A DNA stretch of 62,077 nucleotides from Verrucomicrobiota bacterium. Lineage in GTDB: Bacteria; Verrucomicrobiota; Verrucomicrobiia; Chthoniobacterales; JAFAMB01. Location of the stretch: NCBI GenBank assembly GCA_019247695.1, contig JAFBAP010000115.1:1-62077 (forward strand), written 5' to 3'. The position numbers and the translations under genes were made by a program. Positions 1 to 62,077 of this stretch are shown here, in pieces; the first letter of the stretch is position 1, and each line of letters begins with the position of its first letter. The notes under the pieces are model-generated. The model made no database searches and was not told where the DNA came from. It saw only the letters and a program-made list of their open reading frames with translations.

Positions 1-290
1 ACGCAGAAAAGAGAAAACCTCCACAGATTACACAGATTAAGGGGACGGCCCGCGGCGGATATAGCGTCTCTCTTACCCGGCACTCGACACCCGACACTCG
101 GCACCCGATGTCATTTGTGGCATTCTTTGCCGCTCCGAACCCCGAACCCGACCTCCTAACTCTTTCCCCCTCTCCCCGCCGTGTTCGCCGTGGCTCGCCG
201 TGTTCGCCGTGTGAACTCAGTCGTTGTGCCCGCCACACCCGCTGTGCCCGCCGTGTGACCGCGGGCGTGAAGAGCGGTTACTCATACATC
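1..290. repeat. Composite intergenic repeat block R1 (entered from the window edge)
   Basis: There is no convincing gene in the first 350 bases. Positions 1-41 carry the ACGCAGAAAAGAG and CACAGATTACACAGATTAAG modules. Positions 61-124 carry an AGCGTCTCTCTTACCC segment, the CACTCGACACCCGACACTCG module and CATTTGTGGCATT. About 130-165 has CTCCGAACCCCGAACCCG, and 176-262 has the CCGTGTTCGCCGTGGCTCG and TTGTGCCCGCC modules. The same modules recur in other intergenic blocks of this window, often in the opposite orientation. The left part of the element probably lies outside the window. Confidence 0.75.
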
Positions 291-314
291 GTCTATTTAT
301 GTTTTAATTTTTTC

Positions 315-342
315 TTGCCCCGGGTTCGACGGATGCTATAAC
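315..342 (+). promoter_or_regulatory. Candidate sigma70-type promoter for the lipoprotein gene
   Basis: TTGCCC (315-320) and TATAAC (337-342) are separated by 16 bases. The -10 matches the consensus at 5 of 6 positions and the -35 at 4 of 6. A start site about 7 bases after the -10 falls at 349-350, next to the ATG at 351, so the transcript could be leaderless. This fits the absence of a Shine-Dalgarno sequence there. The call is by eye only. Confidence 0.4.
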
Positions 343-350
343 ACTTTTTA

Positions 351-1136
351 ATGTTGATACAGACTCGTATCGCCACCCGCGCCGGCGGCTCCCGGCGTTC
401 CCATACCGGCGCGCAACTCGCGCCCTGCCCTTTTACCCAGCAGGCAGCCCTCGGCGCCTGCGTACTTGCCTTGCTGGTAACCGGATGCGACGAATCCGAG
501 ACCGATCTCTCCGGTAACGGATCTTTCGCAACGCCGCCCGGTCCGGGATTAAGCCCGGCCGGGACCTCAATGGCCGGTTCGGATCCGGCCGGTGCAAATA
601 CTACCGCCGGCGCCCGCGACCTGGGTGTGCTCGGCGGCGACGCCAATGCAAACCAGCAGGCCTTCCGCGCCCGATTCGGCCTGCACACGCCGACTGCCGA
701 TGAACTGGCCGGAATGACTGCCTATCAGGCGCGGCTCACGGTTTATTCTGATGCTGACCCGGATTGGCCGAGTTCGACCGTGGCGCTGCAAAGCTGGCGC
801 GGCGGTGCTGATGAGAACGGCAATCCGCTCGGCGTCGATGGAACCACGGCGGCGGTAGATTTCCGCCGGGTACCGCCGCACTCATTGCTTTACATCCCGG
901 CGACCGATCAATTCGTGGAGGCAATCGACACGGGCGCGACGAATCAGTGGGCACGCGACGACGCTGGCAAAAGTGATTATGGCGCGGACGGCCTGGGACG
1001 CATCGACATCCAAAGTTCGGCTCAGGGCCGGAGCTCCGGGCAAGTGGAACGGCAGTTCGAAACCTGGATCGGATCGAGTGATTACGGCCAGGTTTACATC
1101 GTGGCCCGGGGCGGCAGCTGGAAAAACTCACATTGA
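351..1136 (+). CDS. Predicted lipoprotein with a 3D (Asp-Asp-Asp) double-psi barrel-like domain
   Basis: This 261-residue protein has an unusually long basic N-region, then a hydrophobic stretch ending in the lipobox LLVTGC (Cys46), so it is probably a lipid-anchored envelope protein. A Gly/Ala/Pro-rich linker follows. The C-terminal third has VDFRRVPPHSLLYIP, then FVEAIDTGATNQ, then GRIDI. This is the spacing of the 3D domain found in MltA-type lytic transglycosylases and resuscitation-promoting proteins, with the conserved Asp residues in AIDTG and RID. A role in peptidoglycan remodelling is inferred from that resemblance; no catalytic partner domain is visible. The start is uncertain because no ribosome binding site precedes the ATG. 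It is followed after 4 bases by another exported-protein gene, so the two are probably one transcript. Confidence 0.6.
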   Translation: MLIQTRIATRAGGSRRSHTGAQLAPCPFTQQAALGACVLALLVTGCDESETDLSGNGSFATPPGPGLSPAGTSMAGSDPAGANTTAGARDLGVLGGDANANQQAFRARFGLHTPTADELAGMTAYQARLTVYSDADPDWPSSTVALQSWRGGADENGNPLGVDGTTAAVDFRRVPPHSLLYIPATDQFVEAIDTGATNQWARDDAGKSDYGADGLGRIDIQSSAQGRSSGQVERQFETWIGSSDYGQVYIVARGGSWKNSH

Positions 1137-1140
1137 CGCC

Positions 1141-1722
1141 ATGAGCTGCCACGGTATCCGCAAGGTGAGGCGGGCGGCGGAGCTTCTGCCGACGTTCTTC
1201 AGCGTCATGCTGGTGATTGCTGCGGTTCGTGCGCAAACCCCGGCGATCCCGCGTCAGGACCGGTCGAGCCCGGACCAACGCTATGAATGGAGAGTCGACG
1301 TTCACGACCCCGTGCGTTATGAACTGGTTGAAGCCGGCAGTGGGCGCGTTCTCGCGACCGTCAGAGACTATTTCTCCGATCAAGGGCATGCGCTCGCGGT
1401 GAGACATGCCCGGGGCGCGGGCGTGTATTGGAACGACCGTTCCACCCTGGTGGCGTTGGACGAGTTCAATTTCCGGCGTGCCGGCCGCCTTTACCTTTTC
1501 TGGATACAGAATGGAAAAGCCAGGCCGATCCCGTTTGATGGGCTCATCACTTCGCCGGCCGGCGCGACGGAGGCGCGCTTTTGCGTGCAGCACGGGTGGG
1601 AATCTGCGACCCAACTTTCAATTCGATTGGCGGCGCAACTAAGTTCCGGTGAGGTGATCAGCAAGGGTTATCTGATTGACGTGGCCGATCCCATCCATCC
1701 GAAGGTACAGGCGCAGCCCTGA
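1141..1722 (+). CDS. Secreted protein of unknown function
   Basis: A 193-residue protein. I chose the ATG at 1141 rather than upstream in-frame starts because it sits 4 bases after the preceding stop and opens directly on a signal peptide: a basic start (MSCHGIRKVRR), a hydrophobic core (LLPTFFSVMLVIAAV) and an Ala-x-Ala-like cleavage region (VRAQ). The mature part is a beta-rich sequence (RYEWRVDVHDPVRYELVE, FRRAGRLYLFWIQNGK) with no cofactor or catalytic motif that I recognise. It may act with the lipoprotein encoded just upstream. The gene converges on the ABC ATPase gene, 60 bases away. Confidence 0.7.
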   Translation: MSCHGIRKVRRAAELLPTFFSVMLVIAAVRAQTPAIPRQDRSSPDQRYEWRVDVHDPVRYELVEAGSGRVLATVRDYFSDQGHALAVRHARGAGVYWNDRSTLVALDEFNFRRAGRLYLFWIQNGKARPIPFDGLITSPAGATEARFCVQHGWESATQLSIRLAAQLSSGEVISKGYLIDVADPIHPKVQAQP

Positions 1723-1782
1723 TTCCGAGCCGCGTGGGCCGAATCCGGGCACAACCCGTCCCAACACAGATCCTGGACCGGT

Positions 1783-2916
1783 TCAGTTCCTGGAACTTTT
1801 CGATGGCACGGCTGCAACCGGCGCAGGCGTGATGGGAATGCTCTCGTGGTCCTCCCCGAAAAGGTAGAGGTGTTCTACTTCCAAGCCGGCCTGAGTGCGG
1901 TGGTTTCGATCGGGAGCCGAACCCGGTTTGGACTTGGCCACGAGCATCGCGTTCTCGCCGAGCTCAACATGGACGAACGTTTCGCTGCCCAGGTTTTCAA
2001 TGATGTTGACGACCCCGGGCAGGGCAACCGTACTCGGGGCAGCGCTGAGATGAACGTGTTCCGGGCGCACGCCCAGCGTCACGGTCTTACCTTCAAGCGG
2101 ACGGTCGACCTCGCAGGGCAGAGTGATCGCGCCGAAGGCGCTGGAACGGCAACGCAGTTGCGCAGGTTTTTGCGATTCCACCGTCAGCGGCAGCATGTTC
2201 ATCTGGGGCGACCCGATAAAGCCGGCCACGAACTGGTTTCGCGGCTTTTCGTAGAGTTCCAGCGGCGAGCCGACCTGCTCGATGCGTCCTTCATTCAGGA
2301 TGACGATGCGATCGGCCATGGTCATCGCTTCGACCTGATCGTGGGTGACGTAGACGGCCGTGTTACGCGTCTCGTAATGCAGGTTTAATAACTCGACGCG
2401 CATACGAACCCGCAGCTTGGCGTCCAGGTTCGATAGGGGCTCGTCGAAAAGAAACAGCTTCGGTTCTTTGACGATTGCCCGGCCGATGGCAACGCGCTGG
2501 CGTTGCCCCCCGGAGAGTTGTTTCGGCTTCCGTGCGAGCAACTGTTCCAGGTGCAGCAACCGCGCTGCGCGGTCGACCCGTTTTTTTACCTCGTCCCTGG
2601 AGAGCGGCTGCAGTTTCAGCCCGAAGGCGATGTTATCGAACACGTTCAGGTGCGGAAACAGCGCGTAATTCTGGAACACCATCGCGACGTTGCGCTTCGA
2701 AGGGTGGGCGAAGGTGATATCCTTCCCGTCAAGCTGGATACGGCCGCTGCTGATGCTCTCGAGCCCGGAAATGGAGCGAAGCAAGGTGGTCTTCCCGCAA
2801 CCGCTCGGCCCGACAAAAACCACAAATTCCTCCTTCTCGATGGCCAGGTTGATGTTTTTCAGGGCATGGAAATCGTCGTAGTATTTCTCGATGTCAGTCA
2901 GTTCAAGGTAGGCCAT
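1783..2916 (-). CDS. ABC transporter ATP-binding protein, MalK/UgpC-type
   Basis: A 377-residue ATPase subunit of a carbohydrate-type (CUT1) importer. It shows Walker A GPSGCGKT (residues 36-43), the Q-loop in MVFQNYALFPHLNVF, the signature LSGGQRQRVAIGRA, Walker B LFLFDEP followed by the D-loop SNLD, and the switch His in YVTHDQVEAMTMADR. About 120 residues of C-terminal OB/TOBE domain follow, ending the MalK way (TLGVRPEHVHL). The start at 2916 (MAYLELTDIEKYY) matches where family members begin; an in-frame upstream extension lacks family character. No permease or binding protein lies nearby, so it may be a shared ATPase serving several sugar importers, as MsmX does in Bacillus. The substrate cannot be told. 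Confidence 0.9.
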   Translation of the reverse strand: MAYLELTDIEKYYDDFHALKNINLAIEKEEFVVFVGPSGCGKTTLLRSISGLESISSGRIQLDGKDITFAHPSKRNVAMVFQNYALFPHLNVFDNIAFGLKLQPLSRDEVKKRVDRAARLLHLEQLLARKPKQLSGGQRQRVAIGRAIVKEPKLFLFDEPLSNLDAKLRVRMRVELLNLHYETRNTAVYVTHDQVEAMTMADRIVILNEGRIEQVGSPLELYEKPRNQFVAGFIGSPQMNMLPLTVESQKPAQLRCRSSAFGAITLPCEVDRPLEGKTVTLGVRPEHVHLSAAPSTVALPGVVNIIENLGSETFVHVELGENAMLVAKSKPGSAPDRNHRTQAGLEVEHLYLFGEDHESIPITPAPVAAVPSKSSRN

Positions 2917-3038
2917 AGCTTGCTGGGGGATTTTGCGGGCAGTACAGGCTTTTAAATCCCATTCTCGGGGTTCGCCCGGCACCTGCGCAATTGATTTTTG
3001 CTGATTACGCAAGTCGGGCGAACCATCCGGCGGCCCGG

Positions 3039-4052
3039 TTACCGGTCGGCTGAAGCGTTTGCGATGAAGTCGTACGGGTATACGAGGGGGTAGTCACTGG
3101 CGTCGTCCAACGCCTGCACTTGTTCCGGGGAGAGTTCCCAGCCGGCTGAGCCCAGATTGCCCTCAAGCTGGGCGAGGTTGCGTGCTCCGATGATCGGCGC
3201 GGTAACTCCGGGTTTGCGAAGCAGCCAGTTAATCGCAACCTGGGCGGGCGTTTTGCCCACCTGTTTCGAGACGGCATGAAGCGCGTCCAGGACGCGCCAG
3301 GTGTATTCGTTGTTGTAGGCACTCCACCGTTCACTCCAACCCTTTTGCTCCGCCGTCTCGATGCGGGAGCCGGGCGGGGGCGCGGACATGCCGCGGTGGA
3401 ACTTGCCCGACAACCAGCCACCTCGGAGCGGGCTCCAGGGGATGACGCCAAGTCCCTCCTTGAGCGAAATCGGGATCAACTCCCATTCCGTTGTGCGGCA
3501 CAGGAGGTTGTATTGGGGTTGCAAGCAGACGAACGGCTCCCAGTTGTGTTCCCGGGTCAGGTCAATGGCGCGCTGCAGCTGCCAACCGGTGAAGTTGCTG
3601 ATGCCGAGGTACCTCACGGCCCCGCGCCGGACCAGTTGGTTCAAGGTTGAAATGGTTTCTTCCAAGGGCGTCTTCGGATCCCAGCAGTGCACCTGGTAAA
3701 GGTCGATGTAGTCCGCCTGCAGACGGCGCAGGCTTGCCTCCGCCGAAGCGAGGATATGTTTTCGGCTCAGGCCCGCCTCGTTCGGACGTTCACCCATGGG
3801 AAACCGGACCTTTGTGGCCACGATCAGGTCATCCCGGTTCTGCCGTTTCAACCAGCGGCCGACAATTTCCTCGGAGACGCCACGGCTGTAGACGTTGGCG
3901 GTATCGATGAAATTGCCCCCGGCTTCCACAAAGCGATCGAGCATCTGGTGACTCTCCGCCTCCGTCGCTTCGTTCTCGCGACCGAATGTCATTGCGCCAA
4001 GACAAAGCTCGCTGACCTGCAGGCCAGTCCCTCCGAGATATCGATATTTCAT
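3039..4052 (-). CDS. Aldo/keto reductase
   Basis: A 337-residue NADPH-dependent oxidoreductase with the (beta/alpha)8 fold of the AKR family. The protein opens [21 protein letters not shown], as voltage-channel-beta-like and YajO-like AKRs do. The tetrad is visible: Asp and Tyr in [10 protein letters not shown], Lys in VATKVRF, and His in LYQVHCWDP. The NADP-binding end shows the usual SNF and ITGAR-type features ([16 protein letters not shown]). The start at 4052 leaves out a 63-residue in-frame extension with no AKR similarity. It lies 122 bases upstream of the ABC ATPase gene on the same strand. The physiological substrate, an aldehyde or ketone sugar derivative, is unknown. Confidence 0.92.
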
Positions 4053-4153
4053 GTTCACAACAAAGCGAGGCGAACCGGTATTTCCAGGGGGGAAGGCCCG
4101 GCATGGACGTAATGGCGGGATCCGCTTAGGTTTCAACCTGTGCGTATCGAGCG

Positions 4154-4810
4154 ATGAGGGCGGCCCGTTTTCGATGGCGTTGGGGATGGATCGTGTTGGC
4201 CGGGCTTGCCGGGATGCGGTTGGCCCTGGCCCTGGTTGCAACCGATGCGGAGCCGGCGGTGGTCGCGGACCCGGTGGCTGATTATCTGGCGATGAATGTG
4301 CCGGACCGGAAGGCGAACGCCGGGCAGTTACTGATCCTCAAAAAGGTTACCGTCGACGTTGATGGCGACGGCCGTCCGGAAGTGTTTGTCGGCACCTGGT
4401 ACCGCCGGTCCGGGCCCAACACTTGGTTGTGGGCCGGCTATACCCCGGTTTCCGGTGGTTACCGAAGGATCACACCGGCAAACGCGGACGTGCTGATTGA
4501 CTTCAGAGAAATCTACGTGGGCCCGATCCCGGAATTGCAGCGCGAGGGTATGGCCCAGGGTTACAGCCTGGAGTTGGACAATCAGGACCGGGATCAATCC
4601 AACCTGCTGAGCGACGTGACTTACTACTACATCCAGGACGGAAAACTGGTCGAGAAAGGAACCGGCCCGCTGGACCGGGATGATCCCGAACAGCGCAAAA
4701 AGTATGATTTCTTTTTCGGGCCGGACCGGCACGTTCGTGACGTGCCCCGGATCGAATCGTTTAGTGCAGGCGAACTCCTCCGGCGCGGTTACGCCTTGCC
4801 GCGACCCTGA
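4154..4810 (+). CDS. Exported protein with a calcium-loop-like DxDGDG motif
   Basis: A 218-residue protein. The start at 4154 gives an Arg/Trp-rich N-region ([11 protein letters not shown]), a hydrophobic segment ([18 protein letters not shown]) and likely export. Residues around 66-80 read [18 protein letters not shown], the DxDxDG loop of FG-GAP/VCBS-like or EF-hand calcium-binding repeats; only one copy is present. The C-terminal half ([24 protein letters not shown]) is hydrophilic. It is divergent from the aldo/keto reductase gene, 101 bases away. No enzymatic motif is seen; a secreted, calcium-stabilised structural or binding protein is the most that can be inferred. Confidence 0.65.
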
Positions 4811-4958
4811 ACGTGCTGCCGGAACGCCTCTGAAATGCGAAAAAACTGCGAAAAACCCGGTACCCGCCCAAGGATGCGGCCGCAGACATCCGCTGAAAGA
4901 TCCAGTTTCGTTACTAAAGAGACAAGCTATATTAGCGTAAGAAATCAGGGGTATCTTT
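4811..4958 (+). other. Intergenic region with weak promoter-like signals
   Basis: A TATATT hexamer lies at 4928-4933, but no good -35 partner is found at normal spacing. AGGGG ends about 8 bases before the ATG at 4959 and is a reasonable ribosome binding site for the next small gene. Nothing else is recognised. Confidence 0.3.
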
Positions 4959-5267
4959 ATGAAATCACTTTTTCTCGCCCTGTTTTTATCCGTGATGGCT
5001 CTGAGCAGCGGCGCTCTTGCCCAGCAGATCCAGGAATTCCGGACCACCCCGCGGGTGGTGCCGCAACCTGAACCGCCGCGTGCTGCGATTGAGCAGAATT
5101 CAAACTCTGACATCGCACGGAAGTTTATCGCGGCGCCGAACAAGCTGCAGCTGCTTAACCCGCTGGCTCCGCGCCGGTATGGAAGCGGCGAACAAGTCGT
5201 TGCGGCTGACCGGCGCGATCGACAGGAGCGGGGCCGCTTCTGGCGGTTGATCTCGTTTCCGTTTTAG
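4959..5267 (+). CDS. Small secreted protein of unknown function
   Basis: A 102-residue protein with a textbook signal peptide: MKSLFLALFLSVMALSSGALAQQ, with cleavage expected after ALA-Q. The mature peptide of about 80 residues is rich in Pro, Gln and Arg (TTPRVVPQPEPPRAAI) and ends in WRLISFPF. An AGGGG ribosome binding site precedes the ATG. A strong intrinsic terminator follows the stop by about 27 bases, so this is a single-gene unit or the end of one. I recognise no family; small exported proteins with the C-terminal pattern of an Arg-rich stretch, WR and Phe/Pro are only a loose grouping. Confidence 0.7.
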   Translation: MKSLFLALFLSVMALSSGALAQQIQEFRTTPRVVPQPEPPRAAIEQNSNSDIARKFIAAPNKLQLLNPLAPRRYGSGEQVVAADRRDRQERGRFWRLISFPF

Positions 5268-5294
5268 GGCGCCTTTGCAGGCGGGTTCGTGAGA

Positions 5295-5328
5295 GGCTGG
5301 GGCAGCGAGCCCCGGCCTTTTTGTTTTT
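5295..5328 (+). terminator. Intrinsic terminator after the small secreted protein
   Basis: GGCTGGGGC (5295-5303) pairs with GCCCCGGCC (5309-5317) around the loop AGCGA; the only imperfect pair is T-G. It is followed at once by TTTTTGTTTTT. This is one of the clearest rho-independent terminators in the window. The next open reading frame begins immediately after it at 5329. Confidence 0.9.
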
Positions 5329-6549
5329 GTGACGGATCAACCTCTATCTTCGACCAGCCTGGGCGGCGACCTTAAGGCCGGCCCAGCATCTCCCCTCACC
5401 CGGCGACCGGTCATCGCCGTGTTCTGCCCGACCTTTTTGCGTCCGGAAATGCTGCACGTGTACCGGCAGATTGCCTGCCTTGAACGCACGCAGCCCATCG
5501 TCTTCGCTTTCAAACGCGAGTGCGCCAGCCGGTTTCCGTACGAACGGTGCGAAATCCTTCCGCGTTCGGCGTTCCGCTGGTGGCGAAGGATCTGGCAAAA
5601 ACAGGTTCTCAGGATTCCGCAAACGGCTTTCCCGGGCGAAGTGGCCGCCTTCCGGCGGCGACTCCGGAATCACGGCTGCAGAATGCTCCATATTTATTTC
5701 GGTAATAACGCGATCTTTTGGGAACCACTGATCCGGCGAATCGAGCTTCCGGTTGTAGTCTCATTCCACGGCGCCGATACCCAGGTCGATATGCGGTCCC
5801 CGGCGGCTCTTGGCCGGCTCCGGCGGGTGTTCGGCGGTGCACGGCTGGTTTTAGCCCGGTCTGAGTCCCTCGTCCAAGCGCTCATCGAACTGGGGTGTCC
5901 CCCTGAAAAGCTTCGACTCCAGCGAACCGGCATTCCTTTGGAGTTTTATCCGTTCCAAGCGCGGCCGGCACCGCCGGATGGGCGCTGGCACCTGTTGCAG
6001 GCTTGCAGGTTGATAGAAAAAAAGGGACTCGAGACCACGCTGCAAGCGTTCGCGAAGTTTCGGGACGCATGGCCGCAGGCGTTTCTGACGGTGGCCGGCG
6101 ATGGCGAACTGCGGCCGGCGCTCGTCGAATTGGCGGCCCGCCTCGGGGTGACGAAGTCCGTCCGGTTCACCGGCTTTTTGGCGCCTGACGAACTGCGCCG
6201 GCTCTATTACGATGCGCATCTCTTCGTGCACCCAAGCGAGACGGCTCGAGACGGCAACCAGGAAGGCGTGCCAAACAGTTTACTGGAGGCTATGGCGACC
6301 GGTTTGCCCGCCGTTGCTACCCGTCACGGTGGCATCCCCGAGGCGATTGAACATCGGGTAAACGGTTTTCTGACGGATGAGCGGTCACCGGGGCAAGTGG
6401 CGGAGGGCCTTCTTGAGATTACTCGCGACGACGCGTTCCGTGCCGCCCTGGGGCAAGCCGCGGCCGAGGCCGTTCGCCGGAAATTTGATCTCAAGGTGCA
6501 GGCGGCGCGCCTGGAAGGGGCTTACCTGAGCCTGATCCAAGAGGGGTGA
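5329..6549 (+). CDS. Glycosyltransferase family 4 (GT-B fold)
   Basis: A 406-residue retaining glycosyltransferase that transfers a sugar from a nucleotide or lipid donor to a glycan or lipid acceptor, probably at the inner membrane. The N-terminal Rossmann half starts PVIAVFCPTFLRPEM and includes FHGADTQ. The donor half has CRLIEKKGLETTLQAF, LTVAGDGELRPAL and the GT4 E-x7-E signature in EGVPNSLLEAMATGLP, then VNGFLT. The GTG start at 5329 is the only upstream candidate in frame, but it directly abuts the preceding terminator and has no ribosome binding site, so the true start is doubtful; conserved sequence begins near residue 27. No polysaccharide cluster surrounds it. A repeat motif begins right at the stop codon. 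Confidence 0.85.
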   Translation: MTDQPLSSTSLGGDLKAGPASPLTRRPVIAVFCPTFLRPEMLHVYRQIACLERTQPIVFAFKRECASRFPYERCEILPRSAFRWWRRIWQKQVLRIPQTAFPGEVAAFRRRLRNHGCRMLHIYFGNNAIFWEPLIRRIELPVVVSFHGADTQVDMRSPAALGRLRRVFGGARLVLARSESLVQALIELGCPPEKLRLQRTGIPLEFYPFQARPAPPDGRWHLLQACRLIEKKGLETTLQAFAKFRDAWPQAFLTVAGDGELRPALVELAARLGVTKSVRFTGFLAPDELRRLYYDAHLFVHPSETARDGNQEGVPNSLLEAMATGLPAVATRHGGIPEAIEHRVNGFLTDERSPGQVAEGLLEITRDDAFRAALGQAAAEAVRRKFDLKVQAARLEGAYLSLIQEG

Positions 6550-6638
6550 ATGCCACAAATGAAGAAGTGGCGGGTGGCGGGTAAAGTTCGGCGTTCGGGG
6601 CGGCAGCGTACCGGGCGTGGAATTATTCCGCTTGTGCC
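6549..6638. repeat. Short intergenic repeat block R2
   Basis: AATGCCACAAATG (6549-6561) starts on the last base of the glycosyltransferase stop codon. It is followed by AAGTGGCGGGTGGCGGGTAA, a GTTCGGCGTTCGGGG module and a partial CTTGTGCCATT at the far end. These are the same elements as in blocks R1, R3 and R6. The downstream neighbour, the aldolase gene, converges on it. Confidence 0.6.
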
Positions 6639-6641
6639 ATT

Positions 6642-7403
6642 TTAGATCCGCAGCATTTTTTGCCGGTGTTTTTCGTCGAGCCGCTGGTCGATGCGTTCGA
6701 CTTCCTTGTCCGGCAGGTGGCGCAAACCACCGAGAAGCTGCGCGCCAAGGTATATCTGCGCAGCTTTGACGGCCATCAACATCGCTGACCGAACCGCTTC
6801 GACGCTGGGCCCGAAGGTGATGATGCCGTGATTTTCGAGCAGGATCACCCGCGGCCGCCGCTCGGAGCGCGATTGCAGGTCCTGCAAACGCGCCTGAATC
6901 TCCTGGGCGAGGACCAGTCCGGGATCCACGTAGGGCACCAGGAGTGAAGCTGGTCCGCAGCACACAATTTCGTCAGGTGTTTGCCGGCATTCCGCGAACG
7001 TTTGCGCATGTGAGGTGCAAAGGACCTGGTTGATAGGAATCGGGTGAGTATGCCCCACGAATCGTACGCCCGGCAGCGAGAGAAGGTAAGCGTGGAAGAA
7101 TGTCTCAACGGACGGTTTCAAGGCCGACGGCCGGACCCGGCTTCCCAATAAGACCTGCTCAACTTCCTCGTCGGACAGCGCGGGTTTCGCGATCGCGTCC
7201 AGCAACGGCGCAAACCTGCACTCCGTCAGCTCCAGTTCGGTCAAAGTTCCAAGGGTGCTGCCGCTCGCTTTAACGAGGAAGGTATCCTGCCCGGCGCGAC
7301 AGGAGACGTTGCCTTCGCCTAGGATGGTAAATTCCTTGTTGCCAAACTCGTGAGCCAATTCGAGCAGCCGAGCTACGTCGGATGCAGACGACGAATCACT
7401 CAT
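6642..7403 (-). CDS. Class II aldolase/adducin family protein
   Basis: A 253-residue protein of the zinc-dependent class II aldolase fold (L-fuculose-1-phosphate, L-rhamnulose-1-phosphate and L-ribulose-5-phosphate 4-epimerase group). Visible features are the phosphate-binding region ILGEGNVSCR and KASGSTLGTL, the zinc ligands HTHP, and the third ligand in LLENHGIITFG. It lies 22 bases downstream of the fucose-isomerase-like gene in the same direction, so isomerisation and retro-aldol cleavage of a deoxy or methyl sugar may be consecutive steps. No kinase is present between them in this window, so the substrate may be non-phosphorylated or a kinase may lie elsewhere. The exact sugar is not determined. 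Confidence 0.85.
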   Translation of the reverse strand: MSDSSSASDVARLLELAHEFGNKEFTILGEGNVSCRAGQDTFLVKASGSTLGTLTELELTECRFAPLLDAIAKPALSDEEVEQVLLGSRVRPSALKPSVETFFHAYLLSLPGVRFVGHTHPIPINQVLCTSHAQTFAECRQTPDEIVCCGPASLLVPYVDPGLVLAQEIQARLQDLQSRSERRPRVILLENHGIITFGPSVEAVRSAMLMAVKAAQIYLGAQLLGGLRHLPDKEVERIDQRLDEKHRQKMLRI

Positions 7404-7425
7404 GGTTTTCTCCGAATGCAGCAGC

Positions 7426-9024
7426 TTACATTGTCCCGCAAAATGCCACCTTCAAGCCAAGCTCAGCCATCGCCGCCGCCTTCGCAAACATGGCGTGCTG
7501 CGCCGATTTGCGGTCTGGTGCGTAAGCGACCTGAATGTGGTTAGATTTATGCCGCGCCATCATCTGGTCGCGGGTAATGCCTTGTAAGACTGCGTGCATG
7601 ATCGGCCATTGCGGCGAAGTAAGCCGAAGACGTTCCTCGGTTTCGTGCTCCGGAAGTCTGACGACCTCGGCCAGACCGGTGTCGAACGCGAGTTGGCCGT
7701 TGATGATGTAAACCCGGCTCCAAACCACCCACCCCGGCTTACTAACACCCTGGCACGTACCTCCGCCGAGACGAAAGTACATCGGCGGTTGGCGGTAGCT
7801 GTGCGTGCCCTGATAACCGCCGGTAAAGTGGGCGGGCGGCGCCCCGCCGCTGATGAGGAAAACCCACACATAGGCGTCAAGGTGATCGTCCTGATAACGC
7901 CGGCCCCATCGCAGGTCGTGCAGGGTTGTTTCCGGCGGGTACCTGAGCTCGCGCCAGACGCGGTTAGTAATCAATGCATCCAGGCCGGCGCATTCGTCAA
8001 CCTCGTTGAAATGGGGGAGAGCCTGCCCGGCAAAAAGTTCCTTACCATTCGATTCCGCGCAGGAAGGAGGACGTTCAACGTTGTTGAGCAAACCTTCGAC
8101 CAGGTCGGAAGCGGGGGTGAGATCCGCCAACCCCTGCTGGTACTGGATCCCGATGGCCGAGCAGCCAAACCTTTCGGCGATCCGCAGCGCGGAAATGTAC
8201 ATCTTGCACTGCTGCAGGACCTGGTTTTCGGTTAGATCGGTTTCTTCATTCGGTCCGAAGTGAAACTTGACCCCGCGATTCAGCAACCATTCGTAGACCG
8301 CGCGCGCCTCGCCTTCGGAGACAGATTGCATGTTGGCGTACAGAGACGACTGGCTTAATCGCTCTTTGAACACGCCCAGGGGCTGCAACAGTTCCTCCGG
8401 GATGATGGCGTTGTACATCCCCATACAGCCCTCGTCGAAGATCCCCAGGATGGCAGGCGTATGTTTAAGCTGAACGGCAACCCGTTCGCCCAGCCGGCGC
8501 GCCGCACCGGGCACCTTCACATCCTTGTATTTGGTCACGTGCGAGGTGTCGTGCTTGATCGTGCCGTCCGCCAGCCACCGGCGCAGGTGTTTGACGAAGA
8601 ATTTATCTTTAAAATCTTCGCTCCAGAGCGTGCTGTAATCGACGCCGGCCTTTGTGAGCGAGCCGTTCAGGTTGAGCAGACCAACCAAGCCAGGCCAGGT
8701 GCCGCTCCAATTGGCAAGCGTCAGAATCGGCCCCTCGTGCGCCGACAAACCGGGCAACAGGTGTTGGCTGTACTGCCAGACCGATTCCGCGACCACCAAC
8801 GGCACCTGCCTCGGAATCGTCTGGAAAACCTGGATGCCCATTTTCTGGCTATCAATGAAGCCGTGTCGTTTCTGCGGGTCGAACGGATGGCCGCGCCTGA
8901 CGGTCCACCCTTCTTTTTCGATTGCCTCGGTAAGCGTTTGCTCCATTGCCTCCTGCGTGGGCCAGCATTGCTGGTTTGCAGAAAGACGCAGATCACCGTT
9001 AGCCACTAAATAGACGAGGTTCAT
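7426..9024 (-). CDS. L-fucose/L-arabinose isomerase-like protein
   Basis: A 532-residue protein with the length and layout of FucI-type ketol isomerases: two alpha/beta N-terminal domains and a C-terminal barrel. Candidate Mn-binding residues are the Glu in GIFDEGCMGMYN, the Asp in QGLADLTPASD, and the His of ARHKSNHIQV near the C-terminus. These correspond in order to the Glu, Asp and His ligands known in E. coli FucI. The start ATG at 9024 lies 9 bases after the DUF4112 stop, and the aldolase gene follows at 22 bases, so a three-gene transcript is likely. It would interconvert an aldose such as L-fucose and its ketose in the cytoplasm; the precise sugar is an inference from family only. Confidence 0.82.
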   Translation of the reverse strand: MNLVYLVANGDLRLSANQQCWPTQEAMEQTLTEAIEKEGWTVRRGHPFDPQKRHGFIDSQKMGIQVFQTIPRQVPLVVAESVWQYSQHLLPGLSAHEGPILTLANWSGTWPGLVGLLNLNGSLTKAGVDYSTLWSEDFKDKFFVKHLRRWLADGTIKHDTSHVTKYKDVKVPGAARRLGERVAVQLKHTPAILGIFDEGCMGMYNAIIPEELLQPLGVFKERLSQSSLYANMQSVSEGEARAVYEWLLNRGVKFHFGPNEETDLTENQVLQQCKMYISALRIAERFGCSAIGIQYQQGLADLTPASDLVEGLLNNVERPPSCAESNGKELFAGQALPHFNEVDECAGLDALITNRVWRELRYPPETTLHDLRWGRRYQDDHLDAYVWVFLISGGAPPAHFTGGYQGTHSYRQPPMYFRLGGGTCQGVSKPGWVVWSRVYIINGQLAFDTGLAEVVRLPEHETEERLRLTSPQWPIMHAVLQGITRDQMMARHKSNHIQVAYAPDRKSAQHAMFAKAAAMAELGLKVAFCGTM

Positions 9025-9033
9025 AGGGGGACG

Positions 9034-9567
9034 CTAAAATGGGCTTTGCAATGCACGGATCACGGCATAACCGATGAATGCGCCGAACAGGGTCGTTAGC
9101 AAAAACGTCACCCCGACAATTGCAAGCACGAAAAACCAGTCGGCACGGCTGGACTTCCCGGCCTGGCCGACATGGCGCTGCAGGATCCGGTAGTTTCGGA
9201 TATTCGGTTTATACCAGAGTACAAAAAGATCGCCGATGAGCGGAATCATCCCGATCAGGCCGTTGATCGCAATATTCAGCCCCATTCGGACGAGGGCGAT
9301 TTTCGGCAAACGGTGCTGCAAGCTGCGAAACAAAAGCGCGGCGGAGATCAGGGTGGTGACCTGATCCCCGAGGACCGGGATCAAGCCGATCACCGGTTCG
9401 AGGCCGAACCGGATGCGGGTACCGGGAATGCGAAAGATCGTGTCCAGAACGCGGCTAACCAGCCAGATGACCGGGTCAGTCGTCGTCTCGGGGGAGTTCC
9501 TGACACGCGAGCCGGTCTTTGGCAGGACCTCAAAGTCCAGGTAGTCAGGTTTTGATTCCTTCGGCAC
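9034..9567 (-). CDS. DUF4112 membrane protein
   Basis: A 177-residue protein matching the DUF4112 pattern: LLDxxFRIPGTxxRFGLEPVIGLIPVLGDQ early on, and a second GLIGMIPLIGDLFVLWYKPN motif. Three to four hydrophobic segments are predicted: the IPVLGD and IPLIGD helices and a C-terminal FVLAIVGVTFLLTTLFGAF. The GTG start at 9567 has GGAGGG some distance upstream. It is located between rho and the sugar-isomerase gene, on the same strand. The function of the family is unknown; it is presumably an integral inner-membrane protein. Confidence 0.85.
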   Translation of the reverse strand: MPKESKPDYLDFEVLPKTGSRVRNSPETTTDPVIWLVSRVLDTIFRIPGTRIRFGLEPVIGLIPVLGDQVTTLISAALLFRSLQHRLPKIALVRMGLNIAINGLIGMIPLIGDLFVLWYKPNIRNYRILQRHVGQAGKSSRADWFFVLAIVGVTFLLTTLFGAFIGYAVIRALQSPF

Positions 9568-9618
9568 GGCGGCAAAGATGCCCTCCGGCCGGCACCACCG
9601 CCGGCCGGAAACGTAAGT

Positions 9619-11223
9619 CTACCCGGGGATTTCGCGCAGCATTTGGGCGTTAGTCGGAAACTTCCGCAGGAACGAGAGCAACCGCTCAATCGCTTCCGCC
9701 GGACGATGCCCGGCCAAGCCGCGCCGGATCATGTTAATCTTATCGAGCTGGTGAGCCGGCAGCAGCAGTTCTTCGCGGCGCGTACCCGACTTGAAGATGT
9801 CGATGGCCGGGTAAGTGCGCTGGTCACTGATCTGGCGATCGAGGACCATTTCCATGTTACCCGTGCCTTTGAATTCCTGGAAGATGAGTTCGTCCATCTT
9901 CGAACCCGTTTCGATCAGGGCGGTGGCCATGATCGTCAGGGAACCGGCCTCTTCGGTGTTGCGTGCAGCGGCAAACAGTTTGCGGGGAATCTCCATCGCC
10001 CGCGAATCCATACCGCCGCTCATGGTTCGGCCGCTGCCGGAGATGGCGTTGTTAAAGGCACGCCCGATTCGGGTCAGCGAATCCATCAGCACAAACACAT
10101 CCTTGCCCGCTTCAACCAGACGCTTGGCACGCTCGATGGCAAGTTGCGCGATCCGCGTATGGCTTTTGAGGTCGCTGTCATTCGAGCTGGCCATGATGTC
10201 GGCTTTAGGCACGGTTCGCCGGATCTCCGTTACTTCCTCCGGACGTTCGTCCACCAGCAGAATAATCAGGTTCATCTCCGGATGGTTTTTGCAAACCGCA
10301 TCCGCGATGTGCTGCAGCAACGTCGTCTTGCCGGTACGAGGCGGCGCCACGATCAGGCCGCGCTGGCCCTTGCCGATCGGCGTCATCAAATCCATCACCC
10401 GTGTGGTGTATCGGTCCGGCACGGTCTCGAGCCGGATACGTTCAATGGGGTTAATGGAGGTTAGTTCCTCGAAAACAGGGAGATTACGATATTTGTCCGG
10501 GTCCTCGTTGTTGATGGACACCAGTTTGAAGAGCTGCGGTCCCCGGCTGCCGCGCCGGATCTCACCTTTAATCCACAAACCGTCACGCAGCGCGTGCTTG
10601 CGCACCACCTCCGGCGTAACAAAGATGTCCTGCGGCGACTGCATGTAGTTGCGTTTCGGATCCCGCAAAAAGCCGAAGCCTTTACCGGACACTTCGATCA
10701 ACCCTTCGCCGTAGACCGGTTCAGGCCGCGGCGCCTCCACCACAACGGCCGAGTCGTCTCGATCTTTAACCGGCGCTGGTTCAGCCGGCTCCGCCTCGGC
10801 AGCAGGCGCAGGAGAAGTCCTGGGGGAGCGTTCCGGCGACCAAACGCGTACTTCCCCGGTCCGGGCTGGTTCAGCGGGTTCAAAAAGCGGCGCCTCCGTG
10901 CGGCGCGATCCCCGGCTGCCGAGTTTACCATCACCCGGGCGGCCGGGCGCCTCCCGGCCTTCGGACGGCCGCTCAGGCGTTTCCCGGCCGGGCGCCTCCA
11001 GAGGCAGAGATTCGGTTTCATTCACGGCAACCGCCTGCCCATTCGCTTCGTTGGCAGCCACTTCGGCCACCGGAGCAGGTTTTTTGGTCCGTTTGACGCC
11101 GGTCTTTTTGGCTACCGGCTTTTTCGTCGTCTTCGCAGCGGTAACGGAGCGCGTACGTTTAGGCTTTTTAACCTTTTCCGTATCGTCGCTCAATAACGTT
11201 GGCTGTTCGTCAAATTCCGCCAT
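9619..11223 (-). CDS. rho: Transcription termination factor Rho
   Basis: A 534-residue hexameric RNA helicase/ATPase that ends transcription. The core is highly conserved: the RNA-binding OB fold begins near GEGLIEVSGKGFGFLRDP, then Walker A in GLIVAPPRTGKTTLL, Walker B ILLVDERPEEVTE, and the secondary-channel region GSGRTMSGGMDSRAM with the downstream GTGNMEMVLDRQ. About 185 residues precede the OB fold, much longer than E. coli Rho. They are first Lys/Ala/Pro-rich (KKPKRTRSVTAAKTTKKP) and then Glu/Arg/Pro-rich. Such disordered N-terminal extensions are known in Rho of several GC-rich phyla. yebC lies 31 bases upstream, DUF4112 51 bases downstream. Confidence 0.97.
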   Translation of the reverse strand: MAEFDEQPTLLSDDTEKVKKPKRTRSVTAAKTTKKPVAKKTGVKRTKKPAPVAEVAANEANGQAVAVNETESLPLEAPGRETPERPSEGREAPGRPGDGKLGSRGSRRTEAPLFEPAEPARTGEVRVWSPERSPRTSPAPAAEAEPAEPAPVKDRDDSAVVVEAPRPEPVYGEGLIEVSGKGFGFLRDPKRNYMQSPQDIFVTPEVVRKHALRDGLWIKGEIRRGSRGPQLFKLVSINNEDPDKYRNLPVFEELTSINPIERIRLETVPDRYTTRVMDLMTPIGKGQRGLIVAPPRTGKTTLLQHIADAVCKNHPEMNLIILLVDERPEEVTEIRRTVPKADIMASSNDSDLKSHTRIAQLAIERAKRLVEAGKDVFVLMDSLTRIGRAFNNAISGSGRTMSGGMDSRAMEIPRKLFAAARNTEEAGSLTIMATALIETGSKMDELIFQEFKGTGNMEMVLDRQISDQRTYPAIDIFKSGTRREELLLPAHQLDKINMIRRGLAGHRPAEAIERLLSFLRKFPTNAQMLREIPG

Positions 11224-11254
11224 AACGTTTTCTATAAAAGCTGTTATTTAACCT

Positions 11255-12016
11255 TTAACCGGAATGGTTAGATAATTTGGTCAGCAGCTCGTCCGAGATA
11301 TCGAAGTTGCCGTAAACGTTTTGAACATCATCGTTATCATCCAGAGCGTCATATAGCCGCAGAACCTGAGTCGCTGTCGTCTCATTCGTGATCGCAATGG
11401 CGTTGTCGGGAACGAAGGTGAGTTTCTGGGTTTCGATATTGATACCCTGTTTACGAATGGCTTCGCCGACCTGATACAAACGATCATGCGGGGTCGTTAC
11501 GACATACAGATCTTCGTCTGTGGTAAGGTCTTCGGCTCCCGCGTCCAACACGATTTCTAACAATTGGTCTTCTTGAACGGCGCTGCCCAGCACCGTTAGC
11601 TGGCCACGGCGCTTGAACATGTAGGACACCGCCCCGGATGCCGCCAAGTGCCCATGATTCTTGCTGAAGATGCTTCGGATATCCGCGGCGGTCCGGTTTT
11701 TGTTGTCGGTGGCCGCTTCGACGATCAGCGCAACCCCTTCGGGACCGTACCCCTCATAGACAAGCTCCTCGACGATTCCGCCGGAAATTTCTCCCGTTCC
11801 CTTCTTAATGGCCCGCTCGATCGTGTCGTTCGGCATGTTCTGAGCGCGCGCAGCCAAAACGGCCGAGCGCAACCGCGGATTAAGGTCGGGATCACCGCCC
11901 CCCATACGGGCGGATACAAGGATTTCCTTGGCCAGCTTACTGAAAAGCTTGCCGCGTTTGGCATCGAGCGTTCCCTTAAAACGCTTTACTTTTGACCATT
12001 TACTATGACCCGCCAT
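11255..12016 (-). CDS. yebC: YebC/PmpR family protein
   Basis: A 253-residue protein of the YebC/TACO1 family, implicated either as transcription regulator (PmpR) or as an aid to translation through difficult (polyproline) stretches. The family start MAGHSKWSKVKRFKGTLDAK is present, so I used 12016 rather than an in-frame extension of 18 residues. Other hallmarks are RMGGGDPDLNPRLR, AARAQNMPNDTIERAIKKGTG and YEGYGPEGVA. The length is normal. It probably heads the transcript carrying rho, 31 bases downstream. Confidence 0.96.
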   Translation of the reverse strand: MAGHSKWSKVKRFKGTLDAKRGKLFSKLAKEILVSARMGGGDPDLNPRLRSAVLAARAQNMPNDTIERAIKKGTGEISGGIVEELVYEGYGPEGVALIVEAATDNKNRTAADIRSIFSKNHGHLAASGAVSYMFKRRGQLTVLGSAVQEDQLLEIVLDAGAEDLTTDEDLYVVTTPHDRLYQVGEAIRKQGINIETQKLTFVPDNAIAITNETTATQVLRLYDALDDNDDVQNVYGNFDISDELLTKLSNHSG

Positions 12017-12210
12017 AATTTCGGGCAAAGAGACGATAACTGAGTGGTTAAGGTTTAAAAAGCGACGCACTCGCGACCAAGGAGAAGACAGCCCGGAGAA
12101 CCGCCGATTAGCGCATCACCCAACGATGGCGCAAAGAAACCTCATTTATGCGCGTTTGTCAACCCTCGCAAACGTTTTACGGGCAAAACGCCGGCTCTCA
12201 GGCCCGCCAT

Positions 12211-12265
12211 AAAAATATAAAACGCGCGGCGTCTGAAGGCTCATCGACCTGATGCACCGCGCGTT
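12211..12265 (-). terminator. Intrinsic terminator of typA
   Basis: Read on the minus strand, downstream of the typA stop, AACGCGCGG (12265-12257) pairs perfectly with CCGCGCGTT (12229-12221) across a 27-base loop. It is followed by a T-rich tail, TTATATTTTT. The rest of the 280-base gap between typA and yebC (12017-12296) shows no gene. Confidence 0.75.
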
Positions 12266-12296
12266 CGGTAACGTAAACCGACCCGGCGGATCCGTA

Positions 12297-14114
12297 TCAG
12301 GCAACCAAAACCTTCGACGAAGCCCGTTTCCGGGCCGTTGAACCCAGAATTTTCTTTCGTAACCGCAGGGTTTTAGGGGTCACTTCGACGTACTCGTCCG
12401 GGCCGATGTATTCCAGGGCGCGTTCCAAGCTCATCTTCAACGGGGGCGCCAGCTGCACCCCTTTACCTTCCCCCTGGCTGCGCATATTGGTCAGGTGCTT
12501 GGTTTTGCAGGGGTTAACGGTCAGGTCATCCGGCCGCGAGTTCTCGCCGACGATCATGCCTTCGTAAATATCCTCCTGCGGCCCGACGAACAAGCGCCCC
12601 CGTTCCTGCACGTTGTTCAAGGCGTAAGCCGTGGAGACACCACCCTCCATGGCAACCAGGACGCCGTTGTTGCGGCTGGAAACCTCCCCTTTATAAGGGC
12701 CGTACTCCTTGAACAAGTGGCTCATGGAACCAAGGCCACGGGTCAGATTCACCAGGTCCGCTTCAAAACCGATGAGGCCGCGGGTCGGAATCACGGCTTT
12801 TACCAGCACGCTCTTGGTCTGGTGATCCATATTGGCGATCTCAGCCCTGCGCCCAGCCAGTGACTGGAGGATGTCACCCAGGTTTTCGTTGGGCACATCG
12901 ACATACAGTGTTTCGAACGGTTCCAGAAGTTCGCCGTCCTGATCCCGTTTAAAGATGACTTCGGGCCGGGAAACCAGTAGTTCGAACCCCTCGCGCCGCA
13001 TCTGCTCGACCAGGATGGCAATCTGCATTTCGCCGCGGGCGCTGACCGTAAAGACTCCTGCGACCTCGGTTTCCTGAAATCCCAGCGACACATTGGTCCG
13101 GGTTTCGCGTACCAGTCGCTCTTTGAGGTGACGCGCCGTCAGGAACTTTCCTTCCCTCCCTGCCAGGGGTGAATCGTTCACGACGAAGTTCATCTGGATC
13201 GTGGGCGGGTCGATGTCGACGAACTCAAGCGCAGGCCGTTCTTCCAGGTCGGTAAGGGTTTCGCCGATCGAAATTTCTTCGAAGCCGGCCAAGCCGATGA
13301 TGTCGCCGGCCCCGGCGCATTTGATCTCGATGCGCTCAAGGCCCTGGTGCCCAAAAAGGGCGGTCACATTGGCTCGCTCGCGCTGGCCGTCCTTTCGGAT
13401 CAGCACCACGGAATCCCCCACGCAAACCCGGCCGCTCACGATTCGGCCAAGGGCGATGCGGCCGAGGTAATCGCTGTAATCCAGGTTGGACACGAGCAGC
13501 TGAAAATAAGTTTCCGGCACCTTGGGGGGAGGCGGGATGTGTTTCACGATCGCTTCAAACAACGGTTCCAGGTTATCGTTGCTCTCGTGGATTTCCCGCA
13601 CGGCAAACCCTTCTTTGGCGCTGGCGTAGATCACCGGAAAATCGAGTTGCTCGTCGGTGGCGTTCAATTCCACGAACAAGTCGAAAACCATGTCCAACAC
13701 CTTGTGCGGCCGGGCGTTCTCCCGATCGATCTTGTTGATCACGACGACCGGTTTGGCGTGATTCTGGAGGGCCTTGCGCAAAACAAATTTTGTCTGCGCC
13801 TGCGGCCCATCATGGGCATCGACCACCAGCAGGACGCCGTCGACCATCTTCATTATGCGCTCGACTTCGCCGCCGAAATCAGCGTGGCCCGGGGTATCAA
13901 CGATGTTGACGTGATAATGCTTGTAGCGGAACGCGGCATTTTTGGCCTTGATCGTGATGCCCTTCTCGCGCTCCAGGTCCATGGAGTCCATGACCCGTTC
14001 TTCGACCTTCTGATTGGCGCGGAAGGTCCCCGATTGGCGCAGCAGTTGATCGACCAAGGTCGTCTTCCCGTGATCAACGTGAGCAATGATGGCGATGTTA
14101 CGGATATGGTCCAT
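12297..14114 (-). CDS. typA: Translational GTPase TypA/BipA
   Basis: A 605-residue ribosome-associated GTPase of the EF-G-like family, needed for ribosome assembly and stress adaptation. G motifs: G1 [15 protein letters not shown], the switch region [15 protein letters not shown]3 [15 protein letters not shown]4 VINKIDR. The C-terminal half includes FEVNL-type and MxHLFKxYxPYKG regions ([17 protein letters not shown]) and the family end [12 protein letters not shown]. The start at 14114 ([17 protein letters not shown]) agrees with the family; an upstream in-frame extension of 24 residues is unsupported. An intrinsic terminator follows. Confidence 0.97.
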
Positions 14115-14299
14115 AGGCCGGATTGCGGAACCGGGAAGATGGCCGTAGCGCGCGTGATCGTCAACTGAGTGGAGCGGAAAGGGCATAAGGCGGACCGGAA
14201 ACCGGACGCCCAGCTTTCAACCGCAGGAAATCCGCCGGCCCCGGCAGATGAAGGTGCTCAATAATCTACTACTCAGGCCCGCCGGGGCAATGGCTGAGG

Positions 14300-15190
14300 T
14301 TATGACAGCCGGTCCGGTACCCGCCAGAACCTGGATTCTGCAACCTCGTACACGACGGCCTTGGGCGCACCGTAATCCGACCCGACGTTCACGCCGGGCA
14401 CACCGTTGACATCCACCGGCCCGGCCGGCCGGTGGGTGTGGCCGCACACGATGCCGCACAGGCGGTGCAGGTGCCGTCGCAGCATCACGCCCATGCCGCG
14501 GTTACCCAGGTACGCCCGAAAAAATGCGCGCTCGGGCGGAGGCACCCCCACCGGCAAGGGGGGAATTCCGAGTAACTCCTGGAAGGGCGCCGTGTGCATG
14601 ACGGCCAGCACGGGTTTCATCCCGGTCTGGATCAGGCGACGCTCAAAGCCCGTCACCTGCGCTGCCGCCACCTCATGCAGGCCGGTCTGGATGGCCGGCA
14701 TGAGCTGGAAATCGCGCCAGCGCATGGCCGACACCTCGGGACAAGCGCCCCGCAGGTAATCCGCCTCTGAAATCTTCAGGTCGCCGTACGCGAGTCCGGG
14801 CACGGCGAAACCGAGGTCATAATGGCCGTAACCGCCGACCAGGTAAAGGTCAGGCAGTTCCAGGTTGCCGCTGTCAAGCAACACCACCTCCGCCTGCCGG
14901 GTGGCGGGCAACCAGTGCTCTTCGACCACCTGCTCAAGGCTCGCATAACGTGGCCGCGCCTCGTCATGCATCCAGAAATCATGGTTGCCCAGACAGATCG
15001 CCAACCATCCTTGCGAAAAGATGCGGCGTAACGCCAGGAGTGCCTCGGCCGCCTGAGGTGCACTGGCTACGTCCCCCGCAATCACCATGACCTCCGGACG
15101 AAGCCGGTCGACCCAGGACGCGAGAACGCTCAGCGTGTGTTCCCGGCTGGCCCGCAACAGGTGCAAGTCGGCCGTAAGCAGGATCTTCAA
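14300..15190 (-). CDS. Metallophosphoesterase (calcineurin-like)
   Basis: A protein of about 296 residues with the dinuclear-metal phosphoesterase motifs in order: DLH in ILLTADLHLL, GD in MVIAGDV, GNHD in CLGNHDFW, a His in AVMHTAPF, and GHTH in CGHTHRPAGPV. The substrate (nucleotide, phospholipid or protein phosphate) cannot be predicted. The start is uncertain: TTG at 15190 (MKILLTADLH) puts the first motif where the family usually has it, GTG at 15244 adds 18 residues, and an ATG further up would overlap the coiled-coil gene. No signal peptide is seen, so the enzyme is cytoplasmic. Confidence 0.85.
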   Translation of the reverse strand: MKILLTADLHLLRASREHTLSVLASWVDRLRPEVMVIAGDVASAPQAAEALLALRRIFSQGWLAICLGNHDFWMHDEARPRYASLEQVVEEHWLPATRQAEVVLLDSGNLELPDLYLVGGYGHYDLGFAVPGLAYGDLKISEADYLRGACPEVSAMRWRDFQLMPAIQTGLHEVAAAQVTGFERRLIQTGMKPVLAVMHTAPFQELLGIPPLPVGVPPPERAFFRAYLGNRGMGVMLRRHLHRLCGIVCGHTHRPAGPVDVNGVPGVNVGSDYGAPKAVVYEVAESRFWRVPDRLS

Positions 15191-15317
15191 AAGGCAAGGG
15201 ATGAGGGCCAGGTCCGCACAACGATGAATCAGATCCGGTGACACCGCCGGCTTGGCCGGGACCGGCTGCGTCAACCTGCCGCAAACGGGCCTCGCGCAAC
15301 GAAGAAACCCGATCGGT

Positions 15318-15914
15318 CTACTTCCAGTAGTGCTGCAGGACGACGCTCGCGAGAAGCAGGACAAAGGTCCCGACCGTCCACATTTGCTGCGTGCGCATCT
15401 TGTCGATCAGATCAGCTCGCACGTCGGCAATCTGTTGCTGCAACTCGGCCCGCAAGTCCGCCGTTTGTTGCTGCAATTCGGCCCGCAAATCCCCCATTTG
15501 CTGCTGCAATTCGGCCCGCAAGTCCGCCATTTCTTGCTTCAATTCAGTTCGCAAGTCCGCCATTTGCTGCTGCAACTCGGCTCGCAAGTCCGCCATTTGC
15601 TGCTGCAATTCGGCCCGCAAGTCTGCCATTTCTTGCTTCAGTTCGGCCCGCAAGTCCGCCATTTGCTGCTTCAGCTCGGTTCGCAAATCCGCCATTTCTT
15701 GCTTCAATTCAGTTCGCAAGTCCGTCAGGGCCTTCTGCAGGTCGGATGCTCCCGCCGTCAGGCGCGCGTCAAGGTAGTCGCGGGTCACCGGACGCAGCTC
15801 GGCTTCGGCCAACTCGGTGGCGCGCACGATGGCGTCGGCCAACTTATGGCCATCGCCCTTACTCAAGGCCTCAACGACTAGGGCGTGCAGTTCATTAACG
15901 CCGGCGGTCTTCAT
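15318..15914 (-). CDS. Hendecad coiled-coil protein with a C-terminal membrane anchor
   Basis: A 198-residue protein. A globular N-terminal part of about 60 residues (MKTAGVNELHALVVEAL) is followed by nine near-identical 11-residue units of the form ADLRAELQQQM or ADLRTELKQEM plus a degenerate tenth. The C-terminal segment MWTVGTFVLLLASVVLQ is a transmembrane helix just before the end. This is a continuous hendecad (right-handed or straight) coiled coil ending in the membrane, reminiscent of CCDC90/DUF1640-type proteins. I prefer ATG at 15914 over a TTG at 15959. Function unknown; an oligomeric rod on the inner membrane is likely. Confidence 0.8.
   Translation of the reverse strand: MKTAGVNELHALVVEALSKGDGHKLADAIVRATELAEAELRPVTRDYLDARLTAGASDLQKALTDLRTELKQEMADLRTELKQQMADLRAELKQEMADLRAELQQQMADLRAELQQQMADLRTELKQEMADLRAELQQQMGDLRAELQQQTADLRAELQQQIADVRADLIDKMRTQQMWTVGTFVLLLASVVLQHYWK
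15429..15725. repeat. 33-bp tandem repeat inside the coiled-coil gene
   Basis: Nine copies of a 33-bp unit encode the 11-residue coiled-coil repeat. Copies alternate between two codon versions of the last four residues (KQEM and QQQM), which suggests repeat homogenisation by slippage or unequal crossover. The copy number may vary between strains. Confidence 0.9.
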
Positions 15915-15979
15915 GGCGGCTGGTTCAATTAAGATGACAGGAATGTGCGGGACTGCCAAGTGCGCTCTCGAAACTCAAG

Positions 15980-18616
15980 CTACCCCGGCTCAATGAAAAC
16001 CGCCGTGGTCCGTGCCGGGATCGTGAACGTGCCCGAACGGGCGTCGAACCCCGATTCCCTGACGACCTGGTCCGCTGCGGAAGCGCGTTGGATCGGGTGA
16101 AGTTCGAGTGAAAGCCCCGTGTACTCGGGCATAACCACCACCTTCGGCACCTTATCGGCATTAAAAAACACCACCACGCTGCGCAGATCCGGGTCCAGGT
16201 CTGCACCTGTGCGGTCGCTGATCGTCATCACAATCAGTCCGGGCTGCTGGCCGGGCCCGGTATTGCCGAAGGCCACCCGCGCCTTGATTTCATCGCCGGT
16301 CGGGAGCCGGAACAGCGGGGTCGATCTCCGGATCCGGAGCAACTCGAGAAAGAATTGGTGCGCGGAGACGATGTCAGCGTAGGCCGGTTTGAGCTCCGGA
16401 TTCCGGAGGAGCGGGGCTTGCAGGGGCCATTCTGCGCCGTTCTCTTCTTCCGGGGGCAGGCCGACGCCGTAATTGTTTGTCCGGTAAGAAAAATCCAGAC
16501 GGTTAAACCAGTCGCCCGAATTATAGCTGTTGCGGTCGAACGATTTCGACCGCAACAGCTCGTCGCCGGCATGAAAAAACGGGATGCCCTGAGCCAGGGC
16601 GACGGTCGCTAACGCCAGGTTGTTCACCCGGACGCGATCAGCCATCGGCGTGCCGGCGGGTAACTTGTACTGATCGTTATCAAACAAGGTCTGGTTGTCA
16701 TGCGCCGCGACGTAGTTGATGACGTCGCCGGGCTGAAGCGCGTACCCGGCAGGCCGGCCGCAATATTCAAGCTGCGCACCGGTCACCCGGTTTCCGTCCT
16801 TGTCGACCAGAACATAATCTTGCAAGGTGCCGGCCAGCGCCAGCCGGGCAAGGTCAGTCAGGTGCAGAAGAATTATCTGCTGACTCCGGTTCGGCGGCCG
16901 TTCCCCGTTGTTGTCGTACCAGAGGCCATTGACGAATCCCTGATTGAGCATTAATCGCTCTCCCCGGTCGAACGGCAGGCCGCCGCGGATCGCGTCGCGG
17001 CCGCGGTCGTTGAATGTGCCGATGCCCGTACCGGCCATGTTCGCCTGCGTTGCGTTCAGCCCGAGCGCGTTACGGGCGACCTCGCCGAAATCCCAACCTT
17101 CGCCGTAAAGGTAGATTGACGAATCGATTTTCTGCAATGCTTCCCGGATGCGCAGCAGATTTTGCCTGAAATGGAAGCCCATCAGGTCGAACCGGAACCC
17201 ATCGATCCCGTACTGCCCGGCCCAGGTGCTGAGCGAATCGATCATGAGCTTCTCAAACATGCGATGCTCGGAAGCCGTAGCGGGGCCGCAGGTGTTGGTG
17301 TACGGGTCGCCGTCTCCGTCGAGCCGGTGATAATAGCCGGGCACGATGCGATCCAATACGGAGGCCGGATCTTGCCCTGCAGCCGCCGTATGGTTGTAAA
17401 CCACATCCATCACCACGCGCAGCCCAGCGGCGTGCAAGGCCTGCACCATTTCGCGGAACTCGCGAATGCGCGTGAGCCCGTGGGGCGAAGTGGCGTAACT
17501 GCCTTCAGGCACGGTATAGTGGCAGGGGTCGTACCCCCAGTTATAGGCGTCCTGATCCTTGACGGCGGCAACGGCAGCTTGCGGCTGGGTCGAAGCCGGG
17601 TCCGGGCATGGCTCGATTTGAGGCCGCTTTTGTTCGGAAGCCGGCTCCGGTACCGAGCTGAAATCGAACGCCGGTAGGAGGTGGAGGTGGGTCAGACCCG
17701 CCGCCGCCAAGCTCGCCAGGTGGCGCATGCCGTTTGAGGACGGGTGATTGAACGCGGTGTACTTGCCCCGGTCCTGCTCCGGCACCGTCTCGTCAACGGC
17801 TGAAAAGTCGCGCACGTGCAGCTCGTAAAGCACAATGTCGTTGACCGACCGGAGCGGCGGTTTAGGGACGGCTCCCCAGGAAGCCGGCCTGCTCAACGGT
17901 GAGTTCAGATCAACCACGAGCGACTTCGTGGAATTGGCCGAAAGGCCCAGCGAATACGGATCGGTCACCCGGTTTGTGACCACCTTACCCTGTTCGCGTG
18001 CGAAAACCTCGACCTCATAGAGGTAGTATTTGTGATTGACCCAGGCGGGGTCATTCACCTCCAGGCTCCATAGCCCCCGGCTCCTTGGGGTCAGGCGATA
18101 GATCGCTTCCGGCTTCCCGGCCGCCGGCTCGTCGAAAATCAGGAGCCGAACCGACCGGGCAGTCGGCGCCCAGAGGCGAAAAACCACCCCGTTACGGTTC
18201 GGCTCGGCCCCCAGCGGTCCGGCGTAATAGAATTCATCGTCCAGAACGCCCGCGACCTGGAGGGACGTGGCGCCGAGCGGTTGTTCAACCTGCGCTTTGA
18301 CCACGATCAATTGTCCTTTGAGCAGGGAGCAAAGGTCGCCCAAGGCCTCTTCCGGAAGTTTGAGCGCCGTTGCCCCCGCCAATTGCGGGAGCTTTTCGAG
18401 CACCGGCACGGGTATACCTTCAGGGGCGACCTGCAGGCCAACCGCTGAGCCACCCTCGACGCCGCCCGAGGCCACGTGGATTCCGCCGTTCGGGGCGTGA
18501 TACAGGCGGTAATTCCTGCCGGCCTCCGCTCCCGGCCAGACGATCGTGTCACGGGACACCCAGTGAGCCTTTGCCTTTCGCAGGTCTCCGATGCGCTTCG
18601 TTTCTGCCGGATCCAA
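15980..18616 (-). CDS. Pullulanase-type alpha-1,6-glucosidase (GH13)
   Basis: An 878-residue debranching enzyme that cleaves alpha-1,6 links in glycogen, limit dextrins or pullulan. There is an N-terminal pullulanase domain, then a CBM48 domain ([22 protein letters not shown]). The catalytic barrel has the pullulanase signature [20 protein letters not shown], the nucleophile Asp in GFRFDLMGF, the acid Glu in [11 protein letters not shown] and [13 protein letters not shown]-terminal DUF3372-like beta domain ends the protein. The TTG start at 18616 is well supported: GGGAGG lies 7 bases before it, a near-perfect ribosome binding site. No signal peptide is present, pointing to intracellular glycogen turnover. 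Confidence 0.92.
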
Positions 18617-18726
18617 TATACAACCTCCCGATGTTCTTAAGCCATCCGGACCTGGACCTAAAGGCTTGGTAGCCGAGGCGGCCTCTCGCGCCCATCATTC
18701 CGGCCGGGTCGATCGGCCTAGGCAGG

Positions 18727-19233
18727 CTACGGGGCGCTTTCATCGCCCGCGTGAGAAAGCGGCGTGGCGATGTCTTCCAGCGATTTACGTTCCGCCGCCA
18801 CTCCCAGGAATACCTCGGCCAAGGCCCCGACGATCATCAACCCTGCCGCGATCAGGTAACCCATAAACATGGCGTCTTTCGATCCGGATTGAATCAGGTT
18901 ACCGAAGAAGATGGGCGCAGCGACACCGCCGGCAAGGGTGCCGAAGGCATAAAAGGCCGCGATGGCCAGCCCCCGGATCTCGAGCGGGAAAATTTCGCTC
19001 ACGGTGAGGTACGCAGGGCTCGCGGCGCAGGGGGCAATAAAGAACACGATGCTCCAGGCGCAGGTTTGGGTCACGGCGCTGAGCGCGCCCACCAGGGTGA
19101 CTTCCAGCCCGTCAAGGATCCAGGTAACCCCGAGTCCGGCCACGATCAGCCAATGCCACCGGCTGAACGGGAGGCGGTCCAAACGAGAAGCCACGTCGGT
19201 TTCCACGGTTTTTTCGTTCGTGCGCGGGCCCAT
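18727..19233 (-). pseudogene. MFS transporter with a large in-frame internal deletion
   Basis: A 168-residue open frame joining the two ends of a major facilitator transporter. Residues 17-54 are the N-terminal entry and first helix ([32 protein letters not shown]). From residue 55 the sequence continues directly with what in full-length homologues is around helix 10 ([34 protein letters not shown]) and then the last two helices. Family members have about 450-500 residues, so roughly 300 are missing, with the junction near 19071. The frame is intact, yet such a protein with 4-5 helices cannot form the two-bundle transporter. The start at 19233 (MGPRTNEK) fits. It could have been a sugar or metabolite:H+ symporter. 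Confidence 0.72.
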
Positions 19234-19429
19234 GGTCACTTGGTTTTCGCGTTCCGGAACGAGCCCGGATCTCCGTTCGGGGCGCTCACGCCGGTGCTGT
19301 CGCCGGTTCCGGCTGGCAGCGCGGGCAACCAGCACGTGGTTCGTTCACCCATATCCGCTCGCGGGTGTACTCAGGGTTTGGCCCGATGCTAACCAGTTGA
19401 CTTTCCTCAATTCTTCCTGAAGCTGCGGG

Positions 19430-20431
19430 GTGCTAGTATCCGTGATCGTTCCGGTATTCAACGAGGAAGAGGCGATACCCGCCGTCTGGGAGGGAGTTCG
19501 CGCGGAGCTCTCCAGACTCAGGGTCGAATGGGAGATCATCTTCTTGGATGACGGCAGCACCGACAGTTCGCCGGCGATTCTCGACCGGCTCGCCTCGATT
19601 GACGCTCACGTCCGGGTGGTGCATTTCAAACGGAATTTCGGCCAGACCGCAGCCATGATGGCCGGCTTCGACCATGCGGCCGGAGACGTGATCATCCCGG
19701 TGGACGGCGATGGCCAGAATGATCCCGCTGACATCGAGAAAATGCTGCGGCTGCTGGACGAAGGGTACGACGTGGTTTCAGGGTGGCGCAAGGACCGGCA
19801 GGACAATTACATCCAACGTAACTTGCCCAGCATCCTGGCAAACCAGCTGATCTCCCTGGTATCCGGCGTTAGGCTTCATGATTTTGGCTGTTCGCTGAAG
19901 GCTTACAAGCGGCACGTCGTCGAAGGCATCCGGCTTTACGGCGAAATGCATCGTTTCCTGCCGGTCTACGCGTCCTGGCACGGTGCCAAGATCACGGAGG
20001 TAATCGTCAATCACCACCCGCGGCGAACCGGCCGGTCCAAGTACGGCCTGGAACGGGTGATCAAGGTCATCCTGGACCTGCTCGTGGTTAAGTTTCTGGA
20101 TAAAGCCGCTCAGAAACCTATGTACGTCTTTGGCGGCTGCGGGTTGTTCAGCCTGGGACTGAGCCTCTTTACGTTTTGCTACATGGTGTGGTTGAAACTC
20201 AGCGAGGGCGTTTCTTTCATCCTGACGCCCCTGCCGCTGATCGCGGTGATGACCTTCATGATCGCCATGATGTGCGTCCTGCTGGGACTTCTGGCCGAGA
20301 TGATCACCCGCACGTTCTACGAATCGCAGGGCAAATCGGTTTATGCCGTGCGTTCCCGGCGCAACTTTTCTGAACCGCAGGTGCGTTTGGTGGAGGAGGC
20401 GGGTACGCCACTCCGGGCCCGGGCCCGTTAA
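19430..20431 (+). CDS. GT2 family glycosyltransferase (polyprenyl-phosphate type)
   Basis: A 333-residue enzyme of the DPM1/GtrB/ArnC group, which moves a sugar from a nucleotide donor to undecaprenyl phosphate at the inner membrane. Motifs: LVSVIVPVFNEEEAIP at the start, LDDGSTDSS, the metal-binding DGDGQNDP, and VNHHPRRTGRSKYGL, the typical juxtamembrane RxxGxSKY. Two C-terminal transmembrane helices follow (GGCGLFSLGLSLFTFCYMVW and IAVMTFMIAMMCVLLGLLAEM). The GTG start at 19430 places the conserved strand at residue 2; an upstream start is blocked by a stop. It is followed by a convergent gene, so it stands alone. Confidence 0.92.
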   Translation: MLVSVIVPVFNEEEAIPAVWEGVRAELSRLRVEWEIIFLDDGSTDSSPAILDRLASIDAHVRVVHFKRNFGQTAAMMAGFDHAAGDVIIPVDGDGQNDPADIEKMLRLLDEGYDVVSGWRKDRQDNYIQRNLPSILANQLISLVSGVRLHDFGCSLKAYKRHVVEGIRLYGEMHRFLPVYASWHGAKITEVIVNHHPRRTGRSKYGLERVIKVILDLLVVKFLDKAAQKPMYVFGGCGLFSLGLSLFTFCYMVWLKLSEGVSFILTPLPLIAVMTFMIAMMCVLLGLLAEMITRTFYESQGKSVYAVRSRRNFSEPQVRLVEEAGTPLRARAR

Positions 20432-20569
20432 GGCGGTTAAAGGGCAGAGGGCAGGTGTGACATGCCCCTCCCGCCACTCATTCACCCCTGCAAGCCCGGC
20501 CTTACCGTCCGCAGCCGCGCGGTTACCCAGCCGTCTCGCGCGCGCGCTTTCCAATGTCGGAGGGCGAAG

Positions 20570-21526
20570 TTACCTGAAGTAAAGCCGCTGATTTTTGATG
20601 TCGATAACGCCGTGCCGGTTAAAGAGGAAATCAGCGCCGATCAAGCCCCCGAACGGGTAGCGTAAATCTTCCGGGCCCTCCGGCAGGGCCGTGACCCCGA
20701 CGAGCGTGGGCCCGAGCCGGTAAGAACCGATTTGCAGCATAGGCGTCAGGCCTAAACCCACCGGCTTTTCCTTCGAATGGATCCCTCTCGCGTTAACGGT
20801 GGTACCCAAAACCGGCACACCGTTCTGCGCTGCCACCTTCGCCGAGATCAACGTGGCAAATCCGCCGGTGTCGACCACGAAACTGTAACGGTTACCGCCC
20901 AACACGGTTTCAACCTCGAGCGCACCGGACCGCGCGATCCGGAGGGGCACCGATTTGAAATGCCTGGCGTGCACGTAGCTCAGGAGGTCGCGGGAAGGGT
21001 CATCCTGCGTCTGCAGGTAAATCCGCTGGTTGGCGCAATCAATCACGGCACCGTAACGCTGCATGATGTCGAGGCCGATGATGCCGTCCATGGGCACGTA
21101 ATGACCGGTCTCCCGCAGCCGGCCGCGGAAATCTTTCAAGTCGATCAACGCTACCGGCCCCGACCCGAGATTGGTCGAGCCAACCTCCAACGCATCCACG
21201 TGGGCCACCGGTACCACCCGGTTGTTCACCTCGATCTGACGCGGGACCTGGACCTCAGTGCCCTGGTACTGCAGGCCTAAGGCCTTGGCTTTGCTTGAAT
21301 CGACGATCGTGAGCGCCGCTCCCGTGTCGACTGCAAACCACGCCGGCTTTTCATTAATGCGCACCGGCGCGAACAAGTGATTGCCGGTACTACGGCTGAG
21401 GGCAATTCCCGCTCGCGTCTCGCTGGCGCAGGCCGGGCAAACCACCCAAAGAAAAGCGGCGAACCCCAAAAACGCCGTACGGCCGAGCAACAACAGAACC
21501 CTTTCCATAACCGCCTTTCTGAGCAT
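20570..21526 (-). CDS. Exported double-domain retropepsin-like aspartic protease
   Basis: A 318-residue protein. The signal peptide is MLRKAVMERVLLLLGRTAFLG... ending at PACASE. The mature part has two retropepsin-like domains, each with a catalytic DTG: FAVDTGAALTIVD near the front and FVVDTGGFATLIS in the second half. Each has a matching GIIGLDIM or GLIGADFL flap-side motif, as in the aspartyl_protease_2 family. Single-chain tandem arrangement mimics the dimer of viral retropepsins. It probably acts in the periplasm; substrates are unknown. Start codon choice is ATG 21526 or 21508. The 21526 start overlaps the start of the divergent TPR gene. Confidence 0.82.
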   Translation of the reverse strand: MLRKAVMERVLLLLGRTAFLGFAAFLWVVCPACASETRAGIALSRSTGNHLFAPVRINEKPAWFAVDTGAALTIVDSSKAKALGLQYQGTEVQVPRQIEVNNRVVPVAHVDALEVGSTNLGSGPVALIDLKDFRGRLRETGHYVPMDGIIGLDIMQRYGAVIDCANQRIYLQTQDDPSRDLLSYVHARHFKSVPLRIARSGALEVETVLGGNRYSFVVDTGGFATLISAKVAAQNGVPVLGTTVNARGIHSKEKPVGLGLTPMLQIGSYRLGPTLVGVTALPEGPEDLRYPFGGLIGADFLFNRHGVIDIKNQRLYFR

Positions 21527-22280
21527 GATACGTCTTATGAGGCCAGTACCGTTTCTTTTGCTGTTATGCACGCTCTTTTCGCAAGGAATCACGATTTGCT
21601 GGCCAAAAGAGGCACAGGGCTGGGGCAGCGTTTGGGAACAGCGCATGACCATCGGCCAGGCTGCCCTGGACGACGCTTACAAACTGGCTGCTCAAGGCAA
21701 AGTCAATGAGGCGCTCGAAATGATCGACCGCATCATCGCCAATTATCCTAAAAACTGGCGCGCGCACTTTTTAAGGGCAGCCGTGCTGGTGCTGGCGCAA
21801 CGACGCGACGACGCACTGCGTGAGATGGACGAAAGCATCCGGCTGGCCCAGCACAGCAACGTGTCCCCGGCGCTATTGTCCGAACTTTACCAGAGCAAAG
21901 GCCGCAGTTGCATTGACTACGGGCGTTACCGGGATGCCAAGCGCGCCCTGGAGACGGCAGTCCATTTGCAGCCCAACGATCCCACCACTCTCAATGACTT
22001 GGCGTGGATGTTTGCGACGGCCCAAAATCAACAGGTCCGCGACGGCCGTCGCGCGGTGAACCTCGCCACCAAAGCCTGCCGGCTGAGCGGATGGACGAAT
22101 GCTTTTTCCATCGACACGCTGGCAGCTGCCTACGCGGAGAGCGGCCGCTTCGACCAGGCGGTTCGCTACGAACAACTCGCCATCCAGAACTTGCGCCCGG
22201 AAGATCAGAAAACGCAGCTCGCCGGGATGCAGAACCGTTTGCGGCTCTACGCGTCCGGCCAGCCGTATCGAGGCCAGTAA
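21525..22280 (+). CDS. Exported TPR protein
   Basis: A 251-residue protein. The N-terminus MIRLMRPVPFLLLLCTLFSQGI is a signal peptide or anchor. Tetratricopeptide-like helical pairs follow: ALDDAYKLAAQGKVNEALEMIDRIIANYPKN, then WRAHFLRAAVLVLAQRRDDALREMDESI, then YRDAKRALETAVHLQPNDPTTLNDLAWMFAT, and a last pair AAAYAESGRFDQAVRYEQLAI. It probably scaffolds protein contacts in the periplasm. Its ATG overlaps that of the divergent aspartic protease, so the two may be expressed and work together. A start at 21537 (MRPVPF) is equally possible. A repeat element begins on the base after the stop. Confidence 0.82.
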   Translation: MIRLMRPVPFLLLLCTLFSQGITICWPKEAQGWGSVWEQRMTIGQAALDDAYKLAAQGKVNEALEMIDRIIANYPKNWRAHFLRAAVLVLAQRRDDALREMDESIRLAQHSNVSPALLSELYQSKGRSCIDYGRYRDAKRALETAVHLQPNDPTTLNDLAWMFATAQNQQVRDGRRAVNLATKACRLSGWTNAFSIDTLAAAYAESGRFDQAVRYEQLAIQNLRPEDQKTQLAGMQNRLRLYASGQPYRGQ

Positions 22281-22525
22281 AATGCCACAAATGAAGCGAG
22301 TGTCGAGTGTCGGGTCAAAGAGACGCTATGCCCATCGTGTAACCGTGTGCCCCTGATTTGTGTAATCTGTGGATGGATCCCTTTCTGCGTTGTCTGCGTG
22401 TTCTGCGGATCATTCCTTTGCTGTGGTCCGTGAGGTGGCGGTGAGTGCCGGGCATTGAAACGGCATGGCTGACCGTCTCCAATTTCCTCAATTAAATCGG
22501 TGTTAATCTGTGTAATCTGTGGACA
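22281..22525. repeat. Composite intergenic repeat block R3
   Basis: The block starts directly after the TAA of the TPR gene with AATGCCACAAATG (22281-22293), then GAGTGTCGAGTGTCGGG and AGAGACGCTAT, which is the reverse complement order of R1. It continues with TGTGTAATCTGTGGATGGA, the TCTGCGTGTTCTGCGGAT module and a second TTAATCTGTGTAATCTGTGG at the end. No gene is seen in the 251 bases between the TPR gene and sppA, which converge here. Confidence 0.75.
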
Positions 22526-22531
22526 TGGACA

Positions 22532-24340
22532 TCATTCGATTTCCAGCCCGAACGGCATCAAGGCATAAGCGCCCTGCGGGTCATTCAGACTTTCCAACCG
22601 CGAGAATTCCCTGCTGAAACGCACCAGTTCCCGGTGAAAGGGATCCAACCTGGACACTATCGGGCGCTCGTTCCCGCTTAACCACTCCTGAACTTTGGTG
22701 CTCAGATCCTGCCGGGCCGGAAATTCGGTTACCACCGGACGAACTCCCAACCGGGTTTGGTTCCCCAAGTAGCTTACCGCCTCCGTCAGACCTCCGAGCT
22801 CGTCCACCAGGTGCAGACGAACCGCCTCCAAACCGGCCCAGACCCGGCCCTGCGCGATCTCGTTTACCTGGTCCACAGGCAATTTTCGGCTGTTTGCGAC
22901 GATCTGCAGGAATTCCTGGTAATCCTTGTCGACCGCCTTTTGCAGAATCGCGAGTTCCGCATCGGTCTTGGGCTGCATCGGCGACAGGATTGAAGCGTAC
23001 GGCGCGGTTTGTACCGTGTCGAACGAAACGCCGTTATCGCTTGCAAGCTTTTGGAAATTCAGGAACAACCCGAACACGCCGATGCTGCCGGTGATGGTAC
23101 TCGGCTCGGCGAAAATGCGGGCGCCAACGGTAGAAATATAGTAACCGCCGGAAGCGGCCACGGATCCGAACGAGATCGCGACCGGTTTCACCCCGGCGGC
23201 CTGTTCCAGTTCGTGACGGATCACGCCTGACCCGGAAACGCTGCCTCCCGGGCTGTTCACCCGCAGCACAATGCCCTTCACGTTCGGATCGAGCCGGAAC
23301 CTGCGAATGGCGCGGGCATAACGGTCACCCCCGACGTTGTCCGGGTTACCTTCGCCATCCACAATATCTCCCTCGGCGTAAACCACGGCAATCGTGGCGC
23401 TGCCATCGTCGGGCCGGCCAGCCCTTTCAAACGACTCAACGTAATCGCTGACGGTAACCTGGCGAAACGTGCCGGCCTTCTTATTTTTGCTGGTACCGTA
23501 CTGCTGCCGGAGCTGATCGATCACCCTGCTCAGGGGCGTAAGGTCCGTCACCAGCCGGCGCTGAAGGGCCGCATCGGCATCAATCAAGCCCAGCTGGGAA
23601 ACAATTTGCTGGACGGCGCCTTGCGGCAAACCGCGCGATTGTTCGATGGCGGACGTGATCTCACCCCAGAGATCATCGAGCAGCTTCTGGGTTTGTTCGC
23701 GATCCTCCGGGCTCGCCTTATCGAGAATGAACGGCTCGACGAACGACTTGTATTTGCCCACCCGGGTCACCTGGACCCCGACGCCGAACTTCTTAAGCAA
23801 ACCCGGGAAATAAACCCGCTGGCTCGCCAATCCGCTCATGACGAGGGTGCTGTCCGGGTCCATAAAGATCCTGTCCGCAACGGAGTCAAGGTAGTAAGCC
23901 CTCGTCGTCGGGTAATAAGCAAAGGCGTAAACCGGCTTCTTCGATTCTTTAAAGCGCTGTAAGGCCAGGCGGATCTCACGAAGGGTACCGTAGCCGGAGG
24001 CGTACCGTACCGGCACGATCGTGCCCGTCAGGAAAATGCCGGCGATCCGGTTATCGGTTGCCGCATGTTCAATACCCCCCAGGATCTCGCGCAGGGTGAC
24101 CCTCTGTTCGCCTCCACCTTCCAGCCCCGCAACGACCTGCGATGCGTCAAAACGGGCCGGCGCGTCCGTGATGGGAATGGAAAGGTCTAATACAAGCCAC
24201 GAGTTCTCAGGCAATTCCGCCGCCTTCTGACCGGCCTTTTGAAGGGCGCCGAGCCCGAGGAACAGCAACCCCACAACGCTCGCCAGGAAGATGAGAATCG
24301 CGAAGAAGGCGCCAAAGAACGAACCGAAGAACGATTTCAT
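22532..24340 (-). CDS. sppA: Signal peptide peptidase SppA, 67K type
   Basis: A 602-residue membrane-bound serine protease that degrades cleaved signal peptides. It is the double-domain (E. coli-like) form: an N-terminal anchor (MKSFFGSFFGAFFAILIFLA), a first ClpP-like domain with the general-base Lys region (LALQRFKESKKPVYAFAYY), and a second domain with RVNSPGGSVSGSG and the nucleophile Ser in SFGSVAASGGYYIS, followed by SITGSIGVFG. It is the last gene of the minus-strand unit after rarA and the ligase-like gene, which ends 15 bases upstream. Confidence 0.94.
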   Translation of the reverse strand: MKSFFGSFFGAFFAILIFLASVVGLLFLGLGALQKAGQKAAELPENSWLVLDLSIPITDAPARFDASQVVAGLEGGGEQRVTLREILGGIEHAATDNRIAGIFLTGTIVPVRYASGYGTLREIRLALQRFKESKKPVYAFAYYPTTRAYYLDSVADRIFMDPDSTLVMSGLASQRVYFPGLLKKFGVGVQVTRVGKYKSFVEPFILDKASPEDREQTQKLLDDLWGEITSAIEQSRGLPQGAVQQIVSQLGLIDADAALQRRLVTDLTPLSRVIDQLRQQYGTSKNKKAGTFRQVTVSDYVESFERAGRPDDGSATIAVVYAEGDIVDGEGNPDNVGGDRYARAIRRFRLDPNVKGIVLRVNSPGGSVSGSGVIRHELEQAAGVKPVAISFGSVAASGGYYISTVGARIFAEPSTITGSIGVFGLFLNFQKLASDNGVSFDTVQTAPYASILSPMQPKTDAELAILQKAVDKDYQEFLQIVANSRKLPVDQVNEIAQGRVWAGLEAVRLHLVDELGGLTEAVSYLGNQTRLGVRPVVTEFPARQDLSTKVQEWLSGNERPIVSRLDPFHRELVRFSREFSRLESLNDPQGAYALMPFGLEIE

Positions 24341-24355
24341 GTGCGTTTGGTTGGT

Positions 24356-26275
24356 TTACGGATTTCTTGCCGGAACCGGTTGCGTTTGTATCGCGCGGCT
24401 TTCGTTCAGGCCGGCGACGGCGAGTGCGTTGGGTTGTAACTCCTTGGAGCGCCGGTAGGCGGCAATGGCCTCCGGCCACCGGTGCTCGAGTTGGAAGCGC
24501 AGCCCGTAATACGCATAGGTCTGGGCCAGGTAAGGGCTCCACTCGAACGCGGTTTGAAACAGCTGGTCTGAACGCCGGAAGTCGCCTCGTTGCGCGTAGG
24601 CCAGGGCGGCTTTGACCAGCAAGCGGTCATCCATGGGAAAAAGTTTCAGGCCGGACTCGAATGCCTGGGTGGCCGCGTCGAGCAGGGCGGCCTGGGCTTG
24701 CCCATCAAAATCACTGCTTAGCTGGCGACGCGATTCGGCCAGGTAATACCAAAGGTCCGGATCGGTGGGTTCGGTGTCCAGGCCCTTCTTGGCGTGCAGG
24801 ATAGCCAGGGGGTACTGCTCCTTGCGGAGGGCTTGGCGCGCTTGTTCGGCTTCAGCCGCGGCCGGCAAACGGCCCGGCAACAGGATAAGCAGCGGCAGGC
24901 TTGCGAGGACGGGCAGGAACCTGGTCGCAGGATATAACCAGCCCTGGGTTTGGCCGGCTCCCCGCGCGAACGCAACGCCGGGGTTAGCCAGAATCCCAAA
25001 CAGGAAGGCGACGACGAGCGTATTGCCGGGAATCTGCAGGTTGAAATCGAAGATGGAGTGCACCGCCAGTGCGACGATGGCGAAAATGGCTCCAGCCACC
25101 AGCGCCAGCGACAGTGAGAAGGTCCGCTTGCGCGCGGTCAGGTTCGTTTCCATTTCGCCGAGGAAAGAAATTGCGGCCCAGAGATGGACGCAAAGAAAAA
25201 AGGCGAAGAGCACGGCCCCGGCCACGCCGAATTCGGCCAGGAGCTGCAGATAGTCGTTATGCACGTACACCGGGTCGGTCTGAGTCGACGGATCCCGAAA
25301 CTTCCGGCCGTAGATATAGTAAGTGCCGGCACCGGTGCCGGTCCAGGGCTGGAGCTGAAACTCTCGCACGGCGGCTTGCCATAATTCGAGCCGGACGTCA
25401 CCGGAATCGGCGATGGCGCCGAAACGCTGCGTCAGGAGGGCGCTGTGGCCGGTAAACCACGCGGTGGCGATGGTCGCACTCAACAGGAGCAGTGCTCCTG
25501 CTCCCAGCATCACCCACCCCCCTTTCGGAGCTTGCCGGAGCAAGTGATAGGCGACGAAGCAGCCGAGGGCCAGGCCGCTCACCCCGATGCTCAGGTAACC
25601 GCCGCGGCTTCCGGAGATCAACAGGCCTGCCAGGGATACCGCGGCACCGTACAGCAGAAGGATCCGCACCCAGGCGTTGATCCGGCCAAGTACGGCTACC
25701 GCGATGGCCATCGTCGCCACGCATTCCAGCAACCCCGCCAGGTGATTCGGGTTCACGTAGAACCCGCTTGCCCTCGTGCCGTAGTCGTCGACGCGCTCAT
25801 AACCGAACGGCAGAAAACGGTGGTCCTTGATGAACTGGACCAGGCCGACCCCGACGTGCCCCAGCGCCAGAAGCAACGATCCACTCAGAAAGAGGAGCCG
25901 CTGCCGGGGTGCCGTACAAAACAGCGCCGCCAGCGAGTAAACCACCAGCGCCGCGAGAATCAGGAAGAGATCGGTCCGGGCAAGGTATTCCAGGGGTGAG
26001 GTCAGGGTTCTGGCCAGCAGGTAACCGCCGAAGGCCACGGTTGCCACCAGGCAAAGGCCGTTGGCCCGGGCTGGCCCACGCCTCAACCCCAGGCTGACCA
26101 GCCCGGTGCCGGCCAGCACCAGGTAACCTGGAAATGCAAAAATCGGCCGGGTGCCACCGATGCGCAGCTGGATCCAGGCAATTGCCGCGAAAACGCCCAC
26201 GACCAGAACACCGGCGCCGAGTCCGAGCCCGGCAAACGATCCGCGGCTTGTCCGGGTTGAAACGGGTTCACTCAC
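24356..26275 (-). CDS. O-antigen ligase-like polytopic membrane protein with a TPR tail
   Basis: A 639-residue protein with about ten transmembrane helices over the first 430 residues. The Wzy_C/WaaL-type periplasmic loop has the motif RLELWQAAVREFQLQPWTGTG...YYIYGRKF and VHNDYLQLLAEFG (the H-N-x-x-L signature of the O-antigen ligase family). The C-terminal 200 residues form TPR-like helices (EQARQALRKEQYPLAILHAKKGL, AALAYAQRGDFRRSDQLFQTAFE). The GTG start at 26275 overlaps the stop of rarA (GTGA), implying translational coupling. It probably ligates or polymerises a lipid-linked glycan in the inner membrane; the glycan is unknown. Bacterial proteins of this shape also act on pilin or other proteins. 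Confidence 0.85.
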   Translation of the reverse strand: MSEPVSTRTSRGSFAGLGLGAGVLVVGVFAAIAWIQLRIGGTRPIFAFPGYLVLAGTGLVSLGLRRGPARANGLCLVATVAFGGYLLARTLTSPLEYLARTDLFLILAALVVYSLAALFCTAPRQRLLFLSGSLLLALGHVGVGLVQFIKDHRFLPFGYERVDDYGTRASGFYVNPNHLAGLLECVATMAIAVAVLGRINAWVRILLLYGAAVSLAGLLISGSRGGYLSIGVSGLALGCFVAYHLLRQAPKGGWVMLGAGALLLLSATIATAWFTGHSALLTQRFGAIADSGDVRLELWQAAVREFQLQPWTGTGAGTYYIYGRKFRDPSTQTDPVYVHNDYLQLLAEFGVAGAVLFAFFLCVHLWAAISFLGEMETNLTARKRTFSLSLALVAGAIFAIVALAVHSIFDFNLQIPGNTLVVAFLFGILANPGVAFARGAGQTQGWLYPATRFLPVLASLPLLILLPGRLPAAAEAEQARQALRKEQYPLAILHAKKGLDTEPTDPDLWYYLAESRRQLSSDFDGQAQAALLDAATQAFESGLKLFPMDDRLLVKAALAYAQRGDFRRSDQLFQTAFEWSPYLAQTYAYYGLRFQLEHRWPEAIAAYRRSKELQPNALAVAGLNESRAIQTQPVPARNP

Positions 26276-27606
26276 CGTGGCACCTCCCCTTTCCCCTCGA
26301 AAAGGCCGCGCCAATGCTCAAGGCGTTCCTTGATCCGGCGTTCCATTCCATGATCGCTCGGCACGTAGTACACCCGGCCCTCGGGCAGATACGCCTGGGG
26401 GACATAACTTTCCGGGTAATCGTGGGCGTACAGGTAACCTTCACCGCCGCCTAACCGCTTCGAGCCCTCACCCCGCAGATACGGCGGGATAGCCAGAACC
26501 CGGCCTTTTTCAAGATCCTCAAGCGCCTTTCCCAGGCCGGCGTACGCCCGGTTGCTCTTCGGAGCCGTCGCCACGTAAACCGTCGCATGCGCGAGCGGGA
26601 TACGGGCCTCCGGCATCCCGATGAATTCGACGGCTTGCTGCGCGGCCACGGCCACCACCAGCGCGTTGGAATCGGCCAGCCCGACGTCCTCACTGGCCGC
26701 AATGACGATCCGGCGCGCGATGAACCGGATATCCTCCCCACCGTAAAGCATTTTCGCCAGCCAATAAAGCGCGGCATCCGGGTCGGACCCGCGCATGCTT
26801 TTGATGAAGGCGCTGATCGTATCGTAGTGCTCGCCCTCGTCGGCATCGTAGAGAACGGCCTTTTTCTGGATACTCTCTTCGGCGGCCTCTTTTGTCAGTT
26901 GAATGAAGCCGCCGGCATCCGGGCTGGTCGTCAGCACAGCCAGCTCGAGCGCGTTCAGACAACGGCGGGCATCCCCTTCGCTCGCCTCGGCCAGAAACGA
27001 GAGCGCGGCGGGGTCGGCCCGGACCGGGTAGCGGCCCAGGCCGCGTTCCGGGTCAAGCAGGGCTCGCTCCGCCAGGAGCACAAGGTCCGCCCGGCTCAAC
27101 GGCTCGAGCTGGAAAATCTGCGACCGCGACACGAGCGGACTGTTCACGTAATAAAACGGGTTGTGCGTCGTAGCTCCAACCAGCCGGATGACACCGGACT
27201 CGACGTCGGGCAAAAGCACGTCCTGTTGCGCCTTGTTGAACCGGTGCAATTCGTCAATAAACAACACGGTTCGAACCTGTTTGTTACGCAGCCGGGCGGC
27301 ACCGGCCGCGATCACGCGCCGCATCTCAGCCGTCGACCCCTCTACGCCGCTCAACTGTTCAAAGTGCGCCCGGGTGGTGGCGGCAATGATTTGCGCCAGA
27401 CTCGTTTTCCCGACGCCGGGCGGCCCGTAGAGCAGCACCGACGAAAACCGGTCGGCCTCAATGGCGCGCCGGAGCAACTTGCCGGGTCCCAGGAGATGCT
27501 GCTGGCCGACGAATTCCGCAAGCGTCCGCGGGCGCATCCGCGCCGCCAGCGGCGCGCTGGCTGAGACGGAGGAAGGCTCCGCGGCGGCCCCGAACAAATC
27601 ATCCAT
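26272..27606 (-). CDS. rarA: Replication-associated recombination protein A (RarA/MgsA)
   Basis: A 444-residue AAA+ ATPase acting at stalled replication forks, homologous to eukaryotic WRNIP1 and to clamp-loader subunits. Motifs: MRPRTLAEFVGQQHLLGPGK, Walker A YGPPGVGKTSLA, Walker B VLFIDELHRFNKAQQD, sensor 1 LVGATTHNPF, arginine-finger region NSPLVSRSQIF, sensor 2 EGDARRCLNALE. The C-terminal tetramerisation domain has HYDTISAFIKSMRGSDPDAALYWLAKML and GEGYLYAHD. Starts at 27606 (MDDLFG), 27621 or TTG 27648 are possible; the family often starts near M-D-L-F, so I used 27606. It heads the unit with the ligase-like gene and sppA. Confidence 0.94.
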   Translation of the reverse strand: MDDLFGAAAEPSSVSASAPLAARMRPRTLAEFVGQQHLLGPGKLLRRAIEADRFSSVLLYGPPGVGKTSLAQIIAATTRAHFEQLSGVEGSTAEMRRVIAAGAARLRNKQVRTVLFIDELHRFNKAQQDVLLPDVESGVIRLVGATTHNPFYYVNSPLVSRSQIFQLEPLSRADLVLLAERALLDPERGLGRYPVRADPAALSFLAEASEGDARRCLNALELAVLTTSPDAGGFIQLTKEAAEESIQKKAVLYDADEGEHYDTISAFIKSMRGSDPDAALYWLAKMLYGGEDIRFIARRIVIAASEDVGLADSNALVVAVAAQQAVEFIGMPEARIPLAHATVYVATAPKSNRAYAGLGKALEDLEKGRVLAIPPYLRGEGSKRLGGGEGYLYAHDYPESYVPQAYLPEGRVYYVPSDHGMERRIKERLEHWRGLFEGKGEVPR

Positions 27607-27793
27607 CGCCCCATGATCCATGATCGCTGATGGATCGGCAATGGCCAATGAGCGTTCGACATTTAGTGTTCGCGACGATCGCGGCTAATGGGACGCCGCA
27701 CATGATTCGTGGCGTCCGGTGGCGAGCCGATCGCGCGCTCGTCGATGACAAACCCCTCAGGTTGCGGTTCATTGGCCCTTTACCTCACTACCG

Positions 27794-28264
27794 ATGAAAA
27801 CCATCTTGGTCCCGGTCGATTTTTCGGACGTCACTCTGCGGGTTGTAAAAGCGGCGGCGCACCTGGCCAAACCGTTCGGAAGCAGGGTTGTGCTGATGCA
27901 CGTTTCCGAAGGTTATTCCCAGAGGTTCGCGTTCGGGACCGGTCGCGAGGACGCGCCGCCGGAAGTCGTCGAAACCGAAGCCGGCGAGTCCGCCGCCCGC
28001 CGGCGCCTGGGCGAATTGCAGGATCTGGTGCTCTCCGCCGGTCTGGAATCCACCAGCATCGAGCTCACTGGGCCGCCGGTTGAACAAATCATGACCCAGG
28101 CGGAGACCACCCGCGTTGACCTGATCGTGCTGGGCACGCACGGGCGCAGCCCGCTGTATCACCTTTTTACCGGCGGCGTTCTCGACGGCATTCTGCGGCG
28201 CGCCCGCTGCCCGGTCCTCGTCGTGCCTCTGGCCGGAGCTGAATCTTCAAGCCCCCAGGCATGA
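27794..28264 (+). CDS. Universal stress protein (UspA family)
   Basis: A 156-residue single-domain Usp. It starts MKTILVPVDFSDVTLR. The nucleotide loop reads GTHG, nine residues, then GG, followed by ILRRARCPVLVVPL. The canonical motif is G-2x-G-9x-G-(S/T), so the last Ser/Thr is Gly here, which may weaken or change ATP binding. The stop overlaps the start of the next gene (ATGA at 28261-28264), a sign of translational coupling. Cytoplasmic stress or energy sensing is the family role. Confidence 0.93.
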   Translation: MKTILVPVDFSDVTLRVVKAAAHLAKPFGSRVVLMHVSEGYSQRFAFGTGREDAPPEVVETEAGESAARRRLGELQDLVLSAGLESTSIELTGPPVEQIMTQAETTRVDLIVLGTHGRSPLYHLFTGGVLDGILRRARCPVLVVPLAGAESSSPQA

Positions 28265-29265
28265 AATCCGGCCTGCGTCCCGGGCTGGCCGTACTCAATC
28301 CGGGCGGGCGCGACCCGGATCAATCTTACCAGGCAGGGCCCGGTCTGCCCGATCCATCGGTTCATGCTCCCGTTAATTATCACGCTTATGCGGCCTGTAC
28401 CGGGGGCGGCTTTTACCGGACGTCACGCCGGGCGGCGGCGCATCGCAATGTGCTCCTATTGTTGCGGGATGATCTCAAGGCGGCGCAGAACGCATTCCGG
28501 CTGCTCAAAGCTTCCGGCTGTTTTGTGGCGATCGCGTTCAAGGAAGCCGGCACGCACCAGGTTGCCGTCCAGCTCAGGCGCGCCTCCGCTGTAACCCGGT
28601 TCCGCGCACTTGCAGCCGAAGCCGACCTGTGTCTCGCCAGCACGCCGGAACTGGCGACCCTCTACCAGGTCGTCTCCCGCCGCGTGGCGGAAGTGCCCAC
28701 GCCGTACCCGGTTGACCTCCCGAAATGGGACTTCGCCCGGCCCCTCGATCAGAGACAAGGCGTCTTCATCGGAACCCGTGAGTTCGATGTACCGACCCGG
28801 AATCATTTGCTGGTCCTCCTGGCTGCAAAATCCCTGGCAACTCCCCTGACGGTGATCGCCCGCGCCAGGGATGCAGCGAACCTGTCGGCGACTGGGCTCG
28901 CCCCGGAGCAAATCCGTGTGCTGCCTCCCCTACCCTACCCGGTTTATCTCGAGCGGATGGCCGCTCATCGCCTGGTGCTGCAGTTCGACCACAGCACCGT
29001 TCCCGGCCAGGTGGCCGGAGACGCCTTGCTGTGCGGGCTGCCTACCGTCGGCGGAAATGGTGCGACGGAAAGGATCATCCTGCCCGAACTGAACGGTTAC
29101 GGGCGCGACTTTCCCACCTTGCTGGAACGCGCCCGCCGGTTGCTGCATGAAAGCGATTTCTATCAGCTGCAAGTGCGTAAGATGCAGGAACTGGCCGCCG
29201 CGCGGCTAAGTTTTCAGGCGGCTCGTACCCGGCTGGCGCACTGTTTTCCAGGTGTCTGCGGGTAG
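28261..29265 (+). CDS. Glycosyltransferase-like protein (GT-B-like), substrate unknown
   Basis: A 334-residue protein, translationally coupled to uspA by a 4-base overlap. It has the outline of a GT-B enzyme. The first half contains KAAQNAFRLLKASGCFVAIAFKEAG and ADLCLASTPEL (a typical ASTPEL-type inter-domain segment). The second half has GVFIGTREFDVPTRN, LTVIARARD, then HRLVLQFDHSTVPGQVAGDALLCGLPTVGGNG, similar to the donor-site strand-helix of family 1/4 transferases, with GATERIILPELNGYG. The E-x7-E signature is absent. It could modify a surface glycan; the link to a stress protein is only positional. Confidence 0.6.
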   Translation: MKSGLRPGLAVLNPGGRDPDQSYQAGPGLPDPSVHAPVNYHAYAACTGGGFYRTSRRAAAHRNVLLLLRDDLKAAQNAFRLLKASGCFVAIAFKEAGTHQVAVQLRRASAVTRFRALAAEADLCLASTPELATLYQVVSRRVAEVPTPYPVDLPKWDFARPLDQRQGVFIGTREFDVPTRNHLLVLLAAKSLATPLTVIARARDAANLSATGLAPEQIRVLPPLPYPVYLERMAAHRLVLQFDHSTVPGQVAGDALLCGLPTVGGNGATERIILPELNGYGRDFPTLLERARRLLHESDFYQLQVRKMQELAAARLSFQAARTRLAHCFPGVCG

Positions 29266-29311
29266 ACGCGGACAAATGGTCGTAAACCGGGGCATGGACC
29301 GGGCAACCAAG

Positions 29312-29350
29312 CTTTGTGGCATTTTCTGATTCTACATTTGTGGCATTTTT
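29312..29350. repeat. Double copy of the TTTGTGGCATT motif (R4)
   Basis: CTTTGTGGCATT (29312-29323) and CATTTGTGGCATT (29335-29347) stand 23 bases apart, each followed by T-rich sequence, just upstream of the Fur-family gene. They are the shortest representatives of the motif that also starts blocks R2, R3 and R6. The rest of the 103-base gap shows nothing. Confidence 0.55.
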
Positions 29351-29368
29351 CCATCTCAGCTACCTTTA

Positions 29369-29836
29369 GTGACCGTGAGCTCAGCCCGGCGGCATGATCA
29401 TCCTCACCCCTCCTTCAGGCTGGACCAGATCCTGGCCCGGCTCCGGTCCGCAGGCATGCGGATCACAAAAAGCCGGCAACAGATCCTGATTACGTTGCTC
29501 AACGCCAAGCGTCCCCTTTCGTTGCACGAAATTCAGGATGGAGCCGCCGCGGGTTCAGAGGCACCGGATTTCACCACCGTTTTTCGGGTCATGAATGCGC
29601 TCGAAAAAATTCAGCTGGTTCAGAAGGTTCACCTGAACCGGACAAGCCGGTATTATGAACTGGTTAATCCGGAAGAACACCACGACCACATCATTTGCAC
29701 CGAGTGCGGACGCGTGACCTTAATGGTGGAATCATGCCCGGTGCAGGAGTACCAACGCACCATCGAGCGCCGATACGGGTACGCCGACCTCAAGCATTCG
29801 CTCGAGTTTTTCGGCAAATGCCCGCGGTGCAAGTGA
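29369..29836 (+). CDS. Fur family metal-responsive repressor
   Basis: A 155-residue winged-helix regulator. The DNA-binding half has LRSAGMRITKSRQQILITLLNAKRPLSLHEIQ and DFTTVFRVMNALEKIQLVQKV. The metal half has the EEHHDHIICTECGRV motif (His/Asp sensing site and first Cys pair) and ends KCPRCK (second Cys pair), so a structural zinc site is complete. Fur, Zur and PerR cannot be told apart from this alone. The start is GTG at 29369. The gene converges on hisF with 21 bases between stops. Confidence 0.92.
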   Translation: MTVSSARRHDHPHPSFRLDQILARLRSAGMRITKSRQQILITLLNAKRPLSLHEIQDGAAAGSEAPDFTTVFRVMNALEKIQLVQKVHLNRTSRYYELVNPEEHHDHIICTECGRVTLMVESCPVQEYQRTIERRYGYADLKHSLEFFGKCPRCK

Positions 29837-29857
29837 CGGCGGGTAAGGCGTTACCGG

Positions 29858-30616
29858 TTAGAGCCGCACCTCGATGCCGTGGGCGCGCAGGAACTCTTTC
29901 GCCTGGAGAACCGTAAACTCGCCGAAATGGAAGATGCTCGCCGCAAGCACGGCATCCGCCTTTCCTTCCTGCAGAACCGCCAGAAAATGCTCCAGCTTGC
30001 CGGCTCCGCCGCTGGCGATCACCGGGATGCCGACCGCCGTACTCACCGCCGCGTTCAGGGCCACATCGAACCCGTCTTTGGTGCCGTCGGCATCCATACT
30101 GGTCAGCAAAATTTCTCCCGCACCAAGCCGTTCGACCCGCCTGGCCCATGCAACGGCATCCAGCTCGGTCGGTTTACGGCCCCCGTGCGTGTAGACGGTC
30201 CATCGCCCCGAACCGGTTTGTTTCGCGTCGATCGCGACGACGATGCATTGAACCCCGAAAGTGTCCGAGCAACGGGAGATCAGCTCGGGGTCGAACACCG
30301 CGGCGGTGTTGATGCTGACTTTATCCGCCCCGGCCAGGAGCATGTCCCGGACATCGGCCACTTCACGAATACCGCCGCCGACGGTTAACGGCATGAAGCA
30401 TTGCTCGGCCGTTCGCTCGACGACGTCAATCATCGTCCGGCGATTATCCGACGAGGCGGTGATGTCCAGGAAGACGAGTTCGTCTGCCCCTTGCCGGTTG
30501 TATTCCATCGCGCACTCAACCGGGTCACCCGCATCGCGCAGTTGCAAAAACTTCGTTCCTTTAACCACGCGGCCGGCAGTAACGTCGAGGCAGGGAATGA
30601 TTCGTTTGGTGTGCAT
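29858..30616 (-). CDS. hisF: Imidazole glycerol phosphate synthase cyclase subunit HisF
   Basis: A 252-residue TIM barrel that, with the HisH glutaminase, makes imidazole glycerol phosphate and AICAR in histidine synthesis. Both catalytic residues are visible: Asp11 in [12 protein letters not shown] and Asp130 in CIVVAIDAK. Phosphate loops are VGGGIR and IASGGAG. Normal length. No other his gene lies in the window, so the pathway genes are scattered. The start ATG at 30616 lies just before the large repeat block R5. Confidence 0.97.
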
Positions 30617-30679
30617 CAGGAAAACCGGTGGCCCGATCGGTCACCCGCGAAAACTTGCCCGGCTCAGTCCGGAACGCAA

Positions 30680-31088
30680 CCAAGTCACACCACGATCACA
30701 GCGGAGAAGACTCACACGGCGCCACGGCGGAACACGGCGACCACGGCGAAAAGAGAGGAACCATCCGCAGAACACGCAGAAGAACGCAGAAAAGAGGAAA
30801 CATCCACAGATTACACAGATTGACACAGATTAAGCGGACTTGGCGGCAGCTCCAAGGTTGACACTCGCGCCTAACCCCCATGTTGCCGCTCCGAACTCCG
30901 AACTCTTCCTCTTCCGCCGTGGTCGCCGTGGCTCGCCGTGTTCGCCGTGTGAACTCTTACGTCGTGCCCGCCCTCCTCGCTGCGGCCGCCGTGTGCCCTT
31001 AATCTGCGTAATCCGTGTAATCTGTGGATGTTTTCTCTTTTCTGCGTTCTCTGCGTGTTCTGCGGATGATTTCTGTCTTCCCGCCCGG
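30680..31088. repeat. Composite inverted-repeat block R5
   Basis: The 495 bases between hisF and the truncated ligase gene hold no gene. The left half runs CACACGGCGCCACGGCGG, then CATCCGCAGAACACGCAG, AACGCAGAAAAGAGG, and CATCCACAGATTACACAG with a GACACAGATTAAG tail. The right half runs CTCCGAACTCCGAACTC, CCGTGGTCGCCGTGGCTCG, then CTTAATCTGCGTAATCC, TGTAATCTGTGGATG, TTTCTGCGTTCTCTGCGTG and TTCTGCGGATGATTTC. The right half is thus the approximate reverse complement of the left, module by module, but in a partly shuffled order. Confidence 0.8.
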
Positions 31089-31111
31089 TGAGCGTGACCT
31101 TCGGGGGGGCC

Positions 31112-32323
31112 TCACCCGTCAGCCGTCCCGGGCACCGTCCAGAAACGCTGATCGGCATCGAAGTACCCGTGACAACCGGTCCGCAACCATGGGTCGCCAG
31201 GACTTTCGATAAAGAGGCGGCCCGAGTCAGTGCCGCCCTCCAATGTACAAGGTGTGGGCAGGTAACCGGCGCGCACGATCAGTTCGCCGATGGGCGGGGC
31301 ATGGCCCGGAGTGCCGGCGGGTGTACCCCGTCCGGGCGCCGGCAGGGTACGGGCTTCGACGCGGTCAAAGAAGTTGCCGACGCAGCACGCGTGATCGGTT
31401 GCCATGGCCGGATCCAACGGGATAGTGGCGACCGGCACCACGTCCCCGAACAGCACCTCAACGGTGGCTTGGGAGCTGTGCTCGGCCAGGAAGCGCCGTT
31501 GCGCATCCTCTAAAGGGGCCTCGAGCACGAAGATGCGGTGTAACGGCGAAGATTTCTTACGGAGAAGGTAGACCAGGTCGGTGACCAGCGCCGTGGTCCG
31601 GGTCGGTTTGAATTTCTCGAGTTGCCGCTGCAGTTGGAGGCGGTTGAGCAAGCCGAACCCGATAGGAATCAAGCTGGCCAGGCCGGCCCGCAAATTGGCC
31701 AGCAGATGCAGGGGCGTGCTGCATAAGTCGATGTCGCCCGCTTTGAGGCGCAATGCTGAAAGGAGGAATCCGAGGGTGCTCCCGAGCTGCTCCTGCGTCC
31801 AGCGCCACACCATCGTCCGGCCGGACCGGTCGTGCGTCAACAGCAGCAGGGCCGGTGCCTCGTCGGGCACGTCTTCGACCGCGCCGATGTGGCCGATCCT
31901 GAGCCAGTGGCCTCGGGAAACAGTTGATTCGGGGTAAATCTTTTTTGACACGTGGCGCAGACCCGCCGCCAATTGCGGATTTGCCGCCTGCAGCAATGAC
32001 AGTACGCAAGCGGCCGGACGCGCTTCGCGAATCCACGCCAGGATCTGCCGCAGGTTGCACCCGGGGGCGTGCACCACCGGCACGGCGCCGATCTGCAGGG
32101 CCGCAAGAAAATGCACGTAAAACTCCTGGCTCGGCTCCAGCAACAGAAGAAACAGGTCCCCACGACGAACTTTCTCCTCGCGAAGCCGGATCGAGGTCGT
32201 GTCCACCGACCGGTTCAGCGCAGCATAGCTAAGGACGCGATCCCCCAGCAGCGTGTGGTCGATCAGTGCAGGAACGCCGGGCTGCAGGTCGACTCTTTCC
32301 CGAAACGCTTGGACAAAGTTCAT
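31112..32323 (-). CDS. C-terminally truncated, degenerate adenylate-forming (ANL) enzyme
   Basis: A 403-residue protein resembling the N-terminal domain of acyl-CoA synthetases and related AMP-forming ligases. It has LSYAALNRSVDTTSIRL, RGDLFLLLLEPSQEFYVHFLAALQIGAVPV, and near the end TGCHGYFDADQRFWTVPG, the A7/A8-like stretch. Two things are missing. The Ser/Thr/Gly-rich ATP loop is replaced by LLTHDRSGRTMVWRW. The C-terminal lid domain with the catalytic Lys is gone, since the protein stops right after TVPGTADG. Family members have 500 or more residues. The stop is about 25 bases from repeat block R5. It may be inactive, or act as an acyl-binding protein; it could equally be a pseudogene. 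Confidence 0.65.
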   Translation of the reverse strand: MNFVQAFRERVDLQPGVPALIDHTLLGDRVLSYAALNRSVDTTSIRLREEKVRRGDLFLLLLEPSQEFYVHFLAALQIGAVPVVHAPGCNLRQILAWIREARPAACVLSLLQAANPQLAAGLRHVSKKIYPESTVSRGHWLRIGHIGAVEDVPDEAPALLLLTHDRSGRTMVWRWTQEQLGSTLGFLLSALRLKAGDIDLCSTPLHLLANLRAGLASLIPIGFGLLNRLQLQRQLEKFKPTRTTALVTDLVYLLRKKSSPLHRIFVLEAPLEDAQRRFLAEHSSQATVEVLFGDVVPVATIPLDPAMATDHACCVGNFFDRVEARTLPAPGRGTPAGTPGHAPPIGELIVRAGYLPTPCTLEGGTDSGRLFIESPGDPWLRTGCHGYFDADQRFWTVPGTADG

Positions 32324-32423
32324 ACCAGATCCACGGGCGCGCTTCTTAACCGCACCCCAGGATTCGCCAGGACGCGGCTTCCGGCAACCGAAATTACAGG
32401 GGCGGGCGCCGGGGAATTTGACC

Positions 32424-33356
32424 TCAACCGTGGAAGCGAAACGCGCAACGCCGGGCAAGCGTACCTTCCGGGGGGATGACCTGGATACCGAGTTTTTCTT
32501 CGAACGGTTCCTGTTGTTGGTGATCCGGGAGTCCCCAGCAAGGCTCGACGCACACGAAGGGATTCAGATCACTCCAGAGCGCAAAATAAGGGGCATCCGA
32601 CACATCGACCACCACCTCACGCGCAGTCGCCAGGTCCCTTAAACGGACCACGGGTTCGTCAACCTCCAACGGTTCGAGCAGAAACGTATCCGGCAGCTCG
32701 AAAGGTTTAATCGGCAGATGACGCCCGTCCGACTCAAACTCGACCGTCTCGCCGCTCAGGAAATTGCCGGGCGCAAGGTGGCGCCGGTAAGATCCGCGCG
32801 GCAGGATGATCCGCGCCTGGTCGACGGAACTGACCGCAAAACCTGGGTGAAGCCCGAAGCTGACGTGCGCGGGACGATCCGCCTCTTTATTATGAAATCC
32901 GAACACGACCTCGACTTCGTTGCCCGACAGGGTGTAATCGATTCGAAAATCGACCTTACGAGGATACTCGTCCGGCTTGATTTCATTTGCGCCCAGCTGA
33001 AAGCTCAGCGTTCCGCGCTCGCCGATGCCGGCTTCCGCGGCGGTAAACGTTTTGTGGCGCAGAAAACTGTGGTTGCCGCCCCGGATAATTTCCCCCTCGT
33101 AGTTAGTCTGTTCATTCCTGAGCCGGTGAATGAAGTAGCCCATGACCGTCGCGTGATTCTTCCAACCGGTGGCAGGCGGCGTCACCAGGCCGTCCCGGTA
33201 GAGGTAACCTTTCCAGCTGCCGTCAGCCTGCCGTTGCGCGATACTCACGATCTCGGCCCCGAGGCTATCCACGACCAGCCTGAAGCCCGATTCATCGTCC
33301 ACCAACTCGTGAAGCTGATGCCCCTCCCCTTCAAACCCGCGGTAATGAAAGCGCAT
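32424..33356 (-). CDS. Aldose 1-epimerase-like protein (galactose mutarotase fold)
   Basis: A 310-residue all-beta protein of the galactose mutarotase-like superfamily. Indicators are FRLVVDSLGAEIVSIAQRQADGSWKGYLY at the start, the conserved region around GNHSFLRHKTF, the substrate-site His in VSFGLHPGFAV, and the closing FVCVEPCWGLPD with Glu as the probable base. The start at 33356 (MRFHYRGFEGEG) is the first ATG next to conserved sequence. It would interconvert anomers of a hexose or hexose-phosphate. It lies 100 bases upstream of the degenerate ligase gene, same strand. Confidence 0.85.
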   Translation of the reverse strand: MRFHYRGFEGEGHQLHELVDDESGFRLVVDSLGAEIVSIAQRQADGSWKGYLYRDGLVTPPATGWKNHATVMGYFIHRLRNEQTNYEGEIIRGGNHSFLRHKTFTAAEAGIGERGTLSFQLGANEIKPDEYPRKVDFRIDYTLSGNEVEVVFGFHNKEADRPAHVSFGLHPGFAVSSVDQARIILPRGSYRRHLAPGNFLSGETVEFESDGRHLPIKPFELPDTFLLEPLEVDEPVVRLRDLATAREVVVDVSDAPYFALWSDLNPFVCVEPCWGLPDHQQQEPFEEKLGIQVIPPEGTLARRCAFRFHG

Positions 33357-33503
33357 GCTCACCCTTCCCGGGGATTGCACCCCCTGGCAAACAGAAAATT
33401 GGCGTTTGTCTGACAAGTGACAGGGAAGAACGTTTTCCGAAACGTATCGAAAAGAACCATGCCGGATAAAATTTGCGATCTAAGGACGGACACCAATCCC
33501 CCT

Positions 33504-34019
33504 ATGATGAAGAAGATTATCCTCGCAATGGCGCTCACGGTCTGCGCTGCCGCCTCAAGCTTTGCCGATCAAGGTCTGACGGCCGACGAACAGGCTTTCA
33601 TTGAAAAGGCGGCGACAAGCGATCAGACGGAAATCATGCTTTCCAAGCTTGCCTTGGAGCGTGCCGGCAGTCCGCAAGTTAAGGACTTTGCCCAGACGAT
33701 GATTACCGACCACGGCAAGTCCACTTCTCTTCTGCAACCGATCGCGGCGGACCACGGCGTAAATCTGCCTGAGAACCCGCCGCCGGCGAACAACGAGAAG
33801 TACCAGAAGCTGGAAAAACAGTCGGGAACCGCTTTCGACAAGACTTATATAGAAACCATGGTTGCAGATCACGAGGACACCCTTCACGCTTTTGAAGCCG
33901 AAGCGGGCAGGGCGACTGACCCGAAGTTGAAGGAATTTATCTCGACGGTCCAGCCGGTCGTGGCGCACCACCTGGAGATGGCTAAGGCGCTCCGGCAGGC
34001 CAAACAGACGGAAAGCTGA
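33504..34019 (+). CDS. DUF4142 exported protein
   Basis: A 171-residue protein: signal peptide MMKKIILAMALTVCAAASSFAD, then a helical bundle with the DUF4142 features (DEQAFIEKAATSDQTEIMLSKLAL, VKDFAQTMITDHGKSTSLL, FDKTYIETMVADHEDTLHAFE, VVAHHLEMAKAL). The His/Asp pairs in DHGK, DHED and HHLEM resemble a ferritin-like metal site, but no role is proven. A periplasmic location is expected. Members are often stress-induced in Gram-negative bacteria. It stands alone. An AAGGACGG sequence lies rather far upstream of the start. Confidence 0.87.
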   Translation: MMKKIILAMALTVCAAASSFADQGLTADEQAFIEKAATSDQTEIMLSKLALERAGSPQVKDFAQTMITDHGKSTSLLQPIAADHGVNLPENPPPANNEKYQKLEKQSGTAFDKTYIETMVADHEDTLHAFEAEAGRATDPKLKEFISTVQPVVAHHLEMAKALRQAKQTES

Positions 34020-34250
34020 GCCTGGGACGTCAGTCCGTCACCGTGAACTTGGGTGGCGACCGTTTCCGCGTGCAGACGATCACGTCACAGGCGGCTACGA
34101 ACCCCTCCGATTCATCCATCCGGTGAAGTCACGTCGAGCCGGCGACGGGTGGTCTTCCCGAGTATCGGAAGCTCCTCCACGTCCGGGCATCAGGCTGGTG
34201 CCCGGGAAGCTGGCGGCGACTCTGGCCGGAACGGTGAATGCCTGAACTGA
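34020..34250. other. Intergenic region with a GC hairpin
   Basis: Between the DUF4142 and pseudokinase genes, which converge, CCGGGCA (34183-34189) and TGCCCGG (34199-34205) form a 7-bp hairpin with a 9-base loop but without a T tract. A weak or rho-assisted terminator is possible. Nothing else is recognised. Confidence 0.3.
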
Positions 34251-35201
34251 TCAGGGCCGGCCGGCCAGACGCGCCAGCAGTTCCGTCGCGCTCTGCGGTC
34301 GTTGGACCGGGTCCCGGGCCAGGCACGCCGCGACCGTTTGCTCCCAGGTCACCGGGATCGGCTCGCTCTTGATCCCCCGCTGCGCCCGGCGATCAGCCAT
34401 GGACGCAAGCAACGCGTTACCCCCCATTTGCGGGTAGTACGCAGTGTCAAACGGCGCCGTACCGGTCAGCAGCTCATACACGGTGGCGCCGGCTCCATAC
34501 ACGTCGTCGCTCACGGCCGGTTCCGTTTCCACACGCTGCAGCGCCGGCACGGAATCCGGGTTTGGTGCGGTTCCGGCCCCCAGTCGACCCAGCCATTTTC
34601 TGATCCGCCCCGCTAACCCGAAGCCGGTCAGCTTTAACTGGCCCGCAGCGTCCACCAGCACATTGTCCGGCCGAAGGCCGCCGTGCACAAGGTTCACCCG
34701 GCCGTGCGCATACTCCAGCGCTTCGCACAGAGAGCGTATCCAGGCAGTCAGGTCATTTACCTCAAAAATCTGCTGGGGCCGCTCGAGCCGCAACTGCGTC
34801 AGGCTCTCGCCATCCACGTATTCCAGCACCACGCCGGCGATCTGTTCCGCTTCCACGAATTCATAGGTACGGGCGATGTGGGCGTGAACCAGTTCGCTGC
34901 TGCGGCGGACGATTTCCCGCAGCTCGGCCAGGGCGCCCAGGTTGCCGCAGATCGTCTCGGGCAACAACTTCAAAGTTACCGGCCGGTCGAGCCGCTCATC
35001 CGTGGCCAGCCACACCCCGCCTTCATCACCGCTGCCTAACGCGCGGCGCAATTTGAAGCGGCCGGCAAACCTGGACCCATGTTTCAAAGCGAACGGATCC
35101 AGGTCGGCGCCCGTTTCGGACTGCCCTGGCGTATCCAAAGCGGTCTGTTCACCCTCCGGCAAGCCGCCTTCAGGGTTCTCGATTCTACAGGCCTGAGCCA
35201 T
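34251..35201 (-). CDS. Serine/threonine protein pseudokinase
   Basis: A 316-residue protein with the Hanks-kinase fold. The Gly-rich loop LGSGDEGGVW (residues 55-64) and the ATP-anchoring Lys of VTLK (Lys78) are present. The two catalytic aspartates are gone: the HRD motif reads HGG (173-175, in HGGLRPDN) and the DFG motif reads GFG (193-195). The C-lobe is otherwise normal (SDDVYGAGATVYELLTGTAPF, ACLARDPVQRPQSATELL). There is no transmembrane segment or extra domain. It is therefore predicted to be catalytically dead but able to bind nucleotide or partner proteins. Homologous PknB-like kinases regulate envelope and stress processes; a scaffolding role here is inference. Confidence 0.85.
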   Translation of the reverse strand: MAQACRIENPEGGLPEGEQTALDTPGQSETGADLDPFALKHGSRFAGRFKLRRALGSGDEGGVWLATDERLDRPVTLKLLPETICGNLGALAELREIVRRSSELVHAHIARTYEFVEAEQIAGVVLEYVDGESLTQLRLERPQQIFEVNDLTAWIRSLCEALEYAHGRVNLVHGGLRPDNVLVDAAGQLKLTGFGLAGRIRKWLGRLGAGTAPNPDSVPALQRVETEPAVSDDVYGAGATVYELLTGTAPFDTAYYPQMGGNALLASMADRRAQRGIKSEPIPVTWEQTVAACLARDPVQRPQSATELLARLAGRP

Positions 35202-35356
35202 ATTCAGCTGCCTCCAGCAGACGGGTCAACTTACTCCCAGAAGCGGGTAGGACGCCAGTGAGAATCCTCCAAAACGGGCGGCAGATGATAAGGCAAGCCT
35301 GGCTGTCCTGCGGCGTCAGAGAATAGAAAGTTTTGCCTTCTGAAGAAGTCCGCGGC

Positions 35357-36457
35357 TCACCGGTCCTTATCGTCTATCCCGAACACCACCTCGCGGCCGG
35401 TCTGGCTGGAATGGTAGACCGCGTCGAGAATTTCCATGAGCTGGACGGCCTGAAGGGAACTGTTGATCGGCGGGGCGTCGCCGCGAACGGCTTGCAGGAA
35501 GTTCTTCATCTGCGGCGTGAACTGGTGCGGCACGTCTTCAAACGGCAAATCAACCGATACCAGCGCTCCGTCCCGATCTTCGAAAAGGGACAAGGGCGGC
35601 CGTTTAACCTCGGGGTGCAATTGAAAGACGTCGATGATGCGGAGCGTGCCTTTCGGGCCGTAAAGGGTGGTCTGGAAAAGTTCCTGGCGCCCCCATTTAC
35701 CCATCGGGATCTCGTCCGTCAGGTTCGCCGCCCAAGCCACCTCGAAATTAACCAGGGCGCCTGATTCGAATCGGATCAGGCCGTAAGCGCTGTCCTCAAC
35801 GTCAAAGACGGCCGATTTTACCAGTTGCGGGAACTTTTGGAACGTCTGCGCCGTCACGGAGCGCGGCTTCGGGGTGCCCATCACGTACCAGGCCGCATCG
35901 ATGGCGTGCACGCCGAGGTCGATCAACGCGCCGCCCCCGGCCCGGGAACGATCCGTAAACCAGCCGTCAATCCCACCGGGCGTACCTCGGGAACGAACCC
36001 ACTTGGTGTTGGCGTAATAAATCTCACCGAGCCGGCGCTCAGCGACGGCATGACGCGCCGCTTGCATCGCACCCGAAAAACGCATTTGCCGGCCGAAACA
36101 GTAGGTCAGCCCGCGACGCTCCGCCTCATGGTGCAGCTCGCGCATCTGGCCTGCGTTGAGCGTCGGCGGCTTCTCGCAGAGGACGTGCTTGCCCGCGTGC
36201 AGCGCTTTCAGCGTCGCCGGGAAATGCAGCGCGTTGGGCAGCGCCACAACGACGGCGTGCAACTGCGGGTCGGCCAGCATCTCTTCGTAATTGGAAAAGG
36301 CCTTTTCCGGCTTGTACTTTTCCTGAAATGTCTGGCGGCGCTTATCGTTGAGGTCGCAGATGGCGTAAAGATGACCCAGGCCACATCGTTGTACGCCCTC
36401 GGCGTGCCGTTCACCCGGCCAGCCAAGACCGACAATGCCAACGTTGATCGTGTCCAT
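35357..36457 (-). CDS. Gfo/Idh/MocA family oxidoreductase
   Basis: A 366-residue NAD(P)-dependent sugar or inositol dehydrogenase-type protein. The N-terminal Rossmann fold starts MDTINVGIVGLGWPGERHAEG, with the family signature HVLCEKPPTLN (catalytic Lys in EKP). The C-terminal alpha/beta domain has GGIDGWFTDRSRAGGGALIDLGVHAIDAAWYVMG, where Asp and His are the usual active-site pair. The start at 36457 is chosen over a 75-residue in-frame extension that reads through repeat sequence. The closest functional types are glucose-fructose oxidoreductase-like or scyllo-inositol dehydrogenase-like; the exact substrate is unknown. Confidence 0.9.
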   Translation of the reverse strand: MDTINVGIVGLGWPGERHAEGVQRCGLGHLYAICDLNDKRRQTFQEKYKPEKAFSNYEEMLADPQLHAVVVALPNALHFPATLKALHAGKHVLCEKPPTLNAGQMRELHHEAERRGLTYCFGRQMRFSGAMQAARHAVAERRLGEIYYANTKWVRSRGTPGGIDGWFTDRSRAGGGALIDLGVHAIDAAWYVMGTPKPRSVTAQTFQKFPQLVKSAVFDVEDSAYGLIRFESGALVNFEVAWAANLTDEIPMGKWGRQELFQTTLYGPKGTLRIIDVFQLHPEVKRPPLSLFEDRDGALVSVDLPFEDVPHQFTPQMKNFLQAVRGDAPPINSSLQAVQLMEILDAVYHSSQTGREVVFGIDDKDR

Positions 36458-36462
36458 GGCCG

Positions 36463-36785
36463 GGAACATCGAGTACCGGGTGGCGGGTGTCGAGCGAATG
36501 CCACAAATGGAAGAGAGTGTCGGGTAACGGGTAACGGGTGTCGCATGGAAGACCACAAGCCGAAGTTGTTCCCGGTAGAGAGTGCCGCGCGTCAGCCCAG
36601 GAATAACCGCCACGAATGAATTGGAGGCCTCGACGCCCCCCGCCCGTCCTTCCCGGCGGTATGGAATCAACGCCATGAGCACGAGCCGTCGAAGTCACCC
36701 CTCAGCGGCATTTACACCCGACACCCGCCATTCGTTACTCGCTACTCGTTACCCGTTACTCTCTTCCATTTGTGGCATTGTTCCG
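36463..36785. repeat. Inverted repeat block R6 in a divergent promoter region
   Basis: The 366 bases between the divergent oxidoreductase and YhaM-like genes contain AATGCCACAAATG (36497-36509), GAAGAGAGTGTCGGG and CGGGTAACGGGTGTCG on the left. On the right they contain GACACCCGCCATTCG, GTTACTCGCTACTCG, TTACCCGTTACTCTC and CATTTGTGGCATT (36767-36779). The two halves are approximate reverse complements, about 200 bases apart. Promoters for both genes must lie in or beside this element. Confidence 0.75.
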
Positions 36786-36823
36786 ACTTCCCTCATTTCC
36801 GCAATCGGCTAACATGGCCGGCA

Positions 36824-37936
36824 ATGGGCACACCGCGTTTTACCCTGGCCGAAATCCGCAAGCAGACGGTCAATGAAAAGCTCCAAGGGGAGGTGCTGGG
36901 GCAGGTTGAACAACGGACTCAGAAACAGACGCGTGACTCCAAGCCTTACCTGGAGATGCAGCTCCGGGACGGCACCGGGCTGTTCACCTTTCGCGTCTGG
37001 CAAGACCACGAAAGCTACCAGTTTCTGCTCACGGCTCCGATCGGCACCTTCGTCGGTTTGGCCGGCGAGTTCAGCGTGAACCCGCACTTCGGGCTGGAAG
37101 TGCGCAATTACGTCACGCGGGAGCTGGGACCCCCGGACGTTGCCGAAGTGGTGGAGGGACCCGCGGCGCAACGCCAAAAACAGGCGGAAGATTTTCGGGA
37201 GATCGAACACACGGTGGCCCGTCTTAAAGACCCCCGGCTGCGCCGGATGGGTGAGCTTTTCCTGGCCGAATACGGTGAACGTTTCCGGCGCACGGCCGCC
37301 GCCCGCCATTATCACCACGCGCGCCGCGGCGGGCTGGTGGAACATGTGGCCCAGATGCTGCGCACGTCGAAAGCCCTGGTTCAGGCGTACCCAAAGCTGA
37401 ATGCCGACCTGTTATACGGCGGCGTGCTGTTCCACGATTGCGGCAAGATGTGGGAAAACTGTTTTCCGAAGGACAGCCTGGTGATGGCCTATGATACGCG
37501 CGGCGAACTGCTCGGCCACATCGCAATCGGGATCGAGGTGGTCAACCGGCTTTGGAACCGGCTCCGGAGCAGCGACGAATACGACCGGTGGCGCAGCCTC
37601 GCGCCGGATTCAGAGGTGGTACACCTGCACCTCATTCACGTCATCGCGGCCCACCATGGAGAGAAAGGGTTCGGCTCGCCGGTTGAACCAAAGACGCCGG
37701 AAGCTTTGGCGCTTCATTTTGTTGATAACCTCGACGCCAAGTTCGAGACGATGACGGCGGCTTACGACCATGGGGTTCGTATCACCGACGAGATTATCGA
37801 ACGCGTCCGCCCGTTGTGCACCAACCTCGTTGCGCCGCTGCCGGCGTTTGTCGAACCACCGATTGGCAGCCCTGGGGCGACGCGCCGGTGCGAACCGTTT
37901 GCGATCGACTTGCCGTTTGACCTGCCGGTGAGCTGA
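36824..37936 (+). CDS. YhaM-like 3'-5' exoribonuclease / HD-domain phosphohydrolase
   Basis: A 370-residue protein with two domains. Residues 15-110 form an OB-fold, nucleic-acid-binding domain (VLGQVEQRTQKQTRDSKPYLEMQLRD, TFRVWQDHE). The second is an HD domain with the metal residues in HHARRGGLVEHVAQML, the motif FHDCGKMW, and HVIAAHHGEKGFGSPVEPKTPEALALHFVDNLDAKFE. This OB-HD layout is that of YhaM/CBF1, which trims RNA or DNA 3' ends in Mn-dependent fashion. The start at 36824 (MGTPRFTLAEIRKQ) precedes the OB fold closely. A nuclease role is known only for Gram-positive homologues, so the activity here is inferred. Confidence 0.88.
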   Translation: MGTPRFTLAEIRKQTVNEKLQGEVLGQVEQRTQKQTRDSKPYLEMQLRDGTGLFTFRVWQDHESYQFLLTAPIGTFVGLAGEFSVNPHFGLEVRNYVTRELGPPDVAEVVEGPAAQRQKQAEDFREIEHTVARLKDPRLRRMGELFLAEYGERFRRTAAARHYHHARRGGLVEHVAQMLRTSKALVQAYPKLNADLLYGGVLFHDCGKMWENCFPKDSLVMAYDTRGELLGHIAIGIEVVNRLWNRLRSSDEYDRWRSLAPDSEVVHLHLIHVIAAHHGEKGFGSPVEPKTPEALALHFVDNLDAKFETMTAAYDHGVRITDEIIERVRPLCTNLVAPLPAFVEPPIGSPGATRRCEPFAIDLPFDLPVS

Positions 37937-38055
37937 TCCCGCGCCCCCCGGAGCTTTTCAGCCGGTGAACGTCGCGGGGTCCGGCCGGTCCCGAACGCTG
38001 AGCCGGAGGGTAGCACGCGCTCCCGCGTTCGTGCCGCGGCCCTTCAAACAACGAC

Positions 38056-38892
38056 ATGAAACTGCGCCAAACGGGACTTTACCGCGTGCTCACCCGCCTG
38101 GACCGCTTGATTCCACGGTTCTGGCTCTCCAACCGGGAAGCATACAATGCACGGCATGTGGTTGAAGAGTACGCCTCCGCCAATTACCTTCATCCGCCGG
38201 AACAAACCATCCTGAACCTCGCGGCGGAAGTGATAAAAAACGGCAAAATGCTGGACATCGGAGTCGGCGGCGGCCGGACGACGCTCCACTTCGCACCACT
38301 CGTGCAGGAATATCTCGGCATTGATTACGCCGGAAACATGATTAAAGCCTGTTGGCAACGGTTTCATCCTCTACCCCCAAACGTGTCGTTCAAGGTAGGT
38401 GAGGCCAAGGACCTGAGTGCGTTTCGCAGCGGCTATTTCGATTTTGTCCTGGCAAGCTTTAACTGCATCGATTATTCAGCATCGCACGACGAAAGGCTCA
38501 AGACCCTGCAGGAGATGAAGCGCGTGTGCCGAAAAGGCGGCCTGGTAAGTTTCTCGACCCATAACCTCCTGTACGGCGATCTGTTCAAGATCAGGTTAGA
38601 TAAAAACCCTTCTCGTGCGGCCTCCGCGTTCTATCAATTCCTGTGGTTGCGGATTCTTAATGGTGACCGGGCACGGCATACCAAGGGGGATTATGCCTGG
38701 ATACGAGACGAAGCTCACGCCTTCAGCCTGAGGACGTACTACATCAAACCCTGTAAACAGGTGGAACAACTGGAGGCCCTGGGGTTTGAGAACATCAGGA
38801 TTTTCCGCCTGGACGGCTGCGAGGTCGCCGCCGGGTCAGATTTAAGCCGGTTACGGGATGGCTGGTTGTACTACCTTGCCACCGTTAAGTGA
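38056..38892 (+). CDS. Class I SAM-dependent methyltransferase
   Basis: A 278-residue methyltransferase with motif I MLDIGVGGGRTTLHF (residues about 65-79), the acidic loop after strand 2 (GIDYAGNMI), and the post-motif region GYFDFVLASFNCIDYSASHDERLKTLQEMKRVCRKGGLVSFSTHNL. The C-terminal end ENIRIFRLDGCEVAAGSDLSRLRDGWLYYLA is beta-rich. It is related to methyltransferase_11/25 proteins that alkylate small molecules or lipid-linked groups. The acceptor is unknown. It ends in a convergent region opposite the RND gene. Confidence 0.9.
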   Translation: MKLRQTGLYRVLTRLDRLIPRFWLSNREAYNARHVVEEYASANYLHPPEQTILNLAAEVIKNGKMLDIGVGGGRTTLHFAPLVQEYLGIDYAGNMIKACWQRFHPLPPNVSFKVGEAKDLSAFRSGYFDFVLASFNCIDYSASHDERLKTLQEMKRVCRKGGLVSFSTHNLLYGDLFKIRLDKNPSRAASAFYQFLWLRILNGDRARHTKGDYAWIRDEAHAFSLRTYYIKPCKQVEQLEALGFENIRIFRLDGCEVAAGSDLSRLRDGWLYYLATVK

Positions 38893-38940
38893 CGGCAGCC
38901 CGCCGGAATGTCCGAAGCCCGAAGCGGATAGAAGTCAAGA

Positions 38941-38964
38941 ACGGCCAAATCGAAATTTGGCCGT
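38941..38964. terminator. Perfect 10-bp hairpin between convergent genes
   Basis: ACGGCCAAAT (38941-38950) and ATTTGGCCGT (38955-38964) form a perfect stem closed by a CGAA tetraloop. It sits between the methyltransferase stop (38892) and the RND permease stop (39139). There is no T tract on either strand, so it might act in both directions with Rho or as a 3'-end stabiliser. The rest of the 246-base gap holds nothing recognised. Confidence 0.55.
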
Positions 38965-39138
38965 CCCGGACGTCCTCCTGGCGCGCCGCTTCCTGGCGCA
39001 CTTCCGGCTTCTCCCCGCCCCGTTTTGCGGAGAGTCGTCGAAAGCACATCCAGGGCCCTTCATGTATGGTTAATTGCAAGCGGGTCGACAGGACTGGTCG
39101 ATCGACTTCAGGGCGCATTAAAGCGTATCGACTGCCGG

Positions 39139-42100
39139 TCAGACAAGCTCGGGTTGCAAATTTCTTTCTATTTCCGTCGCCGGGTTCTCGCCTTCGGCAG
39201 ACCCGCCCTTGCGGTAATTTCTTCCGAGCAACATGTAGATGGACGGAACCACAAACAGCGTGAAGAAGGTTCCGATGACCATGCCGGAGACGAGCATGAC
39301 GCCGATGCTGTTACGCGCCCCGGCGCCGGGCCCGTGCGCCAGCACCAGGGGGAAATGGCCCATCACGGTAGCCACCGACGTCATCAGGATCGGGCGCAGC
39401 CGCGTCGATGCCGCTTCGACCAGCGCTTCTTCTTTGGCCAGGCCTTCCTCCTGCTGTTTGTTCGCAAATTCGACAATCAGGATGCCGTTTTTCGCGATCA
39501 AACCCACCAAGGTGATGAGGCCGACCTGGCTGTAAATGTTGATGGTGGTGAAGCCGAGGAAGCTGAAGACCAGCGCCCCTGAAAGCGCCAACGGGACGGA
39601 ACCCAAAAGGATGATCAGCGGATCCCGGAAGCTCTCGAACTGGGCTGCCAGAACCAGGTAGATCAGGATCAGCGCGAGGAAGAAAGTGGTCATGAAAGCG
39701 CCGCCTTCACGGCGCAACTGGCGGGATTCGCCGCTGTAATCAATGGTGTAACCGTTGGGTAAAATCTTCGCTGCTTCCTGCTCCAGGATTTTGAGCGCCT
39801 GATCTTCCATGCCTGCCTGGACCGCGCCCTGGATCTTGACCGAGTTAAGCTGGTTGAACCGGTTCAGGGACCGAGGCACCACTTCCGTTTGCACCTTTGC
39901 GAACGTGGCAAGCTGCACCAACTGGCCGTTGGGTCCGCTCACGTAGACGTCCTTGAGTTGATCGGGAGTGAGACGTTCCACCCGTTTCACCTGCGGGATT
40001 ACCTTGTAGCTGCGCCCTTCAATGCTGAACCGGTTAACATAATTGCCGCCGAGCAGCCACGCGAGGTCACCGCCGACGCTGCCCAGGTTCAATCCCATCG
40101 ACGCGACTTTGTCCCGGTCAAACAGCACCTTCGCCTGCGGTTCATCAATCTTCAGGTCGCTGTCGGCAAAGAAGAATTTGCCGCTCTGCACGGCCGCCGC
40201 GACCAACTGGTTGGCAAACTCGAGCAGCTCCCGCGGCTCCACCGTCGACGCGATCACAAACTCAATCGGAAAATTGGCCCCGCCCGGCAACGGTGGAGGC
40301 GTCGTCGTCACGATGCGGACGCCGGGAATAACCGATAATTTTTTGGTTACTTCCGGCAGCATGTTTTGCGTGGTGCGTTCCCGCTGGTTCCATGGTTTGG
40401 TGACCATGCCCGAAAATCCGAAGCCCTGGCTGCCGGGCAGAATGATCTGGAAGGTCTGCGCCGTTTCGGGAAAACTCTTGAATACGTGATTAACTTCCTT
40501 CGAAAAAAGTATGTTTTGATCGATGGTCGAATTCGGTGAGGTCTGGACGAGCCCGAAGATTACGCCCTGATCTTCGCGCGGAGCCAGTTCGCGCTGCGAG
40601 AGGAAATAGAATGGCACGATCAGCACGATGACGATCCCGGCCGCCGTGAGGATCACCGGCCGGATGGTCAGCGTTCCCTGCAGGACGTAGCGGTAGAACT
40701 TTTTGAGGGATTCGAACCGATGATTGACCCAGCCGGCGAAACCTTTCTCAGTCAGGTTCGCCTTGAGCAGGCGGGACGACATCATGGGTGAAAGCGTCAA
40801 TGCCACGAAGCCCGAAACGGCCACGGCACCGGCCAGGGTGAACGCAAACTCCCGAAACAAAGCCCCCGTCAACCCGCCCTGGATACCGATCGGGGCGTAA
40901 ACGGCCGCGAGGGTAATCGTCATCGCGACGATCGGGCCGAACAGTTCGCCGGCGCCTTTGTAGGCCGCGTCCAGCGGGCTTAAACCTTCCCGCAGGTGGC
41001 GCTCAACGTTTTCCACCACCACGATTGCATCGTCGACAACCAGGCCGACCGCCAGCACGATGGCCAGCAAAGTAAGCAGGTTCAGCGTGAAGCCGAACGC
41101 GAGCATCAGGAAAAGCGCGCCGATCAAGGAAAGCGGAATCGCGACGACCGGGATCAGGACGCTGCGCAACGATCCCATAAACAGGAAGATAACCAGAATG
41201 ACGATGCAGACGGTTTCGGTCAGCGTCTTGGTCACTTCATGCAACGCATTCTGGATGTAGTCAGTGGAGTCGTACGGCACCCCGAGCTTCATCCCGACGG
41301 GCAACTGGCGCTCGATTTCCGGCAACGCCGCCCGCACGTTCCTGATCACCTCGAGGGAGTTGGCGGTAGGCAAAACGTAGATTCCCATGAACGTGGCCGT
41401 GCTGCCGGAAAAGCGCACGTCCGACTCGTAGCTTTCCGCACCCAACTCAACGTCGGCGACATCGCGCAGCCGCACGATGGCGTTACCCGACTGTTTAATG
41501 ACCAGGTCGCGGAACTCCTCGGCACTGCGCAGGTCGGTGTTGGCTTTGAGGTTCACCGCCACCATCGACCCTTTGGTTGAACCGATGGCGGACAGGTAGT
41601 TGTTTTGACCTAACTTTTTCTGGACGTCGCTGGGCGCCACCCCCAGCGCGCCCATCCGGTCAGGCTTGAGCCAGACCCGCATGGCAAATTTCCGCTCACC
41701 CAGGATCTGCGCCTGCTGAACGCCGCTGATCGCCGAAAGTTTCGGCTGGACGACCCGCGCAAGGTAATCGCTGATCTGGTTGCGGTCGAGGTCGTTGGAA
41801 TAGAAACTCAGGTACATCGACGCGAACTGGTTGTCGGTCGAAGTGATGTCGATGGTGGGTAGTTCAGCCTCCGGCGGCAGATCGTTCCTGACCTGGTTAA
41901 CCTTGGCTTGGACCTGCGTCAGGGCTTTGAACGGGTCGTAATTGATTTTCAGCTGGACCGAAATCGTGCTCAGCCCCGGGGCGCTCTGCGATTCCATGTA
42001 GTCGATCCCGTCGACGGCGGCAATCGCCTGCTCGAGCGGGGTAGTGACAAACCCCTGAACCAGGTCTGCATCCGCGCCCACGTAAACGGTCTTGACGGTG

Positions 42101-42234
42101 ATGACGGAAATATCGCTGCGCGGGTACTGGCGGACGCTGAGGGTGCGCCAGGATGCGTAGCCGGCGAGCAGGATGATGAGGTTGACCACCGTTGCGACCA
42201 CCGGTCGCTTGATGAAAAGGTCGGTGAAATTCAT
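39139..42234 (-). CDS. RND multidrug/solute efflux permease (HAE1, AcrB/MexB-type)
   Basis: A 1031-residue inner-membrane proton-driven pump. It starts MNFTDLFIKRPVVATVVNLIILLAG. Twelve transmembrane helices in two sets of six carry large periplasmic loops. The proton-relay pair of adjacent aspartates is present in helix 4 (GLVVDDAIVVVENVERHL), and the MLLGR-type C-terminal end occurs near PSIYMLLGRNYRKG. It exports drugs, detergents or metabolites from the periplasm through an outer-membrane channel, which is not encoded in the window. It is the last gene of marR-adaptor-adaptor-RND; 65 bases separate it from the second adaptor. Confidence 0.95.
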   Translation of the reverse strand: MNFTDLFIKRPVVATVVNLIILLAGYASWRTLSVRQYPRSDISVITVKTVYVGADADLVQGFVTTPLEQAIAAVDGIDYMESQSAPGLSTISVQLKINYDPFKALTQVQAKVNQVRNDLPPEAELPTIDITSTDNQFASMYLSFYSNDLDRNQISDYLARVVQPKLSAISGVQQAQILGERKFAMRVWLKPDRMGALGVAPSDVQKKLGQNNYLSAIGSTKGSMVAVNLKANTDLRSAEEFRDLVIKQSGNAIVRLRDVADVELGAESYESDVRFSGSTATFMGIYVLPTANSLEVIRNVRAALPEIERQLPVGMKLGVPYDSTDYIQNALHEVTKTLTETVCIVILVIFLFMGSLRSVLIPVVAIPLSLIGALFLMLAFGFTLNLLTLLAIVLAVGLVVDDAIVVVENVERHLREGLSPLDAAYKGAGELFGPIVAMTITLAAVYAPIGIQGGLTGALFREFAFTLAGAVAVSGFVALTLSPMMSSRLLKANLTEKGFAGWVNHRFESLKKFYRYVLQGTLTIRPVILTAAGIVIVLIVPFYFLSQRELAPREDQGVIFGLVQTSPNSTIDQNILFSKEVNHVFKSFPETAQTFQIILPGSQGFGFSGMVTKPWNQRERTTQNMLPEVTKKLSVIPGVRIVTTTPPPLPGGANFPIEFVIASTVEPRELLEFANQLVAAAVQSGKFFFADSDLKIDEPQAKVLFDRDKVASMGLNLGSVGGDLAWLLGGNYVNRFSIEGRSYKVIPQVKRVERLTPDQLKDVYVSGPNGQLVQLATFAKVQTEVVPRSLNRFNQLNSVKIQGAVQAGMEDQALKILEQEAAKILPNGYTIDYSGESRQLRREGGAFMTTFFLALILIYLVLAAQFESFRDPLIILLGSVPLALSGALVFSFLGFTTINIYSQVGLITLVGLIAKNGILIVEFANKQQEEGLAKEEALVEAASTRLRPILMTSVATVMGHFPLVLAHGPGAGARNSIGVMLVSGMVIGTFFTLFVVPSIYMLLGRNYRKGGSAEGENPATEIERNLQPELV

Positions 42235-42299
42235 GGGCTCTGGGTCGGTGTGGATCGGCTCAACGCCGGCCGGTTTGGCTTCTGCGGGGTCCTGGTCGC

Positions 42300-43442
42300 C
42301 TAACTGTCCGCGGGCGCGGGGGCGGGCTCGTTTTCGGGTTGAATGGAATTGTTGACGACGACGCTGCCCCCGTCGCGCAACCGGAATACCCCGGCAGTGA
42401 CGACCTCGTCTCCCGGCTTCAGGCCGGCCGTGACGGCAATCTGGTCGCCTCTGCTGTCGCCCAGCGTCACCACCTGCCGCCTCACAGCATGCACAGGTTT
42501 GCCCGCCTTGTCCTTGGCCTCCGTAAGGACGTACACCGCCGTCCCGCTGATGCTGTAATCGACGGCCGAAGCAGGCACGGCGATCACCTCCGGCTCAGCC
42601 TTAAGCGTGAGGCTGACGTTGACGAACGTTCCCGGGCGCAGCTTTTCTTCGTCACTGCGAACGGTGGCCTGCACCTGGACGTTGCGTGAGCCGGGGTCGA
42701 CCAGAGAATTGATGGCCGTAACGGTTCCCTTGAACGTTTCATCCGGAAACGCGTTGACCCGAACGGCGACGTCCTGGTCCAACCTGACCTGGCCGAGATT
42801 CTGCTGCGGCACTGAAAAGTTCACGTACACAGGATTAAACGAGTGAAACGATACGACGGGCGCACCCGGCGCGATGTACTGGCCGACGTCAACCCGGCGG
42901 ATGCCGGCAACCCCGTCAAAGGGCGCGCGAATCGTTTTCTTATCGATGGTGGCCTTGTAAAGGTCCACGGTGGCCTGCGCCTGGCGGTAGTCAGCTTCCG
43001 CCGAATCGTATTCCGATTTGGCGATGGTGCGCTGCGCGAGCAGGCCCTGGTCGCGTTGCAACGTGAGGCGCGCAAGGTCGCGGTGCGCTACCGCCTGGGC
43101 CAGCTGCGCTTCCTCCTGGCTGACGTCCACCTGCACTAAAAGGTCGCCTTTGCGTAACCGCGTCCCCGACGCAAACGCGATCTTGTCGACGATGCCCTCA
43201 AGGTCGGTGCTCAACGTCACACCGTTGACGGGCGAGACCCAGCCCATCGCGCGAAGGTTGGTGGTCCAGGCGCTTTTGCCGATCACCAGCGTGGATACCG
43301 CCGTCGGCGGCGGTGCAAACGCGCCTGATTGCGCCAGCCTGATAAACCCCATGATCTGGTTGACCTTGAAATAGGCCAGCCCGCCGATGAGCAGGCCCAT
43401 CACCAGAAACATGATAAAAAAGGCGAGGATTAACCGCTTCAT
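42300..43442 (-). CDS. RND periplasmic adaptor (membrane fusion protein), second copy
   Basis: A 380-residue adaptor linking the RND pump with an outer-membrane channel. It has an N-terminal anchor (MKRLILAFFIMFLVMGLLIGGLAYF), a barrel-sandwich hybrid with KIAFASGTRLRKGDLLVQVD, a coiled-coil hairpin (QEEAQLAQAVAHRDLARLTLQRDQGLLAQRTI), the IRAPFDGVAGIRRVDVGQYIAPG return, a beta barrel and a membrane-proximal domain (VVTLGDSRGDQIAVTAGLKPGDEVVTAGVF). It begins 4 bases after the other adaptor stops, so the two are coexpressed and paralogous. Two adaptors for one permease is unusual. Confidence 0.93.
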   Translation of the reverse strand: MKRLILAFFIMFLVMGLLIGGLAYFKVNQIMGFIRLAQSGAFAPPPTAVSTLVIGKSAWTTNLRAMGWVSPVNGVTLSTDLEGIVDKIAFASGTRLRKGDLLVQVDVSQEEAQLAQAVAHRDLARLTLQRDQGLLAQRTIAKSEYDSAEADYRQAQATVDLYKATIDKKTIRAPFDGVAGIRRVDVGQYIAPGAPVVSFHSFNPVYVNFSVPQQNLGQVRLDQDVAVRVNAFPDETFKGTVTAINSLVDPGSRNVQVQATVRSDEEKLRPGTFVNVSLTLKAEPEVIAVPASAVDYSISGTAVYVLTEAKDKAGKPVHAVRRQVVTLGDSRGDQIAVTAGLKPGDEVVTAGVFRLRDGGSVVVNNSIQPENEPAPAPADS

Positions 43443-43446
43443 GCCG

Positions 43447-44619
43447 CTAAGAGGAATGCGAGGTTGATGCGCCGGCCGGTACAGATGCGGGTGTGGTCCC
43501 GGTGCCGCCGGCGTCAGGCCGGCGCACGGTCACCGCGGCCCCGTTGCGGAGCCGGAAGACCTCGGCCATGACCACTTCATCCCCGGCGTGGACGCCCGAG
43601 ATGACGGCCACCCGGTCACCCCGGATCTGGCCTAACTTGACAAAATGCTGTTCCAAACTCTGGCCCGGCGCACCACCCTCCTGGGGGCGGTTCACGACGA
43701 AAACAGAATCGCCGTACGGCGCATATTTAACGGCACTCAACGGCACGGTGACGACGTCCCGTTCGGTCCCCGACTGCACGTTGACCTTGGCAAACATACC
43801 GGGACGCAGTTTGCGGTCCGGATTCGGCAGCGTGGCGCGTACCTTGAAGGTGCGCGAGTCCGACTCCACCTCCGAATTGATGGCGGTAACGGTGCCCCGG
43901 AACGCTTCGGGGTAGGCGTCCAGGATGACTTCAACCCCAAGCCCGGTCGCGACCTTGCTTAGTTGCTCCTGCGGCAATTCAAAATCGACGTAAACCGGAT
44001 CAACGCTCTGCAGCGTGACGACCGGCTGGCCCGGGTTAAGGTACTGGCCGACGTTGACCTGCCGGATACCGGCCAGGCCGTCAAACCGCGCCCGGATCGT
44101 TTTTCGCGCGATGATTGCCTGCTGTTCATCAACCGCCCCGTCGTTCTGGCGGAGATCAGCTTCGGCCGAGTCGTATTCGGATTGCGAAACCGTGTGCCGG
44201 CTCAGCAGGTCACGCTCGCGCTCAAGGTTGAGCCGGCTCAGGTCACGCCTCGCTTCCGCCTGCGCCAGTTGCGCTTTCTCCCGCTCGATATCGAGCTGGA
44301 CGAGCAACGCGCCGTTACGGACTTCCGAACCGGAGTCAAAACCGATCTCCACCACCCTGCCGCCCAGGTCCGTGCTGACCGTCACCCCGTTTACGGCAGT
44401 GATGCTGCCGACGGTTTCGAGAAACGGTTGCCACCGGAGCTTTTCGGCCCTGGCCACTTGAACTTGCAAAGGGGCGCCCCTGGCGGCGAGGGCCGGTGCC
44501 GTCGAATCCCCTGCCGGATGGCTCGACGTGTTTCGCTCCGTGGGAAACAGCCTCTGCCGGTTGAGGGCCAGCGCCAGGATCAGCCCCGCCACGAGCATCA
44601 AGATTAGAAGGCGTTTCAT
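43447..44619 (-). CDS. RND periplasmic adaptor (membrane fusion protein), first copy
   Basis: A 390-residue paralogue of the adaptor encoded just downstream. The start MKRLLILMLVAGLILALAL at 44619 lies 16 bases after the marR stop; a 47-residue in-frame extension into marR is unlikely. The fold parts are the same: EIGFDSGSEVRNGALLVQLDIEREKAQLAQAEARRDLSRLNLERERDLLSRHTVSQSEYDS, then TIRARFDGLAGIRQVNVGQYLNPGQPVVTLQ, and a closing GVHAGDEVVMAEVFRLRNGAAVTV. The two adaptors are similar but not identical throughout, indicating an old tandem duplication. They may form a heteromeric hexamer. Confidence 0.93.
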   Translation of the reverse strand: MKRLLILMLVAGLILALALNRQRLFPTERNTSSHPAGDSTAPALAARGAPLQVQVARAEKLRWQPFLETVGSITAVNGVTVSTDLGGRVVEIGFDSGSEVRNGALLVQLDIEREKAQLAQAEARRDLSRLNLERERDLLSRHTVSQSEYDSAEADLRQNDGAVDEQQAIIARKTIRARFDGLAGIRQVNVGQYLNPGQPVVTLQSVDPVYVDFELPQEQLSKVATGLGVEVILDAYPEAFRGTVTAINSEVESDSRTFKVRATLPNPDRKLRPGMFAKVNVQSGTERDVVTVPLSAVKYAPYGDSVFVVNRPQEGGAPGQSLEQHFVKLGQIRGDRVAVISGVHAGDEVVMAEVFRLRNGAAVTVRRPDAGGTGTTPASVPAGASTSHSS

Positions 44620-44635
44620 ACGGGTGGAAGCGGAA

Positions 44636-45181
44636 TCAGGCGGTGACCTTCTCGCGGTGGAGTTCCTCCGACAATTCCGTGATCCGGGCCTGAACCTTTT
44701 GCAGGAGGTAGACCAGGTGCTCGCGTTCAGATAACGCCAACGGTTCCAGAATTCGGGCAAGCCAGCGGAAATAGGCGGGACGAACGCGCTCGAGCAGGGC
44801 TTCCCCCTGTGACGTCAGCTTGACCCGGACGACGCGGCGATCTTCGGGATCGCTCAGCCGTTCAACCAAGGCGTCGCGCTCGAGTCCGTCGAGGAGCCCG
44901 GTAATCGTGGCCCGCGAAACGCCGGTGCATTCGGCAAGGTCGGCCGCTGCCGGAAAGCAATGGGCGCAATGCGCGACCATCATCATCAGATTAAACCGGC
45001 CCTGACGGCTTCCCATTTGGGCAAGGAAATCGGCGTCAAGGGTGAGGATTTCGTCCGCAATTTTTAACAGGTGCAGGAACGCGTAGCAGCTGGACGGGTC
45101 AAGCCCGGGGTAATGGTGGGCTGCGTCCTGTAGCACCTCATAACGCGGCACATGCCTGATGATGGGAACTTGGCCGGGCAT
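44636..45181 (-). CDS. MarR family regulator of the efflux operon
   Basis: A 181-residue winged-helix repressor. Helix-turn-helix: FPAAADLAECTGVSRATITGLLDGLERDALVERL, and the wing DPEDRRVVRVKLTSQGEALLERV, which is the DxRxxxxxLTxxG pattern of MarR proteins. An extra N-terminal segment of 40 residues (YEVLQDAAHHYPGLDPSSCYAF) may take part in dimerisation or ligand binding. The first gene of the unit marR-adaptor-adaptor-RND, so it most probably represses its own operon until a pump substrate binds. A perfect inverted repeat just upstream is the likely operator. Confidence 0.93.
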   Translation of the reverse strand: MPGQVPIIRHVPRYEVLQDAAHHYPGLDPSSCYAFLHLLKIADEILTLDADFLAQMGSRQGRFNLMMMVAHCAHCFPAAADLAECTGVSRATITGLLDGLERDALVERLSDPEDRRVVRVKLTSQGEALLERVRPAYFRWLARILEPLALSEREHLVYLLQKVQARITELSEELHREKVTA

Positions 45182-45195
45182 TTATTTAGGTACTT

Positions 45196-45223
45196 AATTA
45201 TTAGCCCCCTAATAATTGGTCAA
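45196..45223 (-). promoter_or_regulatory. Operator palindrome and promoter of the marR-efflux operon
   Basis: AATTATTAG (45196-45204) and CTAATAATT (45209-45217) form a perfect 9-bp inverted repeat with the spacer CCCC. It lies 15 bases upstream of the marR start. On the minus strand a TTGACC hexamer (45223-45218) and an AATAAT hexamer 15 bases further on make a plausible -35/-10 pair. The -10 falls inside the palindrome, so MarR binding would block polymerase. AT-rich palindromes of this size are typical of MarR operators. Confidence 0.75.
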
Positions 45224-45241
45224 ACGTTTTTTTTCCACCGC

Positions 45242-45612
45242 CACACGGCGAGTTGGGCGGGCACAACGACTGAGTTCACACGGCGACCACGGCGGACCAC
45301 GGCGGACCACGGCGACCACGGCGGGAAGAGGGAGAAGGGGAAAGGGTTCGGAGTTCGGAGCGGCAGCATGGGCGGTGTCAAGTCCAGCGTTTGGGATTCT
45401 TTTTTCTGCGTGCTTCTGCGTGTTCTGCGGATGATTCTGCTTTCCGCTGGGTGCGCCTGACCCTCGGGGGAAGTCGCACCTGGTCCTACGACGCCTCCGA
45501 ACTCCGAACCCTTTCCCCTTCTCCCTCTTCCCGCCGTGGTCGCCGTGGCTCTCCGTGGTCGCCGTGTGAACTCAGTCGTTGTGCCCGCCCAACCCGCCGT
45601 GCCCGCCGTGTG
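45242..45612. repeat. Large inverted repeat block R7 between the efflux operon and mnmG
   Basis: Left arm 45242-45360, right arm 45495-45612. The arms are reverse complements over about 118 bases. They include one perfectly matched stretch of 54 bases (the CACGGCG part through to TTCGGAGTTCGGAG) and one of 41 (the part with GGGCACAACGACTGAG). They differ by a 10-11-base insertion or loss in each arm. The 134-base centre holds CTGCGTGTTCTGCGGATGAT and CTCGGGGGAAG, also seen near R5. The right arm ends 3 bases from the mnmG stop codon. No gene occupies the 434-base gap. Confidence 0.85.
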
Positions 45613-45615
45613 ACG

Positions 45616-47490
45616 CTAGCCGCCGCTTTTTTCGAGGTAGACTGCCAGGAGGGCCATGTCGGCAGGCGTGATTCCGCTGACCCTGGCGGCCTGCCCGAAC
45701 GTACCGGGCCGCACGGCGGTAAGTTTCTGACGGGCTTCAGCCCGAAGTCCGCGAACGGATCCGTAGTCGACCCAAGCCGGGATCGCGCGACCTTCGTTCT
45801 TTTCGGAACGCGCAATGGAATCCGTCTGGCGCTTTATATAACCGGCGTACTTCAGGTCGGTCTCGACCTGGAGCCAAGCCTCGCGGCCAAACCGTTTGAG
45901 GAGGTCGTCGGGAACGGCGTCAACGTCAAAATCGGGCCGTTTCAGCAACTGGTCCAGCCGGTGCTCGCCGATGCGGGTTTTCCGGGCCAGTTCCTGGGCT
46001 TCTTCGACGGCGGCGAGCTTGCGCCGGACCGCTTCGTAGCGGGCGGCCGGGACGAGCCCGGCTTCCCAGGCGCGCGGGGTCAGCCGCAGGTCGGCGTTGT
46101 CCTGCCGCAGCAGCAAGCGATACTCGGCCCGGCTGGTGAACATGCGGTACGGTTCCTGGGTTCCTTTCGCGGTGAGGTCATCGACCAGGACACCGATGTA
46201 CGCGTCGGACCGCCGCAGGGTGAATGGGGATCTACCCTGGACCTTGAGGGCCGCATTAATCCCGGCGATCAGGCCTTGGGCAGCGGCTTCCTCGTAGCCG
46301 GAGGTGCCGTTGATCTGGCCGGCAAAATAAAGGCCGGGCACCAGTTTGGTCTCCAGCGTGAGCTGCACCTGCGTCGGAGGGCAGTAATCGTACTCAACGG
46401 CGTATCCCGGCCGGATAATCTCGGCCTCTTCAAGCCCGGCAATCGTCCGGAGGAACGCGTGCTGGACCGGGAACGGCAGGCTGGTGGAAAGCCCGTTAAC
46501 GTAGTATTCGTGGGTGTGGCGCCCTTCGGGTTCGAGGAACAGCTGGTGCTGCGTTTTGTCGGCAAAACGTACCACCTTGTCTTCGATCGACGGGCAGTAT
46601 CGGGGGCCGACGCCTTGGATTTTGCCTGAATACATCGGCGACTGGTGAAGGTTCGCGCGGATCAGGTCGTGCGTGGCCGGCCGAGTGTACGTGATCCAGC
46701 ACGGCAATTGTTCCACATGGAACATTCCGGCCCGGCGCCAGTTCAGGGTGAAAAGCTCGTCCACCTCGTTTCCCACTTCGTCCAGGAACGAGAACGGCGG
46801 CGGCGGCAGGTCGCCATCCTGGCGTTCGCAGCGGCTGAAATCGATTGAGCGGGCGTTCAGCCGGCAAGGGGTACCGGTCTTGAACCGGCCAAGCTCGAAC
46901 CCCAGGGCGCGTAAAGCATCACTCAGCGTCGACGGCGCATCCCCCATCCTGCCGCCGGCCTGATTTTGCATACCGACGTGGAGAAGGCCCCGCATGAAAG
47001 TACCCGTAGTTACCACGACTGCGCGGGCCCGGAACTCCACCGCCAGGTTGGTGCGCACCCCGGCGGCCTGGCCGTCCTCGACCAGGATCTCGCTCGCGTT
47101 TGCTTGGTACAGGTCGAGCCCGGGCTGCCGCTCGGCCAGCGCTTTCATCCGGAACTGATAAGCTTTTTTGTCGCACTGTGCCCGCGGCGCGCGGACGCTC
47201 GGCCCTTTGTTGGAGTTCAACATCCGGAACTGGATCCCGGTCGCATCCGTGTTCTCCCCCATCCAGCCGCCCAGGGCATCGATTTCCCTGACCATGTGCC
47301 CTTTGGCCAGGCCGCCAATGGCCGGGTTGCACGACATCTGGCCGATGGTGTCCAGGTTCTGCGTGAGCATCAGCGTCCGGCATTCGAGCCGGGCCGCCGC
47401 TGCCGCCGCTTCCAGCCCGGCATGGCCGGCACCGATGATGATGACGTCGTACGATTTCGGAAACCTAAACACGCGTTGAACATGCCCCAT
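45616..47490 (-). CDS. mnmG: tRNA uridine 5-carboxymethylaminomethyl modification enzyme MnmG (GidA)
   Basis: A 624-residue FAD/NADH enzyme that, with MnmE, installs the cmnm5 group on the wobble uridine of some tRNAs. The FAD-binding motif is [16 protein letters not shown], followed by [25 protein letters not shown], both signature stretches of the family, and [12 protein letters not shown]. The C-terminal MnmE- and tRNA-binding part has [21 protein letters not shown] and GRVSG-like [19 protein letters not shown] near-parS palindrome lies within the gene where it encodes MFHVEQ. The gene is bracketed by repeat blocks R7 and R8. No rsmG (gidB) follows. Confidence 0.97.
46709..46724. promoter_or_regulatory. 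parS-like ParB binding site inside mnmG
   Basis: TGTTCCACATGGAACA is a palindrome differing from TGTTCCACGTGGAACA only by G-to-A at the centre. It lies in the mnmG reading frame at the MFHVEQ codons. Chromosomal parS sites are widely conserved in bacteria and are often found in or near gidA. The A at the centre may weaken binding. Confidence 0.55.
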
Positions 47491-47512
47491 CCCGTCCGGA
47501 AGCGCAAAACCC

Positions 47513-47905
47513 TCACACGGCGGGCACGGCGACTGAGTTCACACTGCGACCACGGCGAACCACGGCGACCACGGCGGGAAGAGGAAGGGTCCGGAGGTCG
47601 GGGTTCGGAGCTCGGGGTTTGGGGTTCGGAGGCGTCGTATACCTGGGTCCGCCTTTCCGTGGAACACGCCGGCGGAGGAGAGAGCGATCCACCAACCCGG
47701 GTCTTGACGTCGGCAGCTTGCCCCCAAGGCTGCCGCTCCGAACTCCGAACCCCGACCTCCGAACCCTCTCCTCTTCCCGCCGTGTTCGCCGTGGTTCGCC
47801 GTGGTCGCCGTGTGAACTCAGTCGCCGTGCCCGCCAAGTCGCTGTGCCCGTGGTGTGACCGCGTGAACTCCGTCGTTGTGCCCGCCCCGTGCCGCCGTGC
47901 CCGCC
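47513..47905. repeat. Large inverted repeat block R8 upstream of mnmG
   Basis: Left arm about 47513-47612 begins 22 bases before the mnmG start codon (which lies at 47490, minus strand). Right arm about 47736-47820 with extra TGCCCGCC modules to 47905. Arms are approximate reverse complements over about 75-85 bases, from the TCACACGGCG module through CACGGCGGGAAGAGG to the GGTCGGGGTTCGGAG module. The centre of about 120 bases is unlike any other block. No gene is found in the 713 bases between mnmG and the E1-alpha gene except this block, a parS site and about 250 bases without recognised features before pdhA. Confidence 0.8.
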
Positions 47906-47907
47906 TT

Positions 47908-47925
47908 TTGTTCCACGTGGAACAA
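47908..47925. promoter_or_regulatory. parS chromosome-segregation site
   Basis: TTGTTCCACGTGGAACAA is an 18-bp perfect palindrome containing TGTTCCACGTGGAACA. This is the GC-richer variant of the bacterial parS consensus (TGTTTCACGTGAAACA), known for example from Pseudomonas. ParB would load here to organise the origin region. It lies in the mnmG-pdhA gap, 1.2 kb from the second parS-like site. Confidence 0.8.
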
Positions 47926-48203
47926 TGGATCGTGCGGGCATGGCAGCCCAAAAAACATCTTTGTTTTGTGTTGCCCCGGATGAAGCCCGATTCCGGCGCG
48001 GGAAATGTGGGTCTCGCGTTGATTTCCGCCCTGCCCCGTTGCACAATTTCGGCGTCATGTTTCGAGCCACCAGCCTTCCCCCCGCCCCGTTGATCCCCGG
48101 CTCCGGGCTTCGGACCCTGGCAATTCCGGCTTTTCACCGTACCTTCTGGTTCCCTCCGAAAACCCTCACGTTTACGCCGAGCATTTAACCTACTGACCTT
48201 ACC

Positions 48204-49277
48204 ATGGATACCCTGGCCGACTCTTCCGTACATGCAGACGCCGCGATCAACCAAGGCCTCTCAAAGGAGCAAAAAATTAAGTTCCTCCGTGATTTGTGCC
48301 GCATCCGGCGCTTCGAGCAGACGTCGCTCAAGTATTATAACCTTGGTAAAATGGGCGGGTTCCTGCACCTTTATTCCGGCCAGGAAGCCGTTGCCGTCGG
48401 AACGACCTCGTTATTAGGCGAGAATGGCCACGTCATCACCGCCTACCGCGATCACGGCCACGCGCTTTGCATGGGAATGACCATGGAAGAATGCATGGCT
48501 GAACTTTTCGGCAAGATCACCGGTTGCTCCAGAGGCAAAGGCGGTTCCATGCACTTCTTTGCCCCGGACAAACGTTTCTGGGGCGGCCACGGCATCGTGG
48601 GCGGCCAGACCCCCCTGGGGCTCGGAATTGCCTACGCCCTTAAATACAAAGGCCTGAAAGGCTGTTGCCTCTGTTATCTCGGGGACGGCGCGATCAACCA
48701 GGGACCGTTCCATGAGTCGTTGAACCTGGCGGCGTTGTTTAAACTCCCGGTCATCTACATCATCGAGAATAATGGTTACTCCATGGGCACCAGCCTGAAG
48801 CGCTCTTCGGCTTATCGCGGCAGCCTGGCGCAACGGGCCGAAGCGTACGACATCGCCTGGGACGTCTTCGAAGGCGAAGACATCTATGAGGTACGGGCCA
48901 AGACCCTGCCGGCGATTGAGCGGGCCCACGAACGTTCCGAGCCCACGATGCTTGAGGTCCGGACTTACCGGTACTACGGCCATTCGGTGGCGGATGCCAA
49001 CGCGAAAAAGTACCGGACGCCCGAGGAGATCGACCGGTACAAGACGCAGCACGATCCGATCCAGATCTGGCGGCGGCACCTGGAGCAGGAAGGGCTGATT
49101 ACGGAGGCCGATTACGAGGAAATCGACCGCCAGGCTCGCGAAGAGGCCAACCACGCGGCGGTATTCGCCGAGCAGAGCCCGTTCCCGTCAGAGGAAGAAA
49201 TTCAAAAGAACGTGTATTACGAAGTTGATCACCAGACGGAGGCCGCCAAGCACGGCGCCTATTTCTTTAACACCTGA
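48204..49277 (+). CDS. pdhA: Pyruvate dehydrogenase E1 component, alpha subunit
   Basis: A 357-residue subunit that with E1-beta decarboxylates pyruvate and passes the acetyl group to E2 lipoyl. The thiamine-diphosphate motif is GDGAINQGPFHESLNLAALFKLPVIYIIENN; before it come GGFLHLYSGQEAVAVG, YRDHGHALCMG and the E1-alpha phosphorylation-loop area YRYYGHSVADANAKKYRTPEEI. First of four adjacent genes E1-alpha, E1-beta, E2 and E3. The next start is 21 bases after its stop. Branched-chain 2-oxo acids are a less likely substrate; the sequence style is PDH. No ribosome binding site is obvious at the ATG. Confidence 0.94.
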   Translation: MDTLADSSVHADAAINQGLSKEQKIKFLRDLCRIRRFEQTSLKYYNLGKMGGFLHLYSGQEAVAVGTTSLLGENGHVITAYRDHGHALCMGMTMEECMAELFGKITGCSRGKGGSMHFFAPDKRFWGGHGIVGGQTPLGLGIAYALKYKGLKGCCLCYLGDGAINQGPFHESLNLAALFKLPVIYIIENNGYSMGTSLKRSSAYRGSLAQRAEAYDIAWDVFEGEDIYEVRAKTLPAIERAHERSEPTMLEVRTYRYYGHSVADANAKKYRTPEEIDRYKTQHDPIQIWRRHLEQEGLITEADYEEIDRQAREEANHAAVFAEQSPFPSEEEIQKNVYYEVDHQTEAAKHGAYFFNT

Positions 49278-49298
49278 TCCGGACATAGATAGAAGAAC

Positions 49299-50276
49299 AT
49301 GGCGTTACTGACCTATCGTGAAGCGTTGCGCGCGGGCCTCGACGAAGAGCTCGCCCGGGACGAGAACGTTGTGATCCTGGGCGAGGAAGTTGCCCAGTAT
49401 AACGGCGCTTACAAAGTGACCGAAGGCCTCTGGAAAAAATGGGGTGACAAACGGCTGGTCGACACACCGATCAGCGAGGCCGGCTTTATCGGCATGGGGA
49501 TCGGCGCATCGATGCTGGGCCTGCGGCCGGTAATGGAACTCATGTTCTGGAGCTTCGCTTATGTCGCTTTCGACCAGATCATCAACAACGCCGGCTGCGT
49601 CCGGTACATGTCGGGCGGGCTGATCAATGTGCCCATCGTGATTCGGGGTCCGGCCAACGGCGGCACCAGCGTAGGCGCCACCCATTCTCACACGCCTGAA
49701 AACATGCTGGCGAACATGCCGGGCTTGAAGGTGGTGGTGCCCGCCACGGCCGCGGACGCCAAAGGGTTGATCAAAACCGCCATCCGTGACAACGATCCGG
49801 TCATGTTCATGGAAAACACGCTCCTTTACGGGGAGAAGTGGGAAGTGCCGGACGAAAAAGATTACCTCATTCCTTTGGGCAAGGCCGACGTAAAACGCGC
49901 AGGCAAGGACGTCAGCCTGATCGCGCACGGCCGTCCCGTCCTGACCTGTTTGAAGGCGGCGGAACTACTTGCGGCTGAGTATGATATCGATGCCGAGGTG
50001 GTCGATCTGCGCTCCATTCGCCCCTTGGATGAAGAAGCGGTCCTGTCGTCGGTACGCAAGACGCACCGGGCCGTCCTGGTCGAGGAGAATCGGCCATTTT
50101 GCGGAGTAGACGCCCAGCTGGCTTCCATGATTCAAGAGAAGGCCTTCGACGACCTGGACGCCCCAATCGGCCGCGTCTCGACGATCGACGCACCCGCCTT
50201 TTACAGCCCGCCGGTCGAACGCCGCCAACTGCCCGAGTCACAACGCGTAATCGCCAAAGTCCTCCAAATCTGCTAG
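49299..50276 (+). CDS. pdhB: Pyruvate dehydrogenase E1 component, beta subunit
   Basis: A 325-residue partner of E1-alpha. It starts MALLTYREALRAGLDEELARDENVVILGEEVAQYNGAYKVTEGL, then DTPISEAGFIGMGIGASMLGLRPVMELMFWSF, the potassium- and cofactor-site stretch typical of E1-beta, and NAGCVRYMSGGLINVPIVIRGPANGG. The C-terminal transketolase-like part has EVVDLRSIRPLDEEAVLSSVRKTHRAVLVEE. Conserved start, and in the second position of the PDH operon with short gaps on both sides. Confidence 0.95.
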   Translation: MALLTYREALRAGLDEELARDENVVILGEEVAQYNGAYKVTEGLWKKWGDKRLVDTPISEAGFIGMGIGASMLGLRPVMELMFWSFAYVAFDQIINNAGCVRYMSGGLINVPIVIRGPANGGTSVGATHSHTPENMLANMPGLKVVVPATAADAKGLIKTAIRDNDPVMFMENTLLYGEKWEVPDEKDYLIPLGKADVKRAGKDVSLIAHGRPVLTCLKAAELLAAEYDIDAEVVDLRSIRPLDEEAVLSSVRKTHRAVLVEENRPFCGVDAQLASMIQEKAFDDLDAPIGRVSTIDAPAFYSPPVERRQLPESQRVIAKVLQIC

Positions 50277-50295
50277 CGCCAGCTAAACCCCCGCC

Positions 50296-51690
50296 ATGCC
50301 AATCACGATTGAGATGCCAAAACTCAGCGACACCATGACCGAAGGCACATTGGTCCGCTGGGTGAAAAACGTTGGAGACCAAGTTGAGATCGGCGACATT
50401 CTCGCCGAAGTCGAAACCGACAAAGCCACCATGGAGATGGAGGCTTTTGACGAGGGAATCCTGAGCGAAGTGTTTGTCCAGGAAGGCCAAAAGGTTGAGA
50501 TCGGGCAGAAACTTGCCCTTCTTCTCGCGCCCGGGGAGGGGAAACCGTCCGGCGAACCCGGTCCTGCACAGAAAGCGGAAAAAGCGGCGCCCGCAGGGGC
50601 TGTCCCGAAGGGGGGCGAAGCCGGGCAACCGCCTGCCTCCGCGCAAGGGGCTCAGGCGGCCGGCGCCGAGGACCAGCGCGAGGAAAAGCGCAGCCGCGAG
50701 GAGGAGAAAGTCGGGACCACCGACGGCGGCCAGGCACCGGCGAAAGCCGCCGGCGCCGAGGACGAACAACGGGTCAAGGCGTCGCCTTTGGCCAAGAAAC
50801 TCGCCGCTGAACTCAAGGTCGATTTGAGCACGATCAGCGGTACGGGTCCGGGTGGCCGGATCGTGCAGGCCGACGTGCGCCAGGCCGGCGAGCGAGCCCC
50901 GGCCAAGGCAAAGCAGCCCGAAGCGGCTCCGCCCGCTGCCGCTCCGGCCCCGGCCAAAGCCCCAAGTGCGGCCCCTCAGCCGGTTGCGGCGGCGCCGGAA
51001 GACAAACGGATCCCGTTGACCGGCATGCGGCGCGCGATTGCCACGCGCCTGCTTGAGGCAAAGACGACCATTCCGCATTTCTACCTGCAGGCCGACATTG
51101 ATGCGGAGCCGATGGTGAAACTCCGCCAGGAACTGAACGCAACGCTGGAAGCTGCGGGCCAGCCGAAGCTGACGGTCAACGACTTTTTCCTCAAAGCGAC
51201 AGCACAGGCCGCCACCAAGGTACCGCAAGCCAATGCCAGCTTTGACGGCGACGCCGTTGTCCAGTTTGCGAACGTTCAGCTGGCCTGCGCCGTGGCGGTT
51301 GAAGATGGGCTGGTCACCCCGGTGATCCGGCAGGCGCAGACCAAATCGATCGGCCGGATCAGCTCCGAAATCAAAGATCTGGCGGGCAAGGCGCGATCGA
51401 AAAAGCTTAAACCTGAGGACTACCAGGGCGGAACGATCACCGTTTCCAACCTGGGCGGCTACGGGGTGGAGCAGTTCTTCGCGATCATCAATCCGCCGCA
51501 ATCGCTGATCGTTTCGGTCGGGACCATCGTGAAGAAACCGGTCGTCGGCGGCGACGGTACGATCCGGGCCGGCCAGCGGATTACCGTGGGCATCAGCTGC
51601 GACCACCGCGTGGTGGACGGTGCGATCGGCGCACAGTTCCTCGCCGAACTCAAGAAATTACTCGAGAACCCGGTCCTGCTGTTGGTCTGA
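50296..51690 (+). CDS. pdhC: Dihydrolipoamide acetyltransferase (E2) of pyruvate dehydrogenase
   Basis: A 464-residue core protein of the complex. One lipoyl domain with the lipoylated Lys43 (EVETDKATMEME). A long Ala/Pro/Lys/Glu-rich linker follows (residues about 80-155, with a repeated AAGAED). The E1/E3-binding PSBD is around 158-193 (VKASPLAKKLAAELKVDLSTISGTGPGGRI), followed by a second Ala/Pro linker. The acetyltransferase domain ends with the catalytic HRVVDG (His437). It makes acetyl-CoA. It is 19 bases downstream of E1-beta, with 12 bases before the E3 start. Confidence 0.95.
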   Translation: MPITIEMPKLSDTMTEGTLVRWVKNVGDQVEIGDILAEVETDKATMEMEAFDEGILSEVFVQEGQKVEIGQKLALLLAPGEGKPSGEPGPAQKAEKAAPAGAVPKGGEAGQPPASAQGAQAAGAEDQREEKRSREEEKVGTTDGGQAPAKAAGAEDEQRVKASPLAKKLAAELKVDLSTISGTGPGGRIVQADVRQAGERAPAKAKQPEAAPPAAAPAPAKAPSAAPQPVAAAPEDKRIPLTGMRRAIATRLLEAKTTIPHFYLQADIDAEPMVKLRQELNATLEAAGQPKLTVNDFFLKATAQAATKVPQANASFDGDAVVQFANVQLACAVAVEDGLVTPVIRQAQTKSIGRISSEIKDLAGKARSKKLKPEDYQGGTITVSNLGGYGVEQFFAIINPPQSLIVSVGTIVKKPVVGGDGTIRAGQRITVGISCDHRVVDGAIGAQFLAELKKLLENPVLLLV

Positions 51691-51702
51691 CGTGGTACAC
51701 CT

Positions 51703-53082
51703 ATGAAATACGATCTGATTGTGGTCGGCGGCGGACCCGCCGGTTATGTCGGCGCGATCCGCGCGGCGCAACTGGGAAAGAAGGTCGCCTGTGTTGAAAA
51801 AGAACGCGCGGGAGGCACCTGCCTCAATTGGGGATGTATCCCGACCAAGTCGTTACTGCGAAACGCCGAGATTTACCACGTCCTCCGGCACCGGGCAGGG
51901 GATTACGGCTTCAAATTCGACAACCTGTCCTTCGACTGGCAGAAGGTGATCGGACGAAGCCGGGGCGTAGCCGACAAACTGGCAGGGGGAGTCGAGTTCC
52001 TGTTTAAAAAGAACAAGATCGATTATCTGCGGGGTGAAGCGGTTGTCGATGGCCCGGGCAAGGTCAGCTACCGCGGTGCCGACGGCAAGGCCCAGAACAT
52101 CGAAGGCCAAGCCATCCTGATCGCCACCGGGGCGGTTGCGCGTGAGCTGCCGGGGTTGGCCGTGGATGGAAAAACCGTGGTGACCAGCCACGATGCGATG
52201 ATCCTGGATCCGCGTCCGGAACGAATGATCATCATCGGGGCAGGGGCGATCGGCGTTGAGTTTGCCTACTTCTACAATGCTTACGGCACCGACGTAACGC
52301 TGGTGGAAATGCTGCCGAACGTTCTCCCTGTGGAGGACGAAGAGATCAGCAAGACGCTTGAAAAGGCGCTGACCAAACAGGGCATCAAGATTTTCACCAA
52401 TACCAAGGTTACCAAAACTGAGAGCGACGGAAAACGCGTGAGAATCGGCATCGAAGGTGCCAAGGCTCAGACGCTGGAAGCCGACTGCACCATCGTCGCC
52501 ATCGGGGTGATTCCGCTGGTTCCGAAGATGCCGGAACAGATCAATCGCGATAAACGGGGCTACATTCAGGTGGACGACCGTTATCAGACCACCGTTCCCG
52601 GCATCTACGCCGCGGGCGACGTCATCGGGCCGCCTTGGCTGGCCCACGTGGCCAGCTGGGAAGCGATCCAGGCGGTTGAGGGCCTGTTCACCGACCATCG
52701 CCCGAAGAAAGTTACGCTCTTCCCGGGCTGCACGTATTGCCAGCCCCAGGTGGCCAGTGCCGGTCTGACGGAGCGAGCCGCCAAGGATAAAGGGCTCAAA
52801 TACAGGATCGGCAAGTTCCCGTTCTCGGCGAGCGGGAAGGCGCTGGCGGTTGGTGAATCGGAAGGGTACGTCAAGCTGATCATCGGCGAACCGCACGGCG
52901 AGATCCTGGGGGCGCACATCATCGGCCCGGAGGCGACCGAATTGATCGCGGAGTTAACCCTGGCGATGTCGTTGGAGGCAACTTACGAGGAAATCGAGGC
53001 CACCATCCACGCGCACCCGACGCTAAGCGAAGCCGTCCATGAAGCAACCGGCGCAGCGTTCAACCTGGCGATCCACATTTGA
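51703..53082 (+). CDS. lpdA: Dihydrolipoamide dehydrogenase (E3)
   Basis: A 459-residue flavoprotein reoxidising dihydrolipoyl-E2 with NAD+. FAD fold MKYDLIVVGGGPAGYVGAIRAA; the redox-active disulfide Cys40 and Cys45 in GGTCLNWGCIPTK; NAD fold MIIIGAGAIGVEFAYFYNAYG; the dimer-interface His-Glu pair in HAHPTLSEAVHEA (His438, Glu443). Last gene of the PDH operon, so the complex has its own E3. A repeat block starts 2-3 bases after the stop. Confidence 0.96.
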   Translation: MKYDLIVVGGGPAGYVGAIRAAQLGKKVACVEKERAGGTCLNWGCIPTKSLLRNAEIYHVLRHRAGDYGFKFDNLSFDWQKVIGRSRGVADKLAGGVEFLFKKNKIDYLRGEAVVDGPGKVSYRGADGKAQNIEGQAILIATGAVARELPGLAVDGKTVVTSHDAMILDPRPERMIIIGAGAIGVEFAYFYNAYGTDVTLVEMLPNVLPVEDEEISKTLEKALTKQGIKIFTNTKVTKTESDGKRVRIGIEGAKAQTLEADCTIVAIGVIPLVPKMPEQINRDKRGYIQVDDRYQTTVPGIYAAGDVIGPPWLAHVASWEAIQAVEGLFTDHRPKKVTLFPGCTYCQPQVASAGLTERAAKDKGLKYRIGKFPFSASGKALAVGESEGYVKLIIGEPHGEILGAHIIGPEATELIAELTLAMSLEATYEEIEATIHAHPTLSEAVHEATGAAFNLAIHI

Positions 53083-53084
53083 GT

Positions 53085-53336
53085 GACGCGAAACGGGTAG
53101 CGGGTAACTCGTAACTGGTGCCGGCAAGGCATTGAGCGCCGAGTAACCCGCAGCGTGTTCCGGATGGGAGAGGGGACCCCTGAGTAACGCGTGGCGGGTA
53201 ACTGGTGCGGGTGGGAGAGGGAACTCCGATCGGATCAAGCGTTCACCTGCACGCCGGCGTCAGATCGTTTCCCGGCACCAGCAACCAGTAACCCGTTACG
53301 AATTACCCGTTACCAGTACCGGGTTACTCACATCCT
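53085..53336. repeat. Inverted repeat block R9 of CGGGTAAC-type modules
   Basis: It starts right after the lpdA stop. The left part has AAACGGGTAGCGGGTAACTC and TAACTGGTGCCGG; a middle copy has TGGCGGGTAACTGGTGCGGG. The right part has CGGCACCAGCAACCAG, TAACCCGTTACGAATTACCC and GTTACCAGTACCGGGTTACTC. Left and right are approximate reverse complements, so the block could fold into a long hairpin. It is the same family as R6, without the CATTTGTGGCA motif. Confidence 0.75.
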
Positions 53337-53390
53337 GATGAAAGAAGTTTTGTGTTTAGCCACCCAAGACTTCTTCATCTTAAGGGTGTG
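53329..53390. other. Candidate structured RNA/DNA stem of 62 bases
   Basis: CACATCCTGATGAAAGAAGT and ACTTCTTCATCTTAAGGGTGTG can pair over roughly 16 bp with one internal loop and one bulge, leaving a 20-base apical loop. It lies at the end of R9, downstream of lpdA and upstream of hom. No T tract follows. I see no known riboswitch core. The rest of the 53083-53693 gap, apart from R9, has no gene. A GC hairpin with GGCG and CGCC arms at 53660-53684, followed by six T, ends just before the hom ATG. Confidence 0.4.
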
Positions 53391-53693
53391 AATGACTCAG
53401 CCGATTTGCCGCCAAGCCGCTCTGGAAGCCGCTTTGACGGTCGAATAACCGTGTGAACAACTCCTTAGCGGGCCGGGTGAATCCAAGAACAAATCCGGCC
53501 CGGGCACGCTTGTTCGCCATTGTTGACCGTTGTTCCACTCCAATTCACCTTTCATTCACCGGCAGAGGATGGTCTGCCGGGTGGTGCCGGACAGCCGGGA
53601 GGGATCGAAGATCGCTGCTCCCGGGCTTTCGATGCCCTTTGAAATATTGCCTTTACAGCGGCGCTTGGTTTCGCGAGAGTCGCCCTCTTTTTT

Positions 53694-54983
53694 ATGCGGC
53701 AGATCGGCATCGGTTTGGCAGGCCTCGGTACGGTAGGCAGCGGCGTTTACCGGCATCTCGGGCAGAATCGCGTCCTGATCTCGGAGCGTCTGGGCCTCGA
53801 CCTGCAGGTCGAACGTATCGCGGTTCGTAATCCCGTACGGGCCCGAGCCATCACGGTCTCGCCCAAGCTGCTTACCACGGATCTGAATGCCCTGGTGGAC
53901 GATCCGAACGTGCAAATCGTCGTCGAGCTTATCGGGGGCGTCGACGTGGCTTACGATTTATGTCTGCGTGCTCTGAAGGCCAAAAAACCGGTGGTTACCG
54001 GCAACAAGGCGCTGCTGGCTGAGCACGGCGCAAAGCTGTTCGAGGCGGCGGCCGAACTTGGTGTGCCGGTTTTTTTTGAGGCCGCGGTCGCCGGCGGGAT
54101 TCCGATCATCATCTCGATTCGTGAGGGATTCATCGGTAATCACATCCAGGCCATCCATGCCATTCTGAACGGCACCAGCAATTACATCCTGACGCGAATG
54201 ACCGAAGCGGCCATTGATTTCCCGCCGGCGCTGGAAGAGGCGATGAAAGAGGGCTACGCCGAGGCCGACCCTACGCTCGACATCAGCGGGTGGGATGCTG
54301 CGCACAAGGCGATCATTCTGGCGTCGCTCGCCTACGGTTTCTGGATCACGGCGGCAGACGTTTACGTCGAAGGCATCACAAAAGTGTCGGCCATCGATAT
54401 TCGCTTCGCTGACGGTCTGGGTTACCGGATCAAACTGGTCGCTACCATCCGTGCACACGCAGATGCGTCCATCGAGGTGCGGGTTCACCCGACGCTCGTC
54501 CCGAAGCAGCACGTTCTCGCTTCGGTTAACGGCGTGTTTAACGCGCTCATGGTCCGGGGTGACGTCGTCGGCGAGACGTTGTTCTATGGACGCGGCGCCG
54601 GCCAGGATCCGACGGCAAGCTCCGTCATCAGCGACCTTTCCCAGGCTGCCGTCTGGTTGAACACGCGGGGAAAAGCCTTCGGGTTTACTCAGCACACCCT
54701 TTACGGCAAATGCCGCCCGATCCGCTCCGTGAGCTCCGGATTTTACCTGCGGCTGACCGTGGATGACCGCCCCGGGGTCCTTGCCCAGATCGCCGGTATT
54801 TTGGGCCAGCACCAGATCGGCATCTCCTCGGTCATCCAACCGGAAAGCCACGAAAAGTCGGCCGTGCCGCTGGTGCTCATCATCCACGACGCGCCTTTCG
54901 GCCAAATGCAGGATGCGGTGGCAAAAATTGCAGCCTTAAGTTGCGTCAAAGCCGAACCCGTTTTGTTTTGGGTTCTGTCATGA
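53694..54983 (+). CDS. hom: Homoserine dehydrogenase
   Basis: A 429-residue monofunctional enzyme reducing aspartate semialdehyde to homoserine. NAD(P) fold [20 protein letters not shown]; substrate and catalytic residues in [16 protein letters not shown] and the catalytic Lys in GYRIKLVAT; a C-terminal ACT domain ([21 protein letters not shown]) that allows threonine feedback inhibition in the family. First gene of hom-thrC-lysC; its stop overlaps the thrC start (ATGA). Its ATG is immediately preceded by a hairpin-and-T6 sequence. Start is well matched to the family. Confidence 0.95.
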
Positions 54984-56101
54984 CCACAGCCGTTTGCACA
55001 CCAGCCTCTCCGGCGACCGCCACCGGCGGAGTGATCCACCGGTTCCGCGAGTTTCTGCCGGTCACCACCGCCACCCCGGTCATCTCACTGGGGGAGGGGT
55101 CCACTCCGCTCATCCATTCGCCGAAATTGAGCGCGCTTCTGGGCGCAGACTGCCAGGTTTATCTTAAATTTGAAGGGCTGAATCCGACGGGTTCCTTTAA
55201 AGACCGCGGGATGACGGTCGCAATGAGCAAGGCCGTGGAGGCCGGTGCCCGGCTGATCGTCTGCGCGTCCACCGGAAACACCTCAGCTTCAGCTGCCGCG
55301 TACGCTGCCCGGGCCGGCCTGGTGTGTGCCGTACTGCTGCCGCGCGGGAAGATCGCGCCGGGCAAGCTCGCCCAGGCTTACATCTACGGAGCAACCGTCA
55401 TTGAGGTGGACGGCAATTTCGACGATTGTTTGCGCCTCGTCCGCGAGCTCGCTCAGGAACCTGGCACCGCGATCGTCAACTCGATCAACCCCAACCGGAT
55501 CGCCGGTCAGAAAACCGCGGCTTTTGAGATTGTAGACGCGCTCGGTGACGCCCCGGACCTGCACCTCTTGCCGGTCGGTAACGCCGGGAACATCACCGCG
55601 TACTGGCTCGGATACCAGGAGTACCAGCGGGCGGGCCGCGCTCAAAAACTCCCCAGGATGACCGGCTTCCAGGCGGCCGGCGCCGCGCCGATCTACTACG
55701 AACGGGTCGTGCCGCAGCCGGAAACCGCCGCCTCGGCTATCCGGATCGGCAATCCGGCGAGCTGGACCGGCGCAACCGGAGCCATCCAAGATTCCCGCGG
55801 GGCGATCGACATCGTCTCCGACGAACAGATTCTGCAGGCCCAACGGTGGCTGGCGGCCGAAGAAGGTGTGTTCGTGGAGCCGGCCAGCGCCGCCTCGGTC
55901 GCCGGGTTGCTGCGCTGCTGTTCACCGGGACGGTGCCAGCGCTGCCCGTTTCACCAGTTGCCGCCCGGCGCCACGGTGGTCTGCACCGTCACGGGCCACG
56001 GTCTCAAGGACGTGGCCACGATTCTTTCGGCCGGTTTCCAGCCGTACCCGGCGGCCGCAGACAAGGCCGCGGTATTACGAATTCTGGAGAGATGCCGGTG
56101 A
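54980..56101 (+). CDS. thrC: Threonine synthase
   Basis: A 373-residue PLP enzyme converting O-phosphohomoserine to threonine. The PLP Lys is in [12 protein letters not shown]; the phosphate cup is [13 protein letters not shown]; a later [15 protein letters not shown] supports the short (class II, Aquifex/plant-like) ThrC form. The [10 protein letters not shown] tail near the C-terminus adds four Cys in 11 residues (CC, C, C), which is unusual and could bind a metal. The start ATG 54980 overlaps the hom stop by 4 bases, so I left out a 13-residue in-frame extension. Confidence 0.93.
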
Positions 56102-57312
56102 GCCTCATCGTTCAAAAATACGGCGGTACATCGGTCGGGAACCCGGATCGAATCGTCAAAGTTGCGGAACGCATTCTGGCCACCCAGCGCGCCGGCAACT
56201 GCGTCGTGGCGGTCGTCTCGGCCATGTCCGGCGTTACCGACAACCTGATCAAACTGGCCCGGCAGGTCGCGCCGCATCCGACGGAACGGGAGATGGACGT
56301 CCTGCTTGCCACCGGCGAGCAGACGACGATCGCCCTTACGGCCATGGCCATCAACGGGCTCGGCGGAACCGCCGCCTCCCTCACCGGCGCGCAAGCCGGA
56401 ATCGTAACCGACGGAGTCCACACCAAAGCCAAGATCGCCAACATCTCGCCCGAACGCATCCTTTCGCTGCTGGAGGCAGGGCAAATCGTGATCGTGGCCG
56501 GATTTCAGGGCCAGAGTCTGGAGGGAAAGATCACCACCCTGGGCCGAGGAGGCTCGGATTTGACGGCCATTGCCCTCGCCGCAGCGCTCAAGGCGGATCT
56601 TTGCCAGATTTTCACCGACGTCGACGGCGTTTACACCTGCGATCCGCGCATCGTAAAATCCGCACGCAAAATCCCCGAGATTTCTTACGACGAGATGCTC
56701 GAGATGGCCAGCCTCGGATCGAAGGTCATGCAGTCCCGCTCCGTCGAGTTTGCAAAAAAATTCGGGGTTATTTTTGAAGTCCGAAGCAGTTTCAACCATC
56801 AGCCAGGCACCATCGTGAAAGAGGAAACCAGCAGCATGGAAAAGGTGGTGATCCGCGGCGTGAGCGTTGATCGCCGGCAGGCCAAGGTCACGATCAGCCA
56901 CGTACCCGACGAGCCCGGAATCGCCTCCCGGATCTTTTCGGAGATCGCTTCCCACAACGTCAACGTTGACATGATCGTGCAAAATGTTTCGGCGGAAGGC
57001 ACCACGGACATTTCTTTCACCACGCACGCCGACGAGGTTCCAAAAATCACGAGCTTTCTCGGTCCGGTGGTCACCGAAATCGGGGCACGCGGTTTCACCG
57101 CCCAGGGCGGGATCGCCAAGCTAAGCGTCGTCGGCATCGGGATGCGCTCGCATACGGGCGTCGCTGCACGGATGTTCGACATGCTGGCCAAGGCGGGCAT
57201 CAATATCCAGATGATCAGCACCTCCGAGATCAAAATTTCGGTCATCGTCGATGAAAACCGGGTTGAGGAAGGTGCAAAGATCGTCCACGCCGGCTTCAAT
57301 CTCGAAGGTTGA
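56098..57312 (+). CDS. lysC: Aspartate kinase (lysine/threonine-sensitive type)
   Basis: A 404-residue enzyme that commits aspartate to Lys/Met/Thr synthesis. The amino-acid kinase start is [14 protein letters not shown]; the catalytic region has [15 protein letters not shown]; two ACT domains follow (about 265-330 and 345-404; [21 protein letters not shown] and [20 protein letters not shown]). I chose GTG at 56098, not ATG at 56092: the family starts M-x-LIVQKYGG and the GGAG at 56086 is then 8 bases upstream. Start and thrC stop overlap by 4 bases (GTGA). Feedback regulation by ACT domains is expected. An intrinsic terminator follows the operon. Confidence 0.95.
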
Positions 57313-57334
57313 CACCTCGAGAGGGGAATCGCAC

Positions 57335-57362
57335 CGCCCGGCGGGCGCAAAAATTTTTTTTT
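57335..57362 (+). terminator. Intrinsic terminator of hom-thrC-lysC
   Basis: CGCCC (57335-57339) and GGGCG (57343-57347) form a short GC stem with the loop GGC. It is followed by CAAAAA and nine T. It starts 23 bases after the lysC stop. Confidence 0.8.
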
Positions 57363-57442
57363 AACTGGCCTTCCAAATCACTTGAACACTCGACCTTTTT
57401 GTTACAGTATTTATACAAAATAGGAAAAGTACAAAGATTGGT

Positions 57443-57901
57443 ATGCAAGGATCGACCAGTTCAGTTCGTTCCCCATTAAAGCCCTCCCTCGACACCGCAG
57501 AGGTTTGGCTTTGCAGTTTCGGTACCGCCTTCATCGGGGGCACGCTTATGTTGTTACAGCCCACCTTCAGTCAGCCGTGGCAGGCTGCCATGGCCGCGAT
57601 GATCGTCATCGGTGGCCTGCACGGGGTGGTTTTCTGGGCGCTGCGCCGGCGCCAACGGGCGGTTCGCCATCAGGCCATTCAGGAGATTACCCGCATGCTT
57701 CAGGACCGGATCAACAATGAGCTCGCGGTAATCCAGATGAACATCTCTTTATCCTCTCGCAAGCCGGAAGCCGATCTGCGCATGTTGCGATTGACTCAGG
57801 AAAGGGTGCAGCGAATCTCGCAGCATGTGCGCAGCCTGTCCGAAGAGTCGCTTGATGCCTGGAAAGCCAGGTACGAGACCAGCAGCTACCTGGATAAGTG
57901 A
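57443..57901 (+). CDS. Two-helix membrane protein with a histidine-kinase-dimerisation-like tail
   Basis: A 152-residue protein. Two transmembrane helices lie at about 20-38 and 46-66 (AAMAAMIVIGGLHGVVFWAL). The cytoplasmic tail is one long helical pair; residues 75-100 (HQAIQEITRMLQDRINNELA) resemble the first helix of HisKA_2/HWE histidine kinases (the HHRVKNNLQVI region), but the phospho-accepting His positions are Gln and Asp, and there is no ATPase domain. Such a protein might be a pseudo-kinase dimerisation partner. The resemblance is by eye and weak; I recognise no family with certainty. It stands alone between terminator and repeat R10. Confidence 0.6.
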   Translation: MQGSTSSVRSPLKPSLDTAEVWLCSFGTAFIGGTLMLLQPTFSQPWQAAMAAMIVIGGLHGVVFWALRRRQRAVRHQAIQEITRMLQDRINNELAVIQMNISLSSRKPEADLRMLRLTQERVQRISQHVRSLSEESLDAWKARYETSSYLDK

Positions 57902-57902
57902 G

Positions 57903-58235
57903 GTTCGGTCACACGGCGGCCGCAGCGATTTGGCGGGCACAACGACAGAGTTCACACGGCGAACACGGCGGACCACGGCGGGAAAAAATGCCGCAAATGG
58001 GGGCTGCCGGTTAGGGACGTCGGGAACCTACGCCGTCTTTGCCCCGGAGCGGCGGTTGGTAGTAGCCTGGAACTTTGGTGCCGGATATTCTCGCCGCCGC
58101 TCCGGGGCAAAGACGGCGTAATCCTTGCCGAGGTGGCGGGTAATCTTCTTCCGCCGTGTTCGCCGTGGCCCGCCGTGTTCGCCGTGTGAACTTGTCGTTG
58201 TGCCCGCCGAACCCGTTGTGGCCGCCGTGTGACGG
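57903..58235. repeat. Nested inverted repeat block R10 upstream of argH
   Basis: The outer arms (about 57908-57985 and 58150-58233) are approximate reverse complements: TCACACGGCGGCC, GGGCACAACGAC, GTTCACACGGCGAACACGG on the left and their complements on the right. Inside is the perfect 27-base hairpin arm pair described separately, and a variant AATGCCGCAAATG (57987-57999). The block starts right after the stop of the preceding gene and runs to about 24 bases before argH. No gene lies in the 358-base gap. Confidence 0.85.
58029..58120. repeat. Perfect 27-bp inverted repeat at the core of R10
   Basis: The arm 58029-58055 (starts TACGCCGTCTTTGCCC) is exactly complementary to 58094-58120. The 38-base spacer contains GTAGTAGCCTGGAACTTTGG. 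A single-stranded copy would form an extremely stable hairpin. It shares no module with the other blocks, so it may be a separate insert within R10. Confidence 0.95.
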
Positions 58236-58243
58236 ATTTTGTG

Positions 58244-58249
58244 TATAGT
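58244..58249 (+). promoter_or_regulatory. Candidate -10 hexamer close to the argH start
   Basis: TATAGT (58244-58249) precedes the argH ATG by 10 bases. A start site about 7 bases after it would give a 5' leader of 3-4 bases at most, so the messenger may be nearly leaderless. No -35 hexamer with normal spacing and no ribosome binding site are seen. Confidence 0.3.
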
Positions 58250-58259
58250 GACGTCCGCT

Positions 58260-59627
58260 ATGTGGAAAGGACGTTTTCAACAAGAGACCGCTGCGGCCGT
58301 CCAACGTTTCACCGAGTCCATCTCGTTTGACTGGCGCCTTTACCGGCACGACATCGAAGGATCGATCGCGCATGCCCGAGCATTGGAGAAAGCGCAGCTG
58401 CTGACCGGCGATGAACGCCGGCAGATCGAGCAGGGCCTCCGGCAGATCGAGGACGAAATTGAGGCAGGCACTTTCCCGTTCCGGCCGGAACTGGAAGACG
58501 TCCACATGAACATTGAAGCGGCCCTGACGGAACGGATCGGTCCGGCCGGCGCGAAACTGCATACCGCCCGGAGCCGGAACGATCAGGTGGCCCTTGACCT
58601 TCGTCTGTACCTCAGGTCGGAGGTCGACGTGATCGGACGCCTGATTCGTGACCTGCAGCGGGTCCTCGTGCGGCTGGGCCGGCGTTTTCAGGACGCCATC
58701 ATCCCGGGTTACACCCATCTGCAGCGGGCGCAGCCCGTTCCCTTTGCCCACCACCTGCTGGCCTATGTCGAAATGCTGCAGCGGGATGCCGATCGCCTGC
58801 AGGACGCCCGCAAGCGGATCAACGTTTTACCGCTCGGATCCGGAGCCATTGCCGGTTCGACCATTCCGCTCGACCGCGCTTACGTGGCGGAACTTCTTGG
58901 GTTTCCGGCCCTCACGCACAACAGCATGGATGCCGTCGGTGATCGCGATTTCGCGGCGGAAACCTTGTTTGTCGTGGCACTGACGGGGGTCCATCTCTCC
59001 CGGCTGAGTGAAGACCTTATCTTGTTTGCTTCGAGCGAGTTCCGGTTTGTGCGCATCAGCGACGGGTACAGCACCGGGTCGAGCCTGATGCCGCAAAAGA
59101 AAAATCCGGACGTGTGCGAATTGACTCGGGGAAAGAGCGGCCGGTTAATTGGTGATCTCACCACGCTGCTCACCATCCTTAAGGGGCTTCCGATGACTTA
59201 CAACCGTGATTTGCAGGAGGACAAGGTGGCCGTTTTCGACGCCGTCGACCAGATAAAGCTCATCCTCGAGGTCTATGCCGGGATGGTGGAGGAGATTGAG
59301 GTTGACCTCGACCAGGCAAAAGCGGCCGCCGCCGACCCGGCGCTCCTGGCCACTGACCTCGCAGACTACCTGGTTCTGCACGGGCTGCCCTTTCGCCAGG
59401 CTCACGAGGTCATCGGCAAACTGGTTGCCTACTCGCTTGCCCGGAAACGGGGGTTTGCCGAGCTGGACCTTTCCGAGTTTCAACGGTTCAGCGACAAATT
59501 CGGCCCGGGCGTTTTTGGGGTGTTGAACGTCGACCGATCGCTGCAGAGCCGCACGGCGGCCGGGGCGCCTTCGCCGGACAACCTGAATCGGGAACTGACC
59601 GAATGGGAGAACCGGCTGGATGGCTAA
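58260..59627 (+). CDS. argH: Argininosuccinate lyase
   Basis: A 455-residue tetrameric lyase of the fumarase/aspartase superfamily that splits argininosuccinate into arginine and fumarate, the last step of arginine synthesis. It has MWKGRFQQETAAAVQRFTESISFDWRLYRHDIEGS at the N-terminus, LHTARSRNDQVALDLR, PGYTHLQRAQPVPFAHHLLAY and the superfamily signature GSSLMPQKKNPD. The start at 58260 fits; an upstream extension is unsupported. It leads the unit with nudix and tatC genes; its stop overlaps the nudix start by 8 bases. Confidence 0.95.
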   Translation: MWKGRFQQETAAAVQRFTESISFDWRLYRHDIEGSIAHARALEKAQLLTGDERRQIEQGLRQIEDEIEAGTFPFRPELEDVHMNIEAALTERIGPAGAKLHTARSRNDQVALDLRLYLRSEVDVIGRLIRDLQRVLVRLGRRFQDAIIPGYTHLQRAQPVPFAHHLLAYVEMLQRDADRLQDARKRINVLPLGSGAIAGSTIPLDRAYVAELLGFPALTHNSMDAVGDRDFAAETLFVVALTGVHLSRLSEDLILFASSEFRFVRISDGYSTGSSLMPQKKNPDVCELTRGKSGRLIGDLTTLLTILKGLPMTYNRDLQEDKVAVFDAVDQIKLILEVYAGMVEEIEVDLDQAKAAAADPALLATDLADYLVLHGLPFRQAHEVIGKLVAYSLARKRGFAELDLSEFQRFSDKFGPGVFGVLNVDRSLQSRTAAGAPSPDNLNRELTEWENRLDG

Positions 59628-60210
59628 CCCCGATGCTCAGCCCGGATGGGAAGTGGTTTCCTCCGAGCCCGTTTACCGGAGTCCCTACCTGGAGGTGCGC
59701 TCCGAGGAGGTTCGCGTTCCGGGCGACCAGCGCGTCCGGCATTGGATCACCGTCCGGCGCAAACAAGCGGTCGTCATCGCACCGGTTACGGAGTCCGGCA
59801 ACTTCGTCCTGATCCGCCAGGCGCGAATTCCGGTGCGCCGGCTATCCTGGGAATTCCCGGCGGGCCAATTTGACGGAGAGGCGGAACCGACCCTGGAAAA
59901 CCTCCGGGAAACCGCCGTTCGGGAGCTGGCGGAGGAGGCCGGGTACGCTTTAGCCGGCGACGGCGCGCTCACTTACCTGGGGCAATTTTATTCTTCCCAC
60001 GGCTTCACGGACGAAAAGCAGCACCTTTTTATGGCCAGACCGGTGCGCCTTTCCCGGATCGGCAGACGTCCGGATGAAACTGAGTTTATTGCTGAGACGA
60101 AGGAATTTTCGGCCGGCGAGTTGCGTCAGATGATTGCTGAAAACATTATTCAGGATGCAAACACGCTGGCACTCTTCGCCCGGCTGATGGCAAAGGGCCT
60201 GGTTGGATGA
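59620..60210 (+). CDS. Nudix hydrolase (ADP-ribose pyrophosphatase-like)
   Basis: A 196-residue protein. The Nudix box region reads GQFDGEAEPTLENLRETAV then RELAEEAGY. The distance from the first Gly to REL is 4 residues more than in the standard box, but the RELxEExGY core and its Glu metal ligands are intact. Upstream is FLIRQ-like FVLIRQARIPVRRLSWEFPAG, usual for ADP-ribose hydrolases. Its ATG overlaps argH and its stop overlaps the tatC start (ATGA). It would remove ADP-ribose or a related nucleotide sugar; the exact substrate is unknown. Confidence 0.88.
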   Translation: MANPDAQPGWEVVSSEPVYRSPYLEVRSEEVRVPGDQRVRHWITVRRKQAVVIAPVTESGNFVLIRQARIPVRRLSWEFPAGQFDGEAEPTLENLRETAVRELAEEAGYALAGDGALTYLGQFYSSHGFTDEKQHLFMARPVRLSRIGRRPDETEFIAETKEFSAGELRQMIAENIIQDANTLALFARLMAKGLVG

Positions 60211-60998
60211 GACTTTCAAATCTATTTAAATTTCGGGAAGGCAACGACCCGGGGGCGGTCAAACCGTTCCTCGATCACCTCGAAGACCTGCGCTGGGTTC
60301 TGATCAAGATGGGCATTGCGCTGGCGGTGGCGATGAGCGTGGCTTTCTGTTTCCGTATACAACTGGCGCACCTGCTGCAGCGGCCGTTGCTGGCTCTGGA
60401 TCCCAACCTGGTGCGCACCCTTATCTCGCTCGGCGTTGCTGATTCGATGACGATTTCGTTTCAGCTCGCCTTCTACGCCGGGATCGTGCTTGCGTTCCCT
60501 TTCCTGATCTATTTCGCAGGCAGTTTTGTGTTGCCGGCTTTAACCCCGCAGGAGAAGCAGGCTATGCTGCCCGCCGTTCTGGTCGGCTTCGGCCTGTTTG
60601 TCGCCGGGGTGGTCTTTGCCTATTTCTTCGTGTTGCCGCCCACGCTCCGGTTCTTTTTCCATGATGCCCAGTCGATGAATTGGACGCCGACGTGGAACGT
60701 GCGCTCTTACTTCTCTTTTGTGACGCAGGCGTGCGTCGGGTTCGGCATTGCCTTTGAACTGCCGGTGGTGGTCCTTGTCCTGGTCCGGCTTGGCATCGTT
60801 TCGGTCAGCCGTCTCCGCCGGACCCGGGCCTACGCGTTTCTGCTCATCTTTGTGGCCGCGGCATTTCTGGCCCCGACGCCGGATGCAGTCTCCATGGCGA
60901 TGATGGGTGCGCCGATGTACCTGCTTTACGAGCTTTGCATTATCGTTGGCGGATTCGTCGAACGCAAACGTCTCCGGGAGCGCGCTCTGGTGAGTTAA
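60207..60998 (+). CDS. tatC: Twin-arginine translocase subunit TatC
   Basis: A 263-residue six-helix inner-membrane protein, the signal-peptide receptor of the Tat pathway for folded proteins. It has the cytoplasmic signature FLDHLEDLRW, whose Glu is essential for Tat signal binding, a later TM glutamate in GFGIAFELPVVVLVL, and LAPTPDAVSMAMMGAPMYLLYE. Start ATG overlaps the nudix stop, so the two are translationally coupled. TatA and TatB are not encoded in this window. The next gene, miaB, begins 60 bases later. Confidence 0.95.
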   Translation: MRLSNLFKFREGNDPGAVKPFLDHLEDLRWVLIKMGIALAVAMSVAFCFRIQLAHLLQRPLLALDPNLVRTLISLGVADSMTISFQLAFYAGIVLAFPFLIYFAGSFVLPALTPQEKQAMLPAVLVGFGLFVAGVVFAYFFVLPPTLRFFFHDAQSMNWTPTWNVRSYFSFVTQACVGFGIAFELPVVVLVLVRLGIVSVSRLRRTRAYAFLLIFVAAAFLAPTPDAVSMAMMGAPMYLLYELCIIVGGFVERKRLRERALVS

Positions 60999-61058
60999 AT
61001 GCGGCCGTCGACTGGACAGTTGGCCAGTTGCGCTTAGGTTACGCGCTCCTCCGGACCC

Positions 61059-62077
61059 ATGGCCAAGGTTTACATCAAGACGTACGGCTGCCAGATGAAC
61101 GAGCGCGATTCCGAGCAGGTCGCGCAGATGCTGCTGGACCGCGGCCACGTGATCACGACGCACGAGGCCGACGCCGACGTGGTGCTATTGAACACCTGCA
61201 GCGTCCGCGATCTGGCCGAACAAAAGGCGCTCGGCAAGATGGGTATGCTCGGTGCGCTCTCGCGGAAACGGCCCGTGGTGTACGGGTTTCTGGGGTGCAT
61301 GGCCCAAAGCCGCGGGGCGTCGCTGTTCAAGGAGGTACCGCACCTGGACCTGGTGGTGGGTACGCAAAAGTTCCATCGTGTTGCCGACTATGTGGACGAA
61401 CTCTGGGAACGCAAGCTCCACGCCAGGTTTGATGACTTGCGCTTCACGATCGTCGACGTCGACGAGGAGCACGGTTCTCAGAATGCAATTCGCGACCACC
61501 TGACGGCCGCTCAACCGGTGAGCGCCTTTGTCTCGATCATGCAGGGGTGCAACATGCATTGCACCTTCTGCATCGTTCCTTACACCCGCGGCGCCGAACG
61601 CAGCCGGCCGATCGCCGAGATCGTCGAGGAGGTGCGCCGGCTGGTGGACCAGGGTGTGCGCGAGGTGACGCTGCTCGGCCAGATCGTCAACCTGTACGGC
61701 CGGCACGAGTTTCCGAAGCTGGAGAATAAGGGCCCTTTCGTGCAGTTGCTCGAAGCGGTCCATGAAGTTGAGGGCTTGCAGCGTCTGCGGTTCACGTCGC
61801 CTCACCCCGTCGGGTTTCGCAAAGACCTGCTTGCCGCCTTCGGTTACCTGCCCAAGCTGGTCGAGCACATTCACCTGCCGTTGCAGTCAGGTTCAAACCC
61901 CATCCTGAAAGCGATGCACCGTACATACACGGCGGAGAAATACCTTTCTCTGGTAGACGAGATCCGGAGCGCCACGCCGCGTATGGCGATCACGACCGAC
62001 ATCATCGTCGGGTTCCCCGGTGAAACCGATGAGGATTACGGCCGGACACGGGCCCTGGTTGAGCAGGTCGGATTCGA
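61059..62077 (+). CDS. miaB: tRNA-2-methylthio-N6-dimethylallyladenosine synthase MiaB (3' end outside window)
   Basis: A radical-SAM methylthiotransferase that modifies A37 of some tRNAs. The first 339 residues are visible; the frame is open to the last base. The N-terminal UPF0004 domain has YIKTYGCQMNERDSEQVAQML with its cluster-binding Cys, then NTCSVRDLAEQKALGKMG and FLGCMAQSRG. The radical SAM Cys triad is GCNMHCTFCIVPYTRG. IHLPLQSGSNPILKAMHRTYT and DIIVGFPGETDEDY are family marks. The TRAM domain and the stop lie beyond the window. ATG at 61059 is the first codon of the family match. Confidence 0.93.
   Translation, partial: MAKVYIKTYGCQMNERDSEQVAQMLLDRGHVITTHEADADVVLLNTCSVRDLAEQKALGKMGMLGALSRKRPVVYGFLGCMAQSRGASLFKEVPHLDLVVGTQKFHRVADYVDELWERKLHARFDDLRFTIVDVDEEHGSQNAIRDHLTAAQPVSAFVSIMQGCNMHCTFCIVPYTRGAERSRPIAEIVEEVRRLVDQGVREVTLLGQIVNLYGRHEFPKLENKGPFVQLLEAVHEVEGLQRLRFTSPHPVGFRKDLLAAFGYLPKLVEHIHLPLQSGSNPILKAMHRTYTAEKYLSLVDEIRSATPRMAITTDIIVGFPGETDEDYGRTRALVEQVGF

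Follow-up and report, generated by a model that had tools for sequence, protein, structure and literature searches.

A long nested palindrome beside mnmG is one copy of an interspersed, lineage-specific repeat in a genus of Verrucomicrobiota

Introduction

Several families of palindromic sequences are known to spread through genomes. REP sequences measure 20–40 bp and occur as GTAG- and CGTC-tagged types, of which the GTAG type abounds in the verrucomicrobium Opitutus terrae (PMC3733652). REPINs are also found inserted in or beside other REPINs (PMC3116915). Among the GC clusters of yeast organelles, palindromes merge and shuffle at one position (PMC4478555). Template switching is known to homogenise the arms of quasipalindromes and to invert their spacers (PMC8604942).

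Here we describe a palindromic element found in a window of 62,077 nt (the whole stretch of DNA analysed, from a draft Verrucomicrobiota genome). The element resembles REPs and REPINs in being high-copy, extragenic, hairpin-forming, lineage-specific, close to coding regions and made of paired palindromes. It differs from them by its length of 300–550 nt and its several nested layers, and by the lack of a visible GTAG or CGTC tag and of a RAYT gene flanked by the element. With MITEs it shares terminal inverted repeats, the absence of coding capacity, and presence or absence at orthologous sites; however, its inverted repeats cover most of its length and vary in their layers, no target-site duplication was recognised by eye, and no parent transposon was found in a search for Y1 transposases. 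The organellar palindromes of yeast (PMC4478555) and Volvox (PMC2670323) have likewise spread through intergenic DNA, whereas the present element resides in a bacterial chromosome, is much longer and keeps its layers in a fixed order. As in template-switched quasipalindromes (PMC8604942), arms are homogenised and the spacer occurs in both orientations, but the arms exceed 100 nt and belong to a repeat family, and the events are deduced from sequences. No description of this family was found in the literature searched. With it, a bacterium provides a natural series of palindromes that are both long and nested.

Results

An inverted repeat abuts the 3′ end of mnmG

The locus lies between mnmG (nearest named relatives of the protein about 67% identical) and a gene for a MarR-family regulator (Table 1). 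The marR-mnmG order is conserved among relatives. The spacer measures 434 bp here and about 830 bp in a second genome of the same genus, G001. It measures about 120–230 bp and lacks the element in G003, G005 and G010, which belong to the same family but to other genera (adjacency of the two genes in G003 was judged from a partial marR match).

Table 1. Positions, in the window, of the mnmG-site copy, its neighbouring genes and the other copies of the element
Feature	Position	Strand	Remarks
MarR-family regulator gene	44636–45181	−	downstream of the element
Left arm	45244–45360		117 nt; D 45256–45268, E 45272–45283, F units to ~45325, H heptads 45347–45360
Extra 10-nt tandem unit GACCACGGCG	45295–45304		exact placement within the tandem arbitrary
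Asymmetric centre	45361–45494	+	134 nt; orientation I-k-j; both orientations in other copies
Right arm	45495–45601		107 nt; layers h, f, e, d in mirror order
Outer terminus CCGCCGTGTGACG (layer c)	45602–45615		directly at the mnmG stop codon
mnmG/gidA	45616–47490	−	Pfam GIDA; element abuts its 3′ end
Second copy	47514–47886		on the other side of mnmG
Copy with alternative N/n hairpin core	57907–58234		
Copy with unlike arms	30712–31085		older arm type on the left; centre motif in common with the mnmG-site copy
Right half of a copy	85–260		truncated at the contig end

When one arm was globally aligned with the reverse complement of the other, 104 positions were identical and 2 mismatched, with 12 gap columns. 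The perfect runs of 54 and 41 nt reported by the sequence-only reading were recovered, as was the 134-nt centre. That reading had also described an insertion or loss of 10–11 bases in each arm; the alignment shows instead a net 10-nt unit of a (G)ACCACGGCG tandem, in the left arm only, the length difference coming with a 1-nt offset. A chance origin of these arms is excluded, because ten Markov-shuffled windows yielded no inverted repeat above 30 bits nearby, and because the RNA fold of the segment, which had been proposed as a check, is very stable (−290.7 kcal/mol, z = −20.6 relative to dinucleotide shuffles). No gene was called inside the copy, and a tRNA scan of the window gave no match. 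Motifs of the centre had been said to recur in another repeat (R5); the motif TTCTGCGTG..TTCTGCGGATGATT was indeed present in the repeat at about 30.7–31.1 kb, which is probably the one meant.

The element is a high-copy repeat restricted to one lineage

The inverted repeat at the mnmG site belongs to a lineage-specific repeat of this Verrucomicrobiota genus, of which it is a single copy. The segment matched 131 pieces of the genome it comes from; a degenerate arm pattern gave 252 exact hits in the 5.2 Mb, and the centre motif was counted 90 times. In a sample of 285 other genomes of the class, all from outside the host family, neither the arm pattern nor the centre motif found a match. Among 57 relatives, the element was present beyond traces only in G001. 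With the arm pattern fitting 40 of 54 sampled arms, approximately 340 arms, hence 170 copies, are expected genome-wide; the density in the window (five copies in 62 kb) suggests more, all of these numbers being based on patterns and on a 346-kb sample of the genome enriched for strong copies.

Both genomes are drafts, ours in 191 contigs. Elements are often found at contig ends, and one such copy (L155) looks like a fold-back, which would fit arms made alike by the collapse of repeat reads or by fold-back assembly. The mnmG-site copy, however, lies in mid-contig with flanks syntenic in G001, its arms differ by the 10-nt unit and by substitutions, and the same family is found in a separately assembled genome. 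We consider an assembly artefact highly improbable.

Copies sit in gene gaps, most often just behind stop codons

With genes called by a simple codon-usage gene finder, copies were found in gene gaps, at 3′ ends, with a median distance of 8 nt to stop codons and of 63 nt to start codons; most are within about 30 nt of a stop codon. Element-bearing gaps are co-directional in 15 cases, convergent in 10 and divergent in 6, and a few elements overlap gene calls in this sample, which is enriched for strong copies. Because of the location behind stop codons, integron attC sites were considered; they were set aside by eye, as the neighbours include housekeeping genes in all orientations and no GTTRRRY core is apparent.

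A position directly behind stop codons, together with the very stable fold, would also suit a functional RNA hairpin (a stabiliser of the mnmG 3′ end, a terminator or a riboregulator) whose pairing is kept by selection on the transcript. In 12 copies from co-directional gaps, mismatches between arms read in the transcript orientation were G·U in 70 cases and A·C in 69. These equal numbers give no sign of an RNA kept paired, and structural selection on the arms is not supported. Moreover, the ortholog has decayed in G001 and is absent from the three genomes of the same family, some copies sit in divergent gaps, an Rfam scan of the whole window (at gathering scores) gave no match, and no U-run was seen by eye after the hairpin on the mnmG strand. 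Maintenance by RNA-level selection is therefore unlikely. If the element serves the cell at all, its most likely role would be that of a putative 3′-end hairpin of the mnmG transcript.

Copies are built of nested layers around an asymmetric core

The anatomy was derived by scanning the 346 kb of our genome with 13 short modules. From the outside inwards, the layers are an optional A (AATGCCACAAATG), B/Z (heptads GTAACGG and TGTCGGG), C (GGTCACACGGC), D (GGCGGGCACAACG), E (GAGTTCACACGG), a second C, which is a match inside E, F (units of ACCACGGCG), H (AGTTCGG heptads) and the core, after which the same layers return in mirror order. Examples of module strings, with runs collapsed, are ABZCDECFHJKihfcedc and ABCDECFNnfcedcza. 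Mirrored layer order was seen in dozens of copies and in 118 of 145 comparisons, a figure that describes this sample and is no independent test, since the modules were picked after viewing the sequences. The rest appear to be due mainly to outer layers that have been duplicated.

The usual core is an asymmetric segment of about 150 nt found in either orientation (I-k-j 12 times, J-K-i 7 times) and sometimes extended by a further segment; three copies have another hairpin, N/n, in its place. Termini, read by eye, are TCACACGG..CCGTGTGA.

Arrays of about 13–20 CTCCGAA heptads occupy one arm only at L144 (3073–3533), L140 (3070–3708) and L127 (22–474), and similar heptad arrays are also present at contig ends. 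A second arm type, CGCCGTGGCGCCGTGTGATTCTTCTCCGCTGTG, probably older, forms the left arms of L126, of L157:15810 and of the copy at window position 30712; it also occurs in G001 at L129:3.0k.

Arms of one copy share rare variants in a few copies

In the 27 complete copies, arm identity was 0.729 within copies and 0.672 between copies (permutation z = 5.2; the permutation tests treat copies without their phylogeny). The best match of the left arm was its own partner in only nine copies; for most, the best partner arm belongs to another copy, and a strong coupling between arms as a general rule was rejected. Counts of H heptads in the two arms were likewise uncorrelated (rho = −0.11, p = 0.6). 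Arms are alike mostly because all copies draw on one pool consensus.

Rare variants behaved differently in part of the sample. Over the 27 copies, 28.8% of them were common to both arms of the same copy, against 10.6 ± 3.2% after permutation. This sharing comes from about six copies, namely L131 (30 of 30 rare variants), L130 (34 of 38), L137 (24 of 31), L135 (10 of 14), the mnmG-site copy (14 of 26) and the 47.5-kb copy (12 of 32); in the remaining copies, none to few were common to the two arms. For the mnmG-site copy, sharing with arms of other copies was about 0.11. Confined as it is to few copies, rare-variant sharing indicates that arm correction is real but episodic. We infer that it results from episodic template switching or gene conversion between the arms of a copy.

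The proposal that arms were recently formed or corrected against each other is supported for the mnmG-site copy, whose G001 counterpart has decayed, and fails as a general rule. The two arms of this copy differ by 2 substitutions, although the flanking genes differ by about 15% from those of G001. Independent decay of the arms in a relative, which had been named as evidence against the proposal, was found in G001 at this very site, so correction looks episodic rather than constant. Alternatively, the high identity of the mnmG-site arms could mean that a whole copy was recently inserted anew at an old site.

Orthologous sites in G001 are decayed, reduced or empty

Eleven sites were compared with G001; the DNA identity of the flanking genes is about 85%. 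The G001 copy at the mnmG site has decayed to short arm remnants, which pair over 21 of 27 positions and have several hundred unrelated bases between them. These bases (L190, about 5000–5700; G001 C353) look like the remnant of a protein gene, possibly with some likeness to DUF2335.

Only a stub was found at three sites: it is GTCACACGGC at 47.5 kb, the place of the second copy; at L131 it is the 26-bp palindrome GGTCACACGGCGGCCGCGGCGTGACC, and at L135:3.1k it is GTCACACGGCGG. At four sites (L157:15.8k, L129:8.2k, window 57.9 kb and L135:0.9k), nothing but an A-type or A-like palindrome, complete or partial, is present. L157:18.7k is empty in G001, L129:3.0k has a half copy and L142 an altered one; L159 provided no usable orthologous element site. 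This mix of decay, stubs, absence and half or altered copies implies that copies are quickly gained, lost and rebuilt, and that positions recur. No flip of the core was seen at any one orthologous site among those compared, and no target-site duplication was recognised by eye at empty or stub sites, where flanks have diverged strongly from G001.

With no transposase tied to the element and no target-site duplication recognised, its mobility is deduced from copy number and from presence or absence only. Its high copy number, extragenic location and hairpin-forming capacity are those expected of a true REPIN moved in trans by a RAYT/Y1 transposase of the host, and the genome has two Y1 transposase genes. 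The element, however, flanks neither of them: a tnpB-like gene lies next to one, a tnpA, and around the other there is a different palindrome. No RAYT gene flanked by the element was found in the draft, where an assembly gap could hide one. In addition, the termini TCACACGG..CCGTGTGA carry no tag of the REP types, and the length is several-fold above that of a REP. A REPIN in the strict sense is, in our opinion, unlikely.

The two Y1 loci have features of their own. At L208, 3300–4600 (G000 C153), the Y1 gene lies amid other palindromic repeats (CCCAGGGT..ACCCTGGG and CCCTGAAGGGGCGGCAG), in a TIRYT-like arrangement unrelated to the mnmG-site element. At L207, 7248–8897 (G000 C19), there is an IS200/IS605-like pair, tnpA (Y1) and a tnpB-like gene split into two frames.

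Discussion

In the explanation that we consider likely, the inverted repeat is a copy of an interspersed palindromic element of the genus, non-autonomous, high in copy number and similar to REPINs and MITEs. Some process of mobilisation or copying would have spread the element, in part before the split between the two sampled species. Now and then, the arms of one copy would be copied onto each other, by template switching at replication or by gene conversion between inverted repeats, a process in which the spacer, too, can be inverted. The strong hairpin would then be a by-product of this history of spread and arm copying.

The nested layers may have arisen as palindromes entered other palindromes, or one arm may have grown first and then been copied to the other. 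The G001 sites where only the outer palindrome is present favour the entry of palindromes into palindromes, without proving it; the stubs could just as well be remnants of deletions. Tentatively, palindromes may grow from the inside: new palindromic repeats would enter the loop or centre of an older palindrome, every round would give both arms a matched layer, and template switching would then even out the arms. Such inside growth fits the sites where the relative shows just the outer AATGCCAC palindrome or a short stub. If it is true, the onion-like layers record the order of invasion. Orthologous sites in related species could reveal palindrome growth, arm correction and the tolerance of hundreds of long hairpins.

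Other repeats were noted in the window. Inverted repeats of TAACGGG/TGTCGGG heptads at 36480–36780 and 53077–53333 belong to other palindrome families of the same genome. A 33-nt tandem repeat at 15379–15774 lies in an ORF on the minus strand (15318–15959) and encodes a coiled-coil-like 11-residue repeat (ADLRAELQQQM) of a 213-aa protein whose C-terminus is hydrophobic.
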